From NCBI GenBank assembly GCA_026985075.1, contig JALSQX010000067.1, positions 124,001 through 188,000 of the forward strand: a stretch of DNA of 64,000 bases, given 5' to 3'. This DNA is from Blastocatellia bacterium. Lineage in GTDB: Bacteria > Acidobacteriota > Blastocatellia > HR10 > J050. The notes under the pieces are model-generated. The model made no database searches and was not told the DNA's origin. It saw nothing but the letters and a program-made list of their open reading frames with translations. A program made the position numbers and the translations under genes. The stretch's first letter is position 1. Every line of letters starts with the position of its first letter. Positions 1 through 64,000 of this stretch are shown in pieces.

Positions 1-84
1 ACCTATCGCGTCCCCCATCGGGGCTATCCCGGAACGGCGACGAACTATGTCATTCACATCGCCGAGCGGATGGGGAAGATGTGA
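1..84 (+). CDS. C-terminal end of an unidentified protein (partial)
   Basis: The window opens inside a reading frame that runs in frame 1 to a TGA at 82-84, giving the last 27 residues, which end in HIAERMGKM. Too little remains to assign a family. The gene ends 51 bases before the BadF-type activase, on the same strand, so it is probably the upstream member of that operon and could be another dehydratase or activase component. That is a guess from position only. Confidence 0.45.
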   Translation, partial: TYRVPHRGYPGTATNYVIHIAERMGKM

Positions 85-135
85 TGGTCCCGGCGGGATG
101 ATGGAGCGAAGCGCGGTATTTCAAGGAGGAACGTC

Positions 136-2319
136 ATGAAGGAGACTCATCGATTGATCTGCGGCATCGACGTGGGGAGTACGACCTGTAAATATGTTCT
201 GTCTTCGTCCACCGGCGACATTCTCGCTCAAGCTTATGAGCGCCACAACACCAAGCAAGCCGAAAAGGTCTTGGAGTTCCTCACTCAGCTCGAACGAGAG
301 CACGGCTTCACCCCCCGGCGGGATCGCCTCTTCTTCACCGGCTCAGGATCGGGACTGATCGCTCCACTGGTGGGAGGACGGGTCGTGCAGGAGGTTGTCG
401 CCGTGGCCGCGGCGGTGGAGCGACTCCATCCCGCCGTGTTCTTCGTCAGCGAGATCGGGGGCGAGGACATGAAGACGATCTTTTTCAAAGGCAATGGCCA
501 GGCCAAGAACAAACAGGTGTTGATGCAAAGCGCCTGCTCCGGCGGCACGGGCACGTTCATCGAGAAGACGGCCCGCAAACTCCAAATCCCCCTGGAACAA
601 CTCTCCCAGATGCGGTATGAGGGCTATACGCTGCACAAGATCAGCAGTAAATGTGGTATCTTCGCCGAAGCTGACGCCAACACGCTGGTCAAAGCCGGCG
701 TGCCCGTCCAGGAGATCATCGCTTCCCTGTTCGAAGCCGTCGTCTATCAAAACCTGGCCACCTTGACCAAAGGGAACACGCCGATGCCGGAGGTCCTGCT
801 CTTGGGCGGACCCAACATGTTTTTCGTCGGATTACAGGAGGCGTGGCGCCACCATCTGACGAAGCTGTGGGCGGAGCGAAACATCTCCCTGCCCGCGGGA
901 AAAGCGCCCGAGGATCTCATTCATGTGCCCGACGATGCGCTTTACTACGCGGCTCGCGGCTGCGTGGAGGTCGGCCTCGGCGAACCAGAAGACGTGGCCG
1001 TGTATCAGGGCACGGCGAGATTGAGATGGTGGCTGGAGGAAGGGCAGTACGAACAAAAGAAGAAGGAGGGACGGAAAGGCCTGTGGGTCACTTTGGACGA
1101 ACTCCAGCAGTTCAAGGCCAGATACAACGGTCACCTGCGGCGTGTCCTGCCCCAAGCCAGGACCTCATCCTCCCTCGGCCGAGTGATCGTCGGCTGCGAC
1201 TTCGGCTCAACGACGGCCAAAGCCGTCTGCCTCTCTCCGGAGGAGGAACTGCTGTTCTCTTGCTATGCGCTCAGCAAAGGGAATCCCATCGAGGATGCCA
1301 AAGCTCTGTTTCGGCAACTCAAGGAGGCCATCGGCGACGGTGAGATCCTGGCCCTGGCCATCACCGGCTATGGGAAAGATCTGCTCAAAGACATCGTAGG
1401 CGCCGACTGTGCCGTCGTCGAAACCGTCGCCCACGCCACGGCGGGACTTCACTTCTTCCCCGACGCCGACTGTATCTGTGATGTCGGTGGCGTCGATGTC
1501 AAGATCATGATCCTGAAGAATGGAACCGTCTCGGATTTCCGGTTGAACTCGCAATGCTCTTCCGGTAACGGCGCTTTCCTTCAGGGCGTGGCCGAGCGAT
1601 TCAATATCCCGCTCACCGAGATCGCCGACAAGGCCTTCCAAGCTCGAGCCATGCCTCAGTTGACCATGGGCTGCGGCGTGTTCCTGCAGAGCGACATCGT
1701 CAATCAGCAACGGAAGGGATGGCAAGCCGAAGAAATCCTGGCCGGTCTGTGTGCCATTCTCCCCCTGAATGTGTGGATCTACGCCGGTGGCCTGAGCAAT
1801 CTGGCTCAAGTCGGCAAGAAGTTCATCCTCCAAGGGGGAACGCACAAGAATCTGGCGGTCGTCAAATCACAAGTCGATTTCATCAAATCGAAGGTTCCCG
1901 ATGCCGAGATCGTGGTGCATCCCTACTCGGGCGAAGCGGGTGCCATTGGTGCTGCTCTCGTCGCCATAGACTGGTGGAAACGAGGCGGACGAACGCGATT
2001 CCGAGGGTTCGAGGTCATCGAACGACTGACGTATAAGACGACGACCTCTCTGGAAACTGTCTGTCACTGGTGCCCGGTCAACTGCCAGCGGACGTTCATC
2101 GACGTCGAGATCCCCGGAGGGAAGGGACGCCCGTGGAGCAAAGTTCCGCTCTCCGAGGGTTGGGAGCGGGTCATCGTCAATAATTCCTGTCCCAAAGGAT
2201 TGGTCGAGGATCTCAACGAGATGAAGGTGATCAAGGAGGAGTTGGAGAAGACCAAGCATGCCTATCCCAATATTGGAGAGATGGTTCGTAAGAAGGCCTT
2301 CCGTCGATCGGCCGCCTGA
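136..2319 (+). CDS. Double-headed BadF/BadG/BcrA/BcrD-type ATPase (2-hydroxyacyl-CoA dehydratase activator family)
   Basis: This is a 727-residue ASKHA-fold activase with two tandem ATPase modules. The phosphate-1 motif appears as GIDVGSTT near residue 10 and again as CDFGSTT near 353. Each half has its own cluster cysteines: CSGGTG near 135 with CGIF near 173, and CSSGNG near 475 with CGVF near 513. Known activators (HgdC, FldI) are homodimers of about 260 residues holding one bridging [4Fe-4S] cluster and passing an electron to the dehydratase with ATP hydrolysis. This protein looks like a fused dimer, with an added C-terminal Cys segment (CHWCPVNC near 643-650). The start is supported by AAGGAGG six bases upstream. 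The next gene overlaps it by 62 bases. The true substrate is unknown; such fused forms are widespread and uncharacterised. Confidence 0.88.
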   Translation: MKETHRLICGIDVGSTTCKYVLSSSTGDILAQAYERHNTKQAEKVLEFLTQLEREHGFTPRRDRLFFTGSGSGLIAPLVGGRVVQEVVAVAAAVERLHPAVFFVSEIGGEDMKTIFFKGNGQAKNKQVLMQSACSGGTGTFIEKTARKLQIPLEQLSQMRYEGYTLHKISSKCGIFAEADANTLVKAGVPVQEIIASLFEAVVYQNLATLTKGNTPMPEVLLLGGPNMFFVGLQEAWRHHLTKLWAERNISLPAGKAPEDLIHVPDDALYYAARGCVEVGLGEPEDVAVYQGTARLRWWLEEGQYEQKKKEGRKGLWVTLDELQQFKARYNGHLRRVLPQARTSSSLGRVIVGCDFGSTTAKAVCLSPEEELLFSCYALSKGNPIEDAKALFRQLKEAIGDGEILALAITGYGKDLLKDIVGADCAVVETVAHATAGLHFFPDADCICDVGGVDVKIMILKNGTVSDFRLNSQCSSGNGAFLQGVAERFNIPLTEIADKAFQARAMPQLTMGCGVFLQSDIVNQQRKGWQAEEILAGLCAILPLNVWIYAGGLSNLAQVGKKFILQGGTHKNLAVVKSQVDFIKSKVPDAEIVVHPYSGEAGAIGAALVAIDWWKRGGRTRFRGFEVIERLTYKTTTSLETVCHWCPVNCQRTFIDVEIPGGKGRPWSKVPLSEGWERVIVNNSCPKGLVEDLNEMKVIKEELEKTKHAYPNIGEMVRKKAFRRSAA

Positions 2320-3433
2320 GAAGGATCGCTCCCATATTCGCGTCGGCATTCCCCGCGTGCTGAATATGTGGAGCACCCACCAGTTCTGGATCGGATTCCT
2401 CAAGGCGCTGGGGATTCAGTATATCGTGTTCAGCTCGGAGACCTCCGAAGAGCAATACCGGGAATTCGGCAAGGGACGGGGCACGGTCGATTGTTGCTAC
2501 CCGGTCAAATGCATGAGCGGTCACTATGGCGAACTGATTTTCGGTCAGAAGAAGAAGATCGACATCCTGCTCAGTCCGATGATCTATTCCCTGCCCTCGT
2601 TCCTCAGAGGGCACGTCGTCGACACCGTCGCCTGTCCTCGCGTCATGGCCGCGCCGGAGAACATCAAGTCGGGTTTCCTCAAAGAAGGGGATGTCTTCGC
2701 TCAACAAGGTATCACCTATGTTTCTCCATTCGTCTCGTTGGGTCAGCCCTATCTGGTCCCCAAGCAGCTTTACCAATCGTTGAAGGACGTCCTTGATCTG
2801 GACGAAGAAGAAACCCGAGAAGCGGTGAAGGCCGGATACGAAGCTCTGGAACGATTCAATCGAAAAATGCGCGCGCAAAGCCGCCAGATTCTCACCTGGT
2901 GTGCACAGGAGAATCGACCGTGCATCATGGTCCTGGCCCGACCGTATCATATGGATTCGGGCATCGGACACGAAATCGAGGTGAATGTGCAAACCCACGG
3001 ATACCCGATCCTCTGGGTCCAATACTTCCCCATTGATGACGACCTGATGGACTGGCTCTTCGGCCAGGAGATTCGGGCCGGGCGCATCCGAAGCGCATTT
3101 GACATCTCCGACGTGTGGACCTCCTCCTACAGCAGCAATACGAACGAGATTCTCTGGGGAGCGAAGGTCGCTGCTCGCTGTCCCTGGATCACCTGCGTCA
3201 TCCGCTTATCCAGTTACGAGTGCGGCATGGATCAGCCGACCTATACGCCGACCCAGAAGATCGTCGAAGCGACGGGAACGCTCTACTTCAAGTTTGGCGA
3301 CTTGGATGCGACCAAGCCCACGGGGAGTATCAAGATCAGGGAAGAGACGATCGTCCACTACGTGGAGAAATATTCGCACCAGATCATCCGCAGGAAGCGG
3401 GCTCTCCTCCCCGAACCATGTCCCCTACTCTGA
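2258..3433 (+). CDS. DUF2229 / 2-hydroxyacyl-CoA dehydratase-like protein (HgdB-type)
   Basis: The 391-residue product shows the DUF2229 opening VGIPRVLNMW near residue 28, followed by a cysteine-rich segment (VDCCYPVKCMSGH near 77-89) of the kind that binds a cluster in dehydratase-like subunits. In many genomes this domain is fused to the C-terminus of the BadF-type activase. Here it is a separate gene whose ATG lies 62 bases inside the activase gene. No later ATG precedes the conserved opening, so the overlapping start is preferred. The two proteins probably work as an ATP-dependent electron-transfer pair. The 3' end overlaps the convergent radical SAM gene by nine bases. Substrate unknown. 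Confidence 0.82.
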   Translation: MPIPILERWFVRRPSVDRPPEKDRSHIRVGIPRVLNMWSTHQFWIGFLKALGIQYIVFSSETSEEQYREFGKGRGTVDCCYPVKCMSGHYGELIFGQKKKIDILLSPMIYSLPSFLRGHVVDTVACPRVMAAPENIKSGFLKEGDVFAQQGITYVSPFVSLGQPYLVPKQLYQSLKDVLDLDEEETREAVKAGYEALERFNRKMRAQSRQILTWCAQENRPCIMVLARPYHMDSGIGHEIEVNVQTHGYPILWVQYFPIDDDLMDWLFGQEIRAGRIRSAFDISDVWTSSYSSNTNEILWGAKVAARCPWITCVIRLSSYECGMDQPTYTPTQKIVEATGTLYFKFGDLDATKPTGSIKIREETIVHYVEKYSHQIIRRKRALLPEPCPLL

Positions 3434-4669
3434 GGGAGAGATGGACGATGCGGGCGCGCTCACTGAGGCGCGGTCCGAACGCAGCGGGCGCTGGCGCCCG
3501 GCGAGCGGCCATGCCGGACGGGACTTCTGCCAGGCATGACGCCGCGCGTAACTCCTGGGAATCTCCAGAAGTTGTGCTCTCAGCGAGAAGCGCATGCTGT
3601 CGTGAATGAAGCACACGTGAGTACAGAAACAACGATCCTGTTCGATCCGCTCGACCTCACGAGCGCGGATCACCGACTGCCAGAAAGCCCGGAAATCGAG
3701 ATCGTAGTCCCGCAGATTCCCTAACGCGCCACGCAGCTCACACGCTCGTACGTCGCCATTATAATCGATCACAATCGAGGTCTGACCAGCCGTACACGGC
3801 ATCGGCCAGGGAGCGCCACGAGTGTAATTGGCGAACTGGACGCGATGATGGAAGTTCAACGTTCCCACGTAGATCGCTCGCTTGAGCCACCGCGCTCGGG
3901 GATCATCGTCATGAAAGGCGCGCGCCGCATAGGTCTCTTGAATCCGCACGATGTGATCGTACAGCTGGCCAAGATCCGAGCCGGGGAGCCTCTTCAATTC
4001 TGGATCCAGTGGATCGCCACGGATGATCTGGAAATAGTGTCCATCCAACACCTTCCGCTCGAGAAAGTAATTGGCCAGCGGAATGACTTCGTGGTAGTTC
4101 TCCCGACAGATGGTCGTATTGATACCCACCCACAATCGCTTGCCCCACTTCCGGCGCAACGGCTGCACCATCTCGATGGCCTGTTCGGCGCGATGGAAGT
4201 TGCCCGGAACCCCCCGGATGCGATCGTGAGTTTCGGCCAACCCATCGATGGAGAAGTTCAACGAAATGGTCAACTGGGGGTTCTCGGCCAACATTTGGTT
4301 GGTGAAATCCCGGACGATGATGGGCTTGAGCCCATTGGTGGGAAAATTGAGAAAGCGAATGTTGTTGTTGACCGAGAAAAGACGGACGATCTCCGGTAAG
4401 TCGCGACGCAATGTCGGTTCTCCACCACTCAAAATCAAGTGGTGAAATGATGGCATGGTGCGGGTGAGAGTTTCCATTTCGTCGAGGCTCAGATCACCCG
4501 GGCGGTTCAATTCCTTCCAGTAGAAGCAGGTTCGACACCTCGCATTACACACCGAGGTGGCGAAGAAGATGACTTCATAGAGGCGCTTCTCGCGCTTGAG
4601 CGAAGCGAGGAATCGACAAAACTCAACCGCACGTGACATAGATGCGCTCATCGACCTCGGTGCGTGCAT
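3425..4669 (-). CDS. Radical SAM protein with C-terminal SPASM-like cysteines
   Basis: A 414-residue radical SAM enzyme. The [4Fe-4S]-SAM motif is CNARCRTC (Cys41, Cys45, Cys48) and the SAM-binding GGEP follows at 82-85. C-terminal cysteines (PCTAGQ, RACELRG, RCFCTHVC) suggest a SPASM or twitch domain holding auxiliary clusters. It is the last gene of a four-gene minus-strand operon that begins with a second, larger SPASM-type radical SAM gene; the gap to the preceding gene is 29 bases. The ATG at 4669 lacks a clear ribosome site and in-frame ATGs at 4651 and 4639 are alternatives. SPASM enzymes usually act on peptides or on haem and cofactor precursors. Which applies here cannot be read from the sequence. 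Confidence 0.85.
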   Translation of the reverse strand: MHAPRSMSASMSRAVEFCRFLASLKREKRLYEVIFFATSVCNARCRTCFYWKELNRPGDLSLDEMETLTRTMPSFHHLILSGGEPTLRRDLPEIVRLFSVNNNIRFLNFPTNGLKPIIVRDFTNQMLAENPQLTISLNFSIDGLAETHDRIRGVPGNFHRAEQAIEMVQPLRRKWGKRLWVGINTTICRENYHEVIPLANYFLERKVLDGHYFQIIRGDPLDPELKRLPGSDLGQLYDHIVRIQETYAARAFHDDDPRARWLKRAIYVGTLNFHHRVQFANYTRGAPWPMPCTAGQTSIVIDYNGDVRACELRGALGNLRDYDLDFRAFWQSVIRAREVERIEQDRCFCTHVCFIHDSMRFSLRAQLLEIPRSYARRHAWQKSRPAWPLAGRQRPLRSDRASVSAPASSISPSE

Positions 4670-4698
4670 ACCATCTGAACGGCCGAGTCATGCTTTCT

Positions 4699-5400
4699 CT
4701 ACAAGGCGATGCGGCTGCGGGCGTCCTCGCCCACCTGTGTGGGCTCCTCCCGGGCGGTGGACTTCTTCTCTTTCTTGGCGATCCACCAACCGACGGGATC
4801 CTGTCCTTTCTCCAGCACCCGCGCGATACGCCGCGTACTATCCTCGATGACATCCAGGTGTTCGGCCATAGCGACGTTGGCATTGGCCAGTCGAAAGCCG
4901 ATCATGTTGGCGCGAATGGCATTGACCGCATTGGCCGTCTCATATCCCATCGTCTCCAGAGCTTCCTGCCACACCTTCAGCTCGAACTTACGAGTCTTCG
5001 CCCGAAACTTCCATCGCTGCCGCCACCAGAAGGTCAGCGTGGCACAACCGACGGGGAACGCGAGGATGGAGAGGATACGCGGCCACGAGAGCGCATCACC
5101 GGCCACGGACCACGCCAAAGCGCCACTGATTCCGTAAACGAAGAGGACGAAGAGGACAATGGGCGTCCACACCGTCTTTTGCGGCACCTTGGAGAACCGG
5201 TGAAGGGCCTCCACCGGAGTGACCGGAGCCTTTCCATTGGGAGAACCCTCTCGACGAGCCCGTTGATAGTTCTCCCGAGCCGCTGATGAGATCTCCGCAT
5301 AGGCCATGGTCGCCGAGGTTCCCGTCCATCCACAGACCTCATGTTGAGCTGTAGAAGGCGCATCCGCCTTGGATGAGGCTGTTCCTTTGACCTCGCTCAT
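4699..5400 (-). CDS. Two-helix membrane protein of unknown function in the radical SAM operon
   Basis: I do not recognise a family for this 233-residue protein. It has a polar, Ala/Ser-rich N-terminal stretch, two hydrophobic segments at about 79-100 and 107-126, and then a charged, mostly helical region to the end. The hairpin topology would leave both tails on the same side, probably the cytoplasm. It starts seven bases after the stop of the upstream gene and ends 29 bases before the second radical SAM gene, so it is translated with them. A role as membrane anchor for the radical SAM proteins is only an inference from position. Confidence 0.7.
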   Translation of the reverse strand: MSEVKGTASSKADAPSTAQHEVCGWTGTSATMAYAEISSAARENYQRARREGSPNGKAPVTPVEALHRFSKVPQKTVWTPIVLFVLFVYGISGALAWSVAGDALSWPRILSILAFPVGCATLTFWWRQRWKFRAKTRKFELKVWQEALETMGYETANAVNAIRANMIGFRLANANVAMAEHLDVIEDSTRRIARVLEKGQDPVGWWIAKKEKKSTAREEPTQVGEDARSRIAL

Positions 5401-5407
5401 AATGCGC

Positions 5408-6112
5408 TCACCTCCCTTCTGACAACACCGCCCGGATCAGAGGATCTCGCAAGAAACGATCCTTATCCGACTCCTGCGCCTCGACCCGAGCAATCAGTTC
5501 CGGATCCTTGACGAGCTGCCCCGAAGCCAGGTATTGAATCTCGCCCACCTTCTCCTTCTTCACGTAAACATGAACATGCCGGGCGGCTTCGCGGAGCTGG
5601 AGCATGACCTGGCGCGCCGTCTCGCCAGGGGATTCGTCCACGGAACTGGTTAATTGAACGACCGCCTGCTCGGCGCGAAAGAGGTTCATCTCCTGGATGG
5701 GCGTGCTGTCATACATGTGGCTCAGCAGTTCCTCCATCACGCGCTTGACCGGGACGACGAACTGTGACCCATTGTAGGTATCCTCGACGAGGAGCTCTCC
5801 TTGTGTTCCCTGGTGGAAGAGGCGAAGCATCTTCAGGCGATACTTATCGTAAAAGATATCATGACGCCGTAATCCGGCCAGGAGCTCTTCGTTCTCCTGC
5901 CGAATGAACTGCCTGATGTCCTCATCGCCGGCCCCTTTTTTCTGGAGCAGCCGCAGGTTATGGAGAACCTTATTACAATAGCGATCAATGAGCTGAATCT
6001 TCACATGAAGTTCGCTGAGCCCGGAGAGGAACTCGCCGAGCATGTAAATGTAATCGAAAAAAACCAGTTTGAACCACAATCCATTGACAGTTGACACGTT
6101 GACCGATGCCAT
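5408..6112 (-). CDS. Helical protein of unknown function in the radical SAM operon
   Basis: The likely start is the ATG at 6112, preceded by GGAGGT with a six-base spacer, giving 234 residues. A longer frame to 6169 lacks such a site. The protein has an aromatic-rich opening (LWFKLVFFDYIYMLGEF) that could form an amphipathic or membrane-associated helix, then a strongly charged helical body. I see no catalytic motif and only one cysteine. It lies 68 bases after the large radical SAM gene and seven bases before the membrane protein gene. No function can be assigned; a scaffold or partner of the radical SAM enzymes is possible. Confidence 0.72.
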   Translation of the reverse strand: MASVNVSTVNGLWFKLVFFDYIYMLGEFLSGLSELHVKIQLIDRYCNKVLHNLRLLQKKGAGDEDIRQFIRQENEELLAGLRRHDIFYDKYRLKMLRLFHQGTQGELLVEDTYNGSQFVVPVKRVMEELLSHMYDSTPIQEMNLFRAEQAVVQLTSSVDESPGETARQVMLQLREAARHVHVYVKKEKVGEIQYLASGQLVKDPELIARVEAQESDKDRFLRDPLIRAVLSEGR

Positions 6113-6180
6113 CGGCCGACCTCCCCACAGAAAGAGAGTGGCAGAGGAGTCGTGGCCCTCCCCCGCCACTCCTCAAAGAG

Positions 6181-7893
6181 CTAGTTCGGATGGGTGAAGA
6201 GCTTCAGGAAGCGATTTCCAATGTCCTCGACGTCACGAATGTCGTCGTCGGACAGCCCAGTCGCCTCTCCCGCCTCGGCCGCCATGCGGACGGCAGGGAC
6301 GGCTCCAGCAATCTGGACTAATTGACTGGTCTGAACCATATTGGTGGTGGCACAGCTTCCCGAACTGCAACTGCCGGCACTAGCGGCCTGGATCACGGGC
6401 AGGCGAATCTGGTGCTCAGCGGTGGCCGTTAATTCCTGCCACTCTTCGTAGTTGTAGACGCAGCCGGGATCACCCGCCTGAATATCTCCAGTGTAGGACA
6501 GCGACCGTGCCCGACACCCACCGCAGTAGTGCTTGTAGTCGCAAACGCCGCAATGGTCTCCGCGATCATCCCGATCCGACAGGGTGTCGAACAAGGCATT
6601 GTTCCAAATCTCCTTGAAACTCTGCCGGCGAATGTCACCCACCTCCTCGGAGGGAATGTATACACAGGCATTGATGATCCCATTAGGCTGAATCGAACAG
6701 TAGCACCGTCCCGCTCCACAACCACCAATATACCGGGAGAGCACCATCGTCTTCTTTCCCTCGCCCTTGCCAGCATGTCCGGTAGCAAATACGCCTTCGT
6801 CCGAACCATACACAATGCACGATCGTCCGAACTGCGGGGCGGTGGAGATGATGCTGATCTTGCCCTCCTCAAGATGGCGATGGAGCTTGCGCATGAGCAG
6901 TTCCCGCTGACCTGGTGTCATGTCATGATGCATGATTTCCTTACCCCGTCCCACGGGGATGAAGTTGAAGTGGGCGAACGTCTTGCATCCCAGGTCGATA
7001 GCAAACTGAACGGCGTCATCGACGGTGTGCACCGTCTCGCGGGTGAAGCACATGGCCATGCCCGTGCGGATGCCCGCCGCCACCGAGTTTTTGATGCCTT
7101 GAATGGATCGCTCCCAAGCCCCGCGCATCCCTCGAAACTCGTCGTGTTCCTCGGGATTGATGCTGTCGATGCTCACCTCGATGTACTTGACGCCCGCCTC
7201 TTTCAGCCGCGCGCACATCTCTGGCGTCAACAGCATGCCGTTCGTCGCGACGGTCACATGGAAGCCTCGCTGCTTGCACTTTTCCAGGACGTCCCATAGA
7301 TCTCGCGCAATCAATGGCTCTCCACCAGCGAAGGCGACAAAGGGCACCCACTCATCGGCCATCTGGTCGAGCAGGTCCAACTTCTCGTCGGTGGTCAGCT
7401 CGTCGGCCAAGGGCTTGTGTTTGGCATCCTGATAGCAGTGCTTACAAGTGAGGTTGCAGGCCTGGGTGATGTTCCACACCACGAACAGAGGAGCGGTGAA
7501 CCGTTGGGGCACGGTCAGGCCATAAGTGGCAATACTCTTGGCCGTCAGGACCAGGGACTTGACCGTGGGCGGATGGTGGAACAGATGCTGCTTCATCGTC
7601 TCCTTGTCCAGACCGGCCTTCTTCAGGCCCAGGTCGATGAGCCAGTTGGGCAAAGCCCAGCGCCACCGCGTTCCCCTGTCCACATCAGGATTATCGTAGT
7701 TCTCGCATAACTTCTGCAGGAAACATTTCCCCTCAGAATCCGGTTTGGTCATCCAGAGCAGGGCTTTTCGAACGCTCGGCTTGCTCAAAATATCTTCCAG
7801 GGCGTGATTCACTCGCGGAAGGCTGGTCGTCACCTTATCAGCTTGTGGCCGTTGATATGTCATCACCTTGCGTGCCGATGTTCCTATGTACAT
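6181..7893 (-). CDS. Large radical SAM/SPASM protein
   Basis: First gene of the four-gene operon. The ATG at 7893 is preceded by GGGAGGA at seven bases and gives 570 residues; a start at 7926 is less likely. About 140 residues of helical N-terminal domain precede the radical SAM core, with CNLTCKHC (Cys146, Cys150, Cys153) and GGEP at 190-193. A SPASM-type region follows with CGAGRCYC, then a Cys (INACVY) and CGVCDYKHYCGGC, enough for two auxiliary [4Fe-4S] clusters. An unusual tail holds SCSSGSC and then an acidic helix. It resembles haem-d1/alternative-haem (NirJ, AhbC/AhbD) and peptide-modifying SPASM enzymes in layout, but the long N-terminal domain and tail are not typical of either. Substrate unknown. 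Confidence 0.88.
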   Translation of the reverse strand: MYIGTSARKVMTYQRPQADKVTTSLPRVNHALEDILSKPSVRKALLWMTKPDSEGKCFLQKLCENYDNPDVDRGTRWRWALPNWLIDLGLKKAGLDKETMKQHLFHHPPTVKSLVLTAKSIATYGLTVPQRFTAPLFVVWNITQACNLTCKHCYQDAKHKPLADELTTDEKLDLLDQMADEWVPFVAFAGGEPLIARDLWDVLEKCKQRGFHVTVATNGMLLTPEMCARLKEAGVKYIEVSIDSINPEEHDEFRGMRGAWERSIQGIKNSVAAGIRTGMAMCFTRETVHTVDDAVQFAIDLGCKTFAHFNFIPVGRGKEIMHHDMTPGQRELLMRKLHRHLEEGKISIISTAPQFGRSCIVYGSDEGVFATGHAGKGEGKKTMVLSRYIGGCGAGRCYCSIQPNGIINACVYIPSEEVGDIRRQSFKEIWNNALFDTLSDRDDRGDHCGVCDYKHYCGGCRARSLSYTGDIQAGDPGCVYNYEEWQELTATAEHQIRLPVIQAASAGSCSSGSCATTNMVQTSQLVQIAGAVPAVRMAAEAGEATGLSDDDIRDVEDIGNRFLKLFTHPN

Positions 7894-7916
7894 AATCCTT
7901 TCCTCCCGACTAAAGT

Positions 7917-8087
7917 CTACTTCCACAAACTCAATGGCAATAAGACACCAACTCCGTTCCCGAGACTGTGTAAACCACGGTCTCCAGTCATGTCAGTGGT
8001 TTTCACCACATTCATGGCCGTCGGTGAGACACAGCTCGAGATCCCGGCCTGCCGTTTCCTCGGACAAGCCTCCGTACAACGGTTCAT
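7917..8087 (-). CDS. Possible 56-residue Cys-containing peptide in the leader of the radical SAM operon
   Basis: Between the predicted promoter and the large radical SAM gene lies a short frame starting MNRCTEACPRKR, with three cysteines (residues 4, 8 and 19) and ending 23 bases before the radical SAM start. The position would suit a precursor peptide of a radical SAM-modified product. However, the ribosome site is poor, the composition is unremarkable, and no leader-recognition domain was seen in the operon. It may be only a chance frame in the 5' leader. Confidence 0.2.
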   Translation of the reverse strand: MNRCTEACPRKRQAGISSCVSPTAMNVVKTTDMTGDRGLHSLGNGVGVLLPLSLWK

Positions 8088-8128
8088 CGTCTTACTCGTC
8101 AAGAACCACCGTACCCTCATTAGCCTCA

Positions 8129-8157
8129 AAAATATCATAGGCATAGGTCATTGTCAA
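8129..8157 (-). promoter_or_regulatory. Predicted promoter of the radical SAM operon
   Basis: On the minus strand TTGACA (8157-8152) is followed after exactly 17 bases by TATTTT (8134-8129). Transcription would start near 8122, leaving a leader of about 230 bases before the radical SAM start at 7893. The assignment rests on consensus match only. Confidence 0.5.
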
Positions 8158-8321
8158 CAAAATCATTAACAAAGTAAAAATTCCTCGCCCGATCCCTGCC
8201 TCTGCGGGGCGATCACCTCCGCGCGCCAGAGCGCTCCTGACCGCCACGCCGATGAGGCGGTCCTCATCCGAAGCCCGATCAATCTTGCATCATCGGGCAA
8301 ACAGGGTAAGATTAATCCCGC

Positions 8322-9284
8322 ATGACCGAACGTTCGCTCAATCGCGTCTACTCTTCGCGCGCTATGCGCCGACGCTATGAGGTCTGGTTCCTGCGCTTCC
8401 AATTGGCCGATGGCCGTGGGGCCTGGTGGTTCCGTTATCTCCTCATGAATCTGGGGCGAGAGGGTGGAGGCGGCTGTCCGGGTCACCGACAAGGCCTGCC
8501 CGTCCAAGTGTGGGCCACCTGGTTCCCGCGCCAGGGAACGCCTCAGAGCTACATTCAGGGTTTCCGGCAAGACGATCTCTCACTGAGCGACCGGGGAGCG
8601 AGCCCCTTCTACCTGGAAGTGGGAGAGAATCGCATTGGTGAAGAGATGTGCCGGGGCCAACTCTCGGTGAACGGCCATCGACTGACGTGGGAACTCCACT
8701 ATCGGTCGACGGTGCATACGACCATGACCGAAGTGGGATGGATCGGCTTCTCCCGCACTCCTCACTCTGACGCTATTTTTTCGGGAACCATCACGCTGGA
8801 TGGCCACACGTTCGCCGGTGATCCGCTGGGCTTCGGGCTCCAAGGCCATAACTGTGGATTTCGCCATCGGCACCTGTGGAATTGGACGCACTGTCTGTTC
8901 ACCGATGAACACGGGCGTCCCATGAGCACATTTGAAGCGCTGGAATACGAAATGCCCCTCGGTTTGCGTTTCAGGAAAGCGCTGCTCTGGCATCGAGGCG
9001 AGCTCCACACGTTTCGTAAACTTCGAGCGATCGCCCGCGATCGACATCACCTCCAGTGGGCGTTCACCGGCTTGGAACCGGATGGCAGTGTGGTCACGGC
9101 CATCATCGATGGCCGTGGTCCGTCAATCCATCGCCTGCCATACTTGAGAACCGATTGCTCCTCCACGTTCGAAGTGGCCAACAACAGCCTGGCGCGGGCC
9201 ACGCTTTACATCCACCGCCCTGGAGAGCCTCTGGAGCAGTTGACCACCGATGGAGGAGCCGTGCTGGAAATGGCTGGCGATTAA
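8322..9284 (+). CDS. CrtC/AttH-like lipocalin-fold protein (carotenoid 1,2-hydratase related)
   Basis: The 320-residue product has a beta-rich, Trp- and His-rich sequence with the segment GHNCGFRHRHLWNWTHCLF around residue 185. This recalls the double-lipocalin AttH/CrtC family, where conserved His, Trp and Arg residues line the central pocket. Known members hydrate carotenoids (CrtC) or are secreted lipocalins of unknown ligand. No signal peptide is evident and no carotenoid genes lie nearby, so a carotenoid role is not supported. The ATG at 8322 lacks a clear ribosome site; an ATG at 8364 (MRRRYEVWF) is a possible alternative. Confidence 0.6.
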   Translation: MTERSLNRVYSSRAMRRRYEVWFLRFQLADGRGAWWFRYLLMNLGREGGGGCPGHRQGLPVQVWATWFPRQGTPQSYIQGFRQDDLSLSDRGASPFYLEVGENRIGEEMCRGQLSVNGHRLTWELHYRSTVHTTMTEVGWIGFSRTPHSDAIFSGTITLDGHTFAGDPLGFGLQGHNCGFRHRHLWNWTHCLFTDEHGRPMSTFEALEYEMPLGLRFRKALLWHRGELHTFRKLRAIARDRHHLQWAFTGLEPDGSVVTAIIDGRGPSIHRLPYLRTDCSSTFEVANNSLARATLYIHRPGEPLEQLTTDGGAVLEMAGD

Positions 9285-9331
9285 TCCCCTCTCTCACCGG
9301 GACATCACGATCCGACTCAGGAGATGGAACG

Positions 9332-9730
9332 ATGATACAAATCATTCCCGATCACTATCTGGATCTCTTCGAGAAACGGGCCTTCGCCCACCTCGCCACG
9401 CTGATGCCCGATGGTCAACCGCAAGTCACCCCCGTCTGGTGCGATTTCGACGGCCATTACGTCCTCATCAATTCGGCGCGAGGAAGGCAGAAGGATCGCA
9501 ATATGCGACGCGACCCTCGCGTGACACTCTGCATTCAAGATCCCGACAATCCTTATCGCTATCTGGAAATCAGAGGGCGCGTCGTCGAGATCACCGAACA
9601 AGGAGCCGACGCGCATATCGATCGCCTGGCTAAGAAATATCTGGGTGTCGAGCGGTATCCGTATCGTCAGCCAGGCGAAGTGCGCGTCCTCTACAAGATC
9701 GAGCCCCTCCACATCAGCGGATTGACTTGA
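9332..9730 (+). CDS. PPOX-class flavin/F420-type pyridoxamine 5'-phosphate oxidase-fold protein
   Basis: The 132-residue product has the compact split-barrel pattern of the PPOX class: an ATLMPDGQPQVTPVWCDFDG opening near residues 17-36, INSARGRQKDRNMRRDP in the middle and YLEIRGRVVEIT afterwards. These match the small F420- or FMN-dependent oxidoreductase group seen in many bacteria. The ATG at 9332 has AGGAG eight bases upstream, so a longer frame beginning at 9056 is rejected; that frame overlaps the preceding gene. It follows the CrtC-like gene by 47 bases and may be co-transcribed. Its substrate is not known. Confidence 0.85.
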   Translation: MIQIIPDHYLDLFEKRAFAHLATLMPDGQPQVTPVWCDFDGHYVLINSARGRQKDRNMRRDPRVTLCIQDPDNPYRYLEIRGRVVEITEQGADAHIDRLAKKYLGVERYPYRQPGEVRVLYKIEPLHISGLT

Positions 9731-9933
9731 CACGACCTCGGAAGCCGCGGCGCTCTCGATGGCCTGACTCACCAGAGACCTGGAGAAGAGCGGGGGGCTC
9801 GATGCAGCGTTCGGTCGGTCCCCCGCTCCACAATAACCATCCACTTGGTGCCACTGATCGTTCTTTCTCTCGCCCATCCCTCGACCGCTCACCTCATGGC
9901 CAGCGGCGGTCGCGATTCCTGGTTCATGTCGGT

Positions 9934-11550
9934 TCAGTCAGAGATCGCCTCGGACCACACACGATACGTTCGACCGCGAAAATAGAAGAGATCCGTGGCC
10001 TGCGTTTGTAAGAATTCCTGGACCATCGCCGCCTCAGGCGGTCCAATCTCTCGTTCGCTCCAACGCCATTGGACGCTCTCCCCTCTTGGAATCCCCAGGG
10101 CGATATCAATGTGCTCATATGGCCAGGGTTCAACCGTTTCATCTCGACGCGGTTCATCGGGAAAGATGATGAGCCGAATCCTCTTGGGGGGGATGGTCCG
10201 CCAGCGACGAACGGTGTACACGGTCAAAAACAGCCACACCACGCCCAGTGCGACGGGCACTTGCCAGAACGATGTGTGGAGATAAAACGGCGACCGCGCT
10301 ACCTCAATCGTCGCCACCCAGACAATGAAGACCGTGATCGGCCAGCGCCATGGTGCTCTCGGCCCGCGCAACACGCCCAGAACGAGGAATACGAGCGCGG
10401 CGGCAACCAGAATCAATCGTCGCTGAAATCGCTCTTTCTCCCGACGCCAGCCCACCGCCGCACCGACGAGAGCCGTCTCATCGCTCAGATGAAGGACTGA
10501 GGCCAAGGCCCGCCTCACCGATCTCCCCTGGAGCGATGCTCTGACGAACCGGAGGAGCTGATCCTGACCGTACTTTTCCTCTATGAATTGGAACAACCGC
10601 CGGAACTGCTGATACTCCTCCGTCGATCCGAAGTCCCGAATGATAGTCCCGCCAGGTCCTTCAATCGCCGTTCGCACCCTCCGTTCGCCGCTGAAATAAA
10701 CGGCGAATCCTTCCATGAACCAACGCGGGAGAGCTCCGGCATGAGCGTATCCCACCGTCATGAAACAAAAGGCGTGGACGAGTTCGTGGGCGACCGTCTG
10801 TCGGAATTCCTGAGCGATGAAGGCGCGCTTCACGACTCCCCAGAACGCGCGCTCCTGATAGGGAAGAGCGATGGCCACGAAGCGGCAGGGGAAGGCCACG
10901 CCCACCGTCTCCGGCTTCAATCCATATTCACGGCGCATCTCATCCTTATTGGCATAGAGCTTGATGAAAAGGAATCCAGCCGGCAATGGCAATTTCACCT
11001 CTCGTTGCCACTTCTGGCGCAACGTGGCATAAACGCTTCGAATGTCATGTTTGAGCCGCTGCGCGCTGACGGGATCCATAGGCGACGGCATCTGCAGAGC
11101 CAAGCGATGGTCAATGTAGATCAGTTCTCGACCCGATGCCGGTTCGGCGAATTTCAAGAAGAGCGCGATCAACCGCCGGATCCGCTCCAGGTGGGTGGAT
11201 TCACCAACAGCATCCGGCGATCTCGATGACGCCTCCGCAGCAGCCATCTGCTTCAAAAGAACGGAAAGATGCGCAATATGATCTCGAACAGCCTGAGGAG
11301 TCGATAACGTCGGATTGGCGATCTGATCATAAAGCTTCTCTGGCGACTGTCGATCGCTCGGTTGAATCGGCGTCTCTCCACGACTCTCGATCGGTAAAGC
11401 GCGTCCGGCATATAGAGGGGCATCACTCGGCGAGATCGGTTGAAGCAGGATCAAAAAAGAAACGACCAGCGCCGTCCGGCTCACGCGCTCCGGCCGGAGA
11501 CGCGCTCTCCAGAATGGTCCATCAGGTGGCGGCACGCCCATGGTACTCAT
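9934..11550 (-). CDS. Membrane-anchored gluzincin-type metalloprotease (peptidase MA-like)
   Basis: A 538-residue protein with an N-terminal hydrophobic anchor or signal (about 25-38), a soluble zinc peptidase domain and three hydrophobic segments near the C-terminus. The zinc motif is HELVH at 255-259, with the third ligand Glu280 in WFMEGFAVYFSGE, the pattern of gluzincin 'MA-like' peptidases. The active domain would be outside the cytoplasm. The C-terminal helices followed by about 110 polar residues are unusual for this group. The gene stands alone between the PPOX gene and a hydrolase gene, both some distance away. The start lacks a strong ribosome site; the ATG at 11541 is an alternative. 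Confidence 0.75.
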   Translation of the reverse strand: MSTMGVPPPDGPFWRARLRPERVSRTALVVSFLILLQPISPSDAPLYAGRALPIESRGETPIQPSDRQSPEKLYDQIANPTLSTPQAVRDHIAHLSVLLKQMAAAEASSRSPDAVGESTHLERIRRLIALFLKFAEPASGRELIYIDHRLALQMPSPMDPVSAQRLKHDIRSVYATLRQKWQREVKLPLPAGFLFIKLYANKDEMRREYGLKPETVGVAFPCRFVAIALPYQERAFWGVVKRAFIAQEFRQTVAHELVHAFCFMTVGYAHAGALPRWFMEGFAVYFSGERRVRTAIEGPGGTIIRDFGSTEEYQQFRRLFQFIEEKYGQDQLLRFVRASLQGRSVRRALASVLHLSDETALVGAAVGWRREKERFQRRLILVAAALVFLVLGVLRGPRAPWRWPITVFIVWVATIEVARSPFYLHTSFWQVPVALGVVWLFLTVYTVRRWRTIPPKRIRLIIFPDEPRRDETVEPWPYEHIDIALGIPRGESVQWRWSEREIGPPEAAMVQEFLQTQATDLFYFRGRTYRVWSEAISD

Positions 11551-11611
11551 CAGCGAGAGCTACCCGTCGATCCCTCAGCAGGAACCACCTTTACAGTGAC
11601 CAGGACCTTCT

Positions 11612-12292
11612 TCAGACGCGCTGAACCCATTGAGAGATCACGGTCACAATTTCCTGCCAGACACTCTCTTGAGGTTGACCGCTCTGTTTGGGAATACGAA
11701 ATGAGTGATTCCCACCCTTGATAATGCAGACCGATGTCGGCGCTTTCAGAGGTTTCAAAACCTGCTCCAACAGACTCAGTTGGCAAAACGGATCGCGGGA
11801 GCCGGAGATGAACAACATGGGACAAGAGATGTCCCCCAGGTGAGCGCTGCGAAGTTTCTTCGGTTGATTGGGCGGGTGGAGCGGATAGCCCAGGAAAATG
11901 AGACCGGCGAATTCCCCACCCTGAGCGGCGAGATGAGAGGCGATGCGCCCACCCATTGACTTGCCGCCGATGAACAAGCGTCGGGGCTGGAGCCGCTCAT
12001 CATCGCGCACGCGGAGCCACACAGCGCGAAAGGCTCGCTCCAGTTTTGCGGCGATGTCGGGAGCCTTTTTTCCCTGCTCCTTGTAAGGAAAGTTGAATTT
12101 CACGGTGAACAGCCCTCGGCGAGCCAGCGACTCATGCACAAAACTCAGCATCGGGTCGTTCATATCCGTCCCCGCCCCATGGGCCAGAATGAGCGCATCC
12201 GTCTCTCGGAAGCGAAAGCCTCGAGGAATCGCCCACACCGATGAGACGGTCGTATATTCATCAACGACGATCTTCTTATTCTCTATCCTCAT
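11612..12292 (-). CDS. Alpha/beta hydrolase of the KANL3/Tex30-like family
   Basis: The 226-residue sequence has the family opening LILAHGAGTDMNDP near residue 32, the nucleophile elbow GGKSMGGRIAS near 88-98, and a C-terminal GGNHSF supplying the catalytic His. The Asp lies in ISGSRDPFC. The protein is cytoplasmic with no signal peptide. Members of this small-hydrolase family are common in bacteria but rarely have known substrates. The stop lies 61 bases upstream (in genome order) of the metalloprotease start, so the two could share a transcript on the minus strand. Confidence 0.85.
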   Translation of the reverse strand: MRIENKKIVVDEYTTVSSVWAIPRGFRFRETDALILAHGAGTDMNDPMLSFVHESLARRGLFTVKFNFPYKEQGKKAPDIAAKLERAFRAVWLRVRDDERLQPRRLFIGGKSMGGRIASHLAAQGGEFAGLIFLGYPLHPPNQPKKLRSAHLGDISCPMLFISGSRDPFCQLSLLEQVLKPLKAPTSVCIIKGGNHSFRIPKQSGQPQESVWQEIVTVISQWVQRV

Positions 12293-12450
12293 GATGCGCT
12301 CCCTTCATCCAGGGCATCTCCTCCATCAGTCTCACCGAATATCACCAGCGCCACAACGCGCTTCGATCGGGAAGGCTTCCCGATGACCAGACTCTTCTCC
12401 ATTCGGTGAGGGACTCTCGCCATCGCCCAGATGCCCTTCATCTCCCTCCC

Positions 12451-13320
12451 CTAGTAGAGCGTCCAGGCGAGCTTCGTCCGATATTCCTCGGCTAACTCGC
12501 TGCGCTCACCGACAATGTTAAAAATAGTGAGCATCGCCTTGCGGGCCGCTTCGTCTCGGTAAGTCTTATCCCGACGCACAATGGCCAGAAATTCCTCCAA
12601 TGCGTCCTTATATCGCCCGGCAGCCGCCAGGCAGCACGCCAATCCATATCGGGCGTCGAGATCGTCTGGCTTCTCTGTTAATCGTCGGCGACAGGCATCC
12701 TCCCCACCCGCCGCGCGGCATTCCTGCTGAAAGGCGAGGGCCTCTCTGATATGTTCGGCCTCGACCCGTTCCGGTGCCAACGGAGGGATGGCCGCCAAGT
12801 GCCGCTCCACCTCCTCCTCCCGACCCTCAATCAAAGCCAGCCGCGCTAATCCCAAGTGCGCCCCAGCATGTTCGGAATCGATCGCCAGAGCCTGCTCATA
12901 CGCTTGCCGGGCAGCGGCGACATCTCCTTTCTCCTGGAGGCGGTTTCCTTCGGCGACGAGTTGATCGGCCTTGCTGGGGCAGTGTCGGCGCAAAAACTCC
13001 CTCACTTCATGTTCGGGCAATGCCCCGATGAATTGATCCACGACGCGTCCGTCGCGGAAGAGCATGACGTTGGGAATACTCATAATACCCAGTTGTGCCG
13101 CCAGATTGGGATTTTCCTCAGTATTCACCTTGGCCAACAGAAAGGCCCCCTTGAACTCCTCGGCCAACTTCTCTAATACCGGTCCTAATATGCGACAAGG
13201 TCCACACCACGGGGCCCAAAAATCGACGACAACGGGAACCTCACGCGATCGATCGATGACATCGCGTTGGAAGTCTCGTTCTGAGACTTCGATAACATGC
13301 GGTGATATCGTTTTACTCAT
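12451..13320 (-). CDS. Thioredoxin domain protein with TPR-like C-terminus (CnoX/YbbN-like)
   Basis: The 289-residue protein begins with a thioredoxin domain carrying the redox-active WCGPC (Cys39, Cys42) and cis-Pro loop (SIPNVMLF). Residues after about 120 form tetratricopeptide-like helices, including AYEQALAIDSEHAGAHLGLARL and ARYGLACCLAAAGRYKDALEEFL. This layout is that of CnoX (YbbN), a holdase that passes clients to DnaK and GroEL. Unlike E. coli CnoX, which lacks the second cysteine, this form keeps both and could be a disulfide reductase. It stands alone on the minus strand. Confidence 0.9.
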   Translation of the reverse strand: MSKTISPHVIEVSERDFQRDVIDRSREVPVVVDFWAPWCGPCRILGPVLEKLAEEFKGAFLLAKVNTEENPNLAAQLGIMSIPNVMLFRDGRVVDQFIGALPEHEVREFLRRHCPSKADQLVAEGNRLQEKGDVAAARQAYEQALAIDSEHAGAHLGLARLALIEGREEEVERHLAAIPPLAPERVEAEHIREALAFQQECRAAGGEDACRRRLTEKPDDLDARYGLACCLAAAGRYKDALEEFLAIVRRDKTYRDEAARKAMLTIFNIVGERSELAEEYRTKLAWTLY

Positions 13321-13742
13321 CTTTTCTCCTCCAACTCCAGCTTATCGTACTTCGCGTGAGCGAGCAAGTTGGGGCGAACAGGTGTCACCGAGAGGTGCGC
13401 GAGACTTCGTCACGAACGGAAGAAGAGAATGGAGATGATCTACCCAGAGAGCGTCTCCTCACCTGCTCGGCAATCCTGCTGAGGCCACCCCGAAGGGATG
13501 GAGGAAAACACAACCATCGCACCTTACACCCATCTGGATGGAATGGACCATCCTGGAGAGAGAAAACCGCACCTCGAAATCACGATCACATCCTGACCTC
13601 AGCAGCACAGAGATGATCCGGGCGAGCACTATGTCCTTCATTCCCGCCCAATCCGGCAGTAGGCATTGTCATCCAGAACCCCCTCTCGCAGGCTGGACTT
13701 TTCGCTCTTCTCTCTTTATCCTGCCCGAGGGAGGTTTTCGAT
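13321..13742. other. Intergenic region (422 bp) without recognised gene
   Basis: The stretch lies between the divergently read thioredoxin-TPR gene and the M20 peptidase gene. Open frames here are short and overlap on all strands. I see no RNA gene, repeat or strong promoter beyond the ribosome site of the M20 gene. Confidence 0.5.
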
Positions 13743-15323
13743 ATGAACAAGTCCCTGTGCAGCGTCTGGCTTCTGGTGCTCCTCGTTGGGATGTGGCCCG
13801 TTCTGGCTTTCCAGAAGGAAGATCCCGCAGCTCAAACGATCCGAGCCAAGATCGCCGAGTATCGTCAAGCGCACGAGATGGACATTTTGCGCGAGCTCGC
13901 GGATTTTCTCTCCATTCCCAATGTGGCCTCCGATGGCGAGAATATCACAAGAAATGCGCGCTGGCTCACATCGAGGCTTCGTCGCCGCGGCATTCGGACA
14001 CGACTGCTGCAGGCGAACGGCAGCCCGCCCGCCGTCTATGGGGAGCTGCCAACACCGGGCGCTAGACGAACGATTATCCTGTATGCTCACTATGATGGCC
14101 AACCCGTCGTACCCACGCTGTGGGAGACTGACCCCTGGCAGCCCGTGCTGAAGGACGAACGAGGGCGCCTTATTCCGTGGTCCTCTCTGTCCTCACCAGT
14201 CAACGGTGAATGGCGGCTGTATGCTCGATCGGCGAGCGATGACAAAGCGCCCATCGTGGCCATCTTGGCGGCTATCGATGCCTTGCGGGATGCTCGCATT
14301 CCCCTCTCGGTGAACGTGAAATTCTTGTTCGAAGGCGAAGAAGAAGCCGGCTCACCACACCTGCCGGCGATCATCAACCGGTATGCCGACCTCCTGAGGG
14401 CCGATGCCCTTCTCCTCTGTGACGGGCCCGTCCATCAAACGCGGCGCATGCAGGTCTTCTTCGGGGCGCGCGGCGTCGTCGATTTGGAGATGACCGTCTA
14501 TGGCCCCACTCGCCCTCTCCACAGTGGCCACTACGGTAACTGGGCACCCAATCCCGCCGCGCTGCTCACCCATCTACTGGCCAGCATGCGAGATACGGAA
14601 GCCCGTATCCTCATCGATGGCTTCTATGACGACGTCCGACCGCTGACGGAAACCGAGAGGCGAGCTCTCGCCGAACATCCGCACATCGACACTCAACTCC
14701 GACGAACGCTTGGACTGGCCCGAACCGAAGGAGAAGGTCGTCCCTTGGTGGAACAGATCATGCAGCCAGCCATGAATATACGGGGCCTGGAATCGGGACG
14801 CGTTGGCGCTCAGGCGAGGAATGTCATTCCTACGGAAGCTCGCGCCTCCATCGACTTCCGACTGGTGCCTCGCCAAACGCCGGACAAGGTGCGCTCGCTG
14901 GTGGAAGCCCACATTCGCCGACAGGGATTCTTCATTGTTCATCAGACGCCGGATATCGAAACCCGGCGCGCCCATGCGAACATCGTGAAACTGGAATGGG
15001 GGCCGGGATACCCTCCCGCGCGAACGTCCATGGACCTGCCCGTCTCCCGAGCCGTGGTGCGCGTCATCGAGGAAGCCGTCGGTCGTTCCATCATCAGGTT
15101 GCCAACGCTGGGTGGGAGCGGTCCCATGTACCTCTTTCTCGATGTCCTCAAAGTGCCGGCCATCGGTGTCCCCATCGTCAATCATGACAACAACCAGCAT
15201 GCGCCCAACGAGAATCTCCGGCTTCAAAATCTGTGGGATGGAATCAACATCTACGCCCATCTGCTCGGGCGATTGGGGGAAGTCTGGGAGTCAGTGGAGC
15301 GACGAACTGGTTCGATGAAATGA
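13743..15323 (+). CDS. Secreted M20-family metallopeptidase (dipeptidase/carboxypeptidase type)
   Basis: A 526-residue zinc peptidase with an N-terminal signal peptide (hydrophobic 8-22, likely cut after LAF). The metal ligands of the M20 fold are visible: His116 in YAHYDGQP, the bridging Asp in SDDKAPI, the paired glutamates in EGEEEAGS near residue 200, and a late His in NHDNNQHAPNE. The dimerisation domain lies between the two halves of the catalytic domain. GGAGGT precedes the ATG. It resembles the M20 dipeptidases that trim peptides from the C-terminal side. The gene is monocistronic. Confidence 0.92.
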   Translation: MNKSLCSVWLLVLLVGMWPVLAFQKEDPAAQTIRAKIAEYRQAHEMDILRELADFLSIPNVASDGENITRNARWLTSRLRRRGIRTRLLQANGSPPAVYGELPTPGARRTIILYAHYDGQPVVPTLWETDPWQPVLKDERGRLIPWSSLSSPVNGEWRLYARSASDDKAPIVAILAAIDALRDARIPLSVNVKFLFEGEEEAGSPHLPAIINRYADLLRADALLLCDGPVHQTRRMQVFFGARGVVDLEMTVYGPTRPLHSGHYGNWAPNPAALLTHLLASMRDTEARILIDGFYDDVRPLTETERRALAEHPHIDTQLRRTLGLARTEGEGRPLVEQIMQPAMNIRGLESGRVGAQARNVIPTEARASIDFRLVPRQTPDKVRSLVEAHIRRQGFFIVHQTPDIETRRAHANIVKLEWGPGYPPARTSMDLPVSRAVVRVIEEAVGRSIIRLPTLGGSGPMYLFLDVLKVPAIGVPIVNHDNNQHAPNENLRLQNLWDGINIYAHLLGRLGEVWESVERRTGSMK

Positions 15324-15378
15324 TGCTACCGGTCACTCGACGAGGCGTGAGTCAAAAGAACCAGCGATGAGTATACAC

Positions 15379-16161
15379 TCAGACATCGGGACGGGCTGTC
15401 CACGCCTGAACGGCTTCATCCCAGAGGAAAATTCGCCCATCCTGCATCACAACGATGTGAAAGAGGCGCGCCTTTTCTTCTGCTCCTAAGGTCGTTCGCT
15501 CTCCAGCGACGACGGGAATGGCTCGATAGCCCGCCTTGTGAAGGAGCGCGGCCCGCCGCCGAGCGCGCTCGACATCACCTTCGTCCACCACCGAGGAGAC
15601 TTCCACAGCGAGCCAAACCTCCCGCCCCTCTGCCGCGTCACGCAACTGACCATGCACGAGGAGATCAAGGAGCAGCACATCCTTGAATTCTTCCCGCGAG
15701 AGACGAGCCTCCAGGGTATCCTCCAGCGTATGTGGAGCCACCACCCGAAGCCGCCGAAGCAAGGGACCGAAGTATCCGCTCGCCTTCTCCCGATATGTCA
15801 TTTCTAACAATCGTCCCTTGAGACTGCCGACGGTATCGACGGTTTGCTGTTGAGCCTGAGTCAGAGATTCGACCTGTTCGGTGAGCATATGTACCGAAGA
15901 CGTCAACCGCTCCATCTGCCTCTCCAGGGCCTCCACCCGCTCCTCGGTCCGCCGCTGCGCCTCGGCCAATGCCGCCAACTGCTCCTCCACTCGCCCCACC
16001 CGCTCCTCGGTCCGCCGCTGCGCCCGAACGAGCTCTCGAACGATCTCCGGTAGCGCGAGCAGTTCGTCTGTCAACAACAGTCGACGCAGCTCAGACCGCC
16101 ACTCGGGGTGCTCGGTCAGCAACCGGAGCAAATCCATGTAATCGCGCACCTCAAATGCCAT
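15379..16161 (-). CDS. Coiled-coil protein with PD-(D/E)XK nuclease-like C-terminus (DUF3782-like)
   Basis: The 260-residue protein starts with a helical segment and then a heptad coiled coil at about 45-120 containing two RRTEERV copies 21 residues apart. The C-terminal 120 residues (EVWLAVEVSSVVDEGDVERARRR, then AIPVVAGE) resemble the degraded PD-(D/E)XK fold of the DUF3782/DUF3783 group seen in cyanobacteria and other bacteria. Catalysis has not been shown for that group. It is a lone minus-strand gene. The start is taken from the MAFEVRDYMDLLRLL opening, which is typical of the group. Confidence 0.7.
   Translation of the reverse strand: MAFEVRDYMDLLRLLTEHPEWRSELRRLLLTDELLALPEIVRELVRAQRRTEERVGRVEEQLAALAEAQRRTEERVEALERQMERLTSSVHMLTEQVESLTQAQQQTVDTVGSLKGRLLEMTYREKASGYFGPLLRRLRVVAPHTLEDTLEARLSREEFKDVLLLDLLVHGQLRDAAEGREVWLAVEVSSVVDEGDVERARRRAALLHKAGYRAIPVVAGERTTLGAEEKARLFHIVVMQDGRIFLWDEAVQAWTARPDV
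15933..16024. repeat. 29-bp direct repeat inside the coiled-coil gene
   Basis: The same 29 bases occur at 15933-15961 and 15996-16024, 63 bases apart and therefore in frame. They encode the duplicated RRTEERV heptads of the coiled coil. The exact identity at the base level points to a recent in-frame duplication of 21 codons. Confidence 0.85.
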
Positions 16162-16540
16162 CAGAACTTCTCGAATGAACCTCGATTCATCGATATTCGT
16201 CCACCGTATGTCTCCCGGATTTTAACGGCCTCCATTGACAATATACAATGTGACTCCCACAGCCTCAACCCTACTGAGAGCCTCTGGAGCACCAATGGGA
16301 ACGAGGAAAGAATCACCGTATAACTCCCAGGAGCGCGCGCTCGAGGACAGAAGTTCCTGTATGCTCCACAAGCCCTGAATGAGTGAGGGGCTTCCCCGAA
16401 CTACGACCATCAATATTTTAGTGGTCGCCCTTCAGAGGATGGGAGCTGAGAGACAGAGGCTCACTCTCACGAATACCTTCATCACAAACCGTTGATTGAT
16501 TCCTTTGAGAGTTCTTCAACCGAAGCCCGAGCATTTGTTC
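16162..16540. other. Intergenic region upstream of blaI (379 bp)
   Basis: The stretch separates two divergently transcribed genes. It holds an imperfect dyad around 16234-16251 (CATTG ... CAATG) and AT-rich segments that could serve the minus-strand gene, but no clear promoter for it. No coding frame is convincing. Confidence 0.4.
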
Positions 16541-16569
16541 TTGACAATCTACGACACGTGTAGTAGAAT
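16541..16569 (+). promoter_or_regulatory. blaI promoter with BlaI-type operator
   Basis: TTGACA (16541-16546) and TAGAAT (16564-16569) are separated by 17 bases. A near-perfect palindrome, TCTACgACACGTGTaGTAGA at 16548-16567, fills the spacer and overlaps the -10 box, with only one mismatched pair. BlaI, MecI and CopY bind dyads built on TACA-n-TGTA, and the site matches that plan. Bound repressor would block the promoter, so the BlaI/BlaR1-like pair is very probably autoregulated. Confidence 0.82.
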
Positions 16570-16614
16570 GAACCTTGTGTGTAGGACATATCCATTCTCA
16601 GGAGGGCGATCTTC

Positions 16615-17019
16615 GTGGCAAAGAAGGCGGTCAAGTTGACCCGGTTCGAGTTAGACATCATGGAAGTGCTGTGGCAATTGGGCCGGGCGTCGGTCAGAGA
16701 GATTCGGGAATCGCTACCGGAAAAGAAAAGACCCGCCTACACGACGGTTCAAACCATTGTGCACCGATTAGAGGAGAAGGGGGCGGTTCGTCGGATCAAG
16801 AAAATCGGTAATGCTCTGATTTTCGAACCGGTCATCACGCGCCAGGCGGCGTATCGGCGGCTCATCGATGAGTTCCTGGATCTCTTTGGCGGCGCCGTGC
16901 ACCCGCTGATGGCGCATCTGGTAGAAATGGGCCGATTGAGCCTGGAAGATATACGCGAACTGGAGAAGAGGATGGCCGAACGGCGAAGAGCTGAGTCTCA
17001 GTCTCGCCAAACCCGTTGA
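16615..17019 (+). CDS. blaI: BlaI/MecI/CopY-family winged-helix repressor
   Basis: The 134-residue protein starts at GTG 16615, with GGAGGG upstream. The N-terminal winged helix is typical: LTRFELDIMEVLWQLGRASVREIRE, then KKRPAYTTVQTIVHRLEEKGAVRR. The C-terminal helices end in LLxxRRAES-like sequence and would dimerise. BlaI proteins are inactivated when the cognate M56 sensor protease is triggered. It is followed after 62 bases by that protease gene, and its own promoter carries a matching operator. In Acidobacteriota such pairs are frequent and most do not control beta-lactamases. None is present in this window. Confidence 0.92.
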   Translation: MAKKAVKLTRFELDIMEVLWQLGRASVREIRESLPEKKRPAYTTVQTIVHRLEEKGAVRRIKKIGNALIFEPVITRQAAYRRLIDEFLDLFGGAVHPLMAHLVEMGRLSLEDIRELEKRMAERRRAESQSRQTR

Positions 17020-17081
17020 GAGAACTCCCTACCGGGGGCTCTCATCGCGGCGCCACCGTTTTGATGAGGAGGTCCGTCACC

Positions 17082-19364
17082 ATGCTCTGGTGCGAACGCT
17101 CGGGCAAATGGGCGGAATGGTTCTGGCCCCTGTTTTTGAATCATCTCTGGGAAGCAACTTTGTTTTCGAGCATTGCGCTTCTCGCTCTCATCCTGCTTGG
17201 TCGAGCTCCAGCACGAGTGCGATATCTGGTCTGGCTGATGGCCTCGCTGAAGTTTCTCTTGCCTTCGGCATTGATTGCGCTACTCATCCCCTGGACCGGC
17301 ATACTCCCCCTTCGGTCATTCCACTCCCTGACTGTGAATTCACGGCCCGAACACAGCATCGCCGCCAGAGTCATCCAGGTCGCGGCGCCCATCACCGAGC
17401 GGCCGATGCCCAGCGCGCCCGCTGTCGAGTTGAACCACGGGCGCTATGATGTTTACTGCTTGCTGACCATCGTTTGGCTCATCGGCATCATGGTGAGCGT
17501 GGGATTCTGGGTGAAAGGACACCGGCACCTCGTTCGAGCAGTGAACGTGAATGAGCACGTCACGACCGGGAGGGAAGCTCGCGTGTTCCAAAGCGTGAAG
17601 AGGCGGCTCTCCGTCAAAAGAGACATCGCCTTAACCCTCTCATCTCGCCTCACAGAGCCTGGAGTATGGGGCATCTGGAACCCCATCATTGTTCTCCCGG
17701 CAATGATGAGCACCCATTTCAACGATGAGGAACTGGAATCCATCATGCTTCATGAACTCATACACATCAATCGCTGGGACAATCTGATGGGGAGCGCACA
17801 TCGCGCCCTTTGTTGTCTCTTATGGTTTCATCCTCTGGTCTGGTTCCTCAATCGCAAACTGATAGAGGAGCGGGAATACGCCTGCGATGAGCGCGTGATC
17901 CAGATCATCGGCGAGCGACACACATACGTCATGAGTCTATGGAAAGTCATTCGTTTCGGATTGAGCCGGAGCGAAGCGGGTCTTCGCTGCGCTGCGGGTT
18001 CGAATTTACGGAGGAGACTGACGCGGATAGCAGAAGGCCCGTCTCGGCTTGATCTTCGGCCACGACACATTATCGTGGTGAGTGGTATGATCGGCGCGCT
18101 GATCATCGCTTCGATGGCCACGGGACTGGTTCTTCATGGAAGAGTCTTGGCTCAGATTGTCGGGACCATCCACACGCCAGTGACGAGAACGGGCGTCCGA
18201 GTCCATCCCATCGCCACCGATGAGAAACCGGACGCGGCGCAGGAATCCTCCAAGCGACATCGGCGCGTCGAAGAGATGATGCGCGAAATCGCGGGCTATC
18301 CCGATCTCCCCATCGCTTTCGAGAATCCGAAGGACGCGCCGGTGCGTATCATCGAATCGAGCGTGAAGGTCGTCACTGGTGAAGAATATGCCCAACTCGC
18401 TGAGGGCAACGTTCCTCAAAGGATTGACGCCGAATATGTGACCTTCCCACAAGTCACCCTCATCAACAATACGGATCAGCGCGTCATCGGCCTGACGCTT
18501 TCCTGGACGAATAGGCGGAAGAAGATCACCATCTCGATGCCCTTTGAGCGCCGAGGATTCACCATCGAGCCATATGGTCTGTACACGTTTCGCGCGACGT
18601 GGCCGGGACGGAACATGATGTTCCCCGGCAGCCAGGACGACATCATCGTCAGCGTGACAGCGGTGCGATTGAGCGATGGACGGATCTGGGTGAATCCAAA
18701 GAGCAAGCCAGCTCGGCCCGCGATCCCATCGAATCGGCGGTGGGTGGTCGTCAGGCGAATCCAGCCGGTTTATCCAGAAGCGGCCAGACGCGAGGGAATC
18801 GAAGGAGCGGTGAGCGTCGAGGTGACTATTGACGAGGAGGGGCATGTCACCTCCGCGCGCGCCATATCGGGTCATCCTCTGCTACGCCAGGCTGCCGTGG
18901 ATGCTGCCCGAGGATGGACATTTCGGCTCTCCAATCCTCATATTCCCGCTCGGGACGCCTACGTGCTTCAATTTGGTTTCTTCTCTTCGCCATCCCTCCA
19001 GAACGAATGGCCGAAGATCGAAGAGACCATGGTCGATGCCGATTGGACAGTGTACTGCTCGCCATCATCGGAGGGTGGTGGTATGGCGCATGTTCCCGGC
19101 CAAACCCTTCATCGGCTGGCTATCCGGCGCGTCATGCCGACGTACCCTCCTCTCGCCCGACGGAGTGGTGTGGTGGGATCCGTGTCCGTCCGAATAACCA
19201 TTGACGAAAGCGGACGAGTCACGGCGGCTCATATTCTCGCTGGCCATCCCCTCCTGCGCCAAGCTGCTCTGGACGCCGCCCGCCAATGGCGATTCAGACC
19301 CTATGAGGTCGCCGGCGCTCCCACCAAGGCCAGCGGCATCCTCGTATTCTATTTCAAGCTTTGA
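17082..19364 (+). CDS. BlaR1/M56-type sensor metalloprotease with two TonB C-terminal domains
   Basis: The best start is ATG 17082, with AGGAGGT eight bases upstream, giving 760 residues. Residues 1-130 hold several membrane helices, followed by an M56 zinc peptidase domain with HELIH at 224-228 and the downstream E-x-x-CDERV segment. A further helix near 345-362 leads into the periplasmic part. Instead of the penicillin-binding sensor of BlaR1, the periplasmic region has an undefined domain and then two TonB_C-type modules. These begin at RRIQPVYPEAARREG (near 557) and RRVMPTYPPLARRSG (near 679), and each carries the G-x-V-x-V-x-I-D-E-x-G-x-V pattern. M56-TonB fusions are known from genome surveys of this group, but their signal is unknown. 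It is co-transcribed with blaI. Confidence 0.88.
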   Translation: MLWCERSGKWAEWFWPLFLNHLWEATLFSSIALLALILLGRAPARVRYLVWLMASLKFLLPSALIALLIPWTGILPLRSFHSLTVNSRPEHSIAARVIQVAAPITERPMPSAPAVELNHGRYDVYCLLTIVWLIGIMVSVGFWVKGHRHLVRAVNVNEHVTTGREARVFQSVKRRLSVKRDIALTLSSRLTEPGVWGIWNPIIVLPAMMSTHFNDEELESIMLHELIHINRWDNLMGSAHRALCCLLWFHPLVWFLNRKLIEEREYACDERVIQIIGERHTYVMSLWKVIRFGLSRSEAGLRCAAGSNLRRRLTRIAEGPSRLDLRPRHIIVVSGMIGALIIASMATGLVLHGRVLAQIVGTIHTPVTRTGVRVHPIATDEKPDAAQESSKRHRRVEEMMREIAGYPDLPIAFENPKDAPVRIIESSVKVVTGEEYAQLAEGNVPQRIDAEYVTFPQVTLINNTDQRVIGLTLSWTNRRKKITISMPFERRGFTIEPYGLYTFRATWPGRNMMFPGSQDDIIVSVTAVRLSDGRIWVNPKSKPARPAIPSNRRWVVVRRIQPVYPEAARREGIEGAVSVEVTIDEEGHVTSARAISGHPLLRQAAVDAARGWTFRLSNPHIPARDAYVLQFGFFSSPSLQNEWPKIEETMVDADWTVYCSPSSEGGGMAHVPGQTLHRLAIRRVMPTYPPLARRSGVVGSVSVRITIDESGRVTAAHILAGHPLLRQAALDAARQWRFRPYEVAGAPTKASGILVFYFKL

Positions 19365-19548
19365 TCCCGGCCGATAGGCGGCGATGTCACTGGCCAAAAG
19401 TTGAAATGGGAACGTCTGTCTCAGAACAGGCCCCCCCTTGTGGTCGCATTGGCATCTCCTCACCTCATATGCTAATGTTTGGTCGTATGGTTCGATCTCG
19501 AATTCGCGAACCTGTTTGACAGCGTCGAGAAGCTCGGGCTCTCCAGCG

Positions 19549-22185
19549 ATGATGAAGCTGAATACTCTGAACAAATGGAGATCACCAGGGCTCATATGCC
19601 TGAGCCTCGCGCTGGCGGGTTTGACTATGATGTTATCGACAGGTTGCACCTTCTCTGACCATCCGGAGATCCCACCAGGCGTCTCGCGGGAGTTAGCCGA
19701 ACAGCGCGCCCAAATGCTCTCACAGATTCGATACGAGTTGACCCTGACCATCCCTGATGCTGTCGATCAACCGATTCGAGGTGCACTCATCATTCATCTC
19801 CATCTCCGCGATGCGTCTCGCCCTCTCGTTCTCGATTTCAAGACCTCATCGAGAAATCTCCTCGCGCTCCGCGTACAAGGGCGAAGCGTCGAGTATACCT
19901 ACGCCAATGGACATGTGGTGATCCCATCAGAGGCGCTGCAACCTGGAGAGAACGTGATCACGACGACGTTCATCGCCAGCGACGTGGCCCTCAACAGGAA
20001 TCCCGATTATCTTTATTCGTTGTTCGTACCCGATCGCGCCTCCACAGCATTTCCCTGCTTCGATCAACCGAACTTGAAAGCCCGATTTCGCCTCACCCTC
20101 GATGTTCCCGCCGAGTGGCGCGCTGTCAGCAATGGAGAGACGATCTCGTGCCGCATCCACGGTCCCCGTACCACCTATCAATTCGCCGAGACCTCACCCA
20201 TCAGCACATATCTGTTCGCCTTCGCCGCTGGCCGCTTCGACGTCGAGACGGCCGAGCGCCACGGTCGATTGATGCACATGTATCATCGCGAGACCGATGC
20301 GAACACATTGCGCCGCAATGCCGAGACCATCTTCGACCTGCACGGGCGAGCATTGGATTGGCTGGAAGAATACACGGGCATTCCATATCCATTCGGCAAA
20401 TTCGACGTCGTCCTCATCCCCTCATTCCAGTTCGGGGGCATGGAGCATCCAGGAACCATCTTCTATCGAGCCGATCGGCTTCTCCTGGATGCCTCGGCGA
20501 CGCAAACCGAAAAGCTCGGGCGCGCCAGCCTCATCGCTCATGAGACGTCACACATGTGGTTCGGCGACCTGGTGACCATGGAGTGGTTCGACGATGTCTG
20601 GATGAAGGAGGTGTTCGCTAACTTCATGGCCGCCAAAATCGTCCATCCGGCATTCCCCGACATCAACCATGACCTCCGCTTCTTCCTCACCCACTATCCG
20701 GCGGCCTATTCGGTTGATCGAACGCAAGGGGCGAATCCGATTCGCCAACCGCTGGAGAACCTCAGTGAAGCGAAGTCGCTCTATGGCGCGATCATCTATA
20801 ACAAAGCCCCAATCGTCATGCGACAGTTGGAACGCCTTATTGGCGAAGCTCCCTTCCGCGACGGGCTGCGGGAATACCTGAATACCTTCCGATTCGGCAA
20901 TGCGAGCTGGCCCGAGCTCATCGACATCCTCGACCGGAGGACAGAGGAAGACCTGAAATCGTGGAGTCGCGTCTGGGTTGAAGAACCCGGTCGGCCAACG
21001 ATCACGACCGAACTTCGACTGAATGACGATGGGGCTATCGCGTCTCTCGTCCTTCGACAAACTGATTCCAGGGGACGCGGTCTCATCTGGAACCAATGGC
21101 TCAATGTGCTCCTGGTTTATCCTCGAGGGGCTCGTTATTTCCCCATCCAGCTGAACAGTGAGAGAGTGCGCGTCGCAGGGGCGGTTGGCCTCCCGGCGCC
21201 TGAGTTCATCATCCCTAATGGCCGAAGTCTCGGCTATGGCCTCATTGAACTCGATCCCGTCAGCCGCCGGTTCCTTCTCGCACATCTGCCCGAGGAGCGG
21301 GACGCCCTGAGGCGGGCCATCGCCTGGGTGACGCTATGGGAAGAGATGTTAGAGGGCCAAGTGACCCCACGCACCATGATTGAGCTCGCCCTCCGCCTGC
21401 TTCCTGGAGAATCGGTCGAGCTCAACGTTCAACGCCTGCTGAACGATGTGGTGACGGCGTACTGGCGATTCATTCCCACCACCGTGAGAAGCGAGTTGGC
21501 GCCGCGACTCGAAACCCTCTTCTGGCGATTGATGGAACGGGCTTCGACGACGTCACTGAAGTCAACGTACTTTCGGGCCTATCGCTCCATTGTGTTGACA
21601 GAAGAGGGTGTGCAGAGACTGGAACGCGTGTGGCGGAAGGCCCTGACCATTCCTGGATTGCCGCTATCGGAGCGCGATTTGATGACCATTGCCCTGGAAC
21701 TGGCCGTGCGCGAAGTCCCGCACTGGTCAGAGATTCTCGACGTGCAGTTGGAGCGGATCGAGAACCCCGAGCGCAAAACGCAATTTGCCTTCGTCAGGCC
21801 CGCCGTTTCGGCGGATACGGCGACCCGCGATGCTTTCTTCGAGAGTTTGAAGAGCGCGGAGAATCGAAGACACGAGCCATGGGTACTGGAAGCCGTGCGA
21901 TACCTCCATCATCCTTTACGAGCTCGCCAGTCGATCACATACATTCGTCCGAGCCTCGACCTGCTGGAGGAGATTCAACGGACCGGCGATATTTTCTTTC
22001 CCAAGCGGTGGCTCGATGCCACGCTCAATGGTCACTCTTCACAGCAGGCGGCCGACATCGTGTACCAATTCCTCGACGAACATCCCGATTATCCATGGCG
22101 ACTCAAAGCAAAGATCCTGCAATCGGCGGACGGACTATTTCGAGCGACGACTCTATTGAAGCGGAGCGTGGTGGGCGATGAATGA
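19549..22185 (+). CDS. M1-family aminopeptidase, lipoprotein
   Basis: The ATG pair at 19549/19552 gives about 878 residues with a lipoprotein signal (LMMLSTGC near residues 27-34), so the enzyme is tethered to a membrane outside the cytoplasm. The M1 exopeptidase motif appears as GGMEHPGT and the zinc motif as HETSH at 331-335, with the Glu ligand 18 residues later in MKEVFANFMAA. The remaining C-terminal half is the helical ERAP1-like domain. M1 enzymes remove N-terminal residues from peptides. The stop overlaps the start of pgeF by eight bases, so the two are translationally coupled. Confidence 0.9.
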   Translation: MMKLNTLNKWRSPGLICLSLALAGLTMMLSTGCTFSDHPEIPPGVSRELAEQRAQMLSQIRYELTLTIPDAVDQPIRGALIIHLHLRDASRPLVLDFKTSSRNLLALRVQGRSVEYTYANGHVVIPSEALQPGENVITTTFIASDVALNRNPDYLYSLFVPDRASTAFPCFDQPNLKARFRLTLDVPAEWRAVSNGETISCRIHGPRTTYQFAETSPISTYLFAFAAGRFDVETAERHGRLMHMYHRETDANTLRRNAETIFDLHGRALDWLEEYTGIPYPFGKFDVVLIPSFQFGGMEHPGTIFYRADRLLLDASATQTEKLGRASLIAHETSHMWFGDLVTMEWFDDVWMKEVFANFMAAKIVHPAFPDINHDLRFFLTHYPAAYSVDRTQGANPIRQPLENLSEAKSLYGAIIYNKAPIVMRQLERLIGEAPFRDGLREYLNTFRFGNASWPELIDILDRRTEEDLKSWSRVWVEEPGRPTITTELRLNDDGAIASLVLRQTDSRGRGLIWNQWLNVLLVYPRGARYFPIQLNSERVRVAGAVGLPAPEFIIPNGRSLGYGLIELDPVSRRFLLAHLPEERDALRRAIAWVTLWEEMLEGQVTPRTMIELALRLLPGESVELNVQRLLNDVVTAYWRFIPTTVRSELAPRLETLFWRLMERASTTSLKSTYFRAYRSIVLTEEGVQRLERVWRKALTIPGLPLSERDLMTIALELAVREVPHWSEILDVQLERIENPERKTQFAFVRPAVSADTATRDAFFESLKSAENRRHEPWVLEAVRYLHHPLRARQSITYIRPSLDLLEEIQRTGDIFFPKRWLDATLNGHSSQQAADIVYQFLDEHPDYPWRLKAKILQSADGLFRATTLLKRSVVGDE

Positions 22186-22987
22186 TTTTCAATTCCGACG
22201 GCGCGGACGTCTCATATATCTGGTGTGCTCTCCATTGGAACGAGCGGGCTTCATTCACGCTTTCAGTACGCGACTCGGTGGCATCAGTTCACTGTCCGAT
22301 GATGCGCTCAACCTGGGTTTCGTCCCGGGCGATGCTCCGGCCAACGTCATCGAGAATCGTCGACGCTTCCTGGCGGCTCTCGGAGCGACGGGATGGAAAC
22401 TGATCACCGCCCGACAGGTTCACTCCTCCACCGTACTCGTTGTTGGCCGCGCCGAGCCATCTGCTGGCCATACACAGCTCGCTTCGGATGCCCTCATCAC
22501 CAGCGAGGCGGGATGGCTTCTGGCCGTGCAGACGGCCGATTGTGTGCCCATTCTCGTCGCTGATGCAGCTCGCCGGGTCGTCGCCGCGGTTCATGCGGGC
22601 TGGCGCGGGACGCTGGCCGGCATCGCCGAAAAGACAGTCACCCGGATGAGGGAGGAGTTTGGGACCCGGCCGGAAGATTGTCTGGCCGCTCTCGGCCCCG
22701 CCGCTCAAGCCTGTTGTTATGAAGTTGGTCGCAAGGTCGTGGAGTCATTCCGATCCCGGTTCGATGACGCCGAGAGGTTCATCTCCTCCCGCCAGCCGAG
22801 CGGTCGATGGTACCTGAATCTGGAACTGAGCAATGTCCGTCAACTCATTGGCGCTGGTCTCCGGTCCGAGAACATCTTCCCATCGGGACTTTGCACCATC
22901 TGCCGTCACGACCTGTTTTTCTCTCACCGACGCGAGGGCCACCAAGGCGTTGGACGAATGATGTCGGTCATCGGCATAAGTCGTTGA
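22178..22987 (+). CDS. pgeF: PgeF/YfiH-family laccase-domain protein
   Basis: The 269-residue protein shows the family signatures FSTRLGGISS near the start, RQVHSS, QTADCVPIL, HAGWRGT and CTICRHDLFFSHRR at the end. The His and Cys residues form the zinc or copper site. Family members were first called polyphenol oxidases. YfiH (PgeF) is known to repair mis-incorporated serine in peptidoglycan precursors in E. coli, and homologues cleave purine nucleosides. The ATG sits inside the stop of the M1 peptidase gene (ATGAATGA), which indicates translational coupling. Confidence 0.93.
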   Translation: MNDFQFRRRGRLIYLVCSPLERAGFIHAFSTRLGGISSLSDDALNLGFVPGDAPANVIENRRRFLAALGATGWKLITARQVHSSTVLVVGRAEPSAGHTQLASDALITSEAGWLLAVQTADCVPILVADAARRVVAAVHAGWRGTLAGIAEKTVTRMREEFGTRPEDCLAALGPAAQACCYEVGRKVVESFRSRFDDAERFISSRQPSGRWYLNLELSNVRQLIGAGLRSENIFPSGLCTICRHDLFFSHRREGHQGVGRMMSVIGISR

Positions 22988-23520
22988 TTGTCATCCAAGG
23001 ACCAAATGCGATCAGTTATCAGCCGAAGCGCTCTGAGACTCCTCGTTGGCGAACGTCACCTATCACCGACCCCCAATGTCCAGCCTCACATCATGGGGTG
23101 GACGACCGGTTGTGTGACCATCTGCGGTACATGGCGGGTGAATACGCCATCGGTCTCCAACTATAGGGAGGGTCGCGACGCCAATGGCCCTCACCCATCC
23201 ACGAGAGCAATCATTGTCAATTTGCCTTGACGCGGCTTATTGATGACGATAGGCTTTGACCGGACTATGAGTCGGGTTTCGAAAGAGGAGGGCGTCTTCG
23301 TTCCTCGTTCGAGCCCCGAGGCAGGCTCGACCTCCCCTTGGCCAGAGAGACGGGCAGCCTCTGCTTGCTCTCCGGCTCTCCGCGTTAAGGATCGGATCTC
23401 ACCGGTCGCGGTGGAGGAAGAGCCAACACGCCTCGCCACATGATGGGCGGGTTCGCCTGTCCATGCTGAGTTTCCGGGAGCGCTGGCTCCCATCATCATT
23501 TCAACGACGAGGAGGAAAAG
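22988..23520. other. Intergenic region (533 bp) without recognised gene
   Basis: Frames here are under 70 codons without ribosome sites. TTGACG near 23227 and nearby AT-rich bases could be a promoter for the di-haem gene, but the -10 element is poor. I see no RNA gene or repeat. Confidence 0.45.
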
Positions 23521-25143
23521 ATGAACGGGAACACATCACGCTCCACAAATGACCAATGGAGTCAGAGGATGAGAACACCGTCGGATATCGTTCGATATGG
23601 GCACCTCAGAAATCTCATGACACGCGTCGGGATCGCTATGGTACTTTTGCTGGGGAGTGGACTCGGCGTGTGGGCTTTGGTCACAGATTTGGATCTCATC
23701 GGCGAGGTTCATCAACCAGCATTCGAACATATCACTCAGGCAGAGCTGAATGATCTGGTGGCGCAAGGTAGGATGTCTGAGGCGTTCCAGACGGCATTTG
23801 ATGTGGGCGATCGATTGTTCGAAACCTCGTTCAATGCCCTGGACGGCGGAGGCGCCAATGTTGGCGATGGGCAACGGTTCACGCGCGTCCCTCGAGCCGA
23901 TCTGGATGGTCCCGGGCAATGGGCCACTCATCGCCCACCACGGGTGACCGGGCCGAATGCCCAATCCTGCAATGCCTGTCACAATCAGCCTGCCTTTGAC
24001 GATGGAGCGGGAACGATTGCCTCGAACAACGTTCGAGATCCATTTCACACGGGCAATGTGCGCTCTTTCATCACCCGCCAAGCCCCGCACCTATTTGGCA
24101 TCGGCGCCAAACAACGACTCGCCGAGGAAATGACCGAGGAATTGCAGGCGATCCGTGATCAAGCGATCACCGAGGCGATGACCGGCGGGATCAGCGTGAC
24201 CAAACGGCTGGTCGCCAAAGGAGTGGAATTCGGATTCATCACGGCCCGTCCCGATGGTTCGGTTGATACCTCCGCTGTAGAAGGAGTGGATGCCGATTTG
24301 GTGATTCGCCCCATCGAGTGGAAGGGCATCACGGCCAGCGTTCGCGCGTTCGTTCGCGGCGCCGCCCACAACGAACTGGGGATGCAAGGTGTCGAAATGG
24401 CCGGGCCAGATGTCGATGGCGACGGCGACGGCGTGGTCAACGAGCTGACGATTGGCGATATCACGGCGCTGGCCGTATACCAAGCTGCCCAACCACGGCC
24501 GACGACGAAGCTGGAACTGGCTCAATTGGGGCTCATCCCTCCTATTCCACCGGAGGACATCGCCGCGGTCAATCGCGGAGCCGAGGTATTTGATGCCATC
24601 GGTTGCAGCGCGTGCCACGTCCCCCGCCTGGTGATCGAGAATCCGATTTTCAGCGAACCCAGTCAGAATCCCAACTATCGCGACGCCGTCTTCCCGAGTG
24701 GACAAGATCCCCTCTCGGCTGGCGTTGATCCCGCGCTCGCCATCACCTTCGACCTCACTCGCGATCAGCCCGATAATCGCATCGAGCGTGAAGATGGGAC
24801 AATCGTGCGGTTGGGATCGTTCGAGACCGATGAGCGTGGACGGGCCATCGTTCGTCTCTTCAGCGACCTCAAGCGCCACGATATGGGTCCAGGGCTGGCC
24901 GAACCCATCGACGAAGTCGGCACCGGAGCGTCCGTCTTCATGACCACTCCTCTCTGGGGCGTGGGAAGCACGGCACCTTATCTCCACGACGGAAGAGCGA
25001 CGACGCTCACTGAAGCGATCCTCGAACATGGTGGCGAAGCAGCGCGCGCCCGCGGCCATTTCATGACGCTCTCCACAGAGGATAAAAAGGCCCTCGTCGC
25101 CTTTTTGAGCAATCTCGTCCTGTTCAAGCTCCCCGAAGAATAA
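23521..25143 (+). CDS. Di-haem cytochrome c oxidoreductase (putative peroxidase family)
   Basis: The 540-residue protein has a hydrophobic N-terminal segment (about 42-58) serving as signal or anchor and two haem c motifs, CNACH at 150-154 and CSACH at 362-366. The spacing and the intervening sequence match the 'di-haem oxidoreductase, putative peroxidase' family, often found with secreted imelysin-like or iron-handling genes. Haem attachment requires export to the periplasm. GAGGAGG precedes the ATG at a good distance. The gene is isolated, and a hairpin 57 bases after its stop may end the transcript. Its electron partners are unknown. Confidence 0.88.
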   Translation: MNGNTSRSTNDQWSQRMRTPSDIVRYGHLRNLMTRVGIAMVLLLGSGLGVWALVTDLDLIGEVHQPAFEHITQAELNDLVAQGRMSEAFQTAFDVGDRLFETSFNALDGGGANVGDGQRFTRVPRADLDGPGQWATHRPPRVTGPNAQSCNACHNQPAFDDGAGTIASNNVRDPFHTGNVRSFITRQAPHLFGIGAKQRLAEEMTEELQAIRDQAITEAMTGGISVTKRLVAKGVEFGFITARPDGSVDTSAVEGVDADLVIRPIEWKGITASVRAFVRGAAHNELGMQGVEMAGPDVDGDGDGVVNELTIGDITALAVYQAAQPRPTTKLELAQLGLIPPIPPEDIAAVNRGAEVFDAIGCSACHVPRLVIENPIFSEPSQNPNYRDAVFPSGQDPLSAGVDPALAITFDLTRDQPDNRIEREDGTIVRLGSFETDERGRAIVRLFSDLKRHDMGPGLAEPIDEVGTGASVFMTTPLWGVGSTAPYLHDGRATTLTEAILEHGGEAARARGHFMTLSTEDKKALVAFLSNLVLFKLPEE

Positions 25144-25199
25144 TCGCCCCTGAGAGGACACGAACCGCCGTCGAACTCGACCACGGACTGGTACCCTGC

Positions 25200-25245
25200 A
25201 CGCACGGACGAAGGCCACGTCTCTCTCCCGCCTTCGCCCGTGCGT
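25200..25245 (+). terminator. Hairpin downstream of the di-haem gene
   Basis: ACGCACGGACGAAGG (25200-25214) pairs with CCTTCGCCCGTGCGT (25231-25245) with a single mismatch, forming a 15-bp stem. No run of T follows, so it could act with Rho or protect the 3' end rather than terminate by itself. Confidence 0.4.
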
Positions 25246-25672
25246 CCTCCAGCGAGCGCTCTCCAGCGCCTCGGTGAGGGGATGTCAAATACTTCGATCA
25301 TCGAGCCGATGTTGCAGCGAACGACCGCCTTCCACGAAGATGCGTGGTGCAAGATGACATGTCGTGCTCCATCGTCTCTTGCAGGCCTGAGTCCATGGGC
25401 GATTCGCTCAACACCGGAATCGGCCGACCAATGAAGCCATCACAACATCGGCATCGGAGGGGCGCATTCTCGCCAACTGGTCCATCCCGCCTCCCGCCCT
25501 CCTCGTGATAAGAGGGCGCGTCTCCTGAAGCGATATGCCCGTTTCCTTCGGGCTTGCTCTTTCGGGGTTCCACAACCGGCTGGTCCATCATGGCCAGTGG
25601 TTCATCTTGACGAGGCTCACCTGGATTCCTAAAATCTCACCCTGCCTCCAGCCGAATCGAGGAGAGATCCTG
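25246..25672. other. Intergenic region (about 430 bp) upstream of the class V aminotransferase
   Basis: No convincing gene. A short hairpin (GCCCG ... CGGGC, 25547-25563) followed by TTGCTCTTT, and a twice-repeated CTGGTCCATC (around 25479 and 25580), are the only structured elements seen. Their role is unknown. Confidence 0.35.
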
Positions 25673-26833
25673 ATGACGACACCAGCACTGCCCGCTCGAA
25701 TTTTATTGGGACCAGGCCCGAGTCCCGTGGATGCCCGCGTACTGCGCGCGATGTCGCGCCCCGTCATCGGCCATCTCGATCCTCTGTTTCTGGATATCAT
25801 GGATGAGGTTCAGGAGCTTCTCCGCTATGTATTTCAGACATCGAATCGCCTGACGATTCCCATTTCCGGTACAGGAAGTGCGGGCATGGAAGCGGCCCTG
25901 GTCAATTTACTGGAACCCGGCGATACGGCCGTGATCGGTATCCACGGCGTCTTCGGCGAGCGCATGGCGGACATGGCCGAGCGCCTGGGCGCGCGCGTCG
26001 TCTCCGTGCGAGCCGAGTGGGGCCGCCCTCTCGATCTGGAGGCGATCGAAGACGCCCTGCGGCGCGAACGGCCTCGCCTTCTCGCCCTCGTGCACGCCGA
26101 AACGTCTACCGGCGTCCATCAAGACCTGAAAAACCTCGGTCGTCTCGCCCACCGCTATGACGCCCTGTTGGTCGTCGACGCCGTGACGTCGCTTGGAGGG
26201 ATGCCTGTTCGGGTCGACGAGTACGGCATCGACGTTTGCTATTCGGGCACACAGAAATGCTTGAGTTGTCCTCCTGGTCTGGCACCCATCACCTTCTCGG
26301 AACGCGCTGTTGAACGTCTCGGCACTCGTCGCCGCAAGATTCAGAGTTGGTATCTAGACATGAGCCTGATCGAAAAGTATTGGGGAGCGGAGCGAAGCTA
26401 TCACCATACGGCGCCGATCTCCATGATCTATGCCCTCAGGGAAGCGTTGCGATTGGTGCGAGAGGAAGGCCTGGAAGCGCGCTGGCGACGCCACGAGCTC
26501 AATCATCGCGCCTTTGTCGCCGGCATCGAGGCCATGGGTCTTGAGATGTTCGTAGCCCGTGAGCATCGCCTGTGGAGTCTCAATACGGTGTGCATTCCCG
26601 AGGGGGTCGATGATCAACGCCTCCGAAAACGATTACTCACCCATTACAACATTGAGATCGGCGGTGGGCTCGGTCCGCTCAAAGGTCGCATCTGGCGCGT
26701 GGGACTCATGGGGGCGGGGAGCACGCGAGAGAACGTGATGCTCATCCTGGAAGCTCTCCGGGAATCGTTGCATGCGGAAGGAATCCATTGCCCATCGGGG
26801 CGAGAGGCGGCCGAGCGCGTGTATCAGGCTTGA
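25673..26833 (+). CDS. Class V aminotransferase (alanine/serine-glyoxylate aminotransferase type)
   Basis: The ATG at 25673 has GAGGAG upstream and begins a 386-residue protein with the family opening [27 protein letters not shown]. The pyridoxal phosphate lysine is Lys195 in [15 protein letters not shown]. The region [13 protein letters not shown] binds the cofactor phosphate. These features place it with alanine- or serine-glyoxylate aminotransferases, which remove glyoxylate and make glycine. The tdh-kbl pair elsewhere in the window also makes glycine. A longer frame beginning at 25535 lacks a ribosome site and family similarity in its extra residues. Confidence 0.93.
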
Positions 26834-26941
26834 CGTCATCAATGTCAGTGCGCGCGGGAACAGTCACATGGAGAATGCTCGTTGACCGGACTCGCCCGTC
26901 ATCCTCCGGATGCCATGAGACGGTTCCGGGTCGCCCTTCAC

Positions 26942-28705
26942 TCATCGAACCTCCTTCAGCACCCAGTGCCGTTCGTCGAATCCAACACTCACCGGTCGCC
27001 GCGATACGACGAAGGTGAATTCCTGCCGGCGGGTGTCATTCCAGATGACGCGCGTTTCGCTGCTTCCATCAGCGTAATGCAGCGTGATATCAATAGGCAT
27101 GATGTAAACTCGTTCAAGCTCTCCCGGGCGCCCAGGAATGGACTGAGGCTGAACTTGCTCTACGGAGAGGCGCACCGTATAGGTCTCCGAGGCATCGTTC
27201 GGCGTCACATCCCATTCGACGTGATAGATGGGCCGCCCGGGAGCAAAAATCCACTGCTCGAAGAACCAGTCCATTGGCGCCCCATAGTGATCTTCGCACA
27301 CGCGCTGAAAGTCTTCGGTTGAAGCATTGGCGAAGGCAAATCGCTCTCCATAGTCCTGGAGCATGGCGAAGAACTCTTGCTCGCCCAGAATATGCCGCAG
27401 CATATGCAACACCCATGCTCCTTTGGTGTAAATGGCGCCATAATCATCGAAAGGATTCTCCAGATCCTCGGCATACACCGTCCCTCCCATTCGCCCGAAC
27501 GCTCGATGGTCATCATAACTCCGATCCATGAGTTCGCCGGGATCCAGCCCGTAGAAGCGCTCGAAGAACAAGACCTCCGAATACGTGGCGAACCCTTCAT
27601 TGAGCCAGATATCGTGCCAGGTGGCCAGCGTCACCCAATCTCCCCACCACTGATGGGCCAGTTCGTGAGAGATAAAATCCTGGACCGTGAGATCGCTGAG
27701 GTGGATGATACGATCTCCCATGCTGGTCATCGTCTGGTGCTCCATGGCTCCTCCCCATGGAAATTCAGCCATGCCGTATTTCTCGGCCAGGAAAGGATAT
27801 TCGCCAAACAGCGGCGCGAAGATCTCCAGAGCTGAACGGGTGACCGGGAACTTCTGCTGCGCCGCCGCCAGATGCTCTGGATAGACGTAATAAATGAGTG
27901 GCATGACGGTCTGGCCATCAAGGGCGGTGTAATGATCTTCAAATCGAGCGTAATTGGTCGCAGCGACTGACACCAAGTAGGTCGCGATGGGATAATCCTC
28001 TCGCCAGACGTAGCGCTTCCTTCGATTTCCTACCGGTTCAACCCGTTCCAGTATGCCGTTAGAGGCCACGACGTAGGCTCGAGGGACAACCGCCTCGATC
28101 TCAATGGTCGCCTTATCGCTGGGATTATCAATGCACGGCCACCAGGTCGGGGCGGCATAGGGCTCGCTCAGATTGGCCATGACGCGGACGTTGCCGTGAC
28201 GCGCTACGAGCATGCCGCCGCCTAATACGCCCGACGTGACGGGTACGCCATGATAGTCGACGCTGACCGTAAATGACTCACCGGTTGACAACCCGTGAGG
28301 AAATCCGAGAACAATCTGATCCGATGTGCGTTGAAATGGAAGCGCGATCCCCTCTCCTCGCACCGCATCGATGATCAGATTCTCATAAGCATCGATAGAG
28401 ATCGTCTCAAGAGGTGCCGTCGCTCTTCCCTCAATAGTGACCGTCCCCACCAATTGAGGAGGATCGGGCGTCAACTCAATCTGCAACTGATAATGTGTCA
28501 CATCGATCGCTTGAGGATGGACAATGCGCACTTGGGCCATTGGCGCAATAGCTCTGCGCGATGGTTCACCCATCTGCTCCACCAACTGATGGGCCTCCCG
28601 AATCGCCGCGTAAATCGATTGTCGGGACCAAACCGGTGGCCGAACGGAAAGCACAGTCAACGAGATGACCAGGAAGAGCAACCCGAGCTTGAATTCTCGT
28701 CTCAT
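26942..28705 (-). CDS. Secreted M1-family metallopeptidase
   Basis: A 587-residue protein with an N-terminal signal peptide (hydrophobic 7-20). The M1 exopeptidase motif is GGAMEHQT at 318-325. The zinc motif is HELAH at 347-351 with Glu370 in WLNEGFATYSE, all canonical. It is shorter than the lipoprotein M1 enzyme at 19549 and lacks the large ERAP1-like C-terminal domain, resembling the cold-active and secreted M1 group. AGGCGG precedes the ATG at 28705. It is monocistronic. With the other peptidases it points to use of external peptides. Confidence 0.92.
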   Translation of the reverse strand: MRREFKLGLLFLVISLTVLSVRPPVWSRQSIYAAIREAHQLVEQMGEPSRRAIAPMAQVRIVHPQAIDVTHYQLQIELTPDPPQLVGTVTIEGRATAPLETISIDAYENLIIDAVRGEGIALPFQRTSDQIVLGFPHGLSTGESFTVSVDYHGVPVTSGVLGGGMLVARHGNVRVMANLSEPYAAPTWWPCIDNPSDKATIEIEAVVPRAYVVASNGILERVEPVGNRRKRYVWREDYPIATYLVSVAATNYARFEDHYTALDGQTVMPLIYYVYPEHLAAAQQKFPVTRSALEIFAPLFGEYPFLAEKYGMAEFPWGGAMEHQTMTSMGDRIIHLSDLTVQDFISHELAHQWWGDWVTLATWHDIWLNEGFATYSEVLFFERFYGLDPGELMDRSYDDHRAFGRMGGTVYAEDLENPFDDYGAIYTKGAWVLHMLRHILGEQEFFAMLQDYGERFAFANASTEDFQRVCEDHYGAPMDWFFEQWIFAPGRPIYHVEWDVTPNDASETYTVRLSVEQVQPQSIPGRPGELERVYIMPIDITLHYADGSSETRVIWNDTRRQEFTFVVSRRPVSVGFDERHWVLKEVR

Positions 28706-28829
28706 ATCCGCCTCCTTTACGATGCTGCTCGATTATAACGGGCTGGGGAGTTGAAGAGCAATTCTCGGGCGAGAGCGTTCAGGCTGTGTAATCCTGCCCA
28801 CAGTGAATGAGAGGTCATTTTTGCTAATC

Positions 28830-28858
28830 TTGATCCTCCGAAAACGGAGAGTTATATT
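28830..28858 (+). promoter_or_regulatory. Promoter of the first Cys-rich protein gene
   Basis: TTGATC (28830-28835) and TATATT (28853-28858) are exactly 17 bases apart. The spacer holds a small dyad, CTCCG-aaaa-CGGAG. The predicted transcription start near 28865 is only about 10 bases before the coding start, so the message would be nearly leaderless. Confidence 0.55.
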
Positions 28859-28875
28859 TCAGCCGCTGACGGGTG

Positions 28876-29325
28876 ATGGGTCTGAAGCTCAAACAATGGG
28901 GGCGCATTTCTCTCCTCTTGCTCCTCCTTGCGGAATTCCCGGGGAGCGAGGGAGCGCGTCTGTTCCTCGCCCGCACGCGAGCCCCTGCCATCTGTCAGAT
29001 GGCTTGTTGTCATCGCCGAGGAGTCCGAGAGTGCTGCTGCACAGTAGTTCATGATACGGACCATTCCCCCCTAACCGCCTGGACAACTCCAGACAACGAC
29101 TGTTCCAGGCACTGTCGCCATCTGATGGCCGGGAGCTCGGCGCCCAATACATTCACGCATTCTTCGCCGTGTCCTTTCGCCTCGACCACTCCTCGGCCGC
29201 CAGCGAACACGAACATCCTGACTCCGCCGACCATTTACAATGGGGCGTCTATTGCCGAACGCGCCCCTCCCCGCGCATTTGAATTCCTCGTCCCTTTTCC
29301 ACATCCCATTTCTCATTTGATGTGA
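28876..29325 (+). CDS. Small exported Cys-rich protein upstream of a TonB receptor
   Basis: A 149-residue product with a strong signal peptide (LLLLLLAEFPG near 13-23) and a cysteine cluster right after it: QMACCHRRG and ECCCTVVH within about 20 residues, later CSRHC. The rest is Pro/Thr-rich and low in charge, ending near RAPPRAFEF. The vicinal Cys/His groups suggest metal binding outside the cytoplasm. The gene ends 112 bases before a TonB-dependent receptor on the same strand. A second small protein of the same layout precedes another TonB receptor at 36514. I do not recognise a named family. GTG at 28873 could also be the start. Confidence 0.6.
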   Translation: MGLKLKQWGRISLLLLLLAEFPGSEGARLFLARTRAPAICQMACCHRRGVRECCCTVVHDTDHSPLTAWTTPDNDCSRHCRHLMAGSSAPNTFTHSSPCPFASTTPRPPANTNILTPPTIYNGASIAERAPPRAFEFLVPFPHPISHLM

Positions 29326-29437
29326 TGAGTCCCCGATTGGGGAACTGAGGGTTGAGAGGGTTTCGCTGCCGAGTGACTTCGGCTGCGCCTCTCGATCTCT
29401 TCGTCTCCACTGAAAGGAGAAAAAAGGAGAGGACGAT

Positions 29438-31771
29438 ATGGAATCCAGGAAGGCTTCCGAGCAGGGCATGTCGATTAATCCGTTGATATCGATCACCATA
29501 ACGATACTCGGCTTCGTGCTGGCGACAGCATCCGCAGCGCTCGCACAACAAGCCGTGATGATTGCCGTAGAGGCCCAGGACACCCATGCTCCAATCACCA
29601 ATGCGACCATTGAACTCCAAAGCCCACTTTTGCCTCGGTCCGTGAGGCGACCGGTCACGGCCAACAGCTCGTACATCTTTCCTCTGAGCCCCGGCGAGTA
29701 CAGGATCACGGTGACCGCTCCAGGATACTATCCTCGCACGGTGACGATTCGACTGAAACCTCGGCAAACACAACGCTTGATTGTCGAACTCACGCCGGCC
29801 AAACCACTGAAAGCCGAGATCACGATTCGTCCGCCTTCGGAGCAACTGGACGAGACGCAGGTCTCCAGTGAAACCATTCTCGATCAGCATGGACTGCGGG
29901 CTTTACCGATGGCCCGCCGTACGCATCTTCCCGATGTGATCTCGGCGCTCGTGCCCAGCGCCGTCATGAGTCATGACAACTTCGTGCACCTGCGCGGCAA
30001 CGAGCTCTCGTTGAACACGTTCATCAACGGCGTCTCTTTCTTCGATAATCCTCACCAGTTGTTCACCCCGGGCATGAGCCCGGACGTCATTCAGTCGATG
30101 AACGTCATTACGGGAGGATTCCCCGCCGAGTTCGGGAATCGGTTTGGCGGTATTCTGGATATTGTGACCAAGTCAGGATTCGACTTGAACAACCACGGGA
30201 GTTTCTCCTTGGGCATCGGATCACACCTCCGCCACAACGCCAGCGCCGAATATGGTGGCACCGCCGGAGACGTCGGATATTATCTCCTCGTCTCTGGCTT
30301 CCAATCCGACCGCTTTCTGAACCCTCCCGAACCGAACGAGTTTCACGATCAAGGGAAAGGCCTGCGCTCCTTCGCCCAGCTCGATTACAAGCCCGACGGG
30401 AGGAATGCCTTTCGTCTCCTCATGATGGCCGATGGAACGAACTTTCAAATCCCTAATACGCTTGAGCAGGCCGAGCGCGGCCGCGACTTCTTCCAGAAAA
30501 ATCGGGCACAAACTGGCATCTTCACCTGGGACCACGTCGTTTCAGCCGATGGGCTGCTGCGGACATCGTTCTACGGGCGCCTGGCCCAGGCCGAACTCTT
30601 CCCCACCACCGACCCGCTATCGATTCGGGCGCGGAGCCTGCGAGCCGATATCACCCTGGGGGCCAAAAGCGATTATACCCAGAGCATGGGCAGGCACCAT
30701 TTGCTCAAACTGGGTCTGGATACGACATTACTCCGCCTGCGAGAGGACTTTCTCTTCGACCCTCGTCAAAATGACATCGAACTTCCAGCGCTCGCTTTTC
30801 GAGGGCGGCATACGGGAGGACAGGTGAGTGTTTACGCTCAAGATCAGCTCAGATTGTTCGGCCATTTCACGGCCAACGTCGGATTGCGCTACGACCAATA
30901 CAGTCTCGTCACCTCAGAGGCGCAAGTGAGTCCCCGTCTCAATCTGGCCTATTATATCCCTCGAACGGCCTCTCTCATCCACTTCGCCTACAACCGATTC
31001 TTCATGCCGCCACCGATTGAGAATCTCCTCCTGTCGAGCTTCCTCGGCGTCGATAGACGACCGGTCCGCCCCATGAAGAGCCATCATTTCGAGGTCGGCC
31101 TGAGTCAGCTGCTCGGCCGCTGGTTGCGGGTTCAAATCAACACCTATATTCGCAAAGATCGCGACGCCTTCGAGACGACTGAGCTGGCCGATGTTCGGCA
31201 CTTTGTGCCCACGAATTTCGACCGAGGCGAGGCCTATGGAGCTGAACTCTCGGTGGAGGTTCGAGAGATCGAGCGACTGGGCCTTTCCGGGTACTTCAAT
31301 TATTCGGCAGCCCGCGCCCTCTTCTTTGGTCCTGCTTCAGGAGGGTTCTCTGATGAAGTGCTGGAAGCTGGTCAACGCGTTCTCCCGGCTTTCGATCAAG
31401 TTCACACGGGTCGGGCTGGAATCACCTGGCGACATCGGAGGAGCGGTCTATGGACGACGTGGACGCTGGAGTATGGGAGCGGGACGCCTCTGGAAGTGGG
31501 GACCAATGAAGAAACGGCCCCGGATGCCCTACAATGGCTCAGTCACGAAGATGGGGCGCATCCCGCCTTCGAGCGGCTGCCTCAACATCTGATCGCCAAT
31601 GTCTATATGGGCATCGATCTGTTCCGTCACGAGCGCCACCGGGTGAGCTTGCAATTCTCCGTAGAAAACATCACCAATCGCGTGTTCGCCATCGCCAAGG
31701 AGAGCGAATTCACGCCCCGGCAATTCTCGCCACCGCGCTTTTTCTCCGGGTCAATCAAAGTCCATTTCTAG
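29438..31771 (+). CDS. TonB-dependent outer-membrane receptor with carboxypeptidase-regulatory-like domain
   Basis: The 777-residue protein begins with a signal peptide (hydrophobic 16-35, ending SAALAQ). It then has a carboxypeptidase-regulatory-like beta-sandwich (about 40-115), a plug domain (DVISALVPSAV ... GGFPAEFGNRFGGILDIVTKSG, to about 250) and a 22-strand type barrel ending in an aromatic residue (SIKVHF). This architecture is typical of the receptors abundant in Acidobacteriota and Bacteroidota. GGAGAGG precedes the ATG. It follows a Cys-rich exported protein gene, hinting that the substrate is a metal or metal complex; that is an inference. It converges with the next receptor gene, six bases away. 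Confidence 0.92.
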   Translation: MESRKASEQGMSINPLISITITILGFVLATASAALAQQAVMIAVEAQDTHAPITNATIELQSPLLPRSVRRPVTANSSYIFPLSPGEYRITVTAPGYYPRTVTIRLKPRQTQRLIVELTPAKPLKAEITIRPPSEQLDETQVSSETILDQHGLRALPMARRTHLPDVISALVPSAVMSHDNFVHLRGNELSLNTFINGVSFFDNPHQLFTPGMSPDVIQSMNVITGGFPAEFGNRFGGILDIVTKSGFDLNNHGSFSLGIGSHLRHNASAEYGGTAGDVGYYLLVSGFQSDRFLNPPEPNEFHDQGKGLRSFAQLDYKPDGRNAFRLLMMADGTNFQIPNTLEQAERGRDFFQKNRAQTGIFTWDHVVSADGLLRTSFYGRLAQAELFPTTDPLSIRARSLRADITLGAKSDYTQSMGRHHLLKLGLDTTLLRLREDFLFDPRQNDIELPALAFRGRHTGGQVSVYAQDQLRLFGHFTANVGLRYDQYSLVTSEAQVSPRLNLAYYIPRTASLIHFAYNRFFMPPPIENLLLSSFLGVDRRPVRPMKSHHFEVGLSQLLGRWLRVQINTYIRKDRDAFETTELADVRHFVPTNFDRGEAYGAELSVEVREIERLGLSGYFNYSAARALFFGPASGGFSDEVLEAGQRVLPAFDQVHTGRAGITWRHRRSGLWTTWTLEYGSGTPLEVGTNEETAPDALQWLSHEDGAHPAFERLPQHLIANVYMGIDLFRHERHRVSLQFSVENITNRVFAIAKESEFTPRQFSPPRFFSGSIKVHF

Positions 31772-31777
31772 CTCTTC

Positions 31778-34396
31778 TCACTTCCGACCGAGAAAGCGAA
31801 TCCGACCGGTGAATGATCGTCCTTGCAGGCCACTGAAGGTGAGAAAGTCGGGCGAATCGACGTTGTTGTTGACGACGGTGGGATTGGCGTGATCGGTGAG
31901 ATTGTTGAATCCGGCGCGCAATGCCCACTGAAATCCGAATAGGTGAAAGCGCCGCTCCAGGTGAACATTCAACGAGAAATAATCGGGAAATCGCCGCGAG
32001 CCGGGCGGTTCGACGAGCTGCTGGTCCTCATTCACCACGTTGAACGGATAGCCGTCGCGCCACTCGACCGTATAGCCGAGTTCGAAACCTTTGATCAACG
32101 GCAACCATCCCCAGGAGAGAAATCGATTGGGCGCATCCCATGGCAGACGCCCGCCCATCTGCTGACTGAACAAAGGATTATCCAGGTTGAAATCGAGAAC
32201 GGCATTGGATCGCGCCGACGACCGCGTATAGGAGGCGAACAGCTTGTAGCGCTCTCTCAACGTGCGACGGATGGTGACCTGAAGAGCATCATATCGGTCT
32301 CGCCGCACGCTGGCCAATGCAAAGCGGTGCTCTCCGTGAACATCGGCTCCCGTCCGATTGATGAATGTCCACCCGTGACGACCACGCTTCTGTACGAACT
32401 CGACGCGAAGATACAATGAGGCGGGCAGCTTTCGTTCCAGGCCGATGCTCCAATTGAGGAATCGCGGTGCGCGGAGGCTGCGCTCATTAACCTGAAACAT
32501 CGTCTCCGATGGCTCAACTGCTCGTGGCCGTCCTCGCTCATCGAAGAACTCATCGAGGCGTCGCCCGGCCAGCGGTCGAGTGATCAGCGCCAGATTGCTG
32601 GGGTCATAGAAGAGGCCCACGCCCACAGCGAGCTTGGTCTGTCCATCGGCCGTGAGCAACCAACTCGATGCCCATCGCGGCGAGATGAGGAACCGACGGA
32701 CGATTTCGTCCCAGTCGAACCGTACGCCGAGTTCCATGAGCAGCCGCCGGGTCATCAGCCAGCGATCCTGAGCATACCCACTGATCTCAACGTTTCGACG
32801 ACCAAGCTGTGGTGGCGTCACAAATGTTATCCGGCGGGCCAACGTTCCATCCTGACGCTGGACGAGTATGGGTCGCCGCTGAACGGAGGCCCAGAAGGTG
32901 ACCGCGTCCAAGTCGACGCCGACCTTGAATTCATGGCGTCCATGCCAGGCGGCCGGTGGAAGATAGAGATTGGCGATCCACTGGTGCCGTCGCGCTCGCT
33001 CCACAGTGCGCTTGAAAAAGTTCCCTTTCGTCCCTCCCGGGCGAATGATGTAAGGGGCATCGCCCATGGGGCGATCGTCGGTCCGAAATTCGCTCATTCC
33101 CCAGCCGAGATCCAACAGCCAACCGCCAGAGAAATAGGTCTGATTTTTCAAGGTCAACAAGAAAGCGCGCCGACTCTGATGAACGGTCGTCTCTGAGGGA
33201 TCGAATGGAGAGAGCCCGGCATGATTGGCCTCAAATCGATTGATGAGAAAACTGGCGGTGAGGATGTTCGACGCCGTCCAGTTCACCTGCGCCTTGGCCA
33301 AATTACTCAACCGCCACACCCGGTTGCGGTCGGCCCCCGCCGGCAGCTCATTGACGATGTTCAGATTGTACTCGCCATCGGGCGCCTCGAAGAACCAGGC
33401 GCGTCCCCGCCGCAGGGGGCCGGAGAACGTGGCTCGTGGGGTCCATTCCTTCAAGTGAATCCCTTTGCGATTCTGCAACGAGGGGATGAAATTGGTGGCC
33501 GAAAATCGATACCGATCATCGCCCATACCGGTCAACAGATTCAGCGTCCCTCCCGACCCTTTCCCATATTCGGCCGAATAACGACTGGCTCGCACTTCGA
33601 TCCGCCTGACAGCATCAGCGTTCACTCGCAATGTGAGCCGTCCGGTCACCGGATGCGCGATGTTAAAGCCATCGAGCTGACTGAAAATTTGTTCCGTCGC
33701 CGAGCCGTTGATGTGAACCTGCCCGGTGGCATCCTGAAGTACGCCGGGCATGAGGGGCAAGATGTTGCGAATATCCCGTGTGGTCGGATAGGGAAGATTG
33801 ACGATCTCCTGATCACTCAAACTCTCTTCGGTGGCTGTTTTCAGCGGATCAATCGCCGGCGGAGAATAATGGACGTCCATAACCTCCACGAATTCCCGTT
33901 GATGGGTGAGCGTGACCTCTAAGCGACTGATGTGTCCCACCTGGACGTCGTCGAGGATGGTGGCGTAAAACCCCTCTTTCTCCGCGCGAAAACGATAACT
34001 TCCAGGCGACAGATCGACGAACGTATACCGTCCAGCATAATCAGTTTCTCCTTTGAATCGACCACCTCCATTGGACCGTTCCAGAACGAGGTGAACCGAA
34101 GAGACGGCCACGCCATTCTCATCAGTCACGACGACGGGGAGGTTCACGGTGACGCGGGGATGGGATGGCCGCGAAGAGGAGCGTTGATGAGTAGATGCCC
34201 TTTTCATCGCCGTTGTGGCCGCTGGCGCGCTCCACCATCTCGAGCCTGATTCCGCGGCCCGCGCCGCGGGAGGAATCGAAACGAGAACCATCTCACACAC
34301 CCCGAGCATCAGCGCAGAGAGAGGACGCACACAGGCCGATCTCACCCAGCTCCGTCGCCTGAGCGGAGTGTGAGATGGGATGTCCTCTCGAACCAT
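31778..34396 (-). CDS. TonB-dependent outer-membrane receptor with carboxypeptidase-regulatory-like domain
   Basis: The 872-residue protein has a signal peptide (hydrophobic 27-42, ending AARA), a Ser/Arg-rich linker, a carboxypeptidase-regulatory-like domain at about 83-165, a plug (NILPLMPGVLQDATGQVHINGS ... SRYSAEYGKGSGGTLNLLTG) and a barrel ending in RIRFLGRK. The ribosome site GAGGAGGT and a TATAAT element upstream fix its start and promoter. It is transcribed toward the receptor at 29438. No partner gene lies on its own transcript. The sequence differs clearly from the two other receptors, so these are not recent duplicates. Confidence 0.92.
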   Translation of the reverse strand: MVREDIPSHTPLRRRSWVRSACVRPLSALMLGVCEMVLVSIPPAARAAESGSRWWSAPAATTAMKRASTHQRSSSRPSHPRVTVNLPVVVTDENGVAVSSVHLVLERSNGGGRFKGETDYAGRYTFVDLSPGSYRFRAEKEGFYATILDDVQVGHISRLEVTLTHQREFVEVMDVHYSPPAIDPLKTATEESLSDQEIVNLPYPTTRDIRNILPLMPGVLQDATGQVHINGSATEQIFSQLDGFNIAHPVTGRLTLRVNADAVRRIEVRASRYSAEYGKGSGGTLNLLTGMGDDRYRFSATNFIPSLQNRKGIHLKEWTPRATFSGPLRRGRAWFFEAPDGEYNLNIVNELPAGADRNRVWRLSNLAKAQVNWTASNILTASFLINRFEANHAGLSPFDPSETTVHQSRRAFLLTLKNQTYFSGGWLLDLGWGMSEFRTDDRPMGDAPYIIRPGGTKGNFFKRTVERARRHQWIANLYLPPAAWHGRHEFKVGVDLDAVTFWASVQRRPILVQRQDGTLARRITFVTPPQLGRRNVEISGYAQDRWLMTRRLLMELGVRFDWDEIVRRFLISPRWASSWLLTADGQTKLAVGVGLFYDPSNLALITRPLAGRRLDEFFDERGRPRAVEPSETMFQVNERSLRAPRFLNWSIGLERKLPASLYLRVEFVQKRGRHGWTFINRTGADVHGEHRFALASVRRDRYDALQVTIRRTLRERYKLFASYTRSSARSNAVLDFNLDNPLFSQQMGGRLPWDAPNRFLSWGWLPLIKGFELGYTVEWRDGYPFNVVNEDQQLVEPPGSRRFPDYFSLNVHLERRFHLFGFQWALRAGFNNLTDHANPTVVNNNVDSPDFLTFSGLQGRSFTGRIRFLGRK

Positions 34397-34419
34397 GCCT
34401 ACCTCCTCGTCTCTTGGCG

Positions 34420-34449
34420 ATTATAGTTGGCCCCTTCGATTCATCGCAA
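34420..34449 (-). promoter_or_regulatory. Promoter of the minus-strand TonB receptor
   Basis: On the minus strand TATAAT (34425-34420) is preceded after 18 bases by TTGCGA (34449-34444). The start of transcription would be near 34413, about 17 bases before the ATG, just enough for the strong GAGGAGGT ribosome site. Confidence 0.6.
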
Positions 34450-34521
34450 CAATGCCTTTGGAGTGAAAGAATCGGTATGCCCTTCCCGAACCGTCATCGG
34501 ATCCAGCATACCACGTCGCCG

Positions 34522-34869
34522 CTAGTCAACGTCCCGGGGTTCATGCCTGTATTTGATGATGCGCGCTCTCTCCAAAGTGATGAGACCTTCTTTCACCGTT
34601 TCGTCCAGGAAAGGCAGAAGTTTATCGATCATCTCTTCGGTATCGACGATCTCGACGATCACCGGCAAGTCTTCGGACAAGCGCAGCCATTTCGCCGTAT
34701 GAATACGACTGGCCGCCCCAAAACCCATAATTCCCCTGATGACCGTCGCGCCAGCCAGATTGAGTTCCCGAGCTTTCAGCACGATTTGCTCATAGAGAGG
34801 CTTCCCTTGGTACTGATCCGCCTCTCCAACGAAGATTCTCAGTAGCACGCCTTCTGCGGGGAGCTTCAT
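34522..34869 (-). CDS. DUF190 (PII-like) protein of the fluoride operon
   Basis: The 115-residue sequence has the DUF190 pattern: LLRIFVGEADQYQGKPLYEQIVLKARELNLAGATVIRGIMGFGA, then LPVIVEIVDTEEMIDKLLPFLD. The fold is ferredoxin-like, as in PII proteins. DUF190 genes often sit beside crcB and are thought to bind a small ligand and modulate the channel, though this is not proven. It starts 11 bases after the crcB stop, so the two are co-transcribed and probably coupled. Confidence 0.9.
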   Translation of the reverse strand: MKLPAEGVLLRIFVGEADQYQGKPLYEQIVLKARELNLAGATVIRGIMGFGAASRIHTAKWLRLSEDLPVIVEIVDTEEMIDKLLPFLDETVKEGLITLERARIIKYRHEPRDVD

Positions 34870-34880
34870 CCTCTCACCTC

Positions 34881-35267
34881 CTAGCGGAAAAGATAGATGA
34901 GATAGCGAGACGCTGCAAATCCAACGAATACGAGTATGAGGCCAAGGCCATTACTGAACGCCAGGTTCCAGAAGGCCAAACTGAATTCGCCGTCTCGCAG
35001 GAGATGGGCCGTTTCCAGACTGTAGGTGGAAAACGTGGTGAACGCTCCCAACAGGCCGATGAACAGGAATGTCCGGAGATGGGGAGGAATGATCACCCTC
35101 TCGGAGAACGCCCACAGGAGGCCGATGAGGAACGACCCCATCAGGTTCACTATCAGGGTTCCCCAGGGGAACGTACTCCCCAGGATTTTGTACGTCATTC
35201 CCGAAATCACATACCGGAGCAAGGCTCCCAGACCTCCTCCGGCTATGATGGACGCGAGCTTCATCAT
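34881..35267 (-). CDS. crcB: CrcB/Fluc fluoride channel
   Basis: A 128-residue membrane protein with four helices. Family marks are GGGLGALLRYVISG at the start, FPWGTLIVNLMGSFLIG in helix 2, and GLLGAFTTFSTYSLET in helix 3, which carries the phenylalanine and threonine residues that line the fluoride path. Fluc channels are dual-topology dimers that let fluoride leave the cell. The gene belongs to a minus-strand operon whose leader, about 900 bases upstream, is a fluoride riboswitch (36167-36249). Confidence 0.95.
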   Translation of the reverse strand: MMKLASIIAGGGLGALLRYVISGMTYKILGSTFPWGTLIVNLMGSFLIGLLWAFSERVIIPPHLRTFLFIGLLGAFTTFSTYSLETAHLLRDGEFSLAFWNLAFSNGLGLILVFVGFAASRYLIYLFR

Positions 35268-35375
35268 GTCTTCTCTCGATAGGGTTATTGAGATCCTCTG
35301 GATCAGTCGGAATGCATACTCGCCTCTTGGAGCGAACGCCTCTCACTGCCCAATCCCAATCGAGGCCACGGTCTT

Positions 35376-35795
35376 TCACTCTCGCTGAATCACCCGGCTC
35401 ATCGATTCGGCCAATTGAATGAGGTCATCGAGTTCAGGATCGAGCGTCTGTTTGAGCAACGGATCGACCCGACCGGTTCCTCTCAGTTTCTCGCTGCGAC
35501 AATCATGCAAGATCGACCAGAAAAAGCTGAACGAAGCCGAAAGAATGCGTCGGAGATGGCGCTGCTGTGTGCGGAGCTCAAATTGCGCGCGAAGATGACC
35601 GATGCGCCGCTGCATCTCCTCGAATAACTCGGTGAGCGCTTGGACTTCGGCTTCGGTCAGATCATTATGCACCCGCACGAGTTCACCGCCTGGGTCGACG
35701 CCGGAGAGGTAGAAGCATTTTAGCTCGCGCAGCCGTTTTTCGATCAATCCCAGAGTGACTTCCAGTCGTCGCCGTTGGGGTTCATCCAGTGTCAT
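35376..35795 (-). CDS. Uncharacterised 139-residue protein of the fluoride operon
   Basis: I do not recognise a domain. The protein is mostly helical and charged, with no membrane segment or signal. Its opening (TLDEPQRRRLEVTLGLIEKRLRELK) and middle (EAEVQALTELFEEMQRRIGHLRAQFEL) look like long amphipathic helices, perhaps a helical bundle or coiled coil. There are only two cysteines, residues 27 and 98. It lies between the fluoride riboswitch and crcB on the same strand, 108 bases before crcB, so it is probably induced by fluoride. GAGAGGAG precedes the ATG. Its function is unknown. Confidence 0.72.
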   Translation of the reverse strand: MTLDEPQRRRLEVTLGLIEKRLRELKCFYLSGVDPGGELVRVHNDLTEAEVQALTELFEEMQRRIGHLRAQFELRTQQRHLRRILSASFSFFWSILHDCRSEKLRGTGRVDPLLKQTLDPELDDLIQLAESMSRVIQRE

Positions 35796-36123
35796 CTGCT
35801 CCTCTCTTCAGCAGGGCGCGTGAGGCCCACGGCCATCTCAGGCACGCGCTTTCACCCTTCAGGGTCGATGGGGAACCGATGCGTGATCCCTCCCCTGAGG
35901 CAGTGGCGAGCATCAACGCTCCCCGCCCTAACCGGCCGAAAATCGCCAGATGGAATCCCTCGGCCGCTAATTCAGTTATGAGATCATCTGTGCCGTCAGC
36001 CAGCTTCGTTCTCCCCGGCTCAGAAGCGCGGGAGGGCGAGCTTTCGGCCACCCGCTGGACCTCCGACTTCGCCGAACTGAAATCCTCATGCGGTCGGATC
36101 ATGATGTGATCGATCGACTCCAT
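35782..36123 (-). CDS. Doubtful 113-codon frame between the fluoride riboswitch and its operon
   Basis: After the riboswitch terminator a frame can be read from ATG 36123 to 35782, overlapping the next gene by 14 bases. It begins MESIDHIMIRPHEDF. The ribosome site is weak, the middle is low in complexity and no family is apparent. It would fill the otherwise long untranslated stretch, but it may not be a gene. Confidence 0.25.
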   Translation of the reverse strand: MESIDHIMIRPHEDFSSAKSEVQRVAESSPSRASEPGRTKLADGTDDLITELAAEGFHLAIFGRLGRGALMLATASGEGSRIGSPSTLKGESACLRWPWASRALLKRGADDTG

Positions 36124-36166
36124 CTCACGATCGAGCCTGAGCAGGGATTGGGCGGGGCCATATAAC

Positions 36167-36202
36167 AAAAAACCCCTACTCAGAACCCCGTCCAAGTAGG
36201 AG
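36167..36202 (-). terminator. Intrinsic terminator of the fluoride riboswitch expression platform
   Basis: On the minus strand CTCCTACT (36202-36195) pairs with AGTAGGGG (36180-36173), including one G-U pair, around a 14-base loop, and six T follow (36172-36167). The 5' arm shares bases with the last conserved segment of the aptamer, so folding of the aptamer excludes the terminator. Confidence 0.88.
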
Positions 36203-36249
36203 TCATCAGCCTGCTTCCGGGCAGGCGGTTCAGGGCGAACTCCATCGCC
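36196..36249 (-). promoter_or_regulatory. Fluoride riboswitch (crcB motif) aptamer
   Basis: Reading the minus strand, GGCGATGGAGTTCGCC opens the element, followed by CTGAACC, a short stem CCTGC/GCAGG, and CTGATGACTCCTAC. These are the conserved blocks of the fluoride riboswitch, with GAGT in the first loop able to pair with ACTC in the last block as the pseudoknot. The overlap with the downstream terminator gives the standard 'on with fluoride' switch. Downstream on the same strand are the 139-residue protein gene, crcB and DUF190. Confidence 0.92.
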
Positions 36250-36264
36250 ACAAATGAGGCAGCG

Positions 36265-36294
36265 AGTATAGCACAGAGAGCGATCGACCGTCCA
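36265..36294 (-). promoter_or_regulatory. Promoter of the fluoride operon
   Basis: On the minus strand an extended -10 element TGCTATACT ends at 36265, and TGGACG (36294-36289) lies 18 bases before the hexamer. Transcription would start near 36258, about nine bases before the aptamer. Confidence 0.7.
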
Positions 36295-36475
36295 GGTCAT
36301 CGCCCAAGCGCATCATCCCGGAGGATGGGACTGCAAAGGGACACCATGAGAGGACCTGGAGCACTCACTCCGGGGACCGGTCGTCCATCACCACGAGCCG
36401 TGAAGAACGGTATTGCCATTGGCCGGATCTTTCTTCTCCACCCTGCGATGGCCCCACCGGAATTCGCGCTATTGC

Positions 36476-36504
36476 TTGACATGGGCTCAAGGGTTGGCTA
36501 CAGT
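36476..36504 (+). promoter_or_regulatory. Promoter of the second Cys/His-rich protein gene
   Basis: TTGACA (36476-36481) and TACAGT (36499-36504) are 17 bases apart. The expected transcription start near 36511 lies only three bases before ATG 36514, so the message is leaderless or begins translation at GTG 36541. Confidence 0.55.
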
Positions 36505-36513
36505 CAAAAACTG

Positions 36514-36906
36514 ATGGTGGGTTGGACTTGGCGAGCGCCGGTGAGTTTCAGATTCTTGCAGCGAACGGCGGTTTTTTGGTTCATTGCGCTTTCGCTGTGG
36601 GACATCACTTTTCACCTGTTCGCTCCACCTCATTTTGCCCATGACCTCAGGCCCGGCGTCACGCGCATCCAGACCACCCGATCTTCCTCGCGGCCGACGC
36701 GTCCTCCCTGCGGCGTTCCCGGACACTGCTGCTGTGTGGGCCACCATCATCATGCTGCATCGGTATTGACTCTCTATTACTTCGTCCTCGATGCTGATCT
36801 GGGAACGCAGGCGGAAAGGACGCGCATTCTTCCGCCGCGGCGGGCTTCCTTCCGAACCACATTCATTCGAGCCCCCCCTGGCTTCTCTGACGTCGCCCTC
36901 TCCTGA
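36514..36906 (+). CDS. Small membrane or exported Cys/His-rich protein upstream of a TonB receptor
   Basis: Read from ATG 36514 the product has 130 residues; GTG 36541 is an alternative. A hydrophobic segment (VFWFIALSLWDITFHLF) is followed by CGVPGHCCCVGHHHH, four cysteines and five histidines within 15 residues, a plausible metal site. The tail is basic and Pro-rich and ends near IRAPPGFSDVALS. The layout, signal or anchor helix then CCC cluster then Pro-rich tail with RAPP, parallels the protein at 28876. Both precede a TonB-dependent receptor by about 112-118 bases. The family is unnamed to my knowledge; copper- or zinc-related small proteins near TonB receptors are known in other phyla. 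Confidence 0.55.
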   Translation: MVGWTWRAPVSFRFLQRTAVFWFIALSLWDITFHLFAPPHFAHDLRPGVTRIQTTRSSSRPTRPPCGVPGHCCCVGHHHHAASVLTLYYFVLDADLGTQAERTRILPPRRASFRTTFIRAPPGFSDVALS

Positions 36907-37024
36907 CGAATTTCCTTCTTGTTGTACGGGAGTATGAACGAACGTCGTGGAATCACTCGTTTCCTCTGTGCGGGTGGTTCGATTCACCCGTCAATGAGCA
37001 CGACGTGAAGCCAGGAGGTTGATG

Positions 37025-39502
37025 ATGAGAGGACCGAATATCTTTCCCACTGCAACTCGGGTTTCCACGTTGAGGAGGTTCGTGATAACCGGCCTGTGTG
37101 GCGGCTTCCTCATTACGAGCAGCCTCGCCTCGATGATATATGGAGTTCCAGCCCAGACGACGACGGGAAGCATTCACGGTCAGGTCACGGATCCCGCAGG
37201 AGCGGCCGTGGTGGGGGCTCAGGTCACGCTGCTGAATCCCATCACCAAGTACCAGGTAACCATTCGGACGGATGCTTCGGGCCATTTCCACTTTTTTAAC
37301 ATCCCGTTCAATACGTACACCATTCGCGTCCAAGCCGAGGGATTTCAGTTGGCTGAACAGACCGTTGATGTCCATTCATCCGTTCCTCTCCAACTGAACA
37401 TCTCTTTGAACGTTGAGGAAATCACCGAACAGGTGACCGTGACGGCGGAAGACACTCACCTGGTGGAAGCCGATCGCGTGAGTGCCAACACGGCTCTGGA
37501 CACCTCTCTGCTCGTTCGACAACTGGGAGCGTTACCCTCTCGAGGATTGGAAAAAATATTGGAATCGGTCCAGGGCGTTGTCGCCGACGATAATGGTCGC
37601 ATTCACGCACGGGGATCGGAATCGAACGTGCAGACGGTCATCAACGGGATTCCGGTGACCGATAATCTCTCGGCCATCTTCTCCACCTCGTTCGATCCTC
37701 GGGCCGCTTCACACGTGGAAGTCATCACCGGCGGCGTCCCCGCCGAATTTGGCGACAAGCTCGGCGCCGTCGTCAACGTGACCACCCGATCGGGCCTCGA
37801 CATGCCCATATCGGGTGAGATCACTGGCACGGTGGGGAGTTTCACCACCGGCGACGTCGCAGCGAGCTTTGGCGGCCATGTGAAGAACTTCGGATGGTAC
37901 ACGACAGTGGCCGGATCGTCTTCTCACCGGTATTTAGATCCTCCGACATTGGAGAATTTCCACAATGTCGGCCGCACGGCGAATAATCTGACGACGCTGG
38001 ACTATAATCCCACCACGAGCGACTTCCTCAAGCTCACTTTGATGGTCGGTGGAGCCAATTTTCAAGTCCCCAATCGCCGGGATCAGGAAGTCGCCGGACA
38101 GGATCAGCGCCAACTTCAGCGAAGTTATTCGGCGTTTCTCTCCTGGCAACATCTGTTTTCGCCCACGCTCATCGGCGAGGTCTCTGGATTCTATCGTACG
38201 TCGACTGCTGAACTCCGGTCCAACCAACTCGCCACGCCGGTCGTCGCCTTCCAAGATCGGCGGCTGACTAATTACGGGTTCATCTCCTCGCTCTCCTACG
38301 CCGGCCGCGGCCATACGTTCAAGACGGGGGTTCAACTGACGCGCACGCCTCTCCGAGAAGATCTCACCCTCTATCCCACCGATCCCGAAGCTTTTGAACC
38401 GCTGGTCGATGAAACGGGAATGGAACGCCCCAACCCTATTTTGCAATTCTCGGCAACTCATCCCTTCGCGTTCACCGATCGGCGCATCGGAACGAAGCTG
38501 GCCTTCTACGTACAGGATCGCTTCTCACCGTTGGCCAATCTGACGCTCGATGTAGGCCTCCGCTTCGACCACTATGACCTCATCATCAGCGATCGGGAAT
38601 TCAGCCCGCGCATTGGGCTGGCCTACTTCATTCCCCGAACCCAAACCGTCCTTCGGGCCTCATACAACCGATTCTTCCAGCCTCCGCCAGCCGAGAATCT
38701 CCTGTTGGCCAGTTCGCCGGAAGCGGCACGATTGTCTCCCTTGGCGGTGACCAAAGGAGAGAAGGGATTCAAACCCGTTCAGCCAGATAAAGAACACGTC
38801 TTCGAAGTCGGCATTCAGCAGCAGTTGACGCCGTTGATGCAGCTCACGGTGTCCGTGTATCACAAACAGATTCAGAACTTCGCCGACAAGGATCAATTCT
38901 TCGACACCGGCGTCATCTTCCCCATCTCCATCTTCGCCGGGCGCGTCACTGGCGTCGAAGCGCGCCTAGACACGGCGGAATGGCGGGGGCTCTCCGGCTT
39001 CATCAGCTATGCCAACGCTCGATCATTCGGCATCACACCGATCAATGGAGGACTCTTCCTTGGCGAGGCTGTGGAATCGCTGGAGAATCCGGGCCTTCGC
39101 TTCCCCAACGACCACGACGAGCGCAATGCGGGCCAGTTTCAGATCAATTACACGAATAAAAAGACCGGATGGTGGATCGCATGGGGAGGCCGATATGATT
39201 CAGGCCTGCCCGTCGAGATCGAACCGGGTTCAACGCGACAGTCATTCCTCGCCCGAGGCATTGATTCCCGTCTGCTCGATCAAATCGACTTCCGCCGGGG
39301 CCGGGTCAAACCCCACACGATCTTCAATCTCTCGACGGGCATCGATCTCTTCCGAAAGGAGCGCGCCCAGGTGTCGCTGACGTTGGATATTCAAAATCTC
39401 ACCAACAAACTGTTCCTCTACAACTTCGAGAGTGTCTTCTCGGGCACTCACGTGGGGCCTCCACGACTGTGGAGTGGGCGAATCGCCATCCGGTTCAGAT
39501 GA
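37025..39502 (+). CDS. TonB-dependent outer-membrane receptor with carboxypeptidase-regulatory-like domain
   Basis: The ATG at 37025 is six bases after AGGAGG and gives 825 residues; TTG 37019 and ATG 37022 are other options. A signal segment (about 20-40) is followed by a carboxypeptidase-regulatory-like domain (SIHGQVTDPAGAAVVGAQVTLLN). The plug comes next (KILESVQGVVADDNGRIHARGS ... GGVPAEFGDKLGAVVNVTTRSG), then the barrel ending in RIAIRFR. The plug and last strands resemble those of the receptor at 29438 (GGFPAEFGNRFGG), so these two are paralogues, each with a Cys-rich small protein upstream. The shared arrangement suggests a common substrate class. Confidence 0.93.
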   Translation: MRGPNIFPTATRVSTLRRFVITGLCGGFLITSSLASMIYGVPAQTTTGSIHGQVTDPAGAAVVGAQVTLLNPITKYQVTIRTDASGHFHFFNIPFNTYTIRVQAEGFQLAEQTVDVHSSVPLQLNISLNVEEITEQVTVTAEDTHLVEADRVSANTALDTSLLVRQLGALPSRGLEKILESVQGVVADDNGRIHARGSESNVQTVINGIPVTDNLSAIFSTSFDPRAASHVEVITGGVPAEFGDKLGAVVNVTTRSGLDMPISGEITGTVGSFTTGDVAASFGGHVKNFGWYTTVAGSSSHRYLDPPTLENFHNVGRTANNLTTLDYNPTTSDFLKLTLMVGGANFQVPNRRDQEVAGQDQRQLQRSYSAFLSWQHLFSPTLIGEVSGFYRTSTAELRSNQLATPVVAFQDRRLTNYGFISSLSYAGRGHTFKTGVQLTRTPLREDLTLYPTDPEAFEPLVDETGMERPNPILQFSATHPFAFTDRRIGTKLAFYVQDRFSPLANLTLDVGLRFDHYDLIISDREFSPRIGLAYFIPRTQTVLRASYNRFFQPPPAENLLLASSPEAARLSPLAVTKGEKGFKPVQPDKEHVFEVGIQQQLTPLMQLTVSVYHKQIQNFADKDQFFDTGVIFPISIFAGRVTGVEARLDTAEWRGLSGFISYANARSFGITPINGGLFLGEAVESLENPGLRFPNDHDERNAGQFQINYTNKKTGWWIAWGGRYDSGLPVEIEPGSTRQSFLARGIDSRLLDQIDFRRGRVKPHTIFNLSTGIDLFRKERAQVSLTLDIQNLTNKLFLYNFESVFSGTHVGPPRLWSGRIAIRFR

Positions 39503-39613
39503 ACGCCGGTTCCGTGGACGCCCGCTGGAGGGGCCGTCGCCGAGCGGATGAGAGAGGTCGCGCAGAGGGGAGCATGACACGGGGACTCTCTGGAGATTCC
39601 CCCTCTGTCGCGA

Positions 39614-41134
39614 TCACGCTCGCCAGTGCGCTGGGCGTCGCTCTGTATCCAGCCGGGCAGCGTGTTCTCTCAACAAGGTCCAGGCGCGAGCGATGTGCTC
39701 TTCGGTCGTACGCAGGTTGCCGATGGCCATGCGCAAAGCGAATCGTCCCCGCAATCGCGTATGGGAGAGGTAGATCCGCCCCGTTCGGTTGACAGACTCC
39801 AGAAGCGCTTCGTTCAGCTCATCGAGATAAGCCTCAACATCATCGCTTCCATCGGGCAAATCATGTGGATGGGCGCGGAAGCAAATCGTGCTGAACGGTA
39901 CGGGAGCCAATCGCTCGAAGTCTGGATGGGCGTCGATCCAGCGAACGACGCGCTCGGCCCACTGTATGTGTTGCCGAATGCGCGCTGCCAATCCTTTACG
40001 TCCGAACGCGCGAATGACCATCCATAATTTGAGGGCGCGGAAACGCCGTCCCAATTGCACGCCGTAGTCCATATAATTCCGCACCTGCTCGTCCTCGGTC
40101 GTGCGGAGATATTCGGGGACGAGACTGAATGCGCGCCGGAGAACATCGAAGTGACGACAATAAAACGCGCTCAAATCGATGGGCGTAAATAGCCACTTGT
40201 GGGGATTCACGACGATGGAATCGGCTCGCTCACATCCATCGAGCACCCAGCGCATCTCAGGGAGAATCGCTGCTGATCCCCCATAAGCCGCATCGACGTG
40301 GAGCCAGAGCCCGTGCCGCTCGGCGATATCAGCGATGGCTGGAACCGGATCGACGCTGGTCGTGGATGTGGTGCCTATGGTCGCCACGATGCAGAATGGT
40401 CGCCATCCCGCCGCTCGATCCTCTTCAATCGCCCGCTCCAATGCCTGGGGATCGAGGCGAAACTCCTCATCGACAGGAATCTTACGCACGCCCTCCTGGC
40501 CAATGCCCAACGTGATGGCCGCCTTTTCGATTGACGAGTGCGCCTGCTCGGACGTGTAAAGGCGCAATCGCGGCACCTCGGGGCGCCCGGCTAACCCTTT
40601 TTCTCTCACCTTCATATCGGGTATCCGCTCTCGCGCGGCCGCAATAGCGTGCAGACTGGATATAGATGCCGTGTCGTAAATGATCCCCTGAAACGAGGGC
40701 GGAAGTCCGACCATCTGGCGAAGCCAGTCCAGCACGACCTCCTCTAACTCCGTCGCCGCGGGCGCCGTTTTCCATAACATGGCGTTCACGTTGAACGCCG
40801 CACACAATAACTCTCCGAGAATCCCCGGGCCCGATCCAGTGATAGCGAAATAGGCGAAGAAGGCGGGATGATTCCAGTGGGTTAATCCGGGAACGATGAT
40901 CTTCTCCAGATCCTCTAGAATGCTATCCATGGATTCGGGCTCATCGGGCGGTTGAAGCGGCAACTGCTGTCGAACTCGACCCGGCGTGACCTCGGACAGA
41001 ACCGGATATCGATCGACCGCGGCCAGGTAATCGGCGATCCAATCGATGATTCGATGACCGTAGGTGCGAAAGACCTCTGGATGCATGTCGCCGAACTCTC
41101 CGATCGGCGCGCCACGTGAGTGGGTATTTGACAT
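39614..41134 (-). CDS. PLP-dependent amino acid decarboxylase (aromatic-L-amino-acid decarboxylase family)
   Basis: The ATG at 41134 has AGGAGGAG upstream and begins a 506-residue group II decarboxylase; an ATG at 41167 is less likely. The cofactor lysine is Lys313 in NPHKWLFTPID, and HVDAAYGGSAAI near 279-290 carries the aspartate that contacts the pyridine nitrogen. The opening GDMHPEVFRTYGHRIIDWIADYL is typical of the tyrosine, DOPA and tryptophan decarboxylases. The substrate could be an aromatic amino acid or a related one. The gene is transcribed alone, divergent from the CPBP protease gene. Confidence 0.9.
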   Translation of the reverse strand: MSNTHSRGAPIGEFGDMHPEVFRTYGHRIIDWIADYLAAVDRYPVLSEVTPGRVRQQLPLQPPDEPESMDSILEDLEKIIVPGLTHWNHPAFFAYFAITGSGPGILGELLCAAFNVNAMLWKTAPAATELEEVVLDWLRQMVGLPPSFQGIIYDTASISSLHAIAAARERIPDMKVREKGLAGRPEVPRLRLYTSEQAHSSIEKAAITLGIGQEGVRKIPVDEEFRLDPQALERAIEEDRAAGWRPFCIVATIGTTSTTSVDPVPAIADIAERHGLWLHVDAAYGGSAAILPEMRWVLDGCERADSIVVNPHKWLFTPIDLSAFYCRHFDVLRRAFSLVPEYLRTTEDEQVRNYMDYGVQLGRRFRALKLWMVIRAFGRKGLAARIRQHIQWAERVVRWIDAHPDFERLAPVPFSTICFRAHPHDLPDGSDDVEAYLDELNEALLESVNRTGRIYLSHTRLRGRFALRMAIGNLRTTEEHIARAWTLLREHAARLDTERRPAHWRA

Positions 41135-41485
41135 AACGGGCTCCTCCTGATGATTCGTGGCCGACATGGCGACTAGGGATGAGATACTGTATCGTCATTG
41201 ATCACAGAGCGCAACGAACGTCTGCATGCCGATGAAGGGGCCGAGACGCCCTCGCGCCACGACCATCAAAGGTCGCTCGGGACCTACCGGCCCTGGGGAA
41301 TGGGTTCGCCCGTCCGCGCTCATGGAGGTGAGGGAACAATTCCTCAGATCGTGCTCCCGGATCATTTCACAGCGCCTCTTCGGGACGCTCAGCTTCCGGA
41401 GGCGTATCGGACGTCACGGAGAGCTTTGCTCTCCCCGAGAGTTTCTGCTATTTTCTCCTCCTACTTTCATCCCAGAGAGCGGATC
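41135..41485. other. Divergent intergenic region (351 bp)
   Basis: The stretch lies between the decarboxylase and the CPBP protease genes. It contains a perfect inverted repeat, described separately, and no convincing gene. In-frame codons upstream of 41486 have no family support and were excluded from the CPBP protein. Confidence 0.45.
41418..41434. repeat. Inverted repeat upstream of the CPBP protease gene
   Basis: GGAGAGC-TTT-GCTCTCC forms a perfect seven-base-pair hairpin with a three-base loop, 51 bases before the ATG. It could be an RNA hairpin in the leader or an operator. No T-run follows, so termination is unlikely. Confidence 0.4.
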
Positions 41486-44400
41486 ATGCCGGAAAAACTC
41501 AGGGCCGATGATTTTCGGTTCATCTTCATGTGTCTGATCGCCGCCGGAATGGCCCTCATTTTCAGCATCAAATATTTCCACGCCGCATTTCCCGAAGCGT
41601 CGCTCAATATCGACGTCAGACGAGAGGAATCGCGACCTATCGCCGAACAATTCCTTTCAGCTCGGGGATATACGGTGAACGGGTATCGGCACAGCGCCGT
41701 TTTCGATTATGATGAGCAGGCCAAGGTCTTTCTGGAAAAAGAGATGGGCCTGGAGCGCGCTCAACGAGTGCTGGGCTCCACAATTAAGCTCTGGCGCTGG
41801 AGTCATCGCTGGTTCCGACCGCTCCAAAAGGAGGAATTTCGCGTCGATGTGACGCCGCAAGGGGAGATCGTCGGCTTTCAACACCTCGTTCGGGAAGAAG
41901 CCCCAGGAGCCTCCCTGACCGCTCGAGCCGCTCAGGATGTCGCCGAAACGTTCCTCGTCGAGGTCATGCACAAGGACCTGACGACCCTGGAGTTCATCCA
42001 GGCGCACACCCAACAGCGACCCCACCGCACTGATCACATATTCACCTGGCGAGAGCGCTCGTTCGACGTCCGGGGGGCCTCTTATCGGTTCGAGGTCACT
42101 GTACAGGGAGACGAGATTGGCGGATATCGGGAATACCTCAAAGTGCCGGAGCAATGGACGCGCCGGTACCGCAAACTGCGCTCGCTGAACCAGACCACGG
42201 GAATGGTGGACACTATGGTGATGCTCGCGCTGTTTGTGGGACTGCTCGTGATACTCGTTCAGCGCATCCGCCGGGAAGACATTCGTTGGAAGGTAGCCTT
42301 CACATTCGGCGTATTAACCACAGGACTCAATTTCCTCGCTTCGCTCAATGAGCTTCCCATTCGCGAATTCTACTATCCGACGACGGAGTCGTATCCTGGC
42401 TTCCTGATCGGGATCGTTCTGGACAGCTTGCTCAGCGCCCTGGGATGGGGAGCGCTCATCTTCATCATCACTGCGGCCGCCGAATCTCTCTATCGTCAAC
42501 GCTATCCGGACAAGCTCGCGCTGAGTCACATCCTCCGCTGGCGCGGCTTGCGCACGAAGCGGGCATTTCGCAGCCTCGTTCTGGGACTCACCCTGGCGCC
42601 CTGTTTTATCGCCTATCAAACGCTCTTTTACCTGCTGGCCAACAAGTTTGGCGCCTGGGCGCCGGCGGAGGTTCCCTATGATGATCTGCTGAACACGCGG
42701 CTGCCCTGGGCGTTTGTCCTGTTGGCGGGCTTCTTGCCCGCCGTCTCCGAGGAATTTTTCTTCCGGATGTTCTCCATCCCCTTTCTGGAGAAGCTCCTGA
42801 AGAACGGCTGGCTGGCGCTGGGCCTAGCTGGTTTCATCTGGGGCTTCGGGCATGCTGGCTACCCCAACCAGCCCTTCTACATTCGCGGCGTGGAGGTCGG
42901 TCTGGCGGGCATCCTCGTCGGTCTCGTCATGGTCCGGCTGGACATCCTCGCCGTCCTCATCTGGCATTATACTGTCGATGCCACCTATACGGCGTTGTTG
43001 ATGCTCCGCTCCCATGACACCTACATCGCTCTCTCCGGGGCGCTGACGGCGTTCATCTTCCTCGTCCCTCTGATTGTGGCTATCTGGGGGTATCTCCGTC
43101 GCGGTGGTTTTGAAAGTGATGCGGGGTTGACCAACCAGGACGAAGTCCTTCCTCCCGGTGAGGAACCGGAGATGGAAGAGTTCGAACGCGAATGGGTGAT
43201 GATCGATTATCTCCCCCTTTCGACTCGGCGCATTCTCATCGGAGGTCTCGCCGTGGGGCTCCTGCTCAGCCTGTATGCTGTTCATGTCGAACGTTTCGGC
43301 GATTTCGTCGATTTTGGTATCACTCGCATCCAAGCGAAACAGAAAGCCGACGAATTCCTGGTCACCGAAGGCGTAGACGTCAGCTCATACGACTGGGTCG
43401 TATACGCGCATTCTCGGTTTCACCCTCTGGAAGGAAAATACATCCTGGAACACGCTGATGTGGGGAAGGCCAACCGCTTCTTTGGTGGGGAGATGAAAAG
43501 TGTCTTTTGGGCGGTGAGGTATTTCAAGCCGTTGGAGAAAGAGGAATACCGGGTCTATATCGATCCGCGAGAGGGTTCCGTGTACACTTTCGAACACATT
43601 GTTGCCGAAGATGCGCCTGGAGCTGAAGTGAGCGAGGAGCGAGCCCTGGCGTTGGCTCGCGACTTCCTCCTCTCCCGAGGATTCGATCCTCAGGCCTTTG
43701 ATCTGGTGGAATCATCGACTGAGAAGCGCCCGGCGCGACGGGATTACCGATTCATTTGGCAGGCGCGCGAGGGAGATCCCCGGAATATCGGAGGAGCGCG
43801 ATTCCGACTCGGTCTTGAGGTGGTGGGCGATCGCGTTGGGCGCTTCTGGCCGTTCCTGAAACTGCCCGAGGACTGGGTACGTGCCCGCCAGAAAGAAACG
43901 GCATGGACGGCGATGAGATTCTGGGGGCGCATTCTGCTCATCGGGGCCCTCGCCTTCTTTGGGCTCGCCATCTTCATCAATGCGGCGCGCCATGGACTCA
44001 TCAGGTGGCGGCGAACGCTGGGACTTGCCGCCGGAGTCGCCGTTCTCTATGGCCTCGATCTTCTGAACAAGCTCCCTCTCTTCTACCGCGACTACACCAC
44101 ATCGCTCGATCCCACCATCTACGTCATTACTCAGATCGCCGGAGACGCCATGACGATGACGATCATCTTCGTGCTCGCCGTGCTGGCCATCGGCGGGGGA
44201 AGCGTCCTCTATCCGGAAGCGCTCCAGATACTGGAGCGGTCTTATCGGCGGCCGCGAGCTCGCGATGCGATCATCAGTTCGCTATTGCTCACCGGAACGA
44301 TAATGGGATTAGGACAACTGCGCCATTGGTTGATGGACCACTTCCCGCAGAGGGCCTCTGTCTCCGGGCTTTCGCTGCCCAACGATATTGATACGGTATT

Positions 44401-44851
44401 GCCGGTGGCCTCTCAGTTGATCTCGGCGATCTTCGCCACGTTGGCCGTGACGGTCGTCTTAGGAGTGATCGCTCACCTGGCTCGCCGGCACTTGAAGGGA
44501 GCCGGACTCAAGACGCTGGTTATCATTCTCATCCTTCCGTTTCTGGTCCCCGACGAGGCGAGAAGCCGTTCGGAGTTCCTGTTTGGTCTGGCCTGGCTGG
44601 GCATCACTGTCGGGGCAGCGTTGGCGCTCCTTTATGGCGTTTTTCGCGACAACGTGTTGGCCTACCTGGTAGGGATATTTCTCACCGCCTGTGTGACGAA
44701 CGGGATTCGATTGATCCAGCAATCCTCGCTCTTTCTCACCGTCAATGGTGGCCTGCTGCTGGCCATCGCCGGATGGATCGTGGTCTGGCTTCTCTCGAGC
44801 GGGCCATTGACAAGCTCAAGGACGACATCGAGAAACCGCCCGCTGGGTTGA
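41486..44851 (+). CDS. Large duplicated membrane protein with CPBP intramembrane protease domain
   Basis: A 1121-residue protein starting at ATG 41486 behind GAGAG. Order of parts: a membrane helix, a soluble PepSY-like module of about 200 residues (KADEFL-type opening, ...FRPLQKEEFRVDVTPQGEIVGFQH...), several helices with the CPBP (Abi) protease core, then a second copy of the soluble module (FKPLEKEEYRVYIDPREGSVYTFEH) and another set of helices. The protease motif is EEFFFR near residue 421 with GFIWGFGHAGYP near 450, matching the EExxxR and FxxxH of CAAX-type peptidases. The second membrane half lacks these residues, so only one active site is expected. The substrate is unknown. The duplication of a soluble plus membrane unit is visible directly. 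Confidence 0.88.
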   Translation: MPEKLRADDFRFIFMCLIAAGMALIFSIKYFHAAFPEASLNIDVRREESRPIAEQFLSARGYTVNGYRHSAVFDYDEQAKVFLEKEMGLERAQRVLGSTIKLWRWSHRWFRPLQKEEFRVDVTPQGEIVGFQHLVREEAPGASLTARAAQDVAETFLVEVMHKDLTTLEFIQAHTQQRPHRTDHIFTWRERSFDVRGASYRFEVTVQGDEIGGYREYLKVPEQWTRRYRKLRSLNQTTGMVDTMVMLALFVGLLVILVQRIRREDIRWKVAFTFGVLTTGLNFLASLNELPIREFYYPTTESYPGFLIGIVLDSLLSALGWGALIFIITAAAESLYRQRYPDKLALSHILRWRGLRTKRAFRSLVLGLTLAPCFIAYQTLFYLLANKFGAWAPAEVPYDDLLNTRLPWAFVLLAGFLPAVSEEFFFRMFSIPFLEKLLKNGWLALGLAGFIWGFGHAGYPNQPFYIRGVEVGLAGILVGLVMVRLDILAVLIWHYTVDATYTALLMLRSHDTYIALSGALTAFIFLVPLIVAIWGYLRRGGFESDAGLTNQDEVLPPGEEPEMEEFEREWVMIDYLPLSTRRILIGGLAVGLLLSLYAVHVERFGDFVDFGITRIQAKQKADEFLVTEGVDVSSYDWVVYAHSRFHPLEGKYILEHADVGKANRFFGGEMKSVFWAVRYFKPLEKEEYRVYIDPREGSVYTFEHIVAEDAPGAEVSEERALALARDFLLSRGFDPQAFDLVESSTEKRPARRDYRFIWQAREGDPRNIGGARFRLGLEVVGDRVGRFWPFLKLPEDWVRARQKETAWTAMRFWGRILLIGALAFFGLAIFINAARHGLIRWRRTLGLAAGVAVLYGLDLLNKLPLFYRDYTTSLDPTIYVITQIAGDAMTMTIIFVLAVLAIGGGSVLYPEALQILERSYRRPRARDAIISSLLLTGTIMGLGQLRHWLMDHFPQRASVSGLSLPNDIDTVLPVASQLISAIFATLAVTVVLGVIAHLARRHLKGAGLKTLVIILILPFLVPDEARSRSEFLFGLAWLGITVGAALALLYGVFRDNVLAYLVGIFLTACVTNGIRLIQQSSLFLTVNGGLLLAIAGWIVVWLLSSGPLTSSRTTSRNRPLG

Positions 44852-44971
44852 GACTTCTGCTCAGTTCGGAGTGAATGGACTTTGGAGCCGCTCCCCCCAT
44901 TGACCGGGAGAGAGAGCGAAACCAGCTCTTTCACATGGATCTCGAGAGGGGACATCTCTTTCCTGATAGCC

Positions 44972-46201
44972 TCAAAGGACTGATCGGCCAGGCGGCGAAG
45001 CGAAGGGTTCGAGAGCCTCTTGGACGGCGCTCACGGTCAGAGCTGTCTGAAACACGATGACGTGAGGAGAGGATTCGATCGGGACTTGACGACTGGCTCG
45101 CCACTCATTCGATGCCGCCAATAAAAAGTTCTTCAGCCCGGCGCGCTGAAGTTGCGTGACTCGGTCCCGCAACCAGCGCGGCGTCCAGAACCCGAGGATT
45201 TCCAGATAGACGCACCTCCTCGATGAATCATCCTTCAGGCGAAAGACGACATCAGGGATGAACACGCTCTCACCGAGATGGATGACAGCGTGATTCGGCG
45301 CTACCTCCCATCGACTCTCCTGGTGGGGCCATTTTTCTATCAGCTTCTCTGCCACAGGAGGCCGAGAGGACGCTTCTGTCGGTCGGTGGAGGCGAAATCG
45401 ATTCTGTGCACTGGTCAATTCAAAGAATGCCGATCCTCCTCTCTTATGGGTGATCTCCGCCCGCATACGCCAGCGGTCACACTCGATGAGAGCAGGAAAA
45501 AACACGGCCATCTGGACGCCGTATTTTTGTGACCGATGGAACATGGACAGCGGCCCATCTAGTCGGATCTCGTATCCGGTGTCAGCCGTTCCCCGAATAG
45601 TGTGGATGAGCCGGTGAGCCTTCACGGCATCGAACAACCGCCGATACCCTTCCGGCGGCTGTGGTTCCAACCAGATGCGCATCTCGAGGCACCGATAGAG
45701 GAGAGCTTGAGCCTGAGCCAGATTATACTCGTCCAGGAGTTCCTGCGGGGTTGGTTCATCAAATTCGACGAGGATGTGATTCTCGGGCAAATCGGCGTAG
45801 AGGCTCTGGAGGAGGTTTTCGGGCGAGCACTGCAATTCATGAGCCGAGTCTGAGAGCACGCGTTGACGATGGGCTCCCCCATCCACCACTGGATGGACGC
45901 GGCGCGCTGTGAGGAAGAGAACGCGCCGGGCCTCCGCCGGATCTACGGAACTGATCGTATCGAAGAGACAGCGATCCATGAGCAGTTTGATCAACCCGCG
46001 AAGAACCTTATAGTCGGGATCAACACCGACGTATTCTTCTAGAGCGCGCTCCAAGTCACCGCGGGAGCGACCTCGATGCTGTCGAAAGAGTGCGATGAGA
46101 TCGGCGGCGACGCGCTGCATCTGTGGCTCATCGGCGCGGATAGTCCGAGGCCCCGTGCGTCGCCCCCGCCGCCAACTCATGGCCAGATCGGCAGTGAGCA
46201 T
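44972..46201 (-). CDS. Bax1/DUF790-family nuclease-like protein
   Basis: The 409-residue product, read from ATG 46201, opens MLTADLAMSWRRGRR, as in the DUF790 (Bax1) family. The N-terminal domain is helical. The C-terminal part (SVFIPDVVFRLKDDSSRRCVYLEILGFW) has the restriction-endonuclease-like pattern with Asp and Glu-x-Leu. In archaea Bax1 pairs with the XPB helicase and acts as an XPG-like nuclease at DNA bubbles. XPB/Rad25 genes usually lie next to it, but none is present in this window. Neighbours are metabolic. It could be a lone remnant of a repair pair or have its partner elsewhere. Confidence 0.82.
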   Translation of the reverse strand: MLTADLAMSWRRGRRTGPRTIRADEPQMQRVAADLIALFRQHRGRSRGDLERALEEYVGVDPDYKVLRGLIKLLMDRCLFDTISSVDPAEARRVLFLTARRVHPVVDGGAHRQRVLSDSAHELQCSPENLLQSLYADLPENHILVEFDEPTPQELLDEYNLAQAQALLYRCLEMRIWLEPQPPEGYRRLFDAVKAHRLIHTIRGTADTGYEIRLDGPLSMFHRSQKYGVQMAVFFPALIECDRWRMRAEITHKRGGSAFFELTSAQNRFRLHRPTEASSRPPVAEKLIEKWPHQESRWEVAPNHAVIHLGESVFIPDVVFRLKDDSSRRCVYLEILGFWTPRWLRDRVTQLQRAGLKNFLLAASNEWRASRQVPIESSPHVIVFQTALTVSAVQEALEPFASPPGRSVL

Positions 46202-46292
46202 AGCCAATCCCCGTTCCGTCCATCATGCCAGCATTCTCTCCTCCACTGGCGTTCGTCGCCAGAACGGCTTCCTTGGATCCAGACTCTATCCT

Positions 46293-47528
46293 TCATGAGA
46301 TCACGCCAAACCGTTTCCCCACGCGCCGAAATGCCTCCAGGGCACGATCCAACTGGTCGCGAGTATGAGCGGCCGAAATCTGCGCCCGCAGTCGCGCTTG
46401 GCCTTTAGGGACGACCGGATACCAGAGACCTTTGATGTACACGCCCTCTTTCAACAGCTCCATGCTCATGTCCATGGCCAACGGCGCCTCGCCCAGCATG
46501 ATGGGCACGATAGGATGCACCCCTTCGATGATCGTGTACCCGAGATTCTTGATCTCCCGGCGGAAGTAGGCCGTATTCTCGTGGAGGCGGTCAACAAACG
46601 ATCGATCGGTTTCCAGGAGATTCAACGCTTCGATCGAGGCCATGACGACCGGAGGAGGCAAGGTGTTGGAAAACGTGTAGGGGCGCGACTTCTGCCGCAA
46701 GAAGGTGATCAATTCTTGGCGTCCGGCAATGAAGCCGCCCGATGCTCCGCCCAGCGCCTTTCCAAACGTCCCGGTGATGACATCGACTTGACCATGAACC
46801 CCAAGGGCCTCGGCCGTCCCCCGACCCGTCTCGCCCAACACGCCCGTAGCGTGGGAGTCATCGACGAACAGGAGCGCGTGATACTGTTTGGCCAGGGTCA
46901 CCAATTTGTCCAGGGGAGCCAGATCCCCTTCCATGCTGAACACGCCATCGGTGGCGATGATTCGAACACGGTAGTCCTCTCCGCGGTCTGCCTCCAGCCA
47001 CTCGCTGAGCTTCTCCACATCGCCGTGCGGGTAGGGTTTAGATTCCGTCGTTTTAGTGATGATGCGGCAGAGTCGAATACCATCAATGATGCTGGCATGA
47101 TTGAGTTGATCGCTATAGATTACGTCACGATAGCTTTTGTGCCCCAAATCGTTGGCCAATAGTCCTGCAAAGAAGGCTTCGTTCGCGGCAAAGCAGGAGG
47201 AATGAAGAATGGCATCCTCGCAACCGACAAACGCGGCGATCTTTTGCTCCAACTCGAAATGAATCTTCTGCGTGCCACAAATGAAGCGCACCGACGCGAG
47301 CCCATATCCATATTCTTTCAATCCCCGTGCCGCCGCTTCCTTGATCTTCGGGTGATTCGACAATCCCAGATAATTATTTGAGGCCAGCATGATGACATCT
47401 CGCCCATCCACCTTCACGACTCCTCCTTGCTCGCCCTCAATGGGTACCTCATATTTGAACGTTTTACTCTCTTTGATCTTGTTGATCTCCTCGGTGATGG
47501 CCTGATAAAGATCATCTCGTGTGAACAT
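46293..47528 (-). CDS. kbl: Glycine C-acetyltransferase (2-amino-3-ketobutyrate CoA ligase)
   Basis: From ATG 47528 (AAGGAGG at seven bases) the enzyme has 411 residues of the alpha-oxoamine synthase family. The PLP lysine is Lys257 in [13 protein letters not shown], and [15 protein letters not shown] near 223-237 contains the cofactor Asp and His. It converts 2-amino-3-ketobutyrate and CoA to glycine and acetyl-CoA. The gene follows tdh by 36 bases, so the two complete the threonine dehydrogenase route of threonine breakdown. BioF is an alternative for the family, but the tdh neighbour makes kbl far more likely. Confidence 0.95.
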
Positions 47529-47564
47529 CGTCATGCCTCCTTCAGGAAAGTGAACGCCATACTG

Positions 47565-48737
47565 TTAATCCCCTACATAGGCATCGGGATTGGGCGTGAA
47601 AATCAATTTCATAGCTTGACCAGCCAGGAGTTCTTGAAAGGCCTCCTGGTAACTCTCCAGCGGATAAGGTTTGGGAGCCATCATCTCGACGAGGCGATTT
47701 TTGAGTCCGAATTTGTCGGCCCGAACCAGATTGAGCATGGTATTCCAGGTATCGAACATCCGGCGCCCGAAGATCCCTTTGAGGGTCACCCCTTTCCAGA
47801 TCACGCCGCTGGCCACGTCGAACTCTCTCAAAGGGTGTCGAGGGATACCGAGCAGGACGATGGTCCCTCCATTGCGGACGATGCGAATGGCATCTTCATA
47901 GGCCGCCGCCGCTCCCGACATTTCTAACACCACGTCCACTCCGCCGCTGGCTTTCTCTTGTCGCTTCACCGTCTCGTAGAGATCTTGACGACCGTGAATG
48001 GCATCGAAGAAGAAATCGGCGCCAAACTCTCGCGCCAGTTCGAATCGATGTTCGAGATCGACCGCTTCGGTGACGTAAATGCGCGCAGCGCCGTGAACGC
48101 GCGCCAGCAAAGTGGCCATCAATCCGAGCGGTCCTAAGCCCAGGATGGCCACCGACTTGCCCCCGACGTCGGCGACCTGAACGGTGTGAACGGCATTGCC
48201 CAGTGGATCGAGCATGGCCGCCAGACGGGGAGGGATCAACGAGGTGTCTCCGCGCTTCCCCAGCAGGATGACATTACTGCGAGGAACGACGACCGATTGG
48301 GCAAAGCACCCGTCCAGGTGCACGCCCTTGACGCGAACGTTGAGACAGATGTGCGCATTCCCGGTCCGACACAACGTGCAATGTCCACAAGGAATGTGCA
48401 TCTCCGCCGTCACATAATCTCCGGGTTCGATGACCAAATCGGGATCTACTTCTCGAGCGCGTACTGTCTCTCGACCTTCACCGACCGACTCGACAATGCC
48501 ACAAAATTCGTGACCGACGATGATCGGGCGGTAGCTGTCCGGATGATCCAGATAACGCCGCATTTCATCTTTGATGCCTTCGTTATCGGCGCTCTGATAG
48601 ATGCTCTTGTCCGTGCCACAGACGGAGGCCGCCAACACCTTGATTTTCACTTCATCATAACTCGGTTCGGGCTCAGGATGATCAGTACTCAGGGTGAGTC
48701 CATTACGTTCCAGATTCTCTTTCAACAAACACTTCAT
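47565..48737 (-). CDS. tdh: L-threonine 3-dehydrogenase (zinc alcohol dehydrogenase family)
   Basis: The ATG at 48737 has AGGAGGAG just upstream; the 390-residue enzyme is a medium-chain zinc dehydrogenase. Catalytic zinc ligands are Cys40, His76 and Glu77 (GHEF). The structural zinc is held by Cys117, Cys120, Cys123 and Cys131 in CGHCTLCRTGNAHIC. The NAD site is LGLGPLGLMA. Threonine is oxidised to 2-amino-3-ketobutyrate, which kbl downstream cleaves. The N-terminal part has an insertion around residues 50-70 relative to E. coli Tdh, so a related sugar or polyol substrate is not excluded, but the operon argues for threonine. Confidence 0.88.
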   Translation of the reverse strand: MKCLLKENLERNGLTLSTDHPEPEPSYDEVKIKVLAASVCGTDKSIYQSADNEGIKDEMRRYLDHPDSYRPIIVGHEFCGIVESVGEGRETVRAREVDPDLVIEPGDYVTAEMHIPCGHCTLCRTGNAHICLNVRVKGVHLDGCFAQSVVVPRSNVILLGKRGDTSLIPPRLAAMLDPLGNAVHTVQVADVGGKSVAILGLGPLGLMATLLARVHGAARIYVTEAVDLEHRFELAREFGADFFFDAIHGRQDLYETVKRQEKASGGVDVVLEMSGAAAAYEDAIRIVRNGGTIVLLGIPRHPLREFDVASGVIWKGVTLKGIFGRRMFDTWNTMLNLVRADKFGLKNRLVEMMAPKPYPLESYQEAFQELLAGQAMKLIFTPNPDAYVGD

Positions 48738-48825
48738 GGCCTCCTCCTGTTCTCCAACAATTCGACTCCATTGTTCCATTCCCGCACTGTATCAATGCAT
48801 GCGCGCTTATCGGCTTCTCGTCCGA

Positions 48826-48854
48826 ATTATACATTCCTGTTGGAAAAATGCAAA
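48826..48854 (-). promoter_or_regulatory. Promoter of the tdh-kbl operon
   Basis: On the minus strand a perfect TATAAT (48831-48826) is preceded by TTTGCA (48854-48849) at 17 bases. The predicted start near 48819 leaves a leader of about 80 bases before tdh, in which I see no known riboswitch. Confidence 0.6.
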
Positions 48855-49165
48855 TGCGCCGAGCGGGGCATCGCCGCGAGATCAGCCCGTCTTCCCTGGA
48901 GAAACTCCGGAGATGCATCGAAGCGAGACAGGTTGTTGCTGTTCAACGTCGATCTGCCTTCGATGCGATTTCCACCAGAGGACTCTCGCGGGCTCATGCT
49001 CATCATGAGGGTTGAAGGTGACAGAGCGTGAGATCCCCTCTTGTGCCATTTCGCTTGGCCGGGAGTGTTTTTCGACAGTGCCACTCCCTGCAGTCACTGG
49101 TCGTCTCCCCCTCGCCTCCATGCTAGACTATAGGTCCATCTCATAGACAATCGGAGGAGAACACC
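48855..49165. other. Remainder of the tdh / DUF885 divergent region (311 bp)
   Basis: No gene seen. Weak -10-like bases (TAGACTAT near 49123) precede the DUF885 gene, whose ribosome site CGGAGGAG is clear. No RNA element recognised. Confidence 0.45.
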
Positions 49166-50947
49166 ATGACATCATCTCGTTTTCGTCTTGCCGCGGTCAT
49201 TGCTTTAGGGTGCGCTCTGGTTCTGCTCACCATGTACACGACCCATCCCCAATCCTCCCAGGAGGCTGCACGTCTCCACAAGCTTTTCAAAGAGGAATGG
49301 GAATACACGCTCAGAGAGAATCCCGTCTTCGCCTCGACTCTGGGCGATCGGCGCTACAATGATCGATGGCCGGACGTGAGTTTGGCCCCCATCGAACGGC
49401 GTCACCAACACAATCGGCGGGTGTTGCAGAAGCTAGCCACTATTCAATATGAGGCTCTCTCGGAAGCGGACAAGTTGAACTACACCCTGTTCAAGAAGAA
49501 GTACGAAATGGAGGTCGAAGGCCACCAATATCGCTGGTATCTGCTCCCCCTCAATCAACGGGAGGGCATTCAACTGGCCGATGAGCTGGCCGGCGCGTTG
49601 CGATTCACCACGATCAAGGATTACGAGGACTGGATTGCCCGGTTGCGCGCCTTTCCGACGTATATGGATCAAACGATCGCCCTCATGCGCGAAGGGATCA
49701 AAATGGGCATGGTTCATCCGAAAGTCATCATGGAGCGCGTGCGACGTCAGATTGCGGCCCAGATCGTCGATGATCCCGCGGAGAGCCCCTTCTTCAAGCC
49801 ATTCACCCACTTCCCCGAGACGATCCCGGCCGACGTCCGCCAACGACTCATCGCCGAAGCTCGGCGAGCTATCGGCGAGGACGTCGTCCCCGCATTCCGG
49901 ACATTTCAGAAATTTTTCCTCACCGAGTATCTCCCCGCCTGTTCCGACCGCGTGGGCATCTGGCAATTGCCGAGAGGAAAGGAGATGTACGCCTTTCGCG
50001 CTCGTCTGTTCACCACGACGAATTTAACGCCCGAGGAGATTCACCAGATCGGTCGGCGAGAAGTCCAGCGCATCCGCGCCGAGATGGAGAAGATCATCGA
50101 TCGCGTTCACTTCAATGGGACGTTCGAAGAATTTCTCGACTTCCTGCGCACTGATCCCCGATTCTACTACAAAGATCCACAAGATCTCCTTCTCGCTTAC
50201 CGCGCCCTCTGCAAGCAAATCGATCCCACGTTGGTGAAGTTGTTCGGGAAACTCCCCAGAATGCCCTATGGCGTCGAGCCTATACCCGAAACTATTGCTC
50301 CCGATACGACGACCGCCTATTACCGACCGCCGGCCGCTGATGGCTCGCGGGCGGGCACATATTTTGTCAATCTCTACAAACCCGAAGTCCGCCCCAAATA
50401 CGAGATGGAAGCGCTCTCCATTCACGAAGCCGTCCCCGGGCATCATCTTCAAATTGCGCTGGCCATGGAATTGGGCGAGCTCCCGGAGTTCCGGCGCTAC
50501 ACGGGCTATACGGCTTTCACCGAGGGGTGGGGACTCTACAGCGAGAGCCTGGGAGAAGAACTCGGATTCTATCGCGATCCCTATTCGAAGTTCGGTCAAC
50601 TCACCTACCAAATGTGGCGAGCCGTCCGGCTGGTCGTGGATACGGGAATGCACTACTATGGATGGACGCGGCAACAGGCCATCGACTTCTTCAAAGCCCA
50701 AGCGGCGAAAACGGAGCAGGATATCATCAATGAGATCGATCGCTATATTGCTTGGCCCGGACAAGCTCTCGCCTACAAAATCGGCGAGATGAAAATCAAG
50801 GAACTGCGAACGCGCGCCGAACGGGAGCTCGGTGAGCGATTCGACATTCGCGCCTTTCACGACGTGGTGTTAGGCAGTGGAGCCGTGCCTCTCGACGTCC
50901 TGGAAGCCAATGTTCAAGCCTGGATCGCGCGGATGAAGCGGCCGTGA
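49166..50947 (+). CDS. DUF885 family secreted zinc-peptidase-like protein
   Basis: The 593-residue protein has a signal peptide (LAAVIALGCALVLLTMY near 8-24). The family motif HEAVPGHHLQ near residue 422 supplies two metal ligands, with a downstream Glu in FTEGWGLYSESLGEELG. DUF885 proteins are predicted gluzincin peptidases or dipeptidases, mostly exported in Acidobacteriota. The spacing of the motif and the helical body match the family, about 580-600 residues long. CGGAGGAG precedes the ATG. It adds a further exported peptidase to those in the window. Confidence 0.9.
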   Translation: MTSSRFRLAAVIALGCALVLLTMYTTHPQSSQEAARLHKLFKEEWEYTLRENPVFASTLGDRRYNDRWPDVSLAPIERRHQHNRRVLQKLATIQYEALSEADKLNYTLFKKKYEMEVEGHQYRWYLLPLNQREGIQLADELAGALRFTTIKDYEDWIARLRAFPTYMDQTIALMREGIKMGMVHPKVIMERVRRQIAAQIVDDPAESPFFKPFTHFPETIPADVRQRLIAEARRAIGEDVVPAFRTFQKFFLTEYLPACSDRVGIWQLPRGKEMYAFRARLFTTTNLTPEEIHQIGRREVQRIRAEMEKIIDRVHFNGTFEEFLDFLRTDPRFYYKDPQDLLLAYRALCKQIDPTLVKLFGKLPRMPYGVEPIPETIAPDTTTAYYRPPAADGSRAGTYFVNLYKPEVRPKYEMEALSIHEAVPGHHLQIALAMELGELPEFRRYTGYTAFTEGWGLYSESLGEELGFYRDPYSKFGQLTYQMWRAVRLVVDTGMHYYGWTRQQAIDFFKAQAAKTEQDIINEIDRYIAWPGQALAYKIGEMKIKELRTRAERELGERFDIRAFHDVVLGSGAVPLDVLEANVQAWIARMKRP

Positions 50948-50972
50948 GGAGCATAGTGGAAGGAACGCATCA

Positions 50973-52736
50973 TCACCGCCCGCTCGTTCCCTGATCCATG
51001 AGCCAGTCGATCACCGCCTCGCCGACGCGGGCATCAACTGGCTCATCCAGATGGGCATAGCCCAGGCACGCTCGCTCCGGGTGCCATCGCAGGAGATGGT
51101 CCATGTCGCTCATCATGTTCAGACGGAAGGCCTGGTGACCGGCTTCGGCTAATGCCTGGGCGAGATGGCGAGCGTCCTCCGGAGGGACTTGAACGTCTTT
51201 CTCCCCTTGAAGGAGGAGCACGGGCACGCGAACTCTTCGCATGGTCTCCAGAGGATCATGCTGGAAGTGCTGCCGATACCAGCTCAAGGCGAACGAATTT
51301 TTGAGCGCCTGGAACTCGCTCGCCGTCAACCAGGGAAGGTCCTCCTGAAGATCTTCCAGGGTGTAATCGTCCCACTCTCCCTGACTTCGTCGGATGAAAT
51401 CGAGAAGTTGCTCTTCCCGCTCCACCGCGGCTTGAATCTCGCTCTCGGTGAATCCCTGAGCGCGATGCAGCCACTCTGTTTGCCAGAGGAGGAGTTGATC
51501 CAGCGGTCGCGCCGGCCCGGCGATGACCATGAGACCGGCGACCGGTTCCTCCATCGCCAGAATGGGGGCAATCTCAGCCCCTTCGCTGTGTCCGAACAGA
51601 AAGATCGGGCCGACCTCTGGTTGCTCTCGAAGCCATTGAAGAGCGGCTCGGGCATCTTCGATGAGGTCGCGGAAACTGGCCCGTCGCCAATCGCCGTCGC
51701 TCGCTCCCGTCCCTCGTTTGTCGTAACGAAAGCTGGCCACGCCGTTCCGCGCCAGATGATAGGCCAGTGCCTTTTGGACATCGAACGACACGCCGGGAGC
51801 GTTTCCATCTCGATCAATGGGACCACTGCCGGCAATCAGAAGGACTGCCGGCGGAGAGCCGCTTCCCGTCTTCGCCGGCAGCATCAATGTTCCGGCTAAT
51901 GAGACGCCGTCGTGACCAGGAAACCGATGCTCCCTCTCTTCACTTCCCAGCGGGACCTGGAGGTCCGGTCGAGGGCCTTTATCAATGTTGAATCCCGAGG
52001 GAAACAGATCGCTCCGATAGATGAAGGCGCGCTGGTAGGGGAGACGCCACCCGATGAGATGATCTCCTTGAACGAACAGCTCGACATTCCACGGACCGAG
52101 GACGGCGAGAAATCGATCGGCGCGTTCCACGCCACCGGCCGCATCGATCTCCACCTGGAGGGGCTCAACGCGCTGAACTTCGAAGAGGGGAGCGGTCAAG
52201 GACCAGGGATCGAGACCGGTGAACGGCCGAACTGAGGCCGCTCCGTTTTCTTCACTTTCCATGAGGATCTGATGAACGATGAGCAGGTGGCTCAATACAT
52301 TGCTGGGAACGACCACGAAGTCCAGATCCGATTGGACCTCTCGCTCTCTCTGTTGGGAGCCGAGGCGAACTTCGAGTTGGGCTCGATGTCCTTGAACCTC
52401 CACGCTGGCCTGCCCGAGCACGCCCCCCGACCGCAGGCGCCATTGTCCCTGGCGAGGCCGCCACTGACGATCGAGATGAAGGTCTTGATCGAGCTGGAGT
52501 GGTTGCTCTGCCCCGATATCCAGCTCCGTCGTTGACGTCAGTCGATATCCTCCGCCAAACGACGCTCGCAGGGTGAACGTCTCCTGACCGATGAGATACC
52601 CGGCTTGACGGAGAGCAAAGGTTCCCCGATCCACAATCTGAGTCTGCGCCGGGTATCTTTGTCGGTATGATGAAGCGAGGATGAGAACGAACAAAAGGCT
52701 CCACAGGGGAAGTTTCTTCGCGATTCGCCGATTCAA
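50973..52736 (-). CDS. Exported alpha/beta hydrolase with an N-terminal beta-rich domain
   Basis: The best start is TTG 52736, preceded by AGGAGGAG at six bases, giving 587 residues with a signal segment (LPLWSLLFVLILASSY). ATGs further upstream (52784, 52994) lack such a site. Residues about 30-270 form a beta-rich domain of unknown family, resembling DUF3108-like barrels. The C-terminal 310 residues are an alpha/beta hydrolase: VLLIAGSGPIDRDGNAP holds the oxyanion loop, GHSEGAEIAP the nucleophile Ser, and the last part (SDMDHLLRW) the His. Family members act as esterases or peptidases. The substrate is unknown. Confidence 0.82.
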   Translation of the reverse strand: MNRRIAKKLPLWSLLFVLILASSYRQRYPAQTQIVDRGTFALRQAGYLIGQETFTLRASFGGGYRLTSTTELDIGAEQPLQLDQDLHLDRQWRPRQGQWRLRSGGVLGQASVEVQGHRAQLEVRLGSQQREREVQSDLDFVVVPSNVLSHLLIVHQILMESEENGAASVRPFTGLDPWSLTAPLFEVQRVEPLQVEIDAAGGVERADRFLAVLGPWNVELFVQGDHLIGWRLPYQRAFIYRSDLFPSGFNIDKGPRPDLQVPLGSEEREHRFPGHDGVSLAGTLMLPAKTGSGSPPAVLLIAGSGPIDRDGNAPGVSFDVQKALAYHLARNGVASFRYDKRGTGASDGDWRRASFRDLIEDARAALQWLREQPEVGPIFLFGHSEGAEIAPILAMEEPVAGLMVIAGPARPLDQLLLWQTEWLHRAQGFTESEIQAAVEREEQLLDFIRRSQGEWDDYTLEDLQEDLPWLTASEFQALKNSFALSWYRQHFQHDPLETMRRVRVPVLLLQGEKDVQVPPEDARHLAQALAEAGHQAFRLNMMSDMDHLLRWHPERACLGYAHLDEPVDARVGEAVIDWLMDQGTSGR

Positions 52737-52963
52737 GGGTCTCCTCCTGTCGATTTCGAATTCAACCCATTGTCCAGAATGCATCGCGCCACTCTCGGCC
52801 TCGAACCATCCTGACCGGATCCATCTGGACGTCCAATTCATCGTTCGGATCATTCCCCAGCGGCGCAAACGGAAACAGTGCAGGCGTTCCCTCAACGGTC
52901 GACACGACATTCGAGTCACTTCCTGCACGTGCTTTCCCTGCCGGTGAGGCATCTTGTCCGGCG

Positions 52964-54226
52964 CTATATTTCCGGAGTCGGGACATTGCCCCAAGCCGTT
53001 TTCGGCTCCACTGGTTTTTTGTTTATTATTTTGCCTGTTTGGGTATTGATATCAATAAACCCGACGGGGATTCTTCTGGTATTAAATGCGAAGAATTCCT
53101 TGCCGGAAATGTTATGGCGCGAGGGATTAACTGCCTCAACAAATATTATCCTTCTAAATTCACAATTCCCACAGTCCATATCCGGGTTATTAATTCCTAA
53201 AGGACAATGATGCCGTCTTGCCATAGCCGGGTCGACATCTCTCATTTTCGCCATTTGTACTGAGAGAGGGCGCCTTAAGTGCTCAAAGGGATGAAGAACC
53301 CAATCGGCAATGAGGCCGATCGTACGGTGTTGTTTATATAAGTGATGTTCACTCCCTGTATTGGCGATCATCCCTTGCATGATATAGTCCACCGGCATCA
53401 CATATCCCAGATATGCCCTGCCTTTATCTAGAAATGCAATATCTGCTGACTGCATCGCGTTCAAGACAGCAGTTTCTCTCTCACCGTCCTCCGGCATAAT
53501 TGATACAAGGGTTATATTACCTTTTGACTGGAGCCGAAGCGAATTCAGAGTGACAATCCGGCACACAAAGCCGATGCCAATAACGACGATGACCACGGAT
53601 GCCAAAGCGAGTAAAGTTTTAGGCTGAAATAGACGGGCCGATAATGAAGGAGAGAATTTGTTTGCCCGTAGACGCGGGAAAAACATCCCCGTTTTTCTCA
53701 TATATGCTTCGTATGAATCTCCATATTGCCGAAGCATTCTGCGCTCTTCATCTTTAGCCAAGAAGTAATAAAGAATGAACATCATAGAGAGGGTGACGAG
53801 GACTATGAAGCGTGGCCATAAAATGGCCATGCCCACTCCCCATAGACCAAGTGAGGTATACTGAGGATGCCGTACAAAGCGATAGAGCCCTCGCGTTGCT
53901 ATTCCCCACTTAAATATCTTCCCGAGATAGACCTGTAGAGCACAAGCAATAAAAGTGATGGAACCTACAACGAATAATACAGAACCTGCAATCCGAATGA
54001 TCTTCAGTGGCACGGTTGGTGGCAATATCATATGGGGCAAGAAAAAGTGTGTGAGCCATCTGGTCATGGGATAGGCATCCAACCCATGGAAGATAGGGTT
54101 GAATACCGAATAGAAGAAAAAGGCAAAGGGACTGATCATGATCATGACTTCAAAGGCCATTATGAAGAAAACAAGGGTGCCTCCTTGCGCGGCGATACCT
54201 TTGGCCCATTCCCTCATTTTTTTCAT
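52964..54226 (-). CDS. Membrane methyltransferase-like protein (isoprenylcysteine carboxyl methyltransferase family) with extra C-terminal domain
   Basis: A 420-residue protein. The first 200 residues hold four or five membrane helices and the family block LYRFVRHPQYTSLGLWGVG near 125-143, then EERRMLRQYGDSYEAYMRKTG, which bind S-adenosylmethionine in ICMT/PEMT-like enzymes. A further helix leads to a C-terminal domain of about 190 residues with PLGINNPDMDCGNCEF, unknown to me. The coding region is much richer in A and T than its neighbours: a 60-base block at 53041 has 24 G+C, against 38 at 51061. GGAGGAAG lies before the ATG. The gene follows an attC-like site and may be an acquired cassette. 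Confidence 0.75.
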   Translation of the reverse strand: MKKMREWAKGIAAQGGTLVFFIMAFEVMIMISPFAFFFYSVFNPIFHGLDAYPMTRWLTHFFLPHMILPPTVPLKIIRIAGSVLFVVGSITFIACALQVYLGKIFKWGIATRGLYRFVRHPQYTSLGLWGVGMAILWPRFIVLVTLSMMFILYYFLAKDEERRMLRQYGDSYEAYMRKTGMFFPRLRANKFSPSLSARLFQPKTLLALASVVIVVIGIGFVCRIVTLNSLRLQSKGNITLVSIMPEDGERETAVLNAMQSADIAFLDKGRAYLGYVMPVDYIMQGMIANTGSEHHLYKQHRTIGLIADWVLHPFEHLRRPLSVQMAKMRDVDPAMARRHHCPLGINNPDMDCGNCEFRRIIFVEAVNPSRHNISGKEFFAFNTRRIPVGFIDINTQTGKIINKKPVEPKTAWGNVPTPEI

Positions 54227-54253
54227 CGATAACTTCCTCCACTTTGTTATGAC

Positions 54254-54325
54254 GCCTAACGTCTATGCGCCCTGCCGCTATGGAGCGCTAGCAGGGTAGC
54301 GGTCAGGTGCAGCGACTCATCAGGC
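54254..54325 (-). other. attC-like recombination site (integron cassette type)
   Basis: Read on the minus strand the 72-base stretch begins GCCTGAT, overlapping the stop codon of the methyltransferase gene, and ends in GTTAGGC, which fits the attC core GTTRRRY. Between them the two halves form an imperfect palindrome: TGCACCTGACCGCTA mirrors TGCGCCCTGCCGCTA of the opposite strand, with a five-base spacer on each side. The first core differs from RYYYAAC in the last three bases. The short gap to the next ATG (27 bases) is also typical of gene cassettes. No integrase gene is present in the window. Confidence 0.5.
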
Positions 54326-54937
54326 TGTCCTTTGAAAGTGACCATACAGATACATTTGTTCCACTCCGCCGGGAGTAACGTGTAATTCCTTGACGCTCTT
54401 CTTGAGCCGAAGCTTTGAACCCAGGGTTCTTTGCGACTCATCAGCGGAATATCGCTTCACCGGCAGCCCGCTGCAACTTGGAGGCGCTTCTAGAGAGAAC
54501 GTGGCTATGATGAAGCGACCTGAGGGTCTTAACGCCTTCAAGAGATTGTCTACATACCGCTCTTGCTGCTGTGGGTGCGTCAAAAAGTGAAACACGGCCC
54601 GATCATGCCATAAGTCGTAATGACAGGCTGGCGGGTCGACGAAGGTTATATCTGCTTCGAGCCAAGTGACCGATGACGCTCTTTCACCCAGTCGTTTTTT
54701 TGCCCATGCCAAAGCTGTGCGCGACAGATCCAACACAGTTATCGAGCGATAGCCACCCGCCAGCAAGTCATCGATCAATGTAGAAGCGCCACCACCAACA
54801 TCAATGATGGGTGAATCTTCGTCTAAAGAGCGTGCTCGTATCCACCGGAGAGAAGTCTCCAAGCGAGGCTCATACCACCCGACTTCATCCGGTGGATTGG
54901 TCTGGTAACCCTTTTCCCAGTGCTGCGATGTCGTCAT
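54320..54937 (-). CDS. Class I SAM-dependent methyltransferase
   Basis: The 205-residue protein has motif I as IIDVGGGASTLIDDLL near 44-59, an acidic residue after the second strand (VLDLSRTALAWA) and HDRAVFHFLTHP later. The opening QHWEKGYQTNPPDEVGWYEP is characteristic of a group of small methyltransferases, often annotated as TehB-like or thiopurine-type and frequent in mobile cassettes. Its stop codon lies inside the attC-like site, as in integron cassettes. There is no clear ribosome site before the ATG. The substrate is unknown. Confidence 0.85.
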   Translation of the reverse strand: MTTSQHWEKGYQTNPPDEVGWYEPRLETSLRWIRARSLDEDSPIIDVGGGASTLIDDLLAGGYRSITVLDLSRTALAWAKKRLGERASSVTWLEADITFVDPPACHYDLWHDRAVFHFLTHPQQQERYVDNLLKALRPSGRFIIATFSLEAPPSCSGLPVKRYSADESQRTLGSKLRLKKSVKELHVTPGGVEQMYLYGHFQRTA

Positions 54938-55213
54938 GTGATGTATCTTTTCAGCCTAATGGGATGGCCGGTGAACCGGGACCCATAGGACCATCAGTCC
55001 CACTCTCTGATTCAGCCGCCGCAGGTGGCAGTAATCAGTGTGGCTCACCTGCCACTCCGTTCACCCGGCCGTCGGCGGTTGGGTGAACAGCCAAACTCAG
55101 CCGCCGTGGGCAGCACACAGTTTAAAGTAGCACGGAGGTGTGCAACACTGCAAGCGAACACAATCGTCAAGCCCACGGTCGGTTGAAGCGGCTTATGAGA
55201 TGGAGAGGAAGTG
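54938..55213. repeat. Non-coding stretch rich in inverted and direct repeats
   Basis: The stretch holds an eight-base inverted repeat GTTCACCC/GGGTGAAC (55059-55066 and 55081-55088), a seven-base one GTGGCAG/CTGCCAC, nested GGGAC/GGTCCC hairpins near 54970-55000, and TCAGCCGCCG twice (55012 and 55097). It may be a worn recombination site or the edge of the acquired patch. No gene is seen. Confidence 0.4.
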
Positions 55214-55586
55214 ATGGGAAAGCAAGGGGCCCAGCTCACGTTGCTGAGGATCACCGAGACGATGCGCGACCTGGGCCACGAGCCGATGGCGTGGATGGAG
55301 CATCAGCATGCCGAGGAGTTGGAGCTGGAGAGCACCTCCTGTCCTCAGTGCGGAGCGCCAGGTGGAGCGTGAACGGGCCCGTCCCGACTTTTACTGTCGA
55401 GGTCACCAGGAGGGATTGGCCCGTCAGAGACGGTACGGGAGGTTCGGAATGGGACAATATGACTGGCACAAGGCAGCGATCCAGATGACGCTGGAGATAT
55501 CCCGTGAGACGGCGAGCGTGGTGTTCAAGGAGTTGGCCACGACGGCGGCCCGTGACCTCATGATGCATGAGATGGCGGGGGCGTGA
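55214..55586 (+). pseudogene. Frameshifted small gene, possible zinc-ribbon protein
   Basis: From ATG 55214 a frame reads MGKQGAQLTLLRITETMRDL and stops after 51 codons, just after a CPQCG motif. The +1 frame continues without a break (AERQVERERARPDFYCRG ... FGMGQYDWHKAAIQMTLEIS) to 55586. Together they would make a protein of about 123 residues with a possible Cys ribbon. A single-base change near 55350-55355 therefore seems to have broken one gene. A sequencing error or programmed shift is also possible. I do not recognise the family. Confidence 0.5.
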
Positions 55587-55597
55587 GGAAGGAGCTG

Positions 55598-55669
55598 ATG
55601 CTTTTAGACGTAGCGCCGACGGCCGAAGAGATCAACCAGTGGGGGACAATGGCACTGCATGCCCCGTGA
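55598..55669 (+). pseudogene. Short gene remnant after the frameshifted gene
   Basis: An ATG at 55598, behind GGAAGGAG and overlapping the end of the previous frame in operon fashion, starts MLLDVAPTAEEINQWGTM but stops after 23 residues. The good ribosome site and tight spacing suggest a formerly longer gene, now truncated. Confidence 0.3.
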
Positions 55670-55690
55670 ACAGGAGCGCATAGGAGGACG

Positions 55691-55873
55691 ATGAGCAATC
55701 TCCATCACGCACCCTCTCGGACGTGGATAGCGTCAACCTCCGGACAGATCCATCGAAGTGCCCATGGACCACCACGTACGGATACCTCACCAACGGGCGG
55801 CGAGAGCGAAATAATGAATCCTCTGCCCGTTCATCCCGCTGTGACGGTTCTCAAAGAGAAAAGGAGGGCATAG
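55691..55873 (+). CDS. Doubtful 60-residue frame in the decayed patch
   Basis: AGGAGG sits just before ATG 55691, but the 60-residue product (MSNLHHAPSRTW ...) has no recognisable pattern and lies among gene fragments. It may be another remnant. The 211 bases between its end and pfkA show nothing else. Confidence 0.2.
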   Translation: MSNLHHAPSRTWIASTSGQIHRSAHGPPRTDTSPTGGESEIMNPLPVHPAVTVLKEKRRA

Positions 55874-56084
55874 CCATGTGAGGATTGAATTTCTTCGATG
55901 AATGGGTAGAATTGATTCGTTGTTGAGAGGGTGCAGGGCGCACGGAGAAAGAGAGACTTCATGAGGATCGGAGCAACTATCATGAGAGCCATTCAAAGGC
56001 ACCTCGACCGACCGACACAAGCGGCGCGTTCGCTGGGTGCGAGCATCGATGTGGCGATCAGCGATCGACAGAGAGAGACAAATG

Positions 56085-57182
56085 ATGAAGGCGATTAAAC
56101 AAATCGGCGTTCTCACTGGCGGAGGCGACGCCCCGGGCCTCAATGCGGTGATTCGCGCCGTGGTCAAGACGGCGACCAACGAATATGGATGGTCGGTCTT
56201 GGGCATCGAAGACGGTTTCGAAGGCTTGTTGGGAGAGACGCGAACGCGCCCGCTTCGCCCGAGCGATGTCCGAGGACTCCTCCCTCGGGGCGGCACGATC
56301 CTGGGGACGCGAAACCGAGGTCACTTCGCCATTCAGCGGGTGGAGGAGAAGATCATCAAGCCGGAAGCCGCTTACCGAGAGGCGGTGGCCAATATTGAGC
56401 GACTGCGCCTCGATGCCCTGGTCGTGATTGGAGGAGATGGGACGCAGACCATCGCCTACGAATTTTTTCAGCGGGGCGTCCCCCTGGTTGGCGTTCCCAA
56501 GACGATCGACAACGATCTGGTCGGGACCGAATTGACATTCGGATTCCTCACCGCACTCGACGTGGCCACCGAAGCCCTCGACCGACTGCATACCACCGCG
56601 GAGAGCCATGACCGTGTGATGGTATTGGAGGTCATGGGCCGGCATGCGGGATGGATCGCCCTGGAAGCGGGGTTGGCTGGGGGCGCCGATGTGATTCTCA
56701 TTCCAGAGATCCCATTTTATATTGAGAAAGCCGCCAGTCGCGTGCTGGAACGGGAGCGCAATGGCCGGGCGTTCACCATCATCGTGGTCGCCGAGGGAGC
56801 CGTGCCCGTCGATGGATCGCCGGTCTATCAAGATCGAGGGAACGCTCAATCGCAACCGCGATTAGGGGGGATTGGCCATGTCGTGGCCGATGCCATTCAA
56901 CAATTGACCGGGAAAGAGACGCGCGTGGTCGTGCTCGGTCATCTCCAGCGCGGGGGTTCGCCGACGGCCTATGATCGGCTGTTGGCCTCCTCATTCGGAG
57001 TCGCCGCTGTCCGCGCTTTGGCCGCCGGCGAGTTCGGGAATATGGTTTGTCTCAAATGCGGCGAGATCGTCACCTGTCCATTGAGCGAGGCCGTCCTCCA
57101 AATCAAGCGCGTCCCTCCGGATGGTCAATTGGTCAAAACGGCGAGGAACCTGGGCATCACCTTCGCCGGTGAAGACGATTAG
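56085..57182 (+). CDS. pfkA: 6-phosphofructokinase (group III type)
   Basis: From ATG 56085 (or 56082) the enzyme has 365 residues. The nucleotide site is TGGGDAPGLNAVIR at 11-24 and GGDGT at 116-120; the catalytic loop is PKTIDND at 138-144. Gly at the position equivalent to E. coli 104 favours ATP, while Lys at the position equivalent to 124 is the residue seen in PPi-dependent and group III enzymes. E. coli PfkA has Gly there. This G104/K124 combination marks the group III or mixed-substrate class. The enzyme phosphorylates fructose 6-phosphate in glycolysis. GAGAGAG precedes the start. Confidence 0.94.
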   Translation: MKAIKQIGVLTGGGDAPGLNAVIRAVVKTATNEYGWSVLGIEDGFEGLLGETRTRPLRPSDVRGLLPRGGTILGTRNRGHFAIQRVEEKIIKPEAAYREAVANIERLRLDALVVIGGDGTQTIAYEFFQRGVPLVGVPKTIDNDLVGTELTFGFLTALDVATEALDRLHTTAESHDRVMVLEVMGRHAGWIALEAGLAGGADVILIPEIPFYIEKAASRVLERERNGRAFTIIVVAEGAVPVDGSPVYQDRGNAQSQPRLGGIGHVVADAIQQLTGKETRVVVLGHLQRGGSPTAYDRLLASSFGVAAVRALAAGEFGNMVCLKCGEIVTCPLSEAVLQIKRVPPDGQLVKTARNLGITFAGEDD

Positions 57183-57231
57183 CCCCTCCAAGAAGCAACC
57201 ACGAGACCGAGACGACGTTCATAGCCATCGC

Positions 57232-57960
57232 TCACCGCCACCAGATATCGCGCCGGGCCGGCCCGTATTCTTTCCGCTTGAACACATGCACCAGAATCAT
57301 ACCGGTCACGAATCCTCCGATATGCGCCCACCAGGCGACGCCTCCCGTTTGCGCCGAGGCCACGGCCAGCGACATCGTCCCATACAGAAACTGCTGGATG
57401 AACCACCACCCGAGGAGTATCACCGCCGGAATGGGGACGAATTCGATGAAGAAGAAGATGGGAATGAGCGTGATGACCCGAGCATGCGGGTAGAGCAGGA
57501 AGTAGGCGCCCAGCACGCCAGCGATGGCTCCACTGGCCCCCAAGCTGGGCACGGTGGAGTGGGGATTGGTGATGATATGAGCGACGGTCGCCGCCACGCC
57601 ACAGAGGAGGTAAAACACCAGGTATCGACCATGTCCCATGCGATCTTCGACATTATCACCGAAGATCCACAAGTAGAGCATATTCCCGCCGATATGCGTC
57701 CAGCCGCCGTGCAGGAACATAGCCGTGAAAATGGGAATGACTAAATCGGTGATTCCATAAGAGTGAACCACGCCGAATATATCCACATATCCCCCGGCGA
57801 AATAGCGCACCGGGATGACGGCATACTCCCGGAAGAAGAGTTCCAGTTGACGAGGGCCCAGCGTCAGTTCATAGAAGAACGCCAAGGCATTGATGACGAT
57901 GAGAGAGACATTGACGACCGGATAGGTCCGTGACGGGATGTCATCGCGAAGGGGAATCAT
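57232..57960 (-). CDS. Rhomboid-family intramembrane serine protease
   Basis: A 242-residue membrane protein with about six helices. The catalytic Ser143 lies in GASGAIAGVLGAY and the His213 in WWAHIGGFVTGMIL; HGGWTHIGGNMLYLWIFGD near 84-102 carries the conserved loop and the HxxxN-like residues of the family. These are canonical for active rhomboids, which cut other membrane proteins within the bilayer. It starts 27 bases after the mqnD stop on the same strand, so it is likely co-transcribed with mqnD. Confidence 0.93.
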   Translation of the reverse strand: MIPLRDDIPSRTYPVVNVSLIVINALAFFYELTLGPRQLELFFREYAVIPVRYFAGGYVDIFGVVHSYGITDLVIPIFTAMFLHGGWTHIGGNMLYLWIFGDNVEDRMGHGRYLVFYLLCGVAATVAHIITNPHSTVPSLGASGAIAGVLGAYFLLYPHARVITLIPIFFFIEFVPIPAVILLGWWFIQQFLYGTMSLAVASAQTGGVAWWAHIGGFVTGMILVHVFKRKEYGPARRDIWWR

Positions 57961-57987
57961 GGGGCGGCTTTACCTCGCGAAATGGAA

Positions 57988-58818
57988 TCATTCCACAAAT
58001 TCGATGTCCACAGGGTGAGGCAGGAGCTCCCGCTCGTAAGCCATCCGAAGTAATCGGGCGACGGCCTCCCTCCCCCGTGCGCCATAATCGAGCGTGAGTC
58101 GGTTGACGTACATGTCAACGAACCGATCGGTGAGCGCCGCATCCATTCCCCGCGCAAATCCCATAGCGTAAGTTAACGCCTCTTCGCGGTGATCGAGAGC
58201 ATATTGTATGCTCGCTTTCACCAATCGAGCCACGCGGCTCACGATTTCCGGTCCCAGATCCCGTCGGATAGCATTCCCTCCCAGTGGAAGCGGCAACCCG
58301 GTTTGCTCCTGCCACCATTGCCCTAAGTCGAGGACCTTATGAAGCCCGTGCTCCCGGTAGGTGAGCTGGCCCTCGTGAATGATGAGGCCCGCTGGGACGG
58401 ATCCGTCGGCTACGGCTTCCAAGATGCGATCGAATGGGAGGACCGTGTATTGAACGTCCGGCCAATAGAGTTGCAACACCAGGAACGCCGTCGTCAATGT
58501 CCCCGGAACGGCGATGGTCTTTTCTCTCAGCTCATCCGGCTCCAGGGGATGAGCCGCTACGACGATCGGGCCATAATTCTGGCCCATGCTCGCCCCGCTG
58601 GACAGCAGGGCGTAGCGATCAGCGACATAGGCGTAGCCATGAATGGAGACGGCGGTCACGTCATAGGTCCCTTCGAGCGCCCTTCGGTTCAACGTCTCAA
58701 TATCAGCCAATGTATGGGTGAAAGTGAGGTCCCCGGTATCCAGTTTCCCCGTGGCGAGGGCATAAAACATGAACGCATCGTCTGAATCGGGACTGTGGGC
58801 AACGGTGATCTCACGCAT
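57988..58818 (-). CDS. mqnD: 1,4-dihydroxy-6-naphthoate synthase (futalosine pathway)
   Basis: The 276-residue protein has the MqnD opening [17 protein letters not shown] and the block [39 protein letters not shown] near 150-190, with the catalytic His in HEGQ. The fold is that of a periplasmic binding protein without a signal. MqnD converts cyclic dehypoxanthine futalosine to 1,4-dihydroxy-6-naphthoate on the way to menaquinone. The other mqn genes are not in this window. It leads a probable two-gene transcript with the rhomboid gene. Confidence 0.95.
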
Positions 58819-58926
58819 TGATATCGATCTCGCCTCCTCGAACTGTCAACAATCTATATGAACGGCCTCGTATCTCCACTCACTCCCGTTCGCATGTTTT
58901 GTCTCCCAGCTTCGCATGGGGGAAGT

Positions 58927-58932
58927 ATTATA
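58927..58932 (-). promoter_or_regulatory. Extended -10 element upstream of mqnD
   Basis: TGCTATAAT on the minus strand is a full extended -10 element. The -35 region is poor, which such promoters tolerate. Transcription would start near 58920, about 100 bases before mqnD. Confidence 0.55.
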
Positions 58933-59294
58933 GCATTGGTGAATCGATTCTGAAACGCCCGTTGGAATCAAAAGAAGACTGGAGAGACACAGCTCGAATC
59001 AATGACAGGAGCGGCGGGCTCCTGCGGGATTCTGGTCAACTCGCCTGTTCCTGGAAGTGATCCACCGGATGGTTCGAGAGGCCGTCTGACGGGCGGAACG
59101 ATACTGCTCAGGAGTCAACAATCCCGGGCACCGACCACCTATCCGACGACTCAGCGGAATCGTCACTTTCCCACCACTGCCCGACGATCCCGTTTCCCGG
59201 GGCGTTCTGGCCTTTCATCATCGGCACCCTCACGCCAGCGATGAAGGAGTGATCTCCGCCGGATCGATCATCAGTATGCCCGAGGGTTCCGAGG
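58933..59294. other. Intergenic region (about 360 bp) between mqnD and the cupin gene
   Basis: No gene, RNA or clear terminator was recognised. Frames of up to about 80 codons on the plus strand lack ribosome sites and overlap one another. Confidence 0.45.
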
Positions 59295-59669
59295 TCACAC
59301 TCCCCAAAGGTAGTTCTCGTCCTCCATGATCGGCTCCATTTCACCCATTCCCACCCAGGAGGCATCCGGCTGGGGGAGAATCTCCAGAACCGATGTTCGC
59401 TCAAGTGATTCGACATCATGCTTCATGTAGGGTGGGAGATGAAGCAATTGATTCGATCCGATCACCACATCGTGGCCGTTGACGCGGATTCTCCAGGCCC
59501 CCTCCAGGACCACGATGAAGGCCTCATGAGGGAAACATCGATCGGGCAGGCACGTCCCCTTGTTCGTCTCCGTCCGCACGATGCTCAATCGCTCGCCAGC
59601 CACGAACTTGCGCAAGAAGTCTCTGGTCAGAGCCACGGATTCGAGTTCATCCCAGTGATAGTATCTCAT
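59295..59669 (-). CDS. Small single-domain cupin protein
   Basis: From ATG 59669, with AAGGAGG ten bases upstream, the protein has 124 residues. The cupin core is visible as CFPHEAFIVVLEGAWRIRVNGHDVVIGSNQLLHLPPYMKHDVESLERTS, split here across residues about 43-95, though only some of the usual His ligands remain (the HxH pair is reduced to one His). The end (DENYLWGV) recalls the small cupins with a D-x-YL tail. Function is unknown; small cupins can be enzymes, sugar-binding or regulators. It is a single gene preceded by an attenuator with a leucine-rich leader peptide, which implies control by amino acid supply. Confidence 0.82.
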   Translation of the reverse strand: MRYYHWDELESVALTRDFLRKFVAGERLSIVRTETNKGTCLPDRCFPHEAFIVVLEGAWRIRVNGHDVVIGSNQLLHLPPYMKHDVESLERTSVLEILPQPDASWVGMGEMEPIMEDENYLWGV

Positions 59670-59700
59670 GAATCTCTCGCCTCCTTTCCTCAACGGGGTA

Positions 59701-59743
59701 AAGAAAAAGGCCACCATCGCTCGGGGCAGTGGATGGTGGCCTT
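59701..59743 (-). terminator. Attenuator terminator upstream of the cupin gene
   Basis: On the minus strand AAGGCCACCATC (59743-59732) pairs perfectly with GATGGTGGCCTT (59718-59707) around a 13-base loop, and TTTTTCTTT continues into the spacer before the cupin gene. It ends 31 bases before the cupin ATG, so it must be read through for expression. Confidence 0.9.
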
Positions 59744-59827
59744 CGCTTCGGGGTTCAACCTTGGGTCAGAGCGTCATCCACTGCCCCTCCATAGTCTGAG
59801 GCTAATAATCAAGCCTAGAAGGAGGGG
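59723..59827 (-). promoter_or_regulatory. Mutually exclusive 1:2 and 2:3 RNA helices of the attenuator
   Basis: Segment 1 is CCCCTCC (59827-59821), segment 2 is GGAGGGGCAGTGGATG (59790-59775) and segment 3 holds CATCCACTGCCCC (59735-59723). Segments 1 and 2 pair over seven bases, with an inner AGGCT/AGCCT helix. Segments 2 and 3 pair perfectly over 13 bases and destroy the terminator stem. This is the arrangement of the trp, his and leu attenuators. Confidence 0.82.
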
Positions 59828-59911
59828 AGTTACAGGAAGAATGTGACCGGATAGAAGAAGAGCTTGACGACCGCACATCGATATTCGCCTTGTCATCCGC
59901 GCTCTTCTCAT
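59774..59911 (-). CDS. Leucine-rich leader peptide of the cupin attenuator
   Basis: A 45-codon frame runs from ATG 59911 to TGA 59774. It contains ten Leu and four Ile codons, including CTT CTT CTA, and CTC CTT CTA GGC TTG ATT ATT near the end. The Leu run lies exactly on segment 1 of the attenuator and the stop codon lies in segment 2. A ribosome stalled on these codons would free segment 2 to pair with segment 3 and allow read-through. The ribosome site of the first ATG is weak; internal ATGs at codons 6 and 12 are possible starts. Confidence 0.65.
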   Translation of the reverse strand: MRRARMTRRISMCGRQALLLSGHILPVTPLLLGLIISLRLWRGSG

Positions 59912-60184
59912 CCTGAAGTCTATAATATGTACTCCTCCCCGCCCCGAATGTCAAGTTATTTTTTTCGGATCCGCTGATGACGTGAGGTTCTTGCACTGGG
60001 TCAACGATTAAGGAGGCAGAGGCGCCTCAGAACTCGGACCGATGGTCTCCCGGCAGATACCCCCTCTCTGGCGAGAGGTCATCAAGATGGCGCAGGTCAC
60101 ATTACCCGGTGGGGATTCGCATCGGTGGACGGCAGAAGCCTTGACAGGCCGGTCGGTGGAGGTGGACAATGGCCAGCGGCGGCT
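59912..60184. other. Region between the leader peptide and the nuclease gene (273 bp)
   Basis: The minus strand has TTGACA near 59950 upstream of the leader, with AT-rich bases (TACATATTATA) 17-21 bases further on that could be its -10 element. The plus strand shows no strong signal for the nuclease gene. Confidence 0.4.
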
Positions 60185-61129
60185 ATGGCTTCCTTGAGCA
60201 ACGCATTCCTCTGGTCGGTGAGTCGCGATCGCCATTTCCAACAGTGCCCGCGGTTGTTTTACCTGCGGCATTACGCTCACTGGGGTGGATGGCGGTTGGA
60301 TGCCGACGATTTCGCCAAACTCTGCTATCGCCTCGGGAAGGTGAAGAGTCTCGACGCTTGGGCGGGCGAAATCGTTCACGAGGTCATTCGTGAAACCTTA
60401 GAGAAGGTGCGGGATGGCCGGCCGACCTCTCTGGAAGCGATGCTCTCCGAAGCCACCGAGAGGTTGCGGGCGGGATGGGTGCAGTCCCAACGGGAACAGT
60501 GGCGAAGCGATCCCAAACGGGCCACCAACCTCTTTGAGCATTACTATCATCTTGACATTCCCCGGGAGCGCACCGAGGAAATCAAACGGTGCGTCCGGGA
60601 ATGTCTGGAGAATTTCTGGCGATCCCCCGACTTCGACCTGATCCGACGAAGCGATCCCGGCCAGTGGAAGTGTCTGGAAGAGTTTCAATCGTTCGAACTC
60701 GAGGGGTTCACCGTGGCGCTGAAGATCGACTTCGCCATGGCCCACCGAGAGTGGATGTATATTTATGACTGGAAAACCGGTCGACCGCGGGAAGAGGATC
60801 GGCGGCAACTGGCCTGCTATGCCCTCTTCGGTAGGAGAGTCTGGGGCATTCCCGCTCACCGGATGAGGGTCATTCCCGCGTACTTGCGCCAGAATCTCTT
60901 CGACGAACGTGAAGTGACCCCCTCCGACCTGGTGGAGATTCAGGATTACATCTTGCGGGCCTGTCACCGCCTGCTCGCCCTGCTGAGAGACCCAGCGGCC
61001 AATCGAGCTGTCATGGAAGACTTCCCGATGACATCGGATCGCCGGACGTGTCGGCGATGTTCTTTCTGGGAAGCGTGTTATGGGAACCGACATATTGAGG
61101 GAAGATCAAGGGCGGGCCAGGAGAGATGA
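60185..61129 (+). CDS. RecB/Cas4-like PD-(D/E)XK nuclease with iron-sulfur cysteines
   Basis: Read from ATG 60185 the protein has 314 residues; a start at 60125 is possible and neither has a good ribosome site. The nuclease core shows IYDWKTGRP near 194 and the QLACYALF motif near 207, as in RecB-like exonucleases. Cys21 (FQQCPRLFYLRHY) and three C-terminal cysteines, CRRCSFWEAC near 289-298, would hold a [4Fe-4S] cluster as in Cas4 and AddB. No cas genes or CRISPR array are nearby, so it is probably a stand-alone repair nuclease. The tRNA pair follows. Confidence 0.85.
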   Translation: MASLSNAFLWSVSRDRHFQQCPRLFYLRHYAHWGGWRLDADDFAKLCYRLGKVKSLDAWAGEIVHEVIRETLEKVRDGRPTSLEAMLSEATERLRAGWVQSQREQWRSDPKRATNLFEHYYHLDIPRERTEEIKRCVRECLENFWRSPDFDLIRRSDPGQWKCLEEFQSFELEGFTVALKIDFAMAHREWMYIYDWKTGRPREEDRRQLACYALFGRRVWGIPAHRMRVIPAYLRQNLFDEREVTPSDLVEIQDYILRACHRLLALLRDPAANRAVMEDFPMTSDRRTCRRCSFWEACYGNRHIEGRSRAGQER

Positions 61130-61277
61130 ACCGGCGAGCCATCCCGGTATGGGTGCGCCTTTTTGCCCGTCCCCGCCGGTGTGGCCAGCGAGGTGATCGG
61201 GTCGAGGCACGACTCTTGACACTTCCCCACCAGGGGAGTAAAGTATTTTTTCTGAAGAGGATGTTTGAAAATGGGGA

Positions 61278-61353
61278 GGGCCGTTAGCTCAGCTGGGAGA
61301 GCAGCGGACTCTTAATCCGCGGGTCGCAGGTTCGATCCCTGCACGGCCCCCCA
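61278..61353 (+). tRNA. tRNA-Lys (anticodon CTT)
   Basis: A full cloverleaf is visible: acceptor GGGCCGT/ACGGCCC, D-loop with AGCTGGGAGA, anticodon stem GCGGA/TCCGC around CTCTTAA, and T arm GCAGG-TTCGATC-CCTGC. CCA is encoded at 61351-61353. Confidence 0.95.
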
Positions 61354-61442
61354 CCACCACTGTTGAGCCGGGCGAGGGTGATGAGGGACTTCCGTCCCGT
61401 GCGGTATCGCTCTCATCACTTTCCCCATCTATCCTCTCCGAT

Positions 61443-61529
61443 GCGAAAGTGGCGGAACTGGAAGACGCGCCGGACTTAGGATCCGGTGGTTTTAAAACCG
61501 TGGGGGTTCGAATCCCCCCTTTCGCACCA
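61443..61529 (+). tRNA. tRNA-Leu (anticodon TAG)
   Basis: Acceptor GCGAAAG pairs with CTTTCGC, the anticodon stem CCGGA/TCCGG encloses CTTAGGA, a long variable arm follows, and the T arm is GGGGG-TTCGAAT-CCCCC. CCA is encoded at 61527-61529. It reads CUN leucine codons. Confidence 0.95.
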
Positions 61530-61613
61530 CTCATCCCACGCAGCCAATCACCGATCACGGGCGATGAGTGACCGCTCTGGTCATCGTTGCGAGTGACCGG
61601 AACGAACACCAGC

Positions 61614-62921
61614 ATGGACGTTCAATCTGAAATCACTCACCAGTCAGCCACCCGGAAGGAACTCACCATCGTCGTGCCCGCCGAGGTTGTTCAAGAACAC
61701 TTCGAGATGGCCTATCGAGAATTCGGGCGACACGCCAAGGTGGCTGGATTTCGTCCGGGAAAGGTTCCTCGATCGGTGCTGAGGCAAAAATTCCAGCGAG
61801 AAGTCCGCGAGGTGGTCACCGAGCGCCTCCTGCCCCGGGCCCTCCGGGCCGCCGCGGAAGCACACCATCTCCATATCGTGTCGAATCTCTCGTTGAGTGA
61901 GATTTCGGTTCAGGAGGGTCATCCCCTGACGTTCAAGGCGACGGTGGAGGTCCTGCCGGAGATCGATCTGGGCAACTACAAGGGTCGTCGCGTCACCCTG
62001 AGAGTGAAGCCGGTGACCGAAGCGGACATCGATGAGGCACTCAATCGTCTGCAACAGCAACATGCGACGTTGATTCCGGTCGAGGATCGGCCAGCAGCCC
62101 GTGGCGATTACGCGACCGTCAAACTGGAGGCGCGGATCGTCTCGCCGAGTGATCAGACCGAGAACGCTCTCCCGAAAACCGAGGTCGTGGAGATCGAGCT
62201 CGGGGGCGAAGACACCCTGCCGGCATTCACCGAGCATCTGGTCGGCTTGCGCGTCGGCGAGACGTGTGAATTCCGGGTTCATCATCCTCCCGACGCCCAG
62301 CCGCCGGAATGGGCGGGCAAGGATGTGGAGTATCGAGCCACCCTGGAGGCGCTGCGCATCAAAGAGTTGCTTCCTCTCGACGATGAGTTCCCCCGGAGCA
62401 TTGGCGAAGCGTTCGACACCCTGGCCGAATTCCGTCAAGAGCTCAAACGCCGACTGGAGCGCTCTCGCGAGGCGGAAGCCCAGGAGGAATTGACCGAGAT
62501 CGTCCTGGAAGAATTGGTCGAGGAGCACCCCATCGAAGTCCCGGAGACGCTCGTGAAGCGGCGTCTGCAGGATCGCATCCGCCGCGTGATCGCCTCTATG
62601 CTCGATGAGGGCGTCGATCCCCGCTCGGCAGACATTGATTGGGAGCGCATCAGCGATCAGCTGCGAGAGCAGGCCATCAAAGATGTCCGAGCATCGCTCA
62701 TTCTGGAACGTATTGCCGATCTGGAGCACATCACTGTGTCGACAACCGAGCTGGAGGCAGAAATCGCGCGCCTGGCACGTCGGCGAGGTGAGTCCGTGAT
62801 CCAACTGAAGCGGCGCTTGACAAAGGAGGGCTCGCTGGATAGTATCAAGAATGAGATCAGGAATCGGAAGGCTTTGGAGCTGGTTGTGAAGGCGACAGAG
62901 GTGGAGCGAGAGATGGCTTGA
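61614..62921 (+). CDS. tig: Trigger factor
   Basis: From ATG 61614 the protein has 435 residues. The ribosome-binding signature GFRPGKVPRSVL lies near 43-54. The FKBP-type peptidyl-prolyl isomerase domain covers about 160-245 (GDYATVKLEARI ... VGLRVGETCEFRV), and the helical C-terminal arms follow. Trigger factor receives nascent chains at the ribosome exit. It heads the widely conserved tig-clpP-clpX cluster. The start lacks a strong ribosome site but fits the family N-terminus. Confidence 0.96.
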   Translation: MDVQSEITHQSATRKELTIVVPAEVVQEHFEMAYREFGRHAKVAGFRPGKVPRSVLRQKFQREVREVVTERLLPRALRAAAEAHHLHIVSNLSLSEISVQEGHPLTFKATVEVLPEIDLGNYKGRRVTLRVKPVTEADIDEALNRLQQQHATLIPVEDRPAARGDYATVKLEARIVSPSDQTENALPKTEVVEIELGGEDTLPAFTEHLVGLRVGETCEFRVHHPPDAQPPEWAGKDVEYRATLEALRIKELLPLDDEFPRSIGEAFDTLAEFRQELKRRLERSREAEAQEELTEIVLEELVEEHPIEVPETLVKRRLQDRIRRVIASMLDEGVDPRSADIDWERISDQLREQAIKDVRASLILERIADLEHITVSTTELEAEIARLARRRGESVIQLKRRLTKEGSLDSIKNEIRNRKALELVVKATEVEREMA

Positions 62922-63005
62922 ACCAAATGACGAGCGGGGGGCATGTGAAGGTGCAATTCAGACGAGCACGCCATCGACATCTGTAACGATGAGGGAGCGA
63001 GAGTT

Positions 63006-63611
63006 ATGAGAGCGGATACCCACGGGGCGCTCGTACCCATGGTGGTTGAACAGACGAGCCGGGGCGAGCGAGCCTATGATATTTTTTCCCGCCTACTGAA
63101 AGATAACATCATTTTTTTGGGGACCCCCATCGATGATACCATCGCTAATTTGGTCATCGCCCAGATGCTGTTCCTGGAGGCGGAAGATCCGGATCGGGAC
63201 ATCTCTCTCTATATTAACAGCCCGGGCGGGTCCATCACGGCGGGCCTGGCCATCTATGATACCATGCAGTTCATTCGGCCCGATGTCACGACCATCTGCA
63301 TTGGGCAAGCATCGAGCATGGCCGCCCTCTTGCTCGCCGCGGGCACCAAAGGGAAACGGTATGCCTTGCCCAACGCCCGCATCCTCATACACCAACCCCA
63401 CGCTGGCGGGATTTCTGGCCAGGCAACGGATATCAAAATCGCCGCCGAAGAGATCATTCGAATGCGCCAACTCACCAGCAGCATTTTGGCCAAGCATACC
63501 GGTCAACCGTTGGACGTGATCGAGCGCGATGTCGAGCGCGATTTAATTATGACTGCCGAACACGCCCGAGAATATGGGATCATCGACGAGGTCATCACGC
63601 ACCGCCCGTGA
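63006..63611 (+). CDS. clpP: ATP-dependent Clp protease proteolytic subunit
   Basis: The 201-residue subunit has the ClpP blocks [39 protein letters not shown], and catalytic Ser104 in [14 protein letters not shown]. His129 follows in ILIHQP, and an Asp in IERDVERD completes the triad. A short propeptide of about 10 residues is likely removed. GAGGGAG precedes the ATG. The 84 bases after tig and 43 before clpX suggest a single transcript. Confidence 0.97.
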
Positions 63612-63654
63612 CCGCTCGTCATGAGAGCGATCAATTCAATCTGGAGAAACGTTC

Positions 63655-64000
63655 ATGGTTCGCAAAGTGGATGATACGCTGCACTGTTCCTTCTGTGGAA
63701 AGAGTCAGAACGAAGTGAAAAAGCTCATCGCCGGGCCTGCCGTTTACATCTGCAACGAATGCGTGGATATCTGCAATGAGATCATGGTCGAGGAGCCGCC
63801 TCCGGAGGCCTTGACCCAATCGCGCCTGCCCAAACCTCCGGAGATCAAGCGATTCCTGGACGAATACGTCATCGGTCAGGAGGAGGCCAAGAAGAAACTG
63901 GCCGTGGCCGTCTACCAACACTACAAGCGGGTGGAGATGGCCACTCACCAGAACGATGTCGAGATTCAAAAGAGCAATATCCTGCTCATCGGGCCCACGG
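63655..64000 (+). CDS. clpX: ATP-dependent Clp protease ATP-binding subunit ClpX (partial)
   Basis: The first 115 residues are present and the gene runs off the window. The N-terminal zinc domain has Cys11, Cys14, Cys33 and Cys36 (CSFC ... CNEC). The AAA+ core begins with [25 protein letters not shown], and NILLIGPT near the end leads into the Walker A loop. ClpX unfolds substrates for ClpP. Confidence 0.97.

Follow-up and report, generated by a model that had tools for sequence, protein, structure and literature searches.

The analysed window, a 64,000-nucleotide stretch of DNA, belongs to a genome of 5.2 Mb (G000 below). On its minus strand, at 59700-59911, a promoter is followed by a leader reading frame, by three RNA strands that compete for pairing, by an intrinsic terminator and by the start of a cupin gene (Table 1). 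The product of the cupin gene has no name in NCBIfam. The hexamers of the probable promoter and their spacing are identical in the sister species. The leader frame translates into MRRARMTRRISMCGRQALLLSGHILPVTPLLLGLIISLRLWRGSG*, and its control region reads CCC CTC CTT CTA GGC TTG ATT ATT AGC CTC AGA CTA. Strands 2 and 3 build a perfect 13-bp helix, and strand 3 also contributes to the terminator, to its 5′ arm as well as to its loop. The 3:4 stem consists of GGCCACCATC/GATGGTGGCC and three A-U pairs, 13 bp in all; TTTTTCTTT comes next. About 31-34 nt separate the end of the T-tract from the cupin ATG (59669). The stop codon of the leader frame is located at the end of strand 2, which is the position required in a classical attenuator. 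When folded, the 226-nt leader is 4.55 standard deviations better than its dinucleotide shuffles (z -4.55), none of 200 being as good. The original prediction had described a classical attenuator with all its parts on the minus strand: a 45-codon frame rich in Leu and Ile codons, a 1:2 helix CCCCTCC/GGAGGGG, a 13-bp 2:3 antiterminator and a 3:4 terminator with a T-run, ending 31 bases before the cupin. All of these parts are present.

Table 1. Position of the features at the cupin leader locus and of the related leaders
Feature	Position	Strand	Details
Probable promoter	59926..59954	-	-35 TTGACA 59949-59954, 17-nt spacer, -10 TACATA 59926-59931; read from the sequence
Leader peptide frame	59774..59911	-	45 codons from the first ATG; stop TGA 59774-59776
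Strand 1	59821..59827	-	CCCCTCC, codes Pro-Leu-Leu; partner GGAGGGG 59784-59790, which overlaps strand 2
Strand 2	59775..59787	-	GGGGCAGTGGATG, codes Gly-Ser-Gly and reaches into the stop codon
Strand 3	59723..59735	-	CATCCACTGCCCC, pairs with strand 2 or builds the terminator
Intrinsic terminator	59700/59704..59743	-	3:4 stem AAGGCCACCATC...GATGGTGGCCTT and T-run; -24.3 kcal/mol
Cupin gene	59295..59669	-	124 aa; Pfam Cupin_2; good Shine-Dalgarno AAGGAGG
ilvB leader, same genome	G000:C67:239883-239966	-	56 kb from the cupin leader; same build, ends GSG*
gltB leaders of the window's family	L180 (G000:C83:94794-94873), L181, L182		Thr/Ile-rich: SVTIMISAMT..., TTAITKVKAITTAV...

The 5′ end of the leader is less clear. 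No convincing Shine-Dalgarno sequence was found upstream of the leader ATG, and the TTGACA-17-TACATA promoter would give a 5′ leader of only ~10 nt, so that the exact start of the leader is uncertain.

Several other elements were recorded in the window. A gene for a PD-(D/E)XK (Cas4/RecB-like) nuclease (60125-61129, plus strand) is adjacent to the cupin gene and divergent from it, the divergence being shared by the sister species. The genes of tRNA-Lys(CTT) and tRNA-Leu(TAG) (61278-61529, plus strand) are situated 1.5 kb from the leucine-rich leader, which is probably a coincidence. A fluoride riboswitch aptamer at 36190-36258 on the minus strand scores 60.1 bits, well above threshold.

Conservation of the leader

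The cupin gene together with its leader is also found in G001, a genome of the same genus (cupin identity 84%), and in G002, a genome of another genus (49%). In these three genomes, which include the second genus of the family, the leader frame and its stop codon are kept. The leaders end in TPLLLGLIISLRLWRGSG and TPLLGLLLGIILLVLARGSG in the two genera; the residues differ and the character is the same, a Leu/Ile-rich run before RGSG* being retained despite the changes. The order of residues varies between the genera, and the content of branched-chain amino acids and the position of the stop are constant. The 5′ half of the frame varies freely. The 2:3 and 3:4 helices persist in the second genus with changes on both sides: one terminator pair turns from A-U into G-C, and the matching 2:3 pair from U-A into U-G. 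Among seven leaders both helices exceed slid and shuffled controls in the number of paired cells and of cells changed on both sides. The 1:2 helix is clear in G000 and G001 and is weaker, shifted and different in G002. Since the same frame, stop position and pair of helices are found again in another genus, with changes on both sides, the parts of the leader exceed what chance would give. The original prediction had named the loss of the Leu codons or of the 2:3 pairing in relatives as counting against it; the relatives turned out to retain both the pairing and the Leu/Ile codons. Used as a lone query, the leader peptide returned only noise beyond the genus. A match of the leader DNA in the genome G004 was discarded as a chance hit, as its 34 bases lie within a coding gene which by eye resembles an ATP-dependent protease.

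The conserved features bear on the possibility that the region is a protein- or ligand-sensing element similar to a riboswitch, in which the reading frame is incidental. The 5′ hairpin, the stable fold and the lack of a clear Shine-Dalgarno sequence before the leader frame are in line with such an element. However, what is conserved is the reading frame, its excess of branched-chain amino acids and its stop, and the 5′ part of the leader is not conserved in G002. Furthermore, none of the Rfam leader and aptamer models reached its gathering threshold at this leader, the best being Phe_leader with 16.1 bits against 55. A riboswitch-like element is regarded as highly improbable.

Related leaders of biosynthetic genes

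The leader of the ilvB gene in the same genome shares strands 2, 3 and 4, the GSG* ending, the spacing and the T-run with the cupin leader. It differs in its codons, which are a mixture of Leu, Ile and Val instead of a Leu majority, and in its target, the genes ilvB-N-C-D. The exact strand 2/strand 3 pattern GCAGYGGATGA-N25-55-TCCRCTG is confined to the cupin and ilvB leaders in the window's genome. The same holds for G001, and a control with the pattern reversed has no match there. Aligned with the ilvB leader of G006, the cupin leader scores 67-70, which is far above the shuffles (21.6 ± 3.5) and makes a common descent of the two leaders likely. The cupin leader is likely to be a sister of the switch that controls the synthesis of branched-chain amino acids.

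A covariance model was built on strands 2-4 and used to search for leaders in this class of Acidobacteriota. Within the window's genome its matches are limited to three leaders, those of ilvB, the cupin gene and gltB. The matches were read individually, and 26 leaders of the resulting set share a stop at a fixed place, nearly all of their peptides finishing with ...G*. In these 26 leaders the frame that ends at the fixed stop contains 9.2 Leu/Ile/Val residues per 22 codons; the two remaining frames contain 1.0 and 5.3 (Wilcoxon p of about 1e-5, which is not a strict probability because the sequences are related). The target is ilvB in 11 tabulated genomes, and by reading also in G085; citramalate synthase in 6 (HMM-tested in G006); the large subunit of glutamate synthase in 5 (HMM-tested in G000); and the cupin in 4 leaders. 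The codons of the gltB leaders suggest that nitrogen assimilation may be tied to the supply of Ile and Thr. Weak matches of the covariance model in G097, G052, G152 and G020 were not convincing and were rejected as attenuators. Upstream of leuA in the window's genome, no leader of this kind was found.

The set also bears on the idea that the product of the leader frame is a small membrane protein, that the frame has a terminator of its own, and that the cupin gene is expressed by unregulated read-through. The C-terminal half of the peptide is indeed hydrophobic in the cupin leaders, but charged residues occur in the ilvB leaders of the set. The freely varying 5′ half of the frame also speaks against a functional protein, as does the location of the last codons and the stop within the strand that pairs with the 5′ arm of the terminator, where compensatory changes are seen. 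This explanation is the least probable of those considered.

The upstream regions of ilvB (L076, L074, L073) and leuA (L063-L067) have in common a stretch like TTAAT...AAAAARAATMAATTTTACAAA, which at leuA adjoins a divergent gene resembling a LysR-type regulator. It was not seen before the cupin gene, and it is possibly a common operator of ilvB and leuA. In the sister MAG, G001, the leuA gene (L067/L068, G001:C267) is in two pieces in different frames, probably through a sequencing error.

Proposed switch and known attenuators

We propose that the region is very probably a ribosome-mediated attenuator of transcription, of the type known from branched-chain amino acid operons, and that it controls a cupin gene of the branched-chain amino acid regulon. 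The ribosome would trail the RNA polymerase through the leader frame. A shortage of leucyl-tRNA, perhaps also of isoleucyl-tRNA, would make it stall on the Leu-Leu-Leu-Gly-Leu-Ile-Ile run and mask strand 1. Strand 2 would then pair with strand 3, no terminator would form and the cupin gene would be transcribed. If leucyl-tRNA is plentiful, the ribosome would run on to the UGA codon, situated where strand 2 ends, and mask this strand, the 3:4 helix would pair and transcription would halt 31-34 nt before the cupin gene. If the leader is not translated, the 1:2 and 3:4 helices would form together, and transcription would halt as well. Both the translation of the leader and the stalling of the ribosome are inferred from the DNA sequence.

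The switch was modelled by folding the message with a ribosome placed on it, in equilibrium and not kinetically, with the footprint assumed to extend over 15 nt, counted from the A-site codon's first base. The terminator probability is 1.00 without a ribosome or with the ribosome at the stop codon and falls to 0.19-0.35 with stalls at the three Leu codons. In G002, stalls on the matching run, at codons -13 to -9, give 0.01-0.25. The same calculation yields no switch for the ilvB leader of the window's genome, and the folding therefore serves as a plausibility check only. The last 22 codons contain 7 and 9 Leu codons in the cupin leaders, compared with 2-4 for ilvB in these genomes. This larger share makes leucine the likeliest signal. 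Judged from these codon counts, which are also the basis for preferring Leu to Ile, charged tRNA-Leu is most likely what is sensed.

A peptide of this kind may also arrest the ribosome by itself, as in the erm-type leaders, where a drug or metabolite causes a specific nascent chain to stall instead of a shortage of charged tRNA. The hydrophobic peptide, which ends near the switching strands, would be suitable for this purpose. However, arrest would depend on a specific chain, and between the genera only the branched-chain content and the stop position are conserved, not the order of residues. The sister leaders, moreover, stand before genes of branched-chain amino acid and glutamate synthesis. 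We consider an arrest peptide very unlikely, if the least unlikely of the three alternatives to attenuation by charged tRNA.

The leu, ilvGMEDA and ilvB operons of E. coli have the classical leader-peptide attenuators of branched-chain amino acid synthesis. The cupin leader resembles them in the run of branched-chain codons, the stop beside strand 2, the 2:3 and 3:4 strands, the intrinsic terminator and, in G000 and G001, a clear 1:2 helix. What sets it apart is the cupin as target, together with a leader sequence and a G* ending peculiar to the acidobacterial set. For Actinobacteria, a study has described candidate leader peptides upstream of ilvB and attenuators upstream of leuS (PMC1262725). 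In the part of that study covered here they also have short frames rich in branched-chain codons that overlap terminators; they belong to another phylum and have other targets, with no cupin seen among them. The leucine-rich attenuator before ilvD of Staphylococcus aureus, for which a response to leucine was proposed from mutants (PMC5794164), likewise combines a Leu/Ile-rich peptide with a terminator; its antiterminator, however, pairs with the U-tract of the terminator, and it controls the whole ilv-leu operon. The putative mechanism of the cupin leader is of a known kind, classical ribosome-mediated attenuation. New are the cupin as a target and the previously unlisted set of predicted acidobacterial attenuators with a proposed signal and a proposed regulon that comprises ilvB, citramalate synthase, glutamate synthase and the cupin. 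The literature, as far as it was covered, contains no account of branched-chain amino acid attenuators in Acidobacteria or of a cupin in ilv operons.

The cupin and its relatives in ilv/leu operons

In about 20 relatives the cupin gene adjoins ilvC inside leuA/ilvBNC/ilvE/ilvD/leuB operons, for example in the order leuA-ilvB-ilvN-ilvC-cupin-ilvD-leuB in G010. The tested neighbour is ilvC at 18/18 loci (TIGR00465); one of these is in G229, whose family is a different one and lies outside the class. A further family has the gene between ilvE and ilvC. In G272, ilvC was not found at a distance of up to 1.5 kb from the cupin. In G003, which belongs to the same order and another family, the arrangement is attenuator-cupin-gltB-citramalate synthase; its leader ends in ...AATISVIVGITIGLITIRGSG*, and the terminator ends just before the cupin gene. 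In the window's genome, the genes ilvB-N-C-D have no cupin between ilvC and ilvD.

With a profile of the operon cupins, the window's cupin is the best match in G000 (2e-20; next 6e-5), and the match is reciprocal. The lone cupin shares 25-33% identity with the operon cupins and has a long branch. The first tree had very long branches and left the lone cupin unresolved. When rebuilt without the longest branches, it groups the window's family with the cupins of the ilvE-cupin-ilvC operon (support 88/82); the window's family and all operon cupins are separated from the others with a support of 85/79, which is short of decisive. Every operon cupin carries the C-terminal motif LW[AG]V (once LWAM), and those found away from such operons lack it; the window's cupin ends in LWGV. 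We infer that the window's cupin descends from an operon cupin. On the simplest account, the window's family is where the gene departed from the ilv operon and came under a duplicate of a branched-chain leader; in this family the cupin has a putative leucine-biased attenuator copy of its own.

The cupin, which has no assigned role, is in this way tied to branched-chain amino acid synthesis through both gene order and regulation: it joins the pathway because its switch is a sister of the switch for this synthesis and because it is found inside the operons of relatives. A place for the lone cupin in the branched-chain amino acid response, as originally proposed, is supported by the same two observations. 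The view that the attenuator controls the gene is likewise supported, but the judgement that a cupin is an unexpected target has to be softened, since the gene belongs to the ilv/leu operons of relatives and appears here as a relocated member. Its repeated place in ilv/leu operons, and the leucine switch of its own after leaving them, make the role of the cupin directly testable.

The AlphaFold2 model shows a single cupin barrel (pLDDT 81), closest to Sthe2323 (4e2g) and to KdgF-like cupins (PDB 7zyc, 5fq0) with TM-scores of 0.74-0.78. In comparison with these proteins, the window's cupin shows 15-22% identity, has two metal-site histidines replaced and carries the conserved LWGV tail. The HxH...E...H ligands (3-His/1-Glu) are represented by R44, F46, E49 and H84, whereas the operon cupins keep the site with H44, H46, E49/E50 and H84. 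As two histidines are replaced, metal catalysis of the kind known from other small cupins is doubtful in the window's family. On a reading for which we see the chances as evenly balanced, the cupin has been relocated from the ilv operon, has lost the usual metal site and has come under a leucine switch of its own, through which its dosage could be set separately from that of the pathway enzymes. The model gives no ordered structure for the conserved LWGV tail, which might, speculatively, be a docking motif.
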